This document shows positions 1 through 26,478 of a stretch of DNA of 26,478 nucleotides, piece by piece. The notes below the pieces were generated by a model. That model searched no databases, was not told where the DNA came from, and saw only the letters and a program-made list of their open reading frames with translations. This stretch comes from a virus. A program made the translations under genes and the position numbers. Numbering within the stretch: the stretch's first letter is position 1; each line of letters opens with the position of its first letter. Where the stretch lies: IMG/VR virus record IMGVR_UViG_3300008107_000642, positions 1 through 26,478 of that record. One strand, written 5' to 3'.

Positions 1-530
1 AATTCACCACCACGTCCACCACCTCTAATGTTCTCATTAATGGATTGTTCTTTTTCTACTTTTTCTTTTAGTTTTTCTACAGAGTCTACTACTTTACTAC
101 AATTAGATAATGCATTCATTACTTTAGTAATATCATAAATAGGTTTACCCATTCTGTCTTTTAAAGTATAATCTACATTAGCAAAGTATTTACGTGTAGC
201 ATCTAATCCTTTAAGTGCATCTTCTAAGAATCCTAATGTTGGAGTTTTTTGTAACTCTTTGTATTTATCACAAGCCTTGTAGATTACATCATCTGGTAAC
301 CAACTGGTAGGCAACTTAAGATCTTCTATGATAGATTTACTCCTTATTTCTTCAGGGTATGTCTTATATAATGACTTATAATCTGTACTAAAATATACAT
401 ACGCAAGTTCTTTAGTAGAGATACTTTTATCTTTGGTTTTGTCTCTTTGTACAATTGCATTAAATTGGTCTATAAGTAAACACTCTGCATTTACTATAGG
501 TTGGTTATTAACTAAATCAAATAGTCTCAT
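1..530 (-). CDS. Conserved phage protein, partial (C-terminus beyond left edge)
   Basis: An open frame reads leftward from an ATG at 530 and is still open at base 1, so only the first 176 residues are visible. It starts MRLFDLVNNQP and is mostly helical and charged, with no catalytic motif I recognise. Near the visible end is a lysine/glutamate-rich stretch followed by a Gly/Arg patch (RGGGRGGE). The start overlaps the last 14 bases of the HU/IHF-like gene, which suggests translational coupling. Its position at the head of the minus-strand block makes a virion-related role plausible, but that is inference. Function unknown. Confidence 0.8.
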   Translation of the reverse strand, partial: MRLFDLVNNQPIVNAECLLIDQFNAIVQRDKTKDKSISTKELAYVYFSTDYKSLYKTYPEEIRSKSIIEDLKLPTSWLPDDVIYKACDKYKELQKTPTLGFLEDALKGLDATRKYFANVDYTLKDRMGKPIYDITKVMNALSNCSKVVDSVEKLKEKVEKEQSINENIRGGGRGGE

Positions 531-753
531 TACTTTCCTCTTCTTCTTTCTTTCTTTTATAATGATTTACTTTTCTTTCTGAGATAGCAAATATACCTAA
601 GTCAGGCAATCTTACATTCTTAAGTTCACCTTTCTTAATTATTTCTCTAGTAAAAGTAAATTGACTTTGTACTATTAACTCTATTACTATCTCAGGTAGT
701 TTGTATTTATCTGATAATTGTTTTATAAACTTATTTAAAGTAGGATCACTCAT
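517..753 (-). CDS. HU/IHF-like DNA-binding protein
   Basis: 78 residues, a little shorter than the usual 90 of HU/IHF subunits. The N-terminal half is the expected helical dimerisation region (LNKFIKQLSDKYKLPEIVIELIVQSQF). The KGELKNVRLPDLGIFAISERK segment matches the beta region leading to the DNA-binding arm (pattern G-x-V-x-L-x-x-x-G-x-F). The C-terminus is basic, then acidic, in place of a full arm. IHF-like proteins are recurrent in crAss-like phages and would bend or package DNA. It overlaps the preceding gene by 8 bases and the following gene by 14. Confidence 0.7.
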   Translation of the reverse strand: MSDPTLNKFIKQLSDKYKLPEIVIELIVQSQFTFTREIIKKGELKNVRLPDLGIFAISERKVNHYKRKKEEEESNETI

Positions 754-931
754 AGCATTCTTTTATAAATATTTCTAACTTATGTTCATGGTCTCCAGGT
801 GTAAGTATTATTTCATATGTATATTGAGGATGGTGCTTTACAAACTTAACAAGTAAGTTCTTGTAGGCTATATGGAGTTTAATAACTTCCATAAGATCAT
901 TATATTCATATTTATAATTACCTTCTACCAA
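746..931 (-). CDS. Small hypothetical protein
   Basis: 61 residues with no recognisable domain; contains an HHPQYTYEIILTPGDHEH stretch rich in His and acidic residues. It overlaps both flanking genes (14 bases upstream, 8 downstream), the usual arrangement of this operon, which is the main support that it is real. Confidence 0.6.
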   Translation of the reverse strand: MVEGNYKYEYNDLMEVIKLHIAYKNLLVKFVKHHPQYTYEIILTPGDHEHKLEIFIKECYE

Positions 932-1286
932 TGTCTAAAGTATAGTTAATATTTAGTTTATTGTCAACCTCTTCTAATTTAAGTATCAAACTATTCTTAG
1001 TAATAAACTTCTTTCTACGCAATCTAAGCATGTTGTTGTTAAACTGTGCTTTTGATATACCCAATAACGTAGTTATTTTAGCTTTGGTTACAGGATTAAA
1101 GATAATTTTATCTCTTTGTTCTTTAGATAAATGCTTGTATAACCAGTCTATATATAAGATATTACTTAATACTTCTATTTCTGTTGGATCTAACTTATTA
1201 GGCCCAAGTACTGGGTTTAACAGAGAAAGGTATTGTTTATATACCTTATCTCTATCTGTATTTATCTTGATATCCATATTACTCAA
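918..1286 (-). CDS. Predicted helix-turn-helix protein
   Basis: 122 residues. The central part (LDPTEIEVLSNILYID, then ITTLLGISKAQFNNNMLRLR) reads as a helix-turn-helix with a putative recognition helix after LGISKAQ, and the rest has the alternating pattern of a winged helix. Similar small HTH proteins sit among late or virion genes of crAss-like phages, so a transcriptional role is plausible. Two starts are possible three codons apart (ATG at 1286 or 1277); the first overlaps the end of the GroES-like gene by 8 bases. Partner and target unknown. Confidence 0.65.
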   Translation of the reverse strand: MSNMDIKINTDRDKVYKQYLSLLNPVLGPNKLDPTEIEVLSNILYIDWLYKHLSKEQRDKIIFNPVTKAKITTLLGISKAQFNNNMLRLRRKKFITKNSLILKLEEVDNKLNINYTLDIGRR

Positions 1287-1551
1287 CTATTTCTCCTAGG
1301 ATATAACCTTCACTTATTTGGAAGTATGACTTACCATCTAGTTTAAACATTACTGTATTAGGTTTATCTCTAAGTAGAACTCTCATTCCTACTTTAGCAA
1401 AAGAGCAGTCTTCAGATATTGCTAATATTTTAAAAGATCTGTCTGATTGTTGAATTTGCATATCCATTGAAAGTAGAATACCTGATTCAGTTTCTTCTTC
1501 TCCAATTACAAATGACTTACTTGCTGGTCTGTATTTAATTTTGTTTTCCAT
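1279..1551 (-). CDS. GroES-like co-chaperonin
   Basis: 90 residues, close to the 95-97 of bacterial GroES. After an N-terminal strand, SGILLSMDM is followed by FKILAISEDCSFAKVGMRVLL and ends in GYILGEIVE. This matches the Cpn10 order: GI(V/L)L loop region, K(V/I)LA(V/I), KVGD.V, and a C-terminal (D/Y)IL..I. The region corresponding to the mobile loop is degenerate, as in phage GroES analogues such as T4 gp31. A phage co-chaperonin would act with host GroEL, most likely in capsid protein folding, which fits a virion-linked operon. The assignment is by eye and moderate. Confidence 0.5.
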   Translation of the reverse strand: MENKIKYRPASKSFVIGEEETESGILLSMDMQIQQSDRSFKILAISEDCSFAKVGMRVLLRDKPNTVMFKLDGKSYFQISEGYILGEIVE

Positions 1552-1581
1552 CTCACTTATCTCCTATTGTTTATTGTTATA

Positions 1582-1800
1582 TTATTCTTTATCTAAAACT
1601 TCTACATCTGTAGTACATATCCAAGCTCCTCTGGATCCCATATCTGGAAAGAATTTAAACTCTAAGTCATAACTTTGGTCACTTGGTGTATAGATAGTAG
1701 GAAACTTTTTGTTTATCTTTTCTACTTTGCTTTCACTGTTAATGTGGTTGTATGCATTATTCAACTCCTCTACAGTCAACTTCACTTTTGTTGTTTTCAT
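1582..1800 (-). CDS. Hypothetical protein
   Basis: 72 residues starting MKTTKVKLTVEELNNAY; mixed alpha/beta pattern, C-terminal half with GSRGAWICTT. No known domain recognised. It sits between the GroES-like gene and the 115-aa gene with short spacers. Confidence 0.6.
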   Translation of the reverse strand: MKTTKVKLTVEELNNAYNHINSESKVEKINKKFPTIYTPSDQSYDLEFKFFPDMGSRGAWICTTDVEVLDKE

Positions 1801-1806
1801 TGGTTC

Positions 1807-2154
1807 TTATTTATTAATTAATTTACTAGCTTGGAATCCCATAGTTTCTTGTTTATGGATTAACTTACCAAACTTTAATTCTTTATAATCATCATACTTA
1901 CCTTTTACATATATCTTACCATGATCTCTATGGTATAAGCAAGTAGTATTTCTTAATACAGTTCCAGTATCTGACCATACTTGTCCTACACTTCTAATAT
2001 CTTCTATGTAAATAGTTTCCTTTCTTTTAGCGTTCTTCTTTACTAGTGTTTCTTTGGTAGTAAGAATACCATCTATTTCTTCATCCTTAGAATCATAAAT
2101 ATCAGATATTATTACTACCTCTAAAACATCACTATTATAAAGTTCTTTTAACAT
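1807..2154 (-). CDS. Hypothetical protein, first gene after an internal promoter
   Basis: 115 residues, beta-rich (LEVVIISDIYDSKDEEIDGIL, later YVKGKYDDYKELKFGKLI), no signal peptide or membrane segment, no family recognised. It begins about 20 bases downstream of the transcription start predicted from the promoter at 2180-2210. It is therefore probably the first gene of a unit running through the GroES-like, HTH and IHF-like genes. Confidence 0.65.
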   Translation of the reverse strand: MLKELYNSDVLEVVIISDIYDSKDEEIDGILTTKETLVKKNAKRKETIYIEDIRSVGQVWSDTGTVLRNTTCLYHRDHGKIYVKGKYDDYKELKFGKLIHKQETMGFQASKLINK

Positions 2155-2179
2155 AGTCTTATATTTAGTTTATTGTATA

Positions 2180-2210
2180 CAAAAATAGGTAGGATAAATC
2201 ATTTCTGCAA
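2180..2210 (-). promoter_or_regulatory. Bacteroidetes-type promoter (-33 TTG, -7 TATTTTTG)
   Basis: On the minus strand, TTG (complement of 2208-2210) is separated by exactly 20 bases from TATTTTTG (complement of 2180-2187), matching the Bacteroidetes TAnnTTTG -7 element and the TTG -33 element. The predicted start of transcription is near 2174, about 20 bases before the ATG at 2154. Confidence 0.65.
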
Positions 2211-2275
2211 CAATTTGGAAGGTTATTTTATGATTAAAGTACTAATCAACTGATACTAAATATGTTAAAATACTA

Positions 2276-2899
2276 CTATAGATAATCTTTCATTTCATGG
2301 TCTAATAACCTCATTGCAATTTTGTCAGTACCAAAAGCTTCTAATTGGTCTACCCAGTTTTGCATTTTATCATGCTCTTCTACTTGTTCCTTTAGATACT
2401 TAAGAGCTAACTCATATAACATATGATCTGCTTTTTTAAATGCAGCATCAGCTAACTTCTTACATTGAGTACTTACTTCTACTTCATGATCAAAAGACAT
2501 TTGTATAATCTGAGGCAGTCCTGTAAAATCCTGTTGTGGTTGATCTAACCTAGGAGTTACTGGTTGTATACCAAAAGAAAGAATATAAGTTCTTGCAAAG
2601 TCTGCATGTGCCATTTCTTCATCAGAGTATTTATCCCATAATTTAGAAGCATTAACATATCCTTTATTACTTAGGTACATAGCCATTGCTTTGTATACTC
2701 TACTAGAGTACTCTTCTTGTTGTATTCTGTAGTTAAGAAAATCTACCATATCCTCAGTAATAAGTGGATTCATAGTTTTCTTAGAAGGTACTGCTGTAGT
2801 AGCTCCTTTACTTGGAGTAGCTATACTAGGTGTTCCAGTACTAGCACTGTTTTTCATTGTTGTTGTTAAAGCTTTAAGAAGCTCTTTGTCCATTGCCAT
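2276..2899 (-). CDS. Ferritin-like protein with N-terminal extension
   Basis: 207 residues, against about 165 for bacterial ferritin. Residues 1-45 are a Ser/Thr/Pro/Ala-rich extension, then a four-helix ferritin domain from about 46. Iron-site residues align with E. coli FtnA: E62 in EEYSS, E95 and H98 in EEMAH, E139 in DHEVE, and E171-Q172 with E174/E175 in EQVEE. The ferroxidase centre therefore looks complete. Ferritins oxidise Fe(II) and store it in a 24-mer cage. In a phage it could be a host-derived iron or oxidative-stress protein or a particle component; the extension could tether it, but that is inference. The next gene in the operon starts beyond a separate promoter. Confidence 0.85.
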   Translation of the reverse strand: MAMDKELLKALTTTMKNSASTGTPSIATPSKGATTAVPSKKTMNPLITEDMVDFLNYRIQQEEYSSRVYKAMAMYLSNKGYVNASKLWDKYSDEEMAHADFARTYILSFGIQPVTPRLDQPQQDFTGLPQIIQMSFDHEVEVSTQCKKLADAAFKKADHMLYELALKYLKEQVEEHDKMQNWVDQLEAFGTDKIAMRLLDHEMKDYL

Positions 2900-2922
2900 T
2901 TATTTAATTTATTAATTGTTTA

Positions 2923-3171
2923 TTACGCTACAAGATAATCTGGTTCATACCCTACTACCTTATTATAGACCAATAGTATTACCTTAATACCATTAACTCT
3001 AATTTCATTCAATATAGTATCACTATGTATATCACTAAACTCACTTAATTCTTCTACTAATTCTTTATATTCTAAAGGAGTTAGGTTTATACTTAATACC
3101 TTAGTTTTTGGTTTCTTATATAACTCCTCTTCAACATAGTTAGTTATATATTCTAACATTGATTCTTCCAC
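2923..3171 (-). CDS. Hypothetical protein, first gene of the leftward block
   Basis: 82 acidic residues beginning MEESMLEYITNYVEEELYKK; helical N-terminus, then a beta-strand pattern (IRVNGIKVILLVYNKVVGYE). No domain recognised. It is the first gene downstream of the long leader that starts near 3457 and is followed after 23 bases by the ferritin-like gene, so the two are probably co-transcribed. Confidence 0.65.
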   Translation of the reverse strand: MEESMLEYITNYVEEELYKKPKTKVLSINLTPLEYKELVEELSEFSDIHSDTILNEIRVNGIKVILLVYNKVVGYEPDYLVA

Positions 3172-3457
3172 TTCATTAATTGTAATTTTGTTTATAATTG
3201 AACATAACTATCCCCTTGATTTTGCTGACAGTTAATTGCTTAACTGCGATTTTAACTCCTAAGTAATTTTCAACTGCCGTCTTTAGCCTACAAGGGTAGT
3301 TTTACCTACTATTATTCCCTTCCAGTTTACTTTACTTTTAGAAGTCTGTTTTGTAGTTACAGGGGACAACCTTTCTATTATTTATAGATACTAACCCTAT
3401 GTCTAAGTTCCTAATACAAGTTGTGCCTCAGAACTGATATTGTGGTAAACAATACTA
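3172..3457 (-). ncRNA. Long structured 5' leader of the leftward operon (candidate)
   Basis: No gene fits this stretch. From the promoter at 3464-3494 transcription would run about 285 nt before the ATG at 3171. The sequence has a perfect 7-bp hairpin at 3229-3246, which on the minus strand has a GCAA (GNRA-type) loop. A longer helix pairs 3206-3210 with 3297-3301 and 3213-3218 with 3291-3296 and encloses that hairpin. A smaller hairpin pairs CTGT with ACAG upstream of GGGGAC around 3340-3365. GNRA loop orientation favours the minus strand. It could be a cis-acting leader or a separate RNA. Confidence 0.45.
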
Positions 3458-3463
3458 CGGATG

Positions 3464-3494
3464 CAAAACTATATAATAAGAATTTAAAAAGCAA
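3464..3494 (-). promoter_or_regulatory. Bacteroidetes-type promoter of the leftward block
   Basis: On the minus strand TTG (complement of 3492-3494) lies exactly 20 bases from TAGTTTTG (complement of 3464-3471), fitting TTG-N20-TAnnTTTG. The predicted start of transcription is near 3457. An inverted repeat lies 8 bases beyond its -33 element. Confidence 0.65.
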
Positions 3495-3502
3495 GAGAAA
3501 TG

Positions 3503-3517
3503 TGAAAATTATTTTCA
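3503..3517. repeat. Perfect inverted repeat upstream of the leftward promoter
   Basis: TGAAAAT-T-ATTTTCA is a perfect 7+7 dyad just upstream of the -33 element of the leftward promoter, followed to about 3575 by A/T tracts with further TTTTCA copies. It could be an operator or an upstream activating element; no binding protein can be named from sequence. Confidence 0.4.
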
Positions 3518-3630
3518 TATCCATATAGCTAAAAATGTGTTTTCAAAAAAAATTTTATAAAAAATATTTTCAAACATAGCATATGTAGCTGTGTGGGTAT
3601 CACCCTAGTTGTTAACCCCTACTAAGTTTT

Positions 3631-3653
3631 GGCGGGGCGGATGCCCCAGTGCC
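3631..3653. repeat. GC-rich hairpin upstream of the 122-aa gene
   Basis: GGGGC (3634-3638) and GCCCC (3643-3647) pair around a GGAT loop, and the helix can continue as GGC/GCC (3631-3633 with 3651-3653) past a 3-base bulge. CCCC at 3616-3619 offers an alternative pairing with the same GGGG. No U-tract follows, so it is not an ordinary terminator. It stands out strongly in an AT-rich genome. Confidence 0.5.
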
Positions 3654-3700
3654 AGCTTAAACTAACGTCTTGACGGTGTGTGGATAACCGTTGTTTTATT

Positions 3701-4069
3701 ATGGCTACTATATGTCTAAGTGCTGAAGCTGTTGAGTTTACAAATGAAGATGGGAGTGTCTTCACAAGCTCACAAGTTACTTTCGCTGACCCTAATACAG
3801 GTGTTTGCGTTACCCGCTTAATGAAACCTATGATGTACAAGCTGTACAAAGTAGGGAGTGAGTACCCATTAATCCGTGTACAAAAAGTACAAACAGAGGA
3901 TTACAAGATTGGGGACAACACCGTGAACACCATTTCTTTGTGCATTATGCACGGAGAAAGCGTGGAGTTTGCTGCGGAGCAAGCTGGGGTTACCTTGCGT
4001 AAGCAAGCTGTTGCAGAGCCACTTGTGGAACCTGCAGAAAAGAACAGTGCGGAAGCACTGGTTCCATAA
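3701..4069 (+). CDS. Hypothetical protein of unusual base composition
   Basis: 122 residues from ATG 3701 (the frame also allows GTG at 3680, less likely). The first 85 residues look like a small beta-rich domain (TICLSAEAVEF, SSQVTFADPNTGVCVTRL, YPLIRVQKV). The tail from about 88 is Ala/Glu/Pro-rich and probably disordered. No family recognised; a small nucleic-acid-binding fold is possible but unsupported. GC is roughly 45% against about 30% around it, and codons such as GCG, CGT and ACC are common here and rare in the neighbours, suggesting separate origin. No Bacteroidetes-type promoter was found in front of it. Confidence 0.6.
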   Translation: MATICLSAEAVEFTNEDGSVFTSSQVTFADPNTGVCVTRLMKPMMYKLYKVGSEYPLIRVQKVQTEDYKIGDNTVNTISLCIMHGESVEFAAEQAGVTLRKQAVAEPLVEPAEKNSAEALVP

Positions 4070-4071
4070 CT

Positions 4072-4149
4072 ATGGGGCTATCCTGTGTGTCTATACTTTA
4101 TGTCTACTCTTTGTGGACATTCTGTATGGACATACGGGATATTTTTTAA
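4072..4149 (+). CDS. Possible tiny hydrophobic peptide
   Basis: A 25-codon frame opens two bases after the stop of the 122-aa gene (MGLSCVSILYVYSLW...). It is hydrophobic enough for a single membrane segment and shares the island's composition. Support is only position and character; it may not be translated. Confidence 0.22.
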   Translation: MGLSCVSILYVYSLWTFCMDIRDIF

Positions 4150-4191
4150 TGAGGCTTAATAAAAATAGACTCTGAATGTTTTATGTGTATT

Positions 4192-4209
4192 GATGTGGTT
4201 AACTACATC
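4192..4209. repeat. 18-bp near-perfect palindrome
   Basis: GATGTGGTTAACTACATC is symmetric about 4200/4201 except for one G-T position. With no loop it is more likely a protein-binding dyad than an RNA hairpin. It lies between the GC-rich island and an AT-rich stretch (4246-4275), in the divergent control region. Confidence 0.45.
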
Positions 4210-4222
4210 TCACAAACACTTT

Positions 4223-4240
4223 AACCAAACATTTGGTTTT
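4223..4240 (+). terminator. Weak terminator-like inverted repeat
   Basis: AACCAA (4223-4228) and TTGGTT (4233-4238) form a 6-bp stem with a 4-base loop, then a short T-run (4237-4240). It could end transcription of the 122-aa gene. The stem is short and could instead be an operator-like dyad. Confidence 0.3.
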
Positions 4241-4280
4241 CTCAAAATATAGTTATATTATATTTAATATAGCTAATAAT

Positions 4281-4439
4281 TACTCTTATCCAAGCAGGTA
4301 TTAACACCAGAAGATTGATGTATTATTCATCTTCCAATAGGGAAATCAAGGGTTGCAACCTTGTAAGAGTACACTAGGGTGAGTTAGGGAATAATAGTCA
4401 ACATTCATATTGTCTGATGTATCAGAAATGTTCTACCCT
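4281..4439 (+). ncRNA. Candidate multi-branched structured RNA
   Basis: There is no gene here. A perfect 8-bp closing helix (4281-4288 with 4364-4371) encloses two hairpins, 4310-4315/4329-4334 and 4347-4351/4359-4363. The latter abuts the closing helix, as in a multi-helix junction. A second domain follows: 4376-4380 pairs with 4435-4439 around 4400-4405/4427-4432, whose tip is CTGA-TGTA-TCAG. A terminator-like hairpin lies at 4469-4526 and a gene begins at 4555. That layout fits a riboswitch or attenuated leader, or a stand-alone phage RNA. I do not recognise a known riboswitch consensus. Confidence 0.45.
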
Positions 4440-4468
4440 TTCCATTCTTTTTAAATTATTATCTTATT

Positions 4469-4526
4469 ATAACAAGCAGAGTACATTGTACTATTGGATG
4501 GACATACACCTGCTTGTTATTTTTTC
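4469..4526 (+). terminator. Terminator-like hairpin after the structured RNA
   Basis: ATAACAAGCAG (4469-4479) pairs perfectly over 11 bp with 4510-4520 and is followed by a T-run. Inside is a second perfect hairpin, AGTAC-ATT-GTACT (4480-4492), stacked on the outer stem, with an unpaired stretch 4493-4509. The long inner part is unusual for a simple terminator and suggests a structured 3' domain or attenuator. Confidence 0.6.
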
Positions 4527-4554
4527 TTATTATTAATTAATTAAAATACAAACT

Positions 4555-4761
4555 ATGTATACGCACAAAAAGATTACCAATGAGAGGTTTTCCATAAGAT
4601 TCTGTACAATAGCAGAATATATGGGATTCAAAAGAGTTGGTCCATTTGAGAAGTTACTTAAACAAATGCATCCTCATGCAAAGTTAGCCTTTGCTATGGG
4701 ACATGCAAGAGTTGCAAGACTTCTTGTGGAGATAACCTACTTTAAAAGAGAGGAACAATAG
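4555..4761 (+). CDS. Small hypothetical protein, first gene after the structured RNA
   Basis: 68 basic residues (MYTHKKITNERFSIRF...), helical in the second half (FEKLLKQMHPHAKLAFAMGHARVARLLVEI). No family recognised. The start is preceded by AAAATACAAACTATG, the local form of the A-rich start signal. The TAG stop lies in the loop of a terminator hairpin, so the gene is probably a single transcription unit controlled by the upstream RNA element. Confidence 0.65.
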   Translation: MYTHKKITNERFSIRFCTIAEYMGFKRVGPFEKLLKQMHPHAKLAFAMGHARVARLLVEITYFKREEQ

Positions 4762-4775
4762 TACTCTCTTTTTTT
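4744..4775 (+). terminator. Intrinsic terminator overlapping a stop codon
   Basis: AAAAGAGAG (4744-4752) pairs with 4764-4772 over 9 bp around an 11-base loop holding the TAG stop of the 68-aa gene, then continues as a T-run. Confidence 0.7.
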
Positions 4776-4808
4776 ATTAATGCATCAATCTAGTTTCACA
4801 AGGACTAG

Positions 4809-4918
4809 CAGTTGTAATACCTGAATAGGTAACAAAAAAAAATAAAAGTAGGCATAATAATAGGCTTTGATAGTATTCATGTAAGGACCTGTTTGAAGTA
4901 GCTTTTTTATTACAACTG
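4809..4918 (+). ncRNA. Candidate structured RNA closed by an 11-bp stem
   Basis: This gene-free stretch lies between a terminator and the ORF at 4963. CAGTTGTAATA (4809-4819) is perfectly complementary to 4908-4918, 88 bases later. Inside, ACCT-GAAT-AGGT (4819-4830) forms a small hairpin, followed by an A-run and a stretch with no strong pairing. A perfect 11-bp long-range match in 110 bases is unlikely to be chance, but strand and function are open. Confidence 0.4.
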
Positions 4919-4962
4919 AATGCAGAGTGATAATTAATAACTAACTTAAAACACATAAAACT

Positions 4963-5139
4963 ATGGGAAAAATAGAAATGCTAGCTATACAATTAGCTAA
5001 CGCTATTGTTGACAACAATGATAATGTTGAAAACATAGAAGAGTCTTATGCTGTACTTGGTATAGCAATGAATAAAATCTTGACAGAAATTAAACTTGCT
5101 CATATGTCAAGAGCTAATGAATTAAGAGAGATGCACTAG
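4963..5139 (+). CDS. Small helical hypothetical protein
   Basis: 58 residues (MGKIEMLAIQLANAIVDNND...), predicted almost wholly helical, no family recognised. It is preceded by AAACACATAAAACTATG, the repeated start signal of this block, and its TAG stop lies inside a terminator hairpin. Confidence 0.65.
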   Translation: MGKIEMLAIQLANAIVDNNDNVENIEESYAVLGIAMNKILTEIKLAHMSRANELREMH

Positions 5140-5154
5140 CACTCTCTTTTTATT
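5124..5154 (+). terminator. Intrinsic terminator overlapping a stop codon
   Basis: AAGAGAG (5124-5130) pairs with 5142-5148; the loop contains the TAG of the 58-aa gene, and TT-rich sequence follows. Confidence 0.65.
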
Positions 5155-5179
5155 TAACTAATTAAACACACATAAAACT

Positions 5180-5278
5180 ATGGAAAAGATATTTAACATT
5201 GCAGCTATTGCAACAATAGCATTTTTAGTAGTAGGAGCTAGTGTATTACTTGCTTCTACATTGTATAACATATTATAA
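5180..5278 (+). CDS. One-helix membrane peptide
   Basis: 32 residues: a short MEKIFNI lead and one hydrophobic helix (AAIATIAFLVVGASVLLAS). Preceded by AAACACACATAAAACTATG. Likely a small inner-membrane peptide; function unknown. Confidence 0.55.
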   Translation: MEKIFNIAAIATIAFLVVGASVLLASTLYNIL

Positions 5279-5296
5279 ACAATTAAACACACAACT

Positions 5297-5638
5297 ATGC
5301 AAAGTGTAATAAGCAAATTTGGAAGAGGTACTATTGTTTTTAATGGTATCCATATTCATTACTTTAGAGTTAGAGTATTGGATAATGAAACTAATTTAAA
5401 TATATGTAATAAGTATGATTTAAATCCTATTAAAGTAACAGCTTTAAAAAAATATAAACATACTGAAAACAAAATAGTTCAAAATTATTTAGAAATCAAT
5501 CTTTTATCTACAGATTATAGTTTCTTTACACAAGAAGCACTTAATATCTATAGAGTATTAAGAGAAGTTGCTATGGATAAATTAGATAAGAAGTATTCTT
5601 TTATCTTAGAAATGTCTAATCCACATATTTATCATTAA
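5297..5638 (+). CDS. Hypothetical protein
   Basis: 113 residues, mixed alpha/beta (TIVFNGIHIHYFRVRVLDNE near the N-terminus), no cysteine pairs beyond one, no membrane segment, no recognised family. It has the A-rich start signal (AAACACACAACTATG) 18 bases after the one-helix peptide. Confidence 0.7.
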   Translation: MQSVISKFGRGTIVFNGIHIHYFRVRVLDNETNLNICNKYDLNPIKVTALKKYKHTENKIVQNYLEINLLSTDYSFFTQEALNIYRVLREVAMDKLDKKYSFILEMSNPHIYH

Positions 5639-5659
5639 TAATTAAAAACACACAAAACT

Positions 5660-5872
5660 ATGAACTCATTTCAAAAAACAACTAAGAGTGGTAAACCTAT
5701 GATTAATAAACACAATAGTTTACCAATTTATGTTAAGTCTATTAATGCCAGACTTAATTTAATCAAAACAGAATTAGGTATTAAAGAAGAAATCAAGAAA
5801 CCTCAGCTTACATTCAAGCATGAGGAAGATGCAACTTGGTTAGATAATTATAGAAACAATTTAAGAGAGTAG
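5660..5872 (+). CDS. Small basic hypothetical protein
   Basis: 70 residues, Lys/Asn-rich (MNSFQKTTKSGKPMINKHNS...), no domain recognised. The start follows AAAACACACAAAACTATG; the TAG stop is part of a terminator stem. Confidence 0.65.
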   Translation: MNSFQKTTKSGKPMINKHNSLPIYVKSINARLNLIKTELGIKEEIKKPQLTFKHEEDATWLDNYRNNLRE

Positions 5873-5890
5873 AAATACTCTCTTTTAATA
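5863..5890 (+). terminator. Intrinsic terminator with GAAA loop, overlapping a stop codon
   Basis: A perfect 9-bp stem pairs 5863-5871 with 5876-5884 around a GAAA tetraloop and is followed by TT-rich bases. The TAG stop of the 70-aa gene is within the stem. Confidence 0.65.
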
Positions 5891-5898
5891 CTATTCTT

Positions 5899-6507
5899 AT
5901 GGAAAAAACTTGTATACAATGTGGAGTAATATTATGTGAAAAGAATTGGTTTATATGTGGAAAATATATAGTAAAAAAATGTAAATCTTGTTCAACAAAA
6001 ACAAAATCTTGTGATTATAATTATAATTCTTTAGAATTAAATCTATTTGCAAATAGAATGTCACGTAATATAAATACTAGATTAAGAAATTTTAAAAAAA
6101 CTGGAAGAGGAAAAAGAAAAGCAAGATTAGAAGGAAGGCCTTGTGTACAATGTGGTGTTATAATATGTAATAAAAATTGGGTGTTAAATTATTTTAAAGA
6201 TAAAATAGCATATATTTTATCTAAATGTAAAGCTTGTCATAGTAATTCTAATTCTTGTAATTATAATTATGAATCTTCTGAATTACAAGCTCTTTCAAAA
6301 AAAATGTTAAGAATTATAACATCTAAATTACATTATACTAAAAACATCACAGATCCTAATTTTGTAAAGTATAGAAGACAATATAGTTTAGATTATGCAG
6401 ATAAAAATAAACAACGTCTTTATGAAAAAACAAGACTTAAAAACATGTTCAGGAGTGGCAGATATGCTAGCTCAAACATTAGTAGATTTAAAGAACAAGA
6501 AAGCTGA
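5899..6507 (+). CDS. Protein with duplicated Cys-rich (zinc-binding) module
   Basis: 202 residues with two copies of one module. Copy 1 (about 5-68) and copy 2 (about 81-150) share C-x-Q-C-G-V-I-x-C-x-K-N-W, then K-C-K-x-C, then S-C-x-Y-N-Y-x-S-x-E-L and a basic helix. The Cys pairs suggest a treble-clef or ribbon zinc site per copy. The C-terminus (YRRQYSLDYADKNKQRLYEK) is basic and resembles tails of small nucleic-acid-binding or HNH-type proteins, but no HNH catalytic motif is seen. Codons are more A/T-rich than neighbours. The last 44 bases overlap the next gene in another frame, as if the coding end had been laid over it. Confidence 0.7.
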   Translation: MEKTCIQCGVILCEKNWFICGKYIVKKCKSCSTKTKSCDYNYNSLELNLFANRMSRNINTRLRNFKKTGRGKRKARLEGRPCVQCGVIICNKNWVLNYFKDKIAYILSKCKACHSNSNSCNYNYESSELQALSKKMLRIITSKLHYTKNITDPNFVKYRRQYSLDYADKNKQRLYEKTRLKNMFRSGRYASSNISRFKEQES

Positions 6508-6625
6508 TAAGACAGAGGTAAATCTTTGTATCAAAGGTGCGTCAGCAATTACTAATATCTTTGCTAAACAAATAGCATACAAGAAGATTACTGGTAAACC
6601 AGGAACTATTGAATACTTTGAGTAA
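6464..6625 (+). CDS. Small helical phage protein
   Basis: 53 residues from ATG 6464 (MLAQTLVDLKNKKADKTEVN...GTIEYFE). Helical with Lys-rich turns, of a type common in Bacteroidetes phages but of unknown function. The frame is open back to ATG 6395, but that would lie deep inside the Cys-rich gene, so the later start is preferred. Its stop overlaps the next start (TAATG). Confidence 0.6.
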   Translation: MLAQTLVDLKNKKADKTEVNLCIKGASAITNIFAKQIAYKKITGKPGTIEYFE

Positions 6626-6819
6626 TGAAATGGTTAATAATAGGAGTCTTATTACTTAGTTGTAGTAAGGCTCCAGTTAATACAGACAAGGTATATGACA
6701 AACATAACTTTGTTTGTTTTATTACTACAACAAAAGATAATAACTTTCATATTGTATATGATACAACTAAGTATATCTTAATACAACAAAACAATACATT
6801 AATCTTAAAAAACAAATAA
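6625..6819 (+). CDS. Small lipoprotein
   Basis: 64 residues with a signal peptide MKWLIIGVLLLSC; C13 follows LLS, a good lipobox, so the mature protein of about 52 residues should be lipid-anchored. The rest is beta-rich (FHIVYDTTKYILIQQNNTLIL). Phage lipoproteins often block superinfection, for example by masking receptors, but that role is inference here. Its start overlaps the previous stop by one base. Confidence 0.7.
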   Translation: MKWLIIGVLLLSCSKAPVNTDKVYDKHNFVCFITTTKDNNFHIVYDTTKYILIQQNNTLILKNK

Positions 6820-6820
6820 G

Positions 6821-7009
6821 ATGGATATAGACTCAATAAGATTTAATCTAGATGATCTAGAATGTGATATGGACAATGCTAGGTATAAGTATATTAATTT
6901 AGTAAATCAACTGTTAGAATATACAGATGAATTACAAAGATATAATGATGAATTAAACGCAATAATTAAAGACTATGAAAGCTACACTAAAAACAGTAAC
7001 TCCATCTAA
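6821..7009 (+). CDS. Small coiled-coil protein
   Basis: 62 acidic residues with heptad-like repeats throughout (LDDLECDMDNARYKYINLVNQL and onward), so probably a coiled coil. Starts one base after the lipoprotein stop. No function can be given. Confidence 0.6.
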   Translation: MDIDSIRFNLDDLECDMDNARYKYINLVNQLLEYTDELQRYNDELNAIIKDYESYTKNSNSI

Positions 7010-7076
7010 GCCATTAAATTTTGTATCTTGGCAACAATATATCAAAGAACAAGTTAGACTAATTAAAAACAAATAA
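6975..7076 (+). CDS. Tiny basic protein overlapping the coiled-coil gene
   Basis: 33 residues from ATG 6975 (MKATLKTVTPSKPLNF...LIKNK), overlapping the preceding gene by 35 bases in another frame. It ends in KNK followed by TAA, as do two other genes in this block. Evidence is frame and position only. Confidence 0.4.
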   Translation: MKATLKTVTPSKPLNFVSWQQYIKEQVRLIKNK

Positions 7077-7095
7077 TAACTTAAAAACACACATT

Positions 7096-7251
7096 ATGAA
7101 AACATCTAAAACAATATATATTATGTTTAATCTAGAAACTAACTTAAGAACATTTGCTTTTTTGCCTAATGTTAAAATAGATATGTTTATGAATAGATTA
7201 ATAATAGAATGGGGCCCGTTTAATTTATTCATTAAAGGAGCTAGATTATGA
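7096..7251 (+). CDS. Small hypothetical protein
   Basis: 51 residues (MKTSKTIYIMFNLETN...) with beta-strand pattern; preceded by AAAAACACACATTATG. Its stop overlaps the next ATG (ATGA). Confidence 0.55.
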   Translation: MKTSKTIYIMFNLETNLRTFAFLPNVKIDMFMNRLIIEWGPFNLFIKGARL

Positions 7252-7370
7252 TAGGTTGTTTCTTAGAGTTTGATTTCTTTGAATATGGGAAATTAAATCC
7301 TGAATTTAGATTTGCAGCTGTAATATTTAATTCAGAGACTGGTAATACATTCACTTATTATGTTAATTAA
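7248..7370 (+). CDS. Small hypothetical protein
   Basis: 40 residues (MIGCFLEFDFFEYGKL...), aromatic-rich, coupled to the previous gene through ATGA overlap. Not recognised. Confidence 0.5.
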   Translation: MIGCFLEFDFFEYGKLNPEFRFAAVIFNSETGNTFTYYVN

Positions 7371-7371
7371 A

Positions 7372-7488
7372 ATGATTAAACAATTATTAAGAAATATATG
7401 GGTACATACAATAGCAGTTATATTAGTGTTATTGTGTGTACCTGTAATAATATTGTCATTTATTATTCATCCATTTAAAAAAGATTAA
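7372..7488 (+). CDS. One-helix membrane peptide
   Basis: 38 residues; one long hydrophobic helix (TIAVILVLLCVPVIILSFII) between short basic ends. Starts one base after the previous stop. Confidence 0.5.
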   Translation: MIKQLLRNIWVHTIAVILVLLCVPVIILSFIIHPFKKD

Positions 7489-7489
7489 T

Positions 7490-7717
7490 ATGAAAACAAT
7501 AGAAGAAGCTGCATTAAAATTATATCCAGATGATTGGGATAGAAGAGAAAAATTAGCATTTATTGAAGGTGCTAACTGGCAAGCTGAAAGAATGTATAGT
7601 GAAGAAGATTTAAAAAAAGCCATTGAATATGGTTATCAATTAAGAAATAACCATAGACCAATTAATAGTGGTATTGATTGGGTAAAAGAATTTAACTCAC
7701 TAAACAAACAAGATTAA
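7490..7717 (+). CDS. Conserved small phage protein
   Basis: 75 residues, soluble, with the segment EGANWQAERMYSEEDL that recurs in small proteins of Bacteroidetes phages. Predicted helical; no biochemical role known. Starts one base after the previous stop. Confidence 0.7.
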   Translation: MKTIEEAALKLYPDDWDRREKLAFIEGANWQAERMYSEEDLKKAIEYGYQLRNNHRPINSGIDWVKEFNSLNKQD

Positions 7718-7719
7718 TT

Positions 7720-7902
7720 ATGGAAACAAGTTCTAAAGGAGTATTATATTGGATATTACTAATATACTTCATAGTAAGTCAAATAATGACTATAAAATTC
7801 TGGATTGAATATGCTAAAGAAACAGATAGTATGTTACAAATAGCAATATTTGGACCTATTATATCTGAAGTTAAAGGTATATTCTGGATATTCTTTATTT
7901 AA
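7720..7902 (+). CDS. Small membrane protein
   Basis: 60 residues with an N-terminal membrane helix (YWILLIYFIVSQIMTIKFWI) and a hydrophobic C-terminus (IFGPIISEVKGIFWIFFI) that could be a second segment. Similar proteins occur in Bacteroidetes phages. Function unknown. Confidence 0.65.
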   Translation: METSSKGVLYWILLIYFIVSQIMTIKFWIEYAKETDSMLQIAIFGPIISEVKGIFWIFFI

Positions 7903-7909
7903 TAACAAT

Positions 7910-7985
7910 AGTCAGGTGGTAGATTGGAATACAAGTTGCCTTAACAGGTCGCTCTAATATGCAGGTTCAAATCCTGCCCTGACTG
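7910..7985 (+). tRNA. tRNA-like gene with aberrant anticodon arm
   Basis: A perfect 7-bp acceptor stem pairs 7910-7916 with 7978-7984, and a perfect 5-bp T stem pairs 7961-7965 with 7973-7977 around TTCAAAT. The D arm is short (7919-7921 with 7930-7932). The anticodon arm is poor: 7935-7939 with 7948-7952 has two wobbles and one mismatch and leaves an 8-base loop CTTAACAG. A TAA (Leu, UUA codons) or AAC reading is possible depending on register. CCA is not encoded. It may be a decayed tRNA or an unusual functional one. UUA is a very common codon here, so a Leu tRNA would make sense. Confidence 0.5.
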
Positions 7986-7989
7986 CTAA

Positions 7990-8022
7990 AATACAGTGTC
8001 AATACAGTGTTAATACAATGTC
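7990..8022 (+). repeat. Three tandem 11-bp repeats beside the tRNA-like gene
   Basis: AATACAGTGTC, AATACAGTGTT and AATACAATGTC follow one another without gaps, starting five bases after the tRNA-like gene. They could be protein-binding iterons or slippage products. The spacing of one helical turn favours in-phase protein binding. Confidence 0.6.
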
Positions 8023-8041
8023 AAATTTAAAAAGAAATAAT

Positions 8042-8140
8042 ATGAGAATGTATAGTAAAAGAAGTACACATGCTTTAATAATAGCATATTTTTCTTTAAT
8101 AATATCAATTATAAGTTTAATCGCAAACATAATAAAATAG
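8042..8140 (+). CDS. One-helix membrane peptide
   Basis: 32 residues: basic N-terminus (MRMYSKRSTH) and a single hydrophobic helix (ALIIAYFSLIISIISLIA). Lies just after the 11-bp repeats. Confidence 0.5.
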   Translation: MRMYSKRSTHALIIAYFSLIISIISLIANIIK

Positions 8141-8145
8141 AAACT

Positions 8146-8379
8146 ATGACAGCAAAAGACAAAGCAAAACAATTCATTAATAAGTATTTACATATTAAGG
8201 TACTTAAGTTATCTGATTACTCTGTAATAGAGTATCCTACAGCAAAGGAATGTGCATTGATATCTGTTAATGATATTTTAGATAGTATAGAAACTATCAT
8301 GTTATTACATACAGATAACAACATACTTACTTTAAAGAAGTATTATGAAGATGTTAAACAAGAATTGGATAATCTATGA
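8146..8379 (+). CDS. Small conserved phage protein
   Basis: 77 residues, helical, with KECALISVNDILDSI and a C-terminal YYEDVKQELDNL; this pattern recurs in small Bacteroidetes phage proteins. The start is preceded by AATAGAAACTATG. It overlaps the next gene by 4 bases (ATGA). Confidence 0.7.
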   Translation: MTAKDKAKQFINKYLHIKVLKLSDYSVIEYPTAKECALISVNDILDSIETIMLLHTDNNILTLKKYYEDVKQELDNL

Positions 8380-8570
8380 TGCAATTTAAGACTCCAATAC
8401 CAGTTATTGTAGAAGAAAACAAAGAAGGATACGCCATATATGTTTCAAATAGTGGTACTTTTGAAAATGATATATGGTGTATTGTTCATTGTAATACAGG
8501 TATAGTAAGACATTACAGGACTGATCAAATAAAAATACATGAAAATGGTACTTTTGATATAGTTAAATAA
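8376..8570 (+). CDS. Small beta-rich phage protein
   Basis: 64 residues, all-beta pattern: PVIVEENKEGYAIYVSN, NDIWCIVHCNTGIVRHYRTDQI. Resembles recurrent small phage proteins of unknown function. Coupled to the previous gene by ATGA overlap. Confidence 0.7.
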   Translation: MMQFKTPIPVIVEENKEGYAIYVSNSGTFENDIWCIVHCNTGIVRHYRTDQIKIHENGTFDIVK

Positions 8571-8622
8571 CTTGTCATATAATGTACAAAAACATGCATT
8601 TTTGATACTTTTAAAACACATT

Positions 8623-9480
8623 ATGATAGAAAAAGTAAATAGAAAATCAATGGTCATTAGACCAAGTGGAAGATCTACAGACTTTATTAGTCCTAGTTTT
8701 GGTCATGGCTGTTTATATAATTGTGGTTATTGTTATATGAAAAGACATAAACCAGAAGGTTTAGATATTGCTGTTAATACAGGAGATATCTTAACTGCAA
8801 TTAATAACCATGTATTCTTTACTCATGTAGATAAACCAAATCAGACACATAAAGAATATATTACTTATGATATATCTTGTAATGAAGACTTTGCACTTCA
8901 TGCTAAATACCATCAGTGGGAAAAGATATTTGATTTCTTTAAACAACATCCTATAGCTATGGGTAGTTTTGCAACTAAATATGTTAATGTAAATCTAATA
9001 AACTATGATCCTGAAGGTAAAATAAGAATAAGATTTAGTCTAATGCCACAGAATGTATCTGATAAATTAGAGCCTAATACATCTAAGATAATAGATAGGA
9101 TAAAAGCTATTGATGCATTTATAGATGCAGGATATGATGTACATATTAATTTCAGTCCAGTATTAGTTTATGGAGACTGGTTAAAAGACTATAAATATCT
9201 ATTTCAAATGGTTAATGATTATGTAGATTATAAAGATGTGGTAAAAGCAGAAGTTATATTCTTAACTCACAATGAAAATAAACACAAGTATAATTTAGAC
9301 AATAATATTCCAGGAGAACAAGAATATCTATGGGTTCCTACAATACAAGAGGCTAAAATATCTCAGTATGGTGGTAAGAATATAAGATATAAATACAATT
9401 TAAAGAATGATTTTATTAATTCTTTTACTAAATTGCATGATGAAATCATTCCATGGAATACAATAAGATACATTTTTTAA
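8623..9480 (+). CDS. Radical SAM protein, spore-photoproduct-lyase type
   Basis: 285 residues. C30-x3-C34-x2-C37 in GHGCLYNCGYCYMKRH is the radical SAM [4Fe-4S] motif, and the downstream order (ATKYVNVNL, IRFSLMP, DAGYDVHINFSPVLVYGDW) is that of the SplB-like branch. Such enzymes cleave S-adenosylmethionine to a 5'-deoxyadenosyl radical; SplB repairs a thymine dimer in DNA, but many relatives have unknown substrates. ATG 8623 is chosen because CTTTTAAAACACATTATG matches the local start signal and because an upstream TTG start (8572) would add 17 residues outside the family domain. It lies among unknown small genes, so no pathway can be inferred. Repair or modification of nucleic acid is the best guess. 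Confidence 0.85.
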   Translation: MIEKVNRKSMVIRPSGRSTDFISPSFGHGCLYNCGYCYMKRHKPEGLDIAVNTGDILTAINNHVFFTHVDKPNQTHKEYITYDISCNEDFALHAKYHQWEKIFDFFKQHPIAMGSFATKYVNVNLINYDPEGKIRIRFSLMPQNVSDKLEPNTSKIIDRIKAIDAFIDAGYDVHINFSPVLVYGDWLKDYKYLFQMVNDYVDYKDVVKAEVIFLTHNENKHKYNLDNNIPGEQEYLWVPTIQEAKISQYGGKNIRYKYNLKNDFINSFTKLHDEIIPWNTIRYIF

Positions 9481-9489
9481 TACAAAATT

Positions 9490-9660
9490 ATGATAGAAAA
9501 AGGATATGTAGCAGTATTAGATATGCTTACTGAAGAAGTACATATCTATAAATTTTATTTAAGAGAAAAGGAAATGGAAAACTTTATTAAATCTAAAGGA
9601 CATAATCCTAACTCTTGTACTTATATGGTAATAGATGAACTTAAACTAACAATACATTAA
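9490..9660 (+). CDS. Small hypothetical protein
   Basis: 56 residues (MIEKGYVAVLDMLTEEVHIYKF...), alpha/beta, no domain recognised. Starts 9 bases after the radical SAM gene, so likely co-transcribed with it. Confidence 0.6.
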   Translation: MIEKGYVAVLDMLTEEVHIYKFYLREKEMENFIKSKGHNPNSCTYMVIDELKLTIH

Positions 9661-9661
9661 A

Positions 9662-10012
9662 ATGGAAAAAGAGTTTGTAACATACCAACAAGCTTTAGCT
9701 CTTAAAAAATTAGGGTTTGATGAACCTTGTATGTCTTCTAGAGATATGAACAATGGAGAAAGTCTTATACAAATACCACTATTCCAACAAGCATTTAGAT
9801 GGTTTAGAGATGGGCACAATATAGTGCATACTGTATACTCAAATGCAAGTGGTTACATTTGGGAATTACACTATAATAAAGAAAGAGGTGGGACTCATAT
9901 ATGTGATTCAGAGGAAAGTGGAGATTGTGAACTTAGTGGTATGTTCACAACTTATGAAGAAGCAGAATCTGCTTGTATAAATAAACTAATAGAACTTATT
10001 AAAAACAAATAA
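9662..10012 (+). CDS. Conserved Bacteroidetes phage protein
   Basis: 116 residues with the recurrent pattern TYQQALALKKLGFDEPC, then IPLFQQAFRWFRDGHN and a C-terminal YEEAESACINKLIELIKNK. This arrangement is frequent in phages and prophages of Bacteroidetes, but no activity is known. One base separates it from the previous stop. Confidence 0.75.
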   Translation: MEKEFVTYQQALALKKLGFDEPCMSSRDMNNGESLIQIPLFQQAFRWFRDGHNIVHTVYSNASGYIWELHYNKERGGTHICDSEESGDCELSGMFTTYEEAESACINKLIELIKNK

Positions 10013-10013
10013 C

Positions 10014-10196
10014 ATGGATTTAGAAGATCAAATAAGAAAAAAGATTGGAGATTTAAAATCTCAATTGACAGGTAATTTATTTCAAGATGGAGAAATCCAA
10101 CAAGAGATATATGAATTAAAGAAAATACTTAACCCTAGAATTGCAGAGCATCCTGAAGAAGATAATGATGAAGGCTGTCTTAATTGTGGTTCATAA
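10014..10196 (+). CDS. Small coiled-coil protein with C-terminal CxxC
   Basis: 60 residues, a heptad-like helix (LEDQIRKKIGDLKSQL..., EIQQEIYELKKIL) and a C-terminal GCLNCGS, a half zinc-ribbon that could complete a site on dimerisation. Function unknown. Confidence 0.6.
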   Translation: MDLEDQIRKKIGDLKSQLTGNLFQDGEIQQEIYELKKILNPRIAEHPEEDNDEGCLNCGS

Positions 10197-10207
10197 AACT
10201 TAAAACT

Positions 10208-10429
10208 ATGGCAGGTATATATGGCAATGACCCAATGGATCAATACTGGGAAAAAGAATTAGATAAATATTTGGATTCATTAGATTATGATGATAATGAA
10301 TATGAAGATGACCAAATAGTATGTCAAAATTGTGGTAATTGTACTACAGAAGACTATTATAGTATATTAGAAGAAGATGAAGAACAATATTTAGTATGTC
10401 CTTCATGTGGTCACACATTTAATCAATAG
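10208..10429 (+). CDS. Acidic zinc-ribbon protein
   Basis: 73 residues. The acidic N-terminal half (YLDSLDYDDNEYEDDQ) precedes a zinc ribbon with CQNCGNC and CPSCGHTF. ATG 10208 is preferred over an upstream start at 10184 because AAACTTAAAACTATG matches the local start signal and 10184 lies inside the previous gene. Such ribbons bind nucleic acid or protein; the partner is unknown. Confidence 0.65.
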   Translation: MAGIYGNDPMDQYWEKELDKYLDSLDYDDNEYEDDQIVCQNCGNCTTEDYYSILEEDEEQYLVCPSCGHTFNQ

Positions 10430-10432
10430 TAT

Positions 10433-10636
10433 ATGGAACCAGATTATGAAAGCAGACCATACAAAGTAAGTTTACCAGTAGCAATAACATTAATATTCTT
10501 TGTACTTAAAATGACAGATACAGGAATTATTGGTCAATGGTCTTGGATAAAAGTATTCTCTCCTATGTGGATATCTTATCTTGTTGGTCTTATAATGGAT
10601 AACATATTAAAACTAATAAGAAAATGGAAGATATAG
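10433..10636 (+). CDS. Two-helix membrane protein (Fragile-X-F / Tmemb_185A-like)
   Basis: 67 residues with two membrane segments: YKVSLPVAITLIFFVLKM and VFSPMWISYLVGLIM. The pattern (R-P-Y-K-V-S-L-P, I-x-F-V-L-K, W-S-W, S-P-x-W-I) is that of phage proteins commonly labelled transmembrane Fragile-X-F protein. Role in infection unknown; inner-membrane location expected. Confidence 0.65.
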   Translation: MEPDYESRPYKVSLPVAITLIFFVLKMTDTGIIGQWSWIKVFSPMWISYLVGLIMDNILKLIRKWKI

Positions 10637-10776
10637 GAGCACCTAGTATGTATGAATTAACTAAATTTATTTACTTATTTAATAATCCAGATGATGATTT
10701 TGACAATAATAGTAATACTGATAATAGTAGTTCTATACATGGGACATTCAATGAACAAGATGTTCAGGGAAGCTGA
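10624..10776 (+). CDS. Small Asp/Asn/Ser-rich ORF
   Basis: 50 residues from ATG 10624, overlapping the membrane gene by 13 bases: MEDIGAPSMYELTKFIYLF then a low-complexity PDDDFDNNSNTDNSSS. The low-complexity part is also the out-of-frame reading of a better membrane ORF (10691-10798), so its C-terminal half may not be real. Confidence 0.4.
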   Translation: MEDIGAPSMYELTKFIYLFNNPDDDFDNNSNTDNSSSIHGTFNEQDVQGS

Positions 10777-10798
10777 TGAAATAGAAGAAAATAATTAA
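10691..10798 (+). CDS. One-helix membrane peptide in an alternative frame
   Basis: 35 residues: a hydrophobic helix at residues 1-17 (MMILTIIVILIIVVLYM) and a charged C-terminus (NKMFREADEIEENN). It overlaps the 50-aa ORF by 86 bases in another frame. A clean helix plus charged tail is typical of the small membrane peptides of this block. Confidence 0.4.
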   Translation: MMILTIIVILIIVVLYMGHSMNKMFREADEIEENN

Positions 10799-10805
10799 GA
10801 AATTA

Positions 10806-10880
10806 CCCTTCTCTGTGGGGCTAATAACAGAGATTTGTGTGTTTTATAAGGGCAGGGTTCATAGCCTGCCTTTATTTTTT
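10806..10880 (+). terminator. Terminator with upstream hairpin (possible attenuator)
   Basis: AAGGGCAGG (10848-10856) pairs with 10865-10873 over 9 bp (one G-T) around an 8-base loop and runs into a T-rich tract to 10880. An upstream hairpin pairs TCTCTG (10810-10815) with CAGAGA (10828-10833). CCCTT at 10806-10810 could also pair with AAGGG at 10848-10852 and prevent the terminator from forming. Confidence 0.65.
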
Positions 10881-10927
10881 ATATACACATAACAATAATT
10901 TGTAACCAATTAAATAAATAAATAAAA

Positions 10928-11155
10928 ATGAAAAACCAATTTCAAAAAATGATTAAGAGAGCAGCAAAGACTGCAGTAAAGCCTACAACTAAGTCTAATT
11001 CTACTAAAAAGAAAGTTGTAGCAACTAAAGTAACTGATAAATCAGTAGCTAAAGTTAAATCAAGAAGTAATGTTCTTGTATTAGACAAACCAACTACCAT
11101 TAAATACGGTAAGTATACTGTAAAAATTGGTAAAAATGGAGTAACATTAAACTAA
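10928..11155 (+). CDS. Lys-rich basic protein
   Basis: 75 residues. Residues 1-50 are Lys/Thr/Ala-rich (KRAAKTAVKPTTKSNSTKKK) like histone or nucleoid tails; the C-terminal 25 form a beta-hairpin-like KYGKYTVKIGKNGVTLN. It probably binds nucleic acid through charge. It is flanked by terminators (10848-10880 and 11242-11277), so it is a single-gene unit. No promoter of the TTG-N20-TAnnTTTG type was found for it. Confidence 0.65.
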   Translation: MKNQFQKMIKRAAKTAVKPTTKSNSTKKKVVATKVTDKSVAKVKSRSNVLVLDKPTTIKYGKYTVKIGKNGVTLN

Positions 11156-11241
11156 TTATTAACCAAATTTAATAACAAAGTAGTAAAAAACTTAGTTTAA
11201 TTTACTGATATTCAACAAAAAATAAGACAAGGCAAGGTTAT

Positions 11242-11277
11242 AAGAGAGGGAACTGGGAAGCCCTCTCTTTATTTTTA
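11242..11277 (+). terminator. Intrinsic terminator
   Basis: AAGAGAGGG (11242-11250) pairs perfectly with 11261-11269 around a 10-base loop, followed by TATTTTTA. It closes the unit of the Lys-rich protein, and a promoter begins 4 bases later. Confidence 0.75.
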
Positions 11278-11280
11278 TCA

Positions 11281-11311
11281 TTGATTTATTAACTTTAAAT
11301 TTGTATATTTG
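11281..11311 (+). promoter_or_regulatory. Bacteroidetes-type promoter of the replication block
   Basis: TTG (11281-11283), 20 bases, TATATTTG (11304-11311): an exact match to TTG-N20-TAnnTTTG. The predicted start of transcription is near 11317, giving a leader of about 100 nt to the polymerase ATG at 11417. Confidence 0.7.
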
Positions 11312-11451
11312 TGATTAATGTAGCCACAGAATTAGATGTGTATTTAGACAAACTAATACAATCTAGCAGAGAATTCCAAGAGTTTATAAAGACTCCAGAC
11401 TTAACAATAGACACAGATGATTTATTTTATTGGGGAGAAGAGACTGATTGA
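11311..11451 (+). CDS. Possible small ORF in the polymerase leader
   Basis: A 46-codon frame begins at GTG 11311 (VINVATELDVYLDKLIQSS...) and ends 35 bases inside the polymerase gene. If transcription starts near 11317 this GTG is absent, and only an internal GTG (11338) would remain. The amino-acid make-up is plausible, but the start problem keeps this weak; it may be a leader ORF. Confidence 0.28.
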   Translation: MINVATELDVYLDKLIQSSREFQEFIKTPDLTIDTDDLFYWGEETD

Positions 11452-13390
11452 TAGTACGCTATTTCAATACAGTACAGTAGAAGAATGCTTAGAATATTTT
11501 AAAGCACACAAATCTATAGCAGTAGATACAGAAACTAAAGGTAGAGATCCTCATGATAAACCTATTATATGTATCCAAATAGGAGATAAAGACAGACAAT
11601 ATGTAATAGATGTCAGATGTATTAATATTAAGTTGTTTAAGAACTTATTAGAATCTAAAGTATGTTTATTTCAGAACTTTAAATTTGATTATAAATTCTT
11701 TAAACATGCAGGTATTAATATAGAAAAGGTCTGGGATACTATGATAGCAGAATGTTGTCTATATAGAGGTTATGAACATCATGGTTATGGTTTACTTGAT
11801 ATTGCTAAAAGATATCTTAATGTAGATTTAAACAAAACAACAAGAGGAGAATTCTTTAAACTAGATTCACAACCATTTACAGATGATCAAATAGAATACG
11901 CAGCATTAGATGTTGCATACCTTCATCAAATAGCAGAATTGCAATACAAAGATGCTATAGCAAAAGGTTTAGTAGAATATATTGTATTTGAGTTTGAGGC
12001 AATAAAACCATTAGCTGATATAGAGTATAATGGTATGCTAGTAGATGCAAAAGGTTGGGTTAAGAATACTTTTGAGAATGAAGATAAACTTAATGAACTA
12101 GAAAAGAGTCTTGATAATGAGTTACTTAATTTGGATAAGAGTTATAAGTATAATTGTTCTACTATCCAAAGTAAAGGGAAAACTAAATTAGTGAGCTTCA
12201 ATTATGATTTATTTGAGCCAGATAAGGAACCAGAAAGACTTACCAATGTACTATGGACTAGTGACACACAAGTTAAAAAGATATTCAAAGAAGTATTAAA
12301 TCTAGTTGTAGTAGATAAAGAAGGTAAAGAAACTACTAATTCTAATTATCTATTGAAAGTAAAGAACAAACCTAAATTAGTTACATTATTAATTGAACAT
12401 AGAGAACTAGCTAAGGCTATATCTACTTATGGTAAAGGTTTTATAGACCAATATCAACAAGCAGATGGTAAAGTAAGAACTAGTTTCTGGCAAATAAGAG
12501 ACACAGGTAGAGTTAGTAGTGGTGATACCAAACAAGGTTATCCTAATACTCAGAATATACCACAAGATCTACGTAAGTATTTTGTAGCGCCAAAAGGTTA
12601 TAAGTATATTACACTAGATTATTCTCAACAAGAGCCAAGATTAACAGCACATTATTGTCAAGATCCTAAGTTAATGGACTTTGTACTTAATGGTGATGGT
12701 GATTCTCATAGTTTAATTGCGTCTGCAATCTTTTCTAAAATAGAAGGTAAAGAGATAGTAGTAACTAAGAAGAATAATCCATATTCTGACAGATTTAAAA
12801 TGACTTATAGAGATGTAGGTAAAATGATAAATCTAGGCTTAGATTATGGTAAAACAGCATTCACAGTTAAAGATGATTTAGGTGTATCACAAGAAGAAGC
12901 ACAAGCATTTATAGATGCTATTAAAGAAAGATTTCCTAAGAAAGAACAATACTTTCAACAAAAGATTAAAGAGAGCTTAAACACAGGTTATATACTAATA
13001 GATCCTGTATTAAGATCTAAGACTTTTATTAATGATTATGATATTATGAAAGACTTTGATTATGAAAGTGCTTCTGCAGAGGAAAGAAGAGTCTATTATA
13101 AAGCTAAAGGTAGTATTAGTAGAAATGCACAGAATTACCCTATTCAAGGTACTGCAGCATTAATGACTAAGAAAGCTTTATGTCTTATTAGACAGTATTT
13201 TATTGATAGTAAAGTAGATGCACAACTAGTTAATTGTGTGCATGATGAGGTAAATATAGTGGCAGAGGAATCTGTTGCTGAAGAAGTTGCTAAGAAATGT
13301 TCTGAACTAATGGTAGAAGCAGGTAAACTATTTTGTAGTACTGTTCCTATGATTGCAGAGCCCGTAATAGCCAACAATTGGTCCAAATAA
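11417..13390 (+). CDS. polA: DNA polymerase, family A, with 3'-5' exonuclease
   Basis: 657 residues. The N-terminal DEDDy proofreading domain has DTE (D37, E39), NFKFDYKFF, and YAALDVAYL. The polymerase domain has motif A DYSQQEPRL (D401), motif B around RDVGKMINLGLDYG, and motif C VHDEV (H609-D610-E611). No 5'-3' exonuclease domain is present, but a separate one lies at 24535-25284. All catalytic residues are in place, so it should be the replicative polymerase. It starts the replication block behind its own promoter. Confidence 0.95.
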   Translation: MIYFIGEKRLIDSTLFQYSTVEECLEYFKAHKSIAVDTETKGRDPHDKPIICIQIGDKDRQYVIDVRCINIKLFKNLLESKVCLFQNFKFDYKFFKHAGINIEKVWDTMIAECCLYRGYEHHGYGLLDIAKRYLNVDLNKTTRGEFFKLDSQPFTDDQIEYAALDVAYLHQIAELQYKDAIAKGLVEYIVFEFEAIKPLADIEYNGMLVDAKGWVKNTFENEDKLNELEKSLDNELLNLDKSYKYNCSTIQSKGKTKLVSFNYDLFEPDKEPERLTNVLWTSDTQVKKIFKEVLNLVVVDKEGKETTNSNYLLKVKNKPKLVTLLIEHRELAKAISTYGKGFIDQYQQADGKVRTSFWQIRDTGRVSSGDTKQGYPNTQNIPQDLRKYFVAPKGYKYITLDYSQQEPRLTAHYCQDPKLMDFVLNGDGDSHSLIASAIFSKIEGKEIVVTKKNNPYSDRFKMTYRDVGKMINLGLDYGKTAFTVKDDLGVSQEEAQAFIDAIKERFPKKEQYFQQKIKESLNTGYILIDPVLRSKTFINDYDIMKDFDYESASAEERRVYYKAKGSISRNAQNYPIQGTAALMTKKALCLIRQYFIDSKVDAQLVNCVHDEVNIVAEESVAEEVAKKCSELMVEAGKLFCSTVPMIAEPVIANNWSK

Positions 13391-13413
13391 TTAATAACTA
13401 AAAACAAAAACAA

Positions 13414-13578
13414 ATGAAAACAAAAGTAACAGTATTCTTAGGAGCATCAATTTTATTTACACTAGCAGTATTGTCTAGTTGTGGTAATGTATCACATGAA
13501 GAAAAAGCAGTATCTAATGATTCTACAGTAGTAGATAGTATAGTTAAAGATACAGTAATCATTGATTCTATTAAGTAA
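13414..13578 (+). CDS. Small lipoprotein
   Basis: 54 residues: a signal peptide (MKTKVTVFLGASILFTLAVL) followed by the lipobox LSSC with Cys at 23, then a short acidic polar tail (NVSHEEKAVSND...). It should be a lipid-anchored envelope peptide. It is preceded by an A-rich start region (AAAAACAAAAACAAATG) and sits between the polymerase and helicase genes, an odd place for an envelope protein. A role in blocking superinfection is possible but not shown. Confidence 0.7.
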   Translation: MKTKVTVFLGASILFTLAVLSSCGNVSHEEKAVSNDSTVVDSIVKDTVIIDSIK

Positions 13579-13580
13579 TT

Positions 13581-14831
13581 ATGACAGATTTAACCAGAGC
13601 AGTAAAGCTCAATAAAATGCAAGATGATGCTTCTACTGCCTGGATTAATTCTGGTGGTAGAGGTACATTAGAATTAGCAACTGGTACTGGTAAAACAATG
13701 ACATTCTTTAAGTGTTTGTACAAAGCAAAAGAGAAGAAATGGATTAAGAAAAAAGATAGTGTATTGTTCTTAGCTGAAGTAACAGACAGAGAACAAACTA
13801 TTAGGGATGATGCTGCTAAGTTTAAACAGTTATTTAAGTTAGATGTTTTATCAGATTTTAACTTTGAATTTGCTTGTTATCAATCAGCTTATAAATGGCA
13901 AAACAAGAATTGGAAAATAGTAGGTGCTGATGAAGTACATGATTCCTTAAGTCTTAAATACAGTACTTTCTATGAAAACAATACTTATGACTACATAGTA
14001 GGATTAAGTGCTACAGTAGACATAAAAGCTAAAGTAAATGAAGACGGTAGTGTACTTAAAGGAGATTTATCAAATCAACATTTTCCTGTATGTTTTACTT
14101 ATACAGCTGAACAAGCAAGAACAGAAGGAGTATTACCACCAGTTAATATCTATGTTATACATAATAAACTAGATAGTTCAAATGCTACTATTAAAGCAGG
14201 TAGTAAACTTAAACCATTTATGCAAACAGAAGCAGCTGCATATGCTTATAAAAGTAAGTTATTTCAGCAAGCAATGTTTGTAAGAGATCTCAAATTAAGA
14301 GAGATTAAAATCAGAGCAGCTAGTGCCAGTAGAGCTAAATTACTCTATGAATTACCTAGTAAAATAAATAGTACAAAAACTTTGATAAGAGAATTAGAAG
14401 CATTAAATTTACGTAATATTATCTTTGGAAACAGTCTAAATGCATTACATCAAGTTACTTCTAATGTAGTAGCTAGTAAAGATGATACTGGCAGTGCACA
14501 AACAGACGTAGACAATGAAGTTATCAAGAATAACTTTACAACTGGTAAGATAAATACTGTAGGTTCTTTTAAAAAGTTAAAACAAGGTGCTAATTTACCT
14601 GATCTTGATTGTGTTGTATTAATGTCTTATTATTCTAAAGAAAAAGATATTGTACAAAGAACAGGAAGATTAAGGTTTAGGGAAAATTTTGTAGGTAATA
14701 TCATTATCTTTTGTACTCAAGGTACACAAGAAGAGAAATGGTATTTAGACATGATGTCTGGTATGGATTTAAGTACTGTTAAACATTGTTATAGTGTACA
14801 AGATTGTATATCATTAATTAAAAAATCCTAA
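13581..14831 (+). CDS. SF2 helicase
   Basis: 416 residues. Walker A ATGTGKT (33-39), motif II DEVH (117-120), motif III GLSAT, and motif VI QRTGRLRF (from 359) are intact, so it is an SF2 ATPase with two RecA-like domains. The length and motif pattern fit phage helicases of the UvsW/SNF2-like type, which remodel branched DNA in replication and recombination. Specific substrate unknown. Starts two bases after the lipoprotein stop. Confidence 0.9.
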   Translation: MTDLTRAVKLNKMQDDASTAWINSGGRGTLELATGTGKTMTFFKCLYKAKEKKWIKKKDSVLFLAEVTDREQTIRDDAAKFKQLFKLDVLSDFNFEFACYQSAYKWQNKNWKIVGADEVHDSLSLKYSTFYENNTYDYIVGLSATVDIKAKVNEDGSVLKGDLSNQHFPVCFTYTAEQARTEGVLPPVNIYVIHNKLDSSNATIKAGSKLKPFMQTEAAAYAYKSKLFQQAMFVRDLKLREIKIRAASASRAKLLYELPSKINSTKTLIRELEALNLRNIIFGNSLNALHQVTSNVVASKDDTGSAQTDVDNEVIKNNFTTGKINTVGSFKKLKQGANLPDLDCVVLMSYYSKEKDIVQRTGRLRFRENFVGNIIIFCTQGTQEEKWYLDMMSGMDLSTVKHCYSVQDCISLIKKS

Positions 14832-14835
14832 ACTT

Positions 14836-15048
14836 ATGAACAAGCCTTCAAAACAAGAGATAGAATTGGCTATCAATTTAACTAGAATAGCATATGATTC
14901 TGTAATATTTACAGATCCTAGTATGTTATTGGATATTTTAAACTCAGAATATGAGTGGGAATTAGAATTAAAAGATATCATACAGTATACTAGAGAATTA
15001 TCTATGGATGAAGAAGATTATAGATTGATTTACAAACATATTTTATGA
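14836..15048 (+). CDS. Small acidic helical protein
   Basis: 70 residues (MNKPSKQEIELAINLTRIAYDS...), helical and acidic, no family recognised. Overlaps the next gene by 4 bases (ATGA), so probably translationally coupled to it. Confidence 0.65.
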   Translation: MNKPSKQEIELAINLTRIAYDSVIFTDPSMLLDILNSEYEWELELKDIIQYTRELSMDEEDYRLIYKHIL

Positions 15049-15227
15049 AAAAGAATTTTAGTTTTAAGGAAGTAGAATGTTTTACTTGTTTAGGTAGTGG
15101 TTATATTTTTGAAGGTGAGGATGAAAACAAAGCAGATTACATTAAGTGCCCTGAATGTGATGGACATGGAAATCTGATAGTTATAGAAGATGAAGAGTTT
15201 GAAGATAGTAATAACTTGTTTACCTAA
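15045..15227 (+). CDS. DnaJ-type zinc-finger protein
   Basis: 60 residues with one DnaJ-like zinc site: CFTCLGSGY and CPECDGHGN (two CxxCxGxG-type halves). Without a J domain it is an isolated zinc module that may bind protein or nucleic acid. The tail is acidic. Confidence 0.7.
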   Translation: MKKNFSFKEVECFTCLGSGYIFEGEDENKADYIKCPECDGHGNLIVIEDEEFEDSNNLFT

Positions 15228-15238
15228 TAATAAAACAT

Positions 15239-15796
15239 ATGGAAATTAAAATAAATTTAGAAGAGATATTGGGTTTGAAAATAAATCCTACTCAATATCT
15301 TCTTTTATATTTAAAGTATCACAACAGTAATATACTTGATCACACATTAGTAACAGCACTTAATATTAATAAGAATGATCTAATTAAATTAGAAGGTCTT
15401 GGGCTTATTAAGATTACTAATGGTTCTTTACTTGATTTTGTATTAAGAGAACCAGCTAATAATTTATTCAAAGAAACACCAGAACATAAACTATTTTATG
15501 AATTCTGGAGTACATATCCAATGAAAGTTCCTAATGGAGCAGGTGGATATAGAATATTAAGAGCTAAGGATCCTAATTCTCAATCAGCAGAAAAAGTAAA
15601 AGAAAAGTATCTAAGAATAATTAAAAAACCTGGTAAACATAAACAAATTATAGAAGGTTTGAATAGTTATTTAACAGAGTATAGATCAAAAATGCAATAC
15701 CTTCAGGGTGTGGAAGTATTTTTAAACCAAGCAACTTGGGAGAAATACATAGGAGTAAGAGACGTAGAGATGGAAGGTTTTAGCAATGATATTTGA
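15239..15796 (+). CDS. Candidate replisome organizer / helicase loader
   Basis: 185 residues. The N-terminal 75 form a winged-helix-like domain (YLLLYLKYHNSNILDHTLVTALNI...). FYEFWSTYPMKV near 85-95 is the FWxxYPxK motif found in many phage replication initiation or loader proteins, and the C-terminal part is helical (FLNQATWEKYI). It overlaps the DnaB-like helicase by 11 bases, the usual neighbourhood of a loader. The loading role is inferred from motif and context. Confidence 0.65.
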   Translation: MEIKINLEEILGLKINPTQYLLLYLKYHNSNILDHTLVTALNINKNDLIKLEGLGLIKITNGSLLDFVLREPANNLFKETPEHKLFYEFWSTYPMKVPNGAGGYRILRAKDPNSQSAEKVKEKYLRIIKKPGKHKQIIEGLNSYLTEYRSKMQYLQGVEVFLNQATWEKYIGVRDVEMEGFSNDI

Positions 15797-16862
15797 CAAT
15801 GTATTAGAAGAAATCAAAAGAGGTCAAGAGGGATTAAACAAAGGATTGCCTCATGGACTAACAAAGCTCTCCCAATTTTTACCTAACGTACAACAAAAAA
15901 CTTATTATCTTGTAGGCGCATCTACTGGTTGTGGTAAAACAACTTTAGTAGATCAAATGTTTATGTATGAACCTTTTGAGTATATAAATAACACACCTGA
16001 TTGTGAGTTTACTTTAGATATAGATTATTTCTCATTTGAGATTGATAAGATAACTAAGATAACTAAGGGTGTTAGTAGACAACTATTTAATAAATATAAA
16101 ATAGTAGCTGATGTTAATTATATTTTATCAAGAGGTGAACATAGAGTAAGTCAAGAAATCTATGACAAAGTAATGGAATGTAGAGATTACTTTGAGAAAT
16201 TAGAAAGCAGTCTTACAGTCTTTGATATGCCAGAAAATCCTACAGGTATTAATAAATACTTATACCGTAAAGCTGAGAAGTTTGGTAAAGTATATAGAAA
16301 ACAAGTAGAGAAATTAGATGAGAATGGACATACTGTAAAGTTTGATGTATTTGATAGGTATGAGCCTTTTGATAAAAATAGGTATCATATAGTAATCATT
16401 GACCATATTAGTTTATTACCAGAAGAACGTGGATATAATACAAAGCAATTAATAGATAAGATGTCTCAATATCTTGTACTACTAAGAAATAACTTTAACA
16501 TTATACCAGTAGTTGTTCAGCAGTTAAACTATGATATCAATGATCCTATGAGAGCTAAAACTAACAGATTAACTCCTATGTTATCTGATTTTGGTGATTC
16601 TAAGTATACTACTAGAGATGCCAATTATGTATTAAGTTTATTTAGTCCTATGACTTTTGATATTCAAAACTTTGCAGGTTATAATGTAGAGAAATTGAAA
16701 GATAGGTTTAGATCATTAGAAATACTTAAAGGCAGAGATGGTGGTATAGGTACAAGAGTAGGCTTAGGTTATTTAGGTGAATCAGGTGTATTTAAAGAAT
16801 TACCAAGAGCAGATCAAATGACAGACTTACATTATGATGGTTTAATTAAATTAGGTAAATAG
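15786..16862 (+). CDS. DnaB-like replicative helicase (SF4)
   Basis: 358 residues, a RecA-type core without the N-terminal helical domain of DnaB (about 470 residues). Walker A GASTGCGKTT (44-53, K51), Walker B with D206 in HIVIIDH, and PVVVQQLN as motif H3. Hexameric helicases of this type unwind DNA ahead of the polymerase. The missing N-domain is common in phage versions. TAG stop. Confidence 0.9.
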   Translation: MIFDNVLEEIKRGQEGLNKGLPHGLTKLSQFLPNVQQKTYYLVGASTGCGKTTLVDQMFMYEPFEYINNTPDCEFTLDIDYFSFEIDKITKITKGVSRQLFNKYKIVADVNYILSRGEHRVSQEIYDKVMECRDYFEKLESSLTVFDMPENPTGINKYLYRKAEKFGKVYRKQVEKLDENGHTVKFDVFDRYEPFDKNRYHIVIIDHISLLPEERGYNTKQLIDKMSQYLVLLRNNFNIIPVVVQQLNYDINDPMRAKTNRLTPMLSDFGDSKYTTRDANYVLSLFSPMTFDIQNFAGYNVEKLKDRFRSLEILKGRDGGIGTRVGLGYLGESGVFKELPRADQMTDLHYDGLIKLGK

Positions 16863-16863
16863 T

Positions 16864-17352
16864 ATGGTAAAGAGAAAAGAATTAGACAATGTGATTATAA
16901 TTAATCCTTCTAATACAAATGTAACTTATGCAGATAAATTAGAACAATTATGTAGTGATGAAAGTATATCACGTGTATTTGAAACTGGTGCTAAGAGAGA
17001 TAGTAATAGTAATAAACCATTTATCCATAACTTAAAAGGATACACTAGACAGAGATATGGTTATCATACTAACTTAGGCAGTGCAAAATACGGTGATGGT
17101 AACTTCTTAAAAGGAATTCCAACAGAAGTAGCATTAGAGTCTTTAGATAGACATCTAGCTGCATTTATGGAAGGAGATAGATCAGAAGACCATTTATCAG
17201 CTATCATATTTGGCGCTCAATTATGCATGTTAAATGAACAAAAGGAAGGAATACAATCAGATTTTTATTTTAAACAACAATTAAACAAACAAAAAGATGA
17301 AGAAAGAAGAGAACAACCAGGAACAAATTGGACAGACGGAAGAGGTTACTAG
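16864..17352 (+). CDS. dATP/dGTP diphosphohydrolase-type protein (DUF5664-like)
   Basis: 162 residues. ETGAKRD (40-46) begins the family pattern, followed by KYGDGNFLKGIP, then LDRHLAAFMEGDRSEDHLSAIIFGAQ. These blocks fit the phage family DUF5664, annotated as a dATP/dGTP diphosphohydrolase domain; the activity in this protein is inferred. A nucleotide-pool enzyme beside the helicase and polymerase would adjust dNTPs or remove unwanted purine dNTPs. One base after the helicase stop; overlaps the next gene by 56 bases. Confidence 0.65.
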   Translation: MVKRKELDNVIIINPSNTNVTYADKLEQLCSDESISRVFETGAKRDSNSNKPFIHNLKGYTRQRYGYHTNLGSAKYGDGNFLKGIPTEVALESLDRHLAAFMEGDRSEDHLSAIIFGAQLCMLNEQKEGIQSDFYFKQQLNKQKDEERREQPGTNWTDGRGY

Positions 17353-17566
17353 AATTTATTCTGTAGAAGAAAGAGCAGAAGCAATTGCTGCATTAACTGC
17401 ATTGGCTAATATTGCTAATAGTAAGTTTACATTACCTAAATGGTCTCAGAATCATGGAAGTAAACAACCTTATATTATTGGTTCTACTGAACTAAGTTTA
17501 TTTAGTCAAGAAGAACTAGGAGCAATAAAAGAGATTTCTAAAAAGTACATTCAAACATTAGCTTAA
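17297..17566 (+). CDS. Hypothetical protein
   Basis: 89 residues; acidic, disordered start (MKKEENNQEQIGQTEEV), then SVEERAEAIAALTALANIANSKF and a C-terminal helix. The 56-base overlap with the previous gene makes the exact start uncertain; a later start is possible but no strong one is seen. Unknown function. Confidence 0.6.
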   Translation: MKKEENNQEQIGQTEEVTRIYSVEERAEAIAALTALANIANSKFTLPKWSQNHGSKQPYIIGSTELSLFSQEELGAIKEISKKYIQTLA

Positions 17567-17568
17567 TT

Positions 17569-18261
17569 ATGGCAATTACACTACCTACTGCTAAAGTGGC
17601 TGCAGAGAGACTAAGTCCTAAAGTGTTTATAATGTATTCTCTTCCCAAAACTGGGAAGACTACATTATTATCTAAATTAGATAATTGTTTAATTATTGAT
17701 TTAGAAGATGGTAGTAAGTATTTAGATGCATTAAAAGTTAAAGCTAATAATCTTGCTGAGTTAACAGAAATTGGTAAAGCTATTCATGCTGCTAAAAGAC
17801 CTTATAAATATGTAGCAATAGATACTGCTACTAAATTAGAGGAATGGGCAGAAGCAGAAGCAACTGTTAAGTATAAAGCAAGTGCAATTGGTAAAAACTT
17901 TCAAGGTAACTCTGTACTAGAATTACCTAATGGTGCTGGTTATCTGCATTTAAGATTGGCAATGAAAGATTGGATTGATAAAATCTATACTCTTGCTGAT
18001 AACATTATTCTTGTAGCACATCTTAAAGATAAATTTACTGAACTAAAAGGTAAAGAAGTAAGTGCTAAGGATTTAGATTTTACAGGTAAAATTAAAAATA
18101 TTATCTGTCAAAATGCAGATGCAATTGGCTATCTTTATAGAGAAGCAGAAGGTATGAAAATTACTTTTGAGTCTAAAGAAGAGATTACATGTGGCTCTAG
18201 ATGTGAGCACTTAAAAGGTCAAACATTTGAGTTTGCATGGGAAAAAATTTATATTGATTAA
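17569..18261 (+). CDS. RecA-like ATPase, Sak4/AAA_24 type
   Basis: 230 residues. Walker A SLPKTGKTT (K30), Walker B YVAIDT (D85), and later LADNIILVAHLKDK with the expected AAA_24 layout of phage nucleotide-binding proteins. Sak4-type proteins act as single-strand annealing or RecA-like recombination ATPases and usually neighbour an SSB. That pairing is present here, with the SSB-like gene 42 bases downstream. Confidence 0.85.
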   Translation: MAITLPTAKVAAERLSPKVFIMYSLPKTGKTTLLSKLDNCLIIDLEDGSKYLDALKVKANNLAELTEIGKAIHAAKRPYKYVAIDTATKLEEWAEAEATVKYKASAIGKNFQGNSVLELPNGAGYLHLRLAMKDWIDKIYTLADNIILVAHLKDKFTELKGKEVSAKDLDFTGKIKNIICQNADAIGYLYREAEGMKITFESKEEITCGSRCEHLKGQTFEFAWEKIYID

Positions 18262-18303
18262 TTAATAAAACAACATTAAAAACAACTTAAAAAAAAACAA
18301 ATT

Positions 18304-19083
18304 ATGGCTATTGAATTTAACACAAGTGAGAAAGAAGTAATTGCAGTTAAAAAATTGTATTCAGGTATTACTAATATGCTAGTAGTAGCAGTTAATCCAA
18401 CTATGGAAGAAGCTGCAGGATTAGGTATAAGAATGCAACAAGAACCTATTTATGTAACTGAACAAGATGGAACTACATCTGCAAGGATTGAATTCCATTT
18501 AAGAAACCCAGAGAAGAATATTAACACTAAAATTGTTTATTGGTTAAAAGATAAACAAAGAGTTTCTAAATCTGGTAAAACTCAGTATATTAACAAATAT
18601 GGTAAAACTGCTTGGGCTGTTGATGCAGAAGCATTAGATGCTAATGAGTATTATGTTAATGAAGGTACTAGAAAAGCTTATGATGGTGAGGAAGGTATAG
18701 TTGATACTTTTATCCGTAACTGGGTAAATGCAGAGTATAATACTGCTGCTAAAAAGTATTCTACTATATTGCCTGATACTGCTAAGTTCTTTAAAGGAGA
18801 TTTCTCTGAGCTTAAAAACATCTTAAAAGCTATTCCACACAATGGAGTAAGAGTTTTATTAGGTGTTAAAGATGGTAAATATCAAGATGTTTATACTAGA
18901 CATATTGAGAGAACTTATCAGAAATCTAATAATGCATTTATCAAAGCATTAAATGATGAGTATGGTCAATTTAAATCTGAGTTTAATTCTGATTTGGATT
19001 TAGCTGAATATACTGGAACTATTGTAGCACCTGAGAAAGATGCTATTGGTGGTGTTGATCCTATAACTGCTATCTTTGGTTAG
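18304..19083 (+). CDS. Single-stranded DNA-binding protein, phage type
   Basis: 259 residues, beta-rich N-terminal part consistent with an OB-type core (ARIEFHLRNPEKNINTKIVYWL), long helical C-terminal region, and an acidic-to-hydrophobic end (GGVDPITAIFG) like the SSB tails that recruit partners. The adjacent Sak4-like ATPase supports the call. Starts after AAAAAAAACAAATTATG. TAG stop, then a terminator. Confidence 0.7.
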   Translation: MAIEFNTSEKEVIAVKKLYSGITNMLVVAVNPTMEEAAGLGIRMQQEPIYVTEQDGTTSARIEFHLRNPEKNINTKIVYWLKDKQRVSKSGKTQYINKYGKTAWAVDAEALDANEYYVNEGTRKAYDGEEGIVDTFIRNWVNAEYNTAAKKYSTILPDTAKFFKGDFSELKNILKAIPHNGVRVLLGVKDGKYQDVYTRHIERTYQKSNNAFIKALNDEYGQFKSEFNSDLDLAEYTGTIVAPEKDAIGGVDPITAIFG

Positions 19084-19109
19084 TATTTAGTAGTATAGGC
19101 CAAGCTAAT

Positions 19110-19143
19110 AAGTGGATAGAGTTAATCTTTATCCACTTTTTTT
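19110..19143 (+). terminator. Intrinsic terminator
   Basis: AAGTGGATA (19110-19118) pairs perfectly over 9 bp with 19130-19138, followed by a T-run. It closes the first half of the replication block after the SSB-like gene. Confidence 0.8.
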
Positions 19144-19169
19144 AGCTTTAACTCTTAATAAAGTGTAGT

Positions 19170-20135
19170 ATGATTGAGGTAAGACGGGTAATAACAATAG
19201 AAGACATTCTATTAAGAGTGTCAGAAGAAGACATATTTAGATATTATATTCCAAGTTTAAAGAACTTAGATGAAGCTTTTTGTAGTGAATTAAGAAATGA
19301 TGAAAAACCAACTTGTAGAGTTACAGAACTAGACAGAGGTGTTTATTATAAAGATTTTGCTACAGGAGAATTCTATGGTTGTTTTCAGTATGTAATGAAA
19401 AAGTATTCATACAACTTTGGAGAATGTTTAAATAAAGTAGCTTCTGACTTTAATCTTGACTTTAGTACAGACAAGAAAGGTAAGTTATTAGATCCTGATA
19501 ATGTAATCAAAAGAATAAGAAAGAAGAATGTAGACATCAAAGTTAAATCTAAAGAACATACTACTAAAGACATAGCATTCTGGAATAAGTTTGGTATTAC
19601 AAAAGCCACATTAGACTTATATAATGTTAAGTCATTAGAATACTATTGGGTAGAAGGAAATAGATTTCATGTTAAAGATGAATATGTTTATGCTTATTCT
19701 TATGGTAACTATTTGTATAAGATATATCAACCATATAACACAGAGTGGAAATGGATTGGTAATATCAAAGCAGATGTAGTACAAGGATATAAACAATTGC
19801 CTTTTGATGGTGAATTATTATTTATAACATCAAGTTTAAAAGATGTAATGACTCTTAAAGAGTTAGGTTATCTAGCTGTTGCTCCTGCCTCAGAATCTAC
19901 ATTAATACCAGATAAGATTATTAAAGAGTTAAAGATAAGATTTGAAAAGATCTATATATACTATGACAATGATAATCCAGGTTTAAATTTAGCTAAAGTA
20001 GCAAGTGAACAATATCAACTACCTTATATCTATCATCCTATTTGTTTTAAAGATAAAGATCCAAGTGATTTGTATAAAAATCAAGGAAGAGAAGTAGTAA
20101 TAAACACTATTAATAAATTGATACAATGTATGTAG
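19170..20135 (+). CDS. DNA primase with TOPRIM domain
   Basis: 321 residues. The first about 110 residues resemble the CHC2-type N-domain without its zinc Cys set. The TOPRIM core runs from FITSSLKD (218-225) to YYDNDNPG (D266, D268) and KDKDPSDLY. The catalytic glutamate of TOPRIM falls at S221, while the DxD pair is intact. Synthesis of primers for the polymerase is expected. No promoter of the TTG-N20 kind precedes it, so some readthrough of the upstream terminator is likely. Overlaps the next gene by 10 bases. Confidence 0.8.
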   Translation: MIEVRRVITIEDILLRVSEEDIFRYYIPSLKNLDEAFCSELRNDEKPTCRVTELDRGVYYKDFATGEFYGCFQYVMKKYSYNFGECLNKVASDFNLDFSTDKKGKLLDPDNVIKRIRKKNVDIKVKSKEHTTKDIAFWNKFGITKATLDLYNVKSLEYYWVEGNRFHVKDEYVYAYSYGNYLYKIYQPYNTEWKWIGNIKADVVQGYKQLPFDGELLFITSSLKDVMTLKELGYLAVAPASESTLIPDKIIKELKIRFEKIYIYYDNDNPGLNLAKVASEQYQLPYIYHPICFKDKDPSDLYKNQGREVVINTINKLIQCM

Positions 20136-20395
20136 AAGATAAATATGCAATATATCACTATGCAAAAACTTCTGTTGATGATAATGAATTACGTTATTTT
20201 TATAAAGATAGTATAAAAAGAGAGTATGTATTTTATACAAATATAACTACTCTACATTATGTAGATTTAGACTTATTAGAGAATAAAGATACTATTTTAC
20301 ATATGATGTATAGTGATAATATAATAGACAGACAATTAGCTTATGAAATATTAAAAACAAATGGATGTATTACAGAGCGTAAGCAAGATAAGTAG
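20126..20395 (+). CDS. Hypothetical protein
   Basis: 89 residues, acidic and Tyr/Asp-rich (MYVEDKYAIYHYAKTSVDDNE...), helical C-terminus. No family recognised. It overlaps the primase by 10 bases and the VWA gene by 35, so it is embedded in the operon. Confidence 0.65.
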   Translation: MYVEDKYAIYHYAKTSVDDNELRYFYKDSIKREYVFYTNITTLHYVDLDLLENKDTILHMMYSDNIIDRQLAYEILKTNGCITERKQDK

Positions 20396-21506
20396 GGCAT
20401 TAATGATTAATGAGCCTTTTTATGGTGTATTTATGAGCACCTTAAATAAAAAAGTAGATCCTAGAGTACCAACTGCTGGAGTAGGAAAGCAAGGTATTAA
20501 TACAGAATTAGTAGTTAATCCTACATTTTGGGAAGGTTTAACTGAGAATACAAAGTATGGAGTTCTTAAGCATGAGTTATTGCATATATGTTTCTTTCAT
20601 TTAACATTGAGAGATAAGTATAGTGATAAACTATTGTTTAATATAGCTGCAGATATTGCAATCAATCAGTTAATAGATCCTAAGTATAAAACCTCTGACT
20701 TTTTGCATATACAAAGTTTTCCTGAAATAGTTCTAGAGCCTTTAAAGGATACAGATTATTACTATAAGAAATTATTGAAGGATAAAGACAAGAGTGAAAC
20801 ACTTAAGAATATGCTAGCAGATCCAGAGTTTGCAAAAGAACATGCAACTTGGGACCAGTTTAGTAAATTAAGTGATGCAGAAAGACAATTAATAGATAGA
20901 CAAGTAGAATATCAAATGAAAGCTACTTATGAAGCTGTTAAAAACAAAGGTAATGTACCAGGAGAATTAAAAGGATTTTTAGATAGACTATTAAATCCAG
21001 AACCAGCTAAGTTTAATTGGAGAAGTTATCTTAGAAGATTTGCAGGTGGTAGTAATAAGATATATACTATCAAAACACGTAAAAAAGATTCTAGGAGATA
21101 TCCAGGCAATCCTGCGCTAAAGATTAAAAGTAAACGGCATATCTTAGTAGCAATAGATACTAGTGGATCTGTAAGTGATGGTGAATTAAGTGAATTTATG
21201 AATGAAATTCATCATATTTATAAAACAGATACAAAAGTTACAATCATTCAATGTGATGCCAAAATACGTGGGGTAGAGGAATACAAGGGAAATCCTCAAA
21301 TAGAAATAAAAGGAAGAGGTGGGACTGAATTTGATCCTGTTATAGAGTATTATAATGATAACTATGGCAAGTATTGCAGTCTTATTTATTTAACAGATGG
21401 TGAATGTAATTGTAGTATACAACCTAGAGGTAAAATGCTTTGGGTACACAGTACAGTTTCACCTATAAATGAAAGTCTTCCTGGTTATAAAATTCAATTA
21501 AACTAA
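20361..21506 (+). CDS. VWA / putative metallopeptidase protein (DUF2201 type)
   Basis: 381 residues. The N-terminal domain has HELLH (H71-E72, H75), a zinc-peptidase-like HExxH. The C-terminal VWA-like domain has the MIDAS start DTSGS (266-270) and GGTEFDP with LTDGECN, so a metal-dependent interaction site is likely. Proteins of this build work beside a MoxR ATPase, which is the next gene. ATG 20361 is preferred over ATG 20403 because the family helix ISRALMINEPFYG starts before it. Target unknown. Confidence 0.8.
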   Translation: MDVLQSVSKISRALMINEPFYGVFMSTLNKKVDPRVPTAGVGKQGINTELVVNPTFWEGLTENTKYGVLKHELLHICFFHLTLRDKYSDKLLFNIAADIAINQLIDPKYKTSDFLHIQSFPEIVLEPLKDTDYYYKKLLKDKDKSETLKNMLADPEFAKEHATWDQFSKLSDAERQLIDRQVEYQMKATYEAVKNKGNVPGELKGFLDRLLNPEPAKFNWRSYLRRFAGGSNKIYTIKTRKKDSRRYPGNPALKIKSKRHILVAIDTSGSVSDGELSEFMNEIHHIYKTDTKVTIIQCDAKIRGVEEYKGNPQIEIKGRGGTEFDPVIEYYNDNYGKYCSLIYLTDGECNCSIQPRGKMLWVHSTVSPINESLPGYKIQLN

Positions 21507-21527
21507 AACATTTAAAAAACCTTAACA

Positions 21528-22136
21528 ATGAGTCATATTAAGTTAAAATCAACTGAAGTAAAAGATTTCTTAAAACATATTATAAGCAATAACCAAGACC
21601 TTCAAAAAGAAGGTAAGAAAACAGTAGCTGTAGAAGTTATTGGTGAAGCTGGTTTAGGTAAAACTAGTAGTATACAACAATTAGCTAAAGAACTACAACT
21701 TGACTTTGTTAAATTAAACTTAGCACAAATAGAGGAATTAGGTGACTTAGTTGGTTTTCCAGTTAAGCAATTCCAAATGGCTAAAGTAACAGAAGATGTT
21801 ATACCTGAAGTTAACTGGGTAGATGAAGTAGCTATTGCTTCTTATGAGAAAGAAGGATATAGACTAACAGGTAAGAAAAGAATGTCTTATGCAGCACCAG
21901 AATGGATTGCAGATAAGACTGAAGGAGGTATTCTATTATTAGATGACTGGACTAGAGCAGATCAGCGTTTTATCCAAGCATGTATGGAATTAATAGATAG
22001 ACAAGAATATATCTCTTGGAAACTACCTAAGAACTGGCATATAGTACTAAGTGCTAATCCTGCTAACGGGATATATACTGTTACTGAGATAGATGAGGCA
22101 GTTCAAACTAGGTATATCAGTGTAGAGTTAACTTAG
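21528..22136 (+). CDS. MoxR-type AAA+ ATPase, N-terminal part
   Basis: 202 residues. Walker A GEAGLGKTSS (K45), Walker B GGILLLDDWTRA (D139-D140), sensor-like VLSANPAN, and a final TRYISVEL that ends at a TAG. The core ATPase is complete, but the lid domain is missing in this frame and continues in the +1 frame (next entry). MoxR ATPases act as chaperone-like partners of VWA proteins, as found next door. The gene may be broken, joined by frameshift, or expressed as two chains. Confidence 0.85.
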   Translation: MSHIKLKSTEVKDFLKHIISNNQDLQKEGKKTVAVEVIGEAGLGKTSSIQQLAKELQLDFVKLNLAQIEELGDLVGFPVKQFQMAKVTEDVIPEVNWVDEVAIASYEKEGYRLTGKKRMSYAAPEWIADKTEGGILLLDDWTRADQRFIQACMELIDRQEYISWKLPKNWHIVLSANPANGIYTVTEIDEAVQTRYISVELT

Positions 22137-22179
22137 TTTTATCAATAATAGATTAGATAAACTAATCACACCAAAAGAA

Positions 22180-22485
22180 ATGTTTTCTGCAGCAGAGGAT
22201 ACTTTAAGAACTAAACTAAGAGAATTAGTAGGTAGTACTAATCTAGGTACTTATAGAGCAGATATTGCATCTGTATTATGTACTAGAGCAATAAACTACT
22301 CTGTAACTTTCTCAGAGAAAAACAAAATAGAGAAAGACTATTTAGATAGAATAGAAATGCTTATTATGGAAGATTATTTTGGAGCAGATCTTAACTATCA
22401 TATGGTTAAATCACTATTTGCATGTGGTCAAAAATTTAAAATGTTAACATTAAGACAAACTTTAACTAAATACATTATAGCATAA
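22180..22485 (+). CDS. MoxR lid-like C-terminal part in the +1 frame
   Basis: 101 residues from ATG 22180. The frame is open back to 22132, reading LSFINNRLDKLITPKE before this ATG. That gives an uninterrupted helical segment directly after the last codons of the ATPase when the frame moves by +1. The content (AAEDTLRTKLRELVGS, YRADIASVLCTRAINYSV) fits a helical lid. Whether it is translated separately or by frameshifting is unknown. Confidence 0.6.
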   Translation: MFSAAEDTLRTKLRELVGSTNLGTYRADIASVLCTRAINYSVTFSEKNKIEKDYLDRIEMLIMEDYFGADLNYHMVKSLFACGQKFKMLTLRQTLTKYIIA

Positions 22486-23519
22486 TGATACAGATACAAG
22501 AATTTCAGGTAAAAACAAAAAATAATTGGGGAGATAGTACTCAAATATATTCTGGTATAACAGAGGCTGAAAAAAATACTATTATTAAATGGTTAGAAAG
22601 TAATCAAACTTCTTTTAATGGCTTTGCAGGCAAAGTATTCTTTATGAAAGATGTTACTTTTCCTAGATATAAGTTTACTGATTATGGTAGAAACAATAAT
22701 AATATTGTACAAACTACTAGAACAACAGCTTATGCAGATGCAGTAGTAATTGATGTAAAAGAATGGATAAGTTTTTTAAATGGAAGACTTCATACTAGAG
22801 TTTTACAACATATTGGTGTTACTGTAGATGAAAAGAATGAATATATACAGTTTTCAAATGAAACTGATTTAAATTCTGCGCCTAATTTAAATAGATATGT
22901 TTATGTTCACTGTTATGGTAATACTAAAACTATTTTAGAAACTATAGTACAAGCTTATAATGAGTTTGCAGGAACTAAGATAATTAATGTATTTGATTTA
23001 AATAGTGTAATTAACAATCAAAATGGTCCATTAACTGCTGATATAGTACAACAATTAACTCCATTGCTTAAGTCTAATGATCAGGAAACTGTTAAGTTAG
23101 GTATGGAAATGATTACTAATTATGATTTAGAAGCAAGTTTATTACATCTTCTATTGATTGCAAATGATTGTGCAAATAATATGAGATTTAATAACTATTG
23201 GTCTTCTACTAATTTTAAATCTTTTAGGGATAAATTTAGACAAATTACTCATAATTATTTTGAGAATTTTCAAAATCATGGTGTAAATGCTATTGTAAGT
23301 GAGTTTTTAACTAATCCAAAAGCTTTAATATTAGAAGATGATTTTAATTATATTAATGCTTTAGTATCTGAAGAAATCAAATCTACTTTTACAATGGGAA
23401 AAGATGGTTATGTGTTAACTGATTTTAAGTTTAAATTAAATATTAATGAAGATCAGATTATAAGAAAACCACAAATTGTTGAACAAAAAGAAGAAACAGA
23501 AGAAATAATTAATTCTTAA
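22485..23519 (+). CDS. Hypothetical protein
   Basis: 344 residues with an alpha/beta first half (VYVHCYGNTKTILETIVQAY) and a helical second half; a C-terminal acidic tail. No motif, membrane segment or known family recognised. Begins one base after the ATPase lid ORF ends, so probably part of the same operon and perhaps a substrate or partner of the MoxR/VWA pair. Confidence 0.75.
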   Translation: MIQIQEFQVKTKNNWGDSTQIYSGITEAEKNTIIKWLESNQTSFNGFAGKVFFMKDVTFPRYKFTDYGRNNNNIVQTTRTTAYADAVVIDVKEWISFLNGRLHTRVLQHIGVTVDEKNEYIQFSNETDLNSAPNLNRYVYVHCYGNTKTILETIVQAYNEFAGTKIINVFDLNSVINNQNGPLTADIVQQLTPLLKSNDQETVKLGMEMITNYDLEASLLHLLLIANDCANNMRFNNYWSSTNFKSFRDKFRQITHNYFENFQNHGVNAIVSEFLTNPKALILEDDFNYINALVSEEIKSTFTMGKDGYVLTDFKFKLNINEDQIIRKPQIVEQKEETEEIINS

Positions 23520-23550
23520 TAATAATAACTAACCTTAAAAATTTAAAACT

Positions 23551-23823
23551 ATGAATGAGATTGTAATTAAAAAAAGTGAATTGTTGACTATGAAATATGG
23601 TTTAGGTAAATCAAATGAAGATATTGCCTTAAAGTATAACATTAGTAAGAAAGAAGCTATTGAAGCTTTAGAAACTTTTGGTTTAATCAAGAAAAGAAAT
23701 GGCGCAAGTACTGCAAAGTATACTATCAGATTAATGGATGACGTTGCTGAGATTAATACAGTACCTTCTGTAGAGGAAACTCCTGAAGTAAGGCCAGAAA
23801 ATGATTATACATTTAACGCATAA
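23551..23823 (+). CDS. Small predicted HTH protein
   Basis: 90 residues. Residues 18-50 (LGKSNEDIALKYNISKKEAIEALETFGLIKKR) read as a helix-turn-helix with the recognition helix at about 33-43. The rest is acidic and unstructured. Possibly a small transcription factor; preceded by AAAATTTAAAACTATG. It closes the operon with a terminator just after. Confidence 0.65.
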   Translation: MNEIVIKKSELLTMKYGLGKSNEDIALKYNISKKEAIEALETFGLIKKRNGASTAKYTIRLMDDVAEINTVPSVEETPEVRPENDYTFNA

Positions 23824-23834
23824 TAACATAAATT

Positions 23835-23865
23835 AGAGAGGGGTTGAAAAATTCCTCTCTTTTTT
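23835..23865 (+). terminator. Intrinsic terminator containing a promoter element
   Basis: AGAGAGG (23835-23841) pairs with 23854-23860 around a 12-base loop, followed by a T-run. Its loop carries the TTG (23844-23846) of the next promoter. Confidence 0.75.
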
Positions 23866-23874
23866 ATATATTTG
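23844..23874 (+). promoter_or_regulatory. Bacteroidetes-type promoter fused to a terminator
   Basis: TTG (23844-23846), 20 bases, TATATTTG (23867-23874): exact match to the other three promoters. Predicted start of transcription near 23880, 16 bases before ATG 23896. Confidence 0.7.
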
Positions 23875-23895
23875 CATAACCAAAAAAACTATTTT

Positions 23896-24117
23896 ATGAA
23901 TAAGACAGTAAGAAAATCTAAAACAAAAGTAGAATTTGTACCATTTAATCTAGATAGTAAAATTAAATTTATTGGCCAAACTCTTAGAAATGAGTTAGTT
24001 AAAGATAAATTCTATTATGTAGAAGATATTAATGATGCAGATTATACTGTAAAGATTACACAAGAAAATGATAAGTCAGCCTGGTGGCCAGCAGAAGCAT
24101 TTACACTTGTAAAATAA
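23896..24117 (+). CDS. Small basic hypothetical protein
   Basis: 73 residues (MNKTVRKSKTKVEFVPFNLD...), beta-rich with a Lys-rich start. An in-frame TTG at 23872 is rejected because it lies in the promoter -7 element; ATG 23896 is the first after the predicted transcription start. No family recognised. Confidence 0.65.
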   Translation: MNKTVRKSKTKVEFVPFNLDSKIKFIGQTLRNELVKDKFYYVEDINDADYTVKITQENDKSAWWPAEAFTLVK

Positions 24118-24125
24118 CATAAATA

Positions 24126-24548
24126 GTGAGAAAGAGGGGAAGATCTGTGAAGAATAAAAATGAATTACCTGCTGCAAAGCCTAAGTATAAAAATACTGGA
24201 AAAAGGAATAGAACTGCTGGTCAAAATTATGAGAGACAACTAGCAAAAGAGTTCAGAGACTTAGGCTATCCTTATTGCAAAACAAGTAGGCAAGCTAGTA
24301 AATTATTAGATGACTGTAAAGTAGATTTATATGGTATTCCTTATAATGTACAAGCAAAGAATGTACAATCAGGTGTAAAGTATAAAGAGATCTTTGACAG
24401 TATGGTAGAATTATTAGGAAAGAATATGCCAGAAAGATTGCCATTTCCTAATGTTATATTTCATGAAAAGAAGGGAGAAGGTGAATTGGTAATTATGACA
24501 AAAGATACTTTTTATGAATTTATAAAATTACTACATGGAACAAAATAA
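24126..24548 (+). CDS. PD-(D/E)XK nuclease, Holliday-junction-resolvase-like
   Basis: 140 residues from a GTG start (24126). E36 in NYERQLAKEFRDLG, D67 in DDCKVDLYG and Q76-A-K78 (NVQAKN) give the E...D...QxK order of PD-(D/E)XK enzymes of the Holliday-junction-resolvase group. Expected role: cutting branched DNA during recombination or packaging. Overlaps the exonuclease gene by 14 bases. Confidence 0.75.
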   Translation: MRKRGRSVKNKNELPAAKPKYKNTGKRNRTAGQNYERQLAKEFRDLGYPYCKTSRQASKLLDDCKVDLYGIPYNVQAKNVQSGVKYKEIFDSMVELLGKNMPERLPFPNVIFHEKKGEGELVIMTKDTFYEFIKLLHGTK

Positions 24549-25284
24549 CATAACATTAATAGATGCAGATTTTCTATTATTTGTAGCCACACACAACAAG
24601 AAAGATGAAGAAATAAAAACTTTTGAAGAAGTATGTGAATTTGCAGATAATATGATTTTAGACATTTTAGATAGTACAGGAGCTCAATCTTATATAGGAG
24701 CACTTACTATAGGAAAATGTTTTAGATATGATATATATCCTGCTTATAAAGCTAATAGAAAAGGACTAGAGAAACCTGCATTCTTTAATGAATTAAGGGA
24801 TTATCTTATAAATAAATGGCTTTTTGTACATCATCCTGGCTTGGAAGCTGATGATATTATTAGTATTATTGCACGCAAACATCCAGAAGCAATGATTTGC
24901 AGTATGGATAAAGATTTACAGCAAATACCAGGATTACATTTTAATCCAAAAACAAAACAAGTTAAAGATGTTACAAAATCTGAAGCTGATTTGTTATTGT
25001 GGAAACAAGTAATTACTGGTGATAGTACTGATAATATCAAAGGTATTCCACGTAAAGGACCTAAATATGTAGAAGGACTATTTGAGAATATAACTGAAGA
25101 TAGTAAGTTATATGATATAGTATTTAATGCATATGTAGAAACTCTAGGTGTACATAAAGGTATTATAGAATTCTGTCTTAATTATAGGCTAGTTAAATTG
25201 ATTGATGAATTAGAATTTGGATTTGAATATCCAATATTAAACTTAGTAGGGGAGATAAGTGATGGAAAGACCAAAGAAATTTAA
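24535..25284 (+). CDS. 5'-3' exonuclease / flap endonuclease (FEN)
   Basis: 249 residues. Metal ligands and motifs of the FEN family: DADF, YKANRKG, EADDIISII, SMDKDLQQ, TGDSTDNIKGIPRKGPK. This gives the activity missing from the family A polymerase upstream, removing primers and flaps. Starts within the last codons of the nuclease gene. Confidence 0.9.
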   Translation: MEQNNITLIDADFLLFVATHNKKDEEIKTFEEVCEFADNMILDILDSTGAQSYIGALTIGKCFRYDIYPAYKANRKGLEKPAFFNELRDYLINKWLFVHHPGLEADDIISIIARKHPEAMICSMDKDLQQIPGLHFNPKTKQVKDVTKSEADLLLWKQVITGDSTDNIKGIPRKGPKYVEGLFENITEDSKLYDIVFNAYVETLGVHKGIIEFCLNYRLVKLIDELEFGFEYPILNLVGEISDGKTKEI

Positions 25285-26478
25285 TAAATCTACTTCTTAT
25301 ATATTACCAATGATTGGTAATCATATAACAGAATTTATGGGTAAATCAGGTGGGCCAAAGCAATTTAGAAATGCATATATTGCATCTTCTGATAAACCAG
25401 AATTTACAGAACATTTGTTTTTGTTATATGAATTTTCTGCAGACACTACTTTTTTGATGTTTGAGGAAAGATTAAAACTAAATCCATATTTTATAGAGTC
25501 CTATGAACCTGATTACATGCATACAATGTTTGTATTTAGTATTCCTATGGAACATAAAGTAGATTTTGATAACTATAAGATGGGTAGGTATAGTAAATTT
25601 AACAATGAATATAAATTACATTTAATGAGATTTCATAGTATTGGTGAAAATCATCCTGTAATGCAAACTTTAACAAGAGCAGAAGAGAGATATCAATATT
25701 GGGAAAAGGAATTGAATGTTAAAATAGACAGAAAAGCAGAGGTGAGTTCACCTCCAGATATGGCATTAAGAATTTTAGTTATGAAACCAGTAAAAATTAA
25801 GAGATTATTTTTTGATATAGAAACATCTCCAAACATAGTATTTTCATGGAATGTTGGGTATAAATTACAAATAGGACATGACAACATCTTAAAAGAAAGA
25901 GCTGTTATTTGTATATGTTATAAGTGGGAAGGTGAAGATACAGTACACTCATTAGAGTGGAAAAGAGGTGATGATAAATCTCTTATTACTAAGTTTTTAA
26001 AAGTTATATTAAAAGCTGATGAAGTTATTGGTCATAATGGAGATAACTATGATATTAAATGGTTTAAGACTAGGGCCCTATTTCATGGGGTTCCTAGCTT
26101 ACCAGATATAAAATCAATAGATACTCTAAAACTGGCAAGAAAAGGATTTAGATTTAACTCTAATAAACTTGACTACATTGGTAAATTCTTAGGACTTGGA
26201 CAAAAATTAGAGACTGGTGGCTTTGGCTTATGGAAAGATATTTGTATCTTTAATAATGCAGAAGCAATGCATAAAATGGTTACTTACTGTAAACAAGATG
26301 TATTACTACTTGAACAAGTATTTCAAAAACTACAAGGTTATGGTAAACCTAAAACTCATGTTGGTGTATTAAAAGGTAAAGATGCTTGTAGTTGTCCTTA
26401 TTGTGCATCAGATAATACAATTTCTAATGGTAATATAGTAGCTGCATTAGGTACTATTAAGAAGAAAATGAAATGTCT
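25262..26478 (+). CDS. DEDDy 3'-5' exonuclease with N-terminal domain and Cys-rich end, partial
   Basis: 405 codons are visible, open at the right edge. Residues 1-165 are an unrecognised domain. A RNase H-like exonuclease follows: DIE (D185, E187), GHNGDNYD (D264), and Y342-x3-D346 in YCKQDVLL, the DEDDy order of exonucleases related to PolB or YprB. The visible end has C376-x-C378-x2-C381 and further Cys (405), a likely zinc site. Overlaps the FEN gene by 23 bases. A proofreading or nucleic-acid-trimming role is expected. Confidence 0.8.
   Translation, partial: MERPKKFNKSTSYILPMIGNHITEFMGKSGGPKQFRNAYIASSDKPEFTEHLFLLYEFSADTTFLMFEERLKLNPYFIESYEPDYMHTMFVFSIPMEHKVDFDNYKMGRYSKFNNEYKLHLMRFHSIGENHPVMQTLTRAEERYQYWEKELNVKIDRKAEVSSPPDMALRILVMKPVKIKRLFFDIETSPNIVFSWNVGYKLQIGHDNILKERAVICICYKWEGEDTVHSLEWKRGDDKSLITKFLKVILKADEVIGHNGDNYDIKWFKTRALFHGVPSLPDIKSIDTLKLARKGFRFNSNKLDYIGKFLGLGQKLETGGFGLWKDICIFNNAEAMHKMVTYCKQDVLLLEQVFQKLQGYGKPKTHVGVLKGKDACSCPYCASDNTISNGNIVAALGTIKKKMKC

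Follow-up and report, generated by a model that had tools for sequence, protein, structure and literature searches.

A conserved RNA module of 91 nt, which we call RNA-A, almost certainly represents a real structured RNA family, with 11 distinct copies (the one described here included) in 10 phage lineages. It is a new family within an already known kind, the structured phage RNAs of unknown function. The copy from which the analysis started lies in the window, i.e. the whole 26,478-nt stretch of viral DNA that was analysed (IMG/VR record IMGVR_UViG_3300008107_000642). A sequence-only reading had described positions 4281–4526 as one multi-branched RNA followed by a terminator-like hairpin. This 246-nt stretch is made of three unlike things: RNA-A (4281–4371), a middle domain whose structure is unsupported and a terminator-like hairpin. 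Preservation of a covarying RNA among phages whose terminases are only 23–42% identical points to a shared molecular target, early in infection. The copies are located among early genes of distantly related phages of the Bacteroidota type, cultured Flavobacterium phages included. The crAss-like phages, to which most of the carriers belong, are among the most abundant phages known.

The window and its early-gene locus

The 26.5-kb window belongs to an environmental crAss-like phage, and the DNA polymerase, helicase and primase that it encodes have their matches among phage families. A near-identical sister contig of 85,026 bp (G001, IMGVR_UViG_3300008110_000023) has a 114-bp terminal direct repeat and encodes a crAss-like terminase (phrog_6681, E 1e-127); the capsid protein shows ∼35% identity to named Crassvirales. 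Genes run leftward up to ∼3.2 kb and rightward from 3.7 kb, and the GC skew switches there. The noted stretch begins after the first ORF of the rightward block and the hairpin that follows it. The features of the locus are as follows.

3701–4069, + strand: first ORF of the rightward (early) block, with no assigned function; the strand switch lies just 5′ of RNA-A
4079–4147, + strand: long terminator-like hairpin carrying U6, between the first early ORF and RNA-A (z −11.4; 0 of 200 shuffles)
4281–4371, + strand: RNA-A, conserved RNA module of 91 nt (11 distinct copies, covariation)
4281–4288, + strand: closing helix P1, 5′ strand UACUCUUA, pairs with 4364–4371
4289–4298, + strand: joining strand UCCAA(UU)GCAGG, conserved; UU missing in the window
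4297–4346, + strand: variable insert, in the window with a 3-bp hairpin (4297–4308) and a 6-bp hairpin (4310–4334)
4347–4363, + strand: hairpin P3, CAAGG-GUUGCAA-CCUUG, abutting P1 with zero gap
4364–4371, + strand: closing helix P1, 3′ strand UAAGAGUA, pairs with 4281–4288
4372–4464, + strand: second domain of the sequence-only reading, without structural support
4469–4525, + strand: terminator-like element, 11-bp helix of 4469–4479 with 4510–4520, then U6; 59 bp shorter than in the sister contig
4555–4761, + strand: 68-aa ORF 3′ of RNA-A, without family match; relatives only within the same species

Elsewhere in the window, ARAGORN called no tRNA gene, and the one Rfam tRNA match, at 7910–7985 on the + strand (41.7 bits), was missed by ARAGORN. 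This crAss-like phage also encodes a spore-photoproduct-lyase-like radical SAM protein and a ferritin-like protein (8572–9480 and 2276–2899).

Architecture of RNA-A

The perfect 8-bp closing helix described from the sequence was confirmed (4281–4288 with 4364–4371), and so was the internal hairpin said to stack on it (4347–4351 with 4359–4363); both recur with covariation in the 10 other copies. The second internal hairpin is present as well (4310–4315 with 4329–4334) and falls within the variable insert. The nested stems of the proposed second domain exist too; the structure of 4372–4464 is unsupported, with z −0.9 and no relatives found. An 11-bp hairpin with a T-run ahead of an ORF does exist (4469–4479 with 4510–4520, six T, ORF at 4555), in a shortened form. 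A single structure spanning all 246 nt was not borne out, the conserved RNA being limited to 4281–4371.

Folding energy of the whole 246 nt was too weak to serve as proof of structure: the fold gave z −1.7 relative to shuffles, eight of 200 being as stable, and z −1.4 in a second run (19 of 200). Folded alone, 4281–4371 gave z −1.7 and 4372–4460 gave z −0.9, with 41 of 200 shuffles equally stable; the terminal hairpin is the sole part that stands out energetically (z −4.6). We consider the structure of RNA-A real because other copies carry matching base changes in the paired stems.

In P1, the outer pairs covary (AU/UA/GU), and the inner pairs covary in the copy of Flavobacterium phage Fpv20 and in the second copy of contig L119. 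P3 is paired in 100% of cells across all counted copies, with loop variants GUUGCAA, AUUGCAA, UGCAA, UACAA or UAGA. The insert that separates P3 from the joining strand is hypervariable (14–76 nt), with length, sequence and predicted fold differing per copy. The aligned copies make it probable that the joining strand forms a pseudoknot with the loop of P3, UUGCA facing UGCAA in most of them; one clear compensatory change was seen in L111, where UUGUA faces UACAA. In the window GCA (4294–4296) may pair with UGC (4354–4356), three pairs being possible at most. The pseudoknot is thus short in the window, as it is in L121, and it is missing in L120 and G010.

Search for further copies

A BLASTN search with the region against phage records yielded no match, and the neighbouring proteins, terminase and capsid, used as single queries, produced mostly same-species matches. 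A terminase alignment search collected 80 crAss-like loci. Among these, a scan for long-span perfect stems gave the first homologue, in L040 (39% terminase identity), with the same ends as 4281–4371; model R2, made from the window sequence alone, had missed it. The search pattern CTCTTATCC-N55..85-CTTGTAAGAG then matched 15 stretches of IMG/VR, and 84,980 cellular genomes yielded another 12. The stacked P3, CAAGG-loop-CCTTG, is present in 10 of the 15 viral stretches, which make eight distinct sequences, including those of the window's species and L040; it is present in none of the five remaining viral stretches (L109, L113, L115, L117 and L123) and in none of the 12 cellular ones (L124–L135). 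These 17 matches were judged to be chance because they are without a P3 of the family type.

Three copies were found without the pattern: the second copy in L119, with P1 CTCTCA/TGAGAG; the copy in G010 (E 3.8e-4); and the copy in the cultured Flavobacterium phage Fpv20, detected with a model built from the window alone (E 0.013). The Fpv20 copy (NC_031912, 88312–88400, − strand) is unannotated and lies between gp80 and gp79. It has the consensus AATTGCAGG together with CAAGG-TGCAA-CCTTG, where the window has AAGCAGG and GTTGCAA. It is identical in 18 phage records, Fpv20 and 17 others of F. psychrophilum phages, so that direct testing in cultured phages is possible. A single-sequence model with strict filters found RNA-A in none of 396 Bacteroidota genomes, a result that does not prove absence.

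Covariation and specificity

Compensatory changes in aligned relatives, the test proposed along with the sequence-only reading, are present. The alignment was built without structure and the variable insert was removed beforehand; covariation on this structure-free alignment exceeds all 500 shuffles. When the P1 columns fixed by the search pattern were excluded, the value was 0.240 versus 0.098 ± 0.027, again higher than in every shuffle; with Fpv20 added it was 0.253 versus 0.109 ± 0.022 in shuffles (0 of 500). Pairs of P1, P3 and the pseudoknot are formed in 89.6% of cells, versus at most 46% with the partners slid. With Fpv20 in the alignment, 11 of 22 pairs are changed on both sides, a count that rests on 10 sequences and in which several of the two-sided changes of Fpv20 amount to one event, because mainly one base pair was lost from both P1 strands. 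A structure descriptor (with TCCA and CC added) matched 11 times in 1.26 Mb, and 10 of the matches are family members (L040 and L120 among them being the same copy); shuffled DNA gave one match.

Genomic context of the copies

Of the 11 carrier records searched, nine have a terminase of the crAss-like family phrog_6681; the other two are a short fragment (L110) and a 180-kb contig (L122). In crAss-like contigs RNA-A is on the early-gene strand, often in a noncoding stretch, at 0.4 to ∼7 kb from the early/late strand switch. Genes around the copy in L122 run nearly all one way. The strand of RNA-A agrees with that of the neighbouring and downstream genes in the copies examined, and the ORFs 3′ of the copies look, on inspection, mutually unrelated.

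Terminator-like hairpins, identified by eye, separate RNA-A from the ORF that follows it in the window, L110, L111, L114, the first copy of L119, L120 and L122; L119, L120 and the window have such hairpins directly 5′ of RNA-A as well. A start codon lies ∼20–50 nt 3′ of RNA-A, with no terminator between, in the second L119 copy, L121, G010 and Fpv20; for these four copies a role in a 5′-UTR fits better than a free RNA. L119 is the contig that carries two copies.

Relation to known RNAs

The sequence-only reading had recognised no known class, and Rfam agrees: over 4080–4620 no Rfam 15 family came near its gathering score, the best matches being due to chance, and Rfam had no match over RNA-A in the carriers L110, L111, L114, L119 and L121. 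No description of RNA-A turned up among the open-licence papers searched, and structured noncoding RNAs went unmentioned in the crAss-phage literature as covered by a non-exhaustive keyword search.

Several known systems bear some likeness to RNA-A. The put RNA of phage HK022 is likewise small and folded; it occurs close to where the early transcript starts (presumably so for RNA-A), has terminators downstream and has no known dedicated protein. With a length of ∼70 nt, put RNAs are encoded either immediately or ∼270 nt downstream of early promoters (PMC9378689). Where put consists of two stem-loops, RNA-A forms a closed multibranch that includes a stacked hairpin and, probably, a pseudoknot. 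GOLLD and ROOL, too, are phage-encoded structured RNAs with undefined function and with conserved and variable parts (Rfam; PMC12286853); they differ in being far larger (over 800 nt for many GOLLD RNAs) and in their frequent location near tRNA islands, and RNA-A has no Rfam match. The stack of P1 and P3 resembles the acceptor/T-arm stack of tRNAs and tRNA-like RNAs, whereas the T-loop consensus, the anticodon arm and the CCA end of a tRNA are lacking.

Bacterial Y RNAs (YrlA), the partners of Ro60, are small and noncoding and combine a closing stem with a tRNA-like part; RNA-A shares with them small size, noncoding nature and the closing stem. Phage crAss001 produces a TROVE protein early (PMC8375218). 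The TROVE domain (PF05731) was absent from G001 and 29 related records, in a search whose control was detected in Deinobacterium; the Y RNA/Ro60 reading of RNA-A was therefore rejected.

Possible function

Tentatively, and with somewhat less than even confidence in the statement as a whole, we read RNA-A from its sequence and setting as an RNA family of crAss-like and some other phages that would be made early and act in trans. It would be transcribed alongside the early genes soon after infection; early genes of crAss-like phages are transcribed first, in phi14:2 by a virion-carried polymerase (PMC10136315, PMC8375218). The rigid, nearly fixed-sequence P1–P3 core would be read by a partner common to distant phages, perhaps the ribosome, an RNA-binding protein or an RNA polymerase of the virion or the host; the insert would tolerate change. 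RNA-A would then likely be a discrete or processed early RNA and not a switch for the gene behind it. An independent RNA is favoured since the downstream genes are unrelated, terminators stand on both sides in several genomes and one copy is duplicated. The layout had been described from sequence as that of a riboswitch or attenuator, or of a free phage RNA; the first half of this proposal, as a gene-specific device, is disfavoured by the lack of kinship among the genes 3′ of the copies, and the free phage RNA corresponds to our leading reading. A more specific proposal, rather doubtful as a complete statement, is that crAss-like and flavobacterial phages would employ RNA-A during the first minutes of infection, either to modify the polymerase, as a put analogue, or as a takeover RNA; it would be one among several interchangeable structured modules in a noncoding ‘RNA island’ that opens the early block.

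Close behind the trans-acting reading, owing to the early position and to the copies just before start codons, comes a cis-acting antitermination RNA that, like HK022 put, would bind the elongating RNA polymerase and let it pass downstream terminators. RNA-A is placed early in the early block, on the right strand, with a compact fold of 60–120 nt; terminator-like hairpins often follow it, the downstream genes are unrelated and L119 holds two copies, all of which suits such a role. Terminator-like hairpins, however, also stand directly 5′ of RNA-A (window, L119, L120), and these count against it because a downstream cis element cannot relieve hairpins upstream of it under the same promoter. Moreover, some copies are several kilobases away from the strand switch, and RNA-A has neither the two-stem-loop shape of put nor a recognised sequence match to it, so we regard this role as unlikely, if a serious contender. 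The chances are clearly lower for an attenuator or riboswitch that would control the gene behind it through two exclusive folds. Within the window CAAGCAGGT (4291–4299) can pair with ACCTGCTTG (4508–4516), the 3′ strand of the terminator-like hairpin, an exact 9-nt complementarity with a U-run after the hairpin, and four copies are near a start codon. Yet a 9-nt complement within 246 nt is not rare (∼0.1 expected by a rough estimate), no counterpart was seen by eye downstream of other copies, the downstream genes are unrelated, and a variable insert in multiple contexts is ill-suited to one expression platform.

It is improbable that RNA-A is a tRNA-like RNA, be it the relic of a tRNA or a decoy against defence nucleases that cut tRNAs. 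The gapless joining of P1 to P3, a hairpin with 5 bp and a 7-nt loop, gives something like an acceptor/T-arm stack of 12–13 bp, and the probable pairing of the joining strand with the P3 loop is akin to D-loop/T-loop contacts; against this, RNA-A has no TTCRA T-loop, CCA end or kept anticodon arm, and neither ARAGORN nor Rfam calls it a tRNA. A DNA-level element close to the strand switch (an origin, an attC-like recombination site or a hairpin promoter for the virion polymerase) would agree with the position at the GC-skew turn and the palindromic arms, and crAss-like transcription has been likened to that of phage N4 (PMC10136315). Such an element is very improbable, given a distance to the strand switch that varies from ∼0.4 to 7 kb, conserved pairing that spans a variable insert and includes G-U pairs, and a strand that is always that of the neighbouring genes where examined. 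That RNA-A is a functionless chance fold of AT-rich phage DNA is hardly credible: the energy alone is weak, as such a fold would have it, while the specificity controls and the preservation of sequence and covarying pairs across phages with 23–42% identical terminases speak against chance.

The terminal hairpin

In the sister contig the region is identical save for 59 extra bases inside the last hairpin (L002 4879–4937). In this intact form (L002 4854–4966) the 11-bp stem closes three hairpins, with z −3.6 and, in a second run, z −3.0. Compared with its sister the window has gaps at 4493/4494 (59 bp), 6420–6429 (∼163 bp) and 22134 (∼226 bp). The latter two disturb ORFs, the AAA ATPase ORF having 202 aa instead of 394 aa. 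Since the sister is intact and the two other gaps disturb genes, the comparison of the contigs suggests that the shortened hairpin probably reflects misassembly or a defective variant and not the normal form; the two other gaps likely have the same cause.

Right after the first early ORF of L103 (5488–5592, − strand), model R1 of the terminal element in its intact form matched weakly (E 0.44); the two share ACUAAUCUA at the same fold position, and homology is not claimed. L103 has three further long-stem elements at 4801–5109.

Other structured RNAs nearby and in relatives

The noncoding parts of crAss-like phages are enriched in long-span stems of ≥11 bp (26 versus 6.3 expected; 37 versus 30 in coding parts), and most of these stems are unrelated to RNA-A. 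One in the window, between two small ORFs at 4808–4917, is a perfect 11-bp stem CAGTTGTAATA/TATTACAACTG with a span of 110 nt.

The four closest loci have a conserved RNA region at the same early position (L028 407–1100, L029 410–1168, L030 1–211 and L031 6151–6865, all on the − strand). This region shows covariation of its own and contains the hairpin ACAAATAG-GAACAATAGTAG-CTATTTGT, which covaries, and a 23-codon ORF (MKDTYIILNGVLT..). Its middle module is swappable, resembling a tRNA in L029 and L031 and missing from L030. The region was considered as a syntenic homologue of RNA-A and rejected: the RNA is real, but its sequence is not homologous.

A large structured-looking region is shared by L031 (5898–5045, − strand) and L114 (2850–1984, − strand), with 73% identity over 880 nt, and the terminases of the two phages are much more distant than this RNA. 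It had no Rfam match. A weak match to Lak megaphages was observed (70% over 130 nt, E 0.01), and the region is, as judged from sequence comparison, a candidate for a new large phage RNA class.
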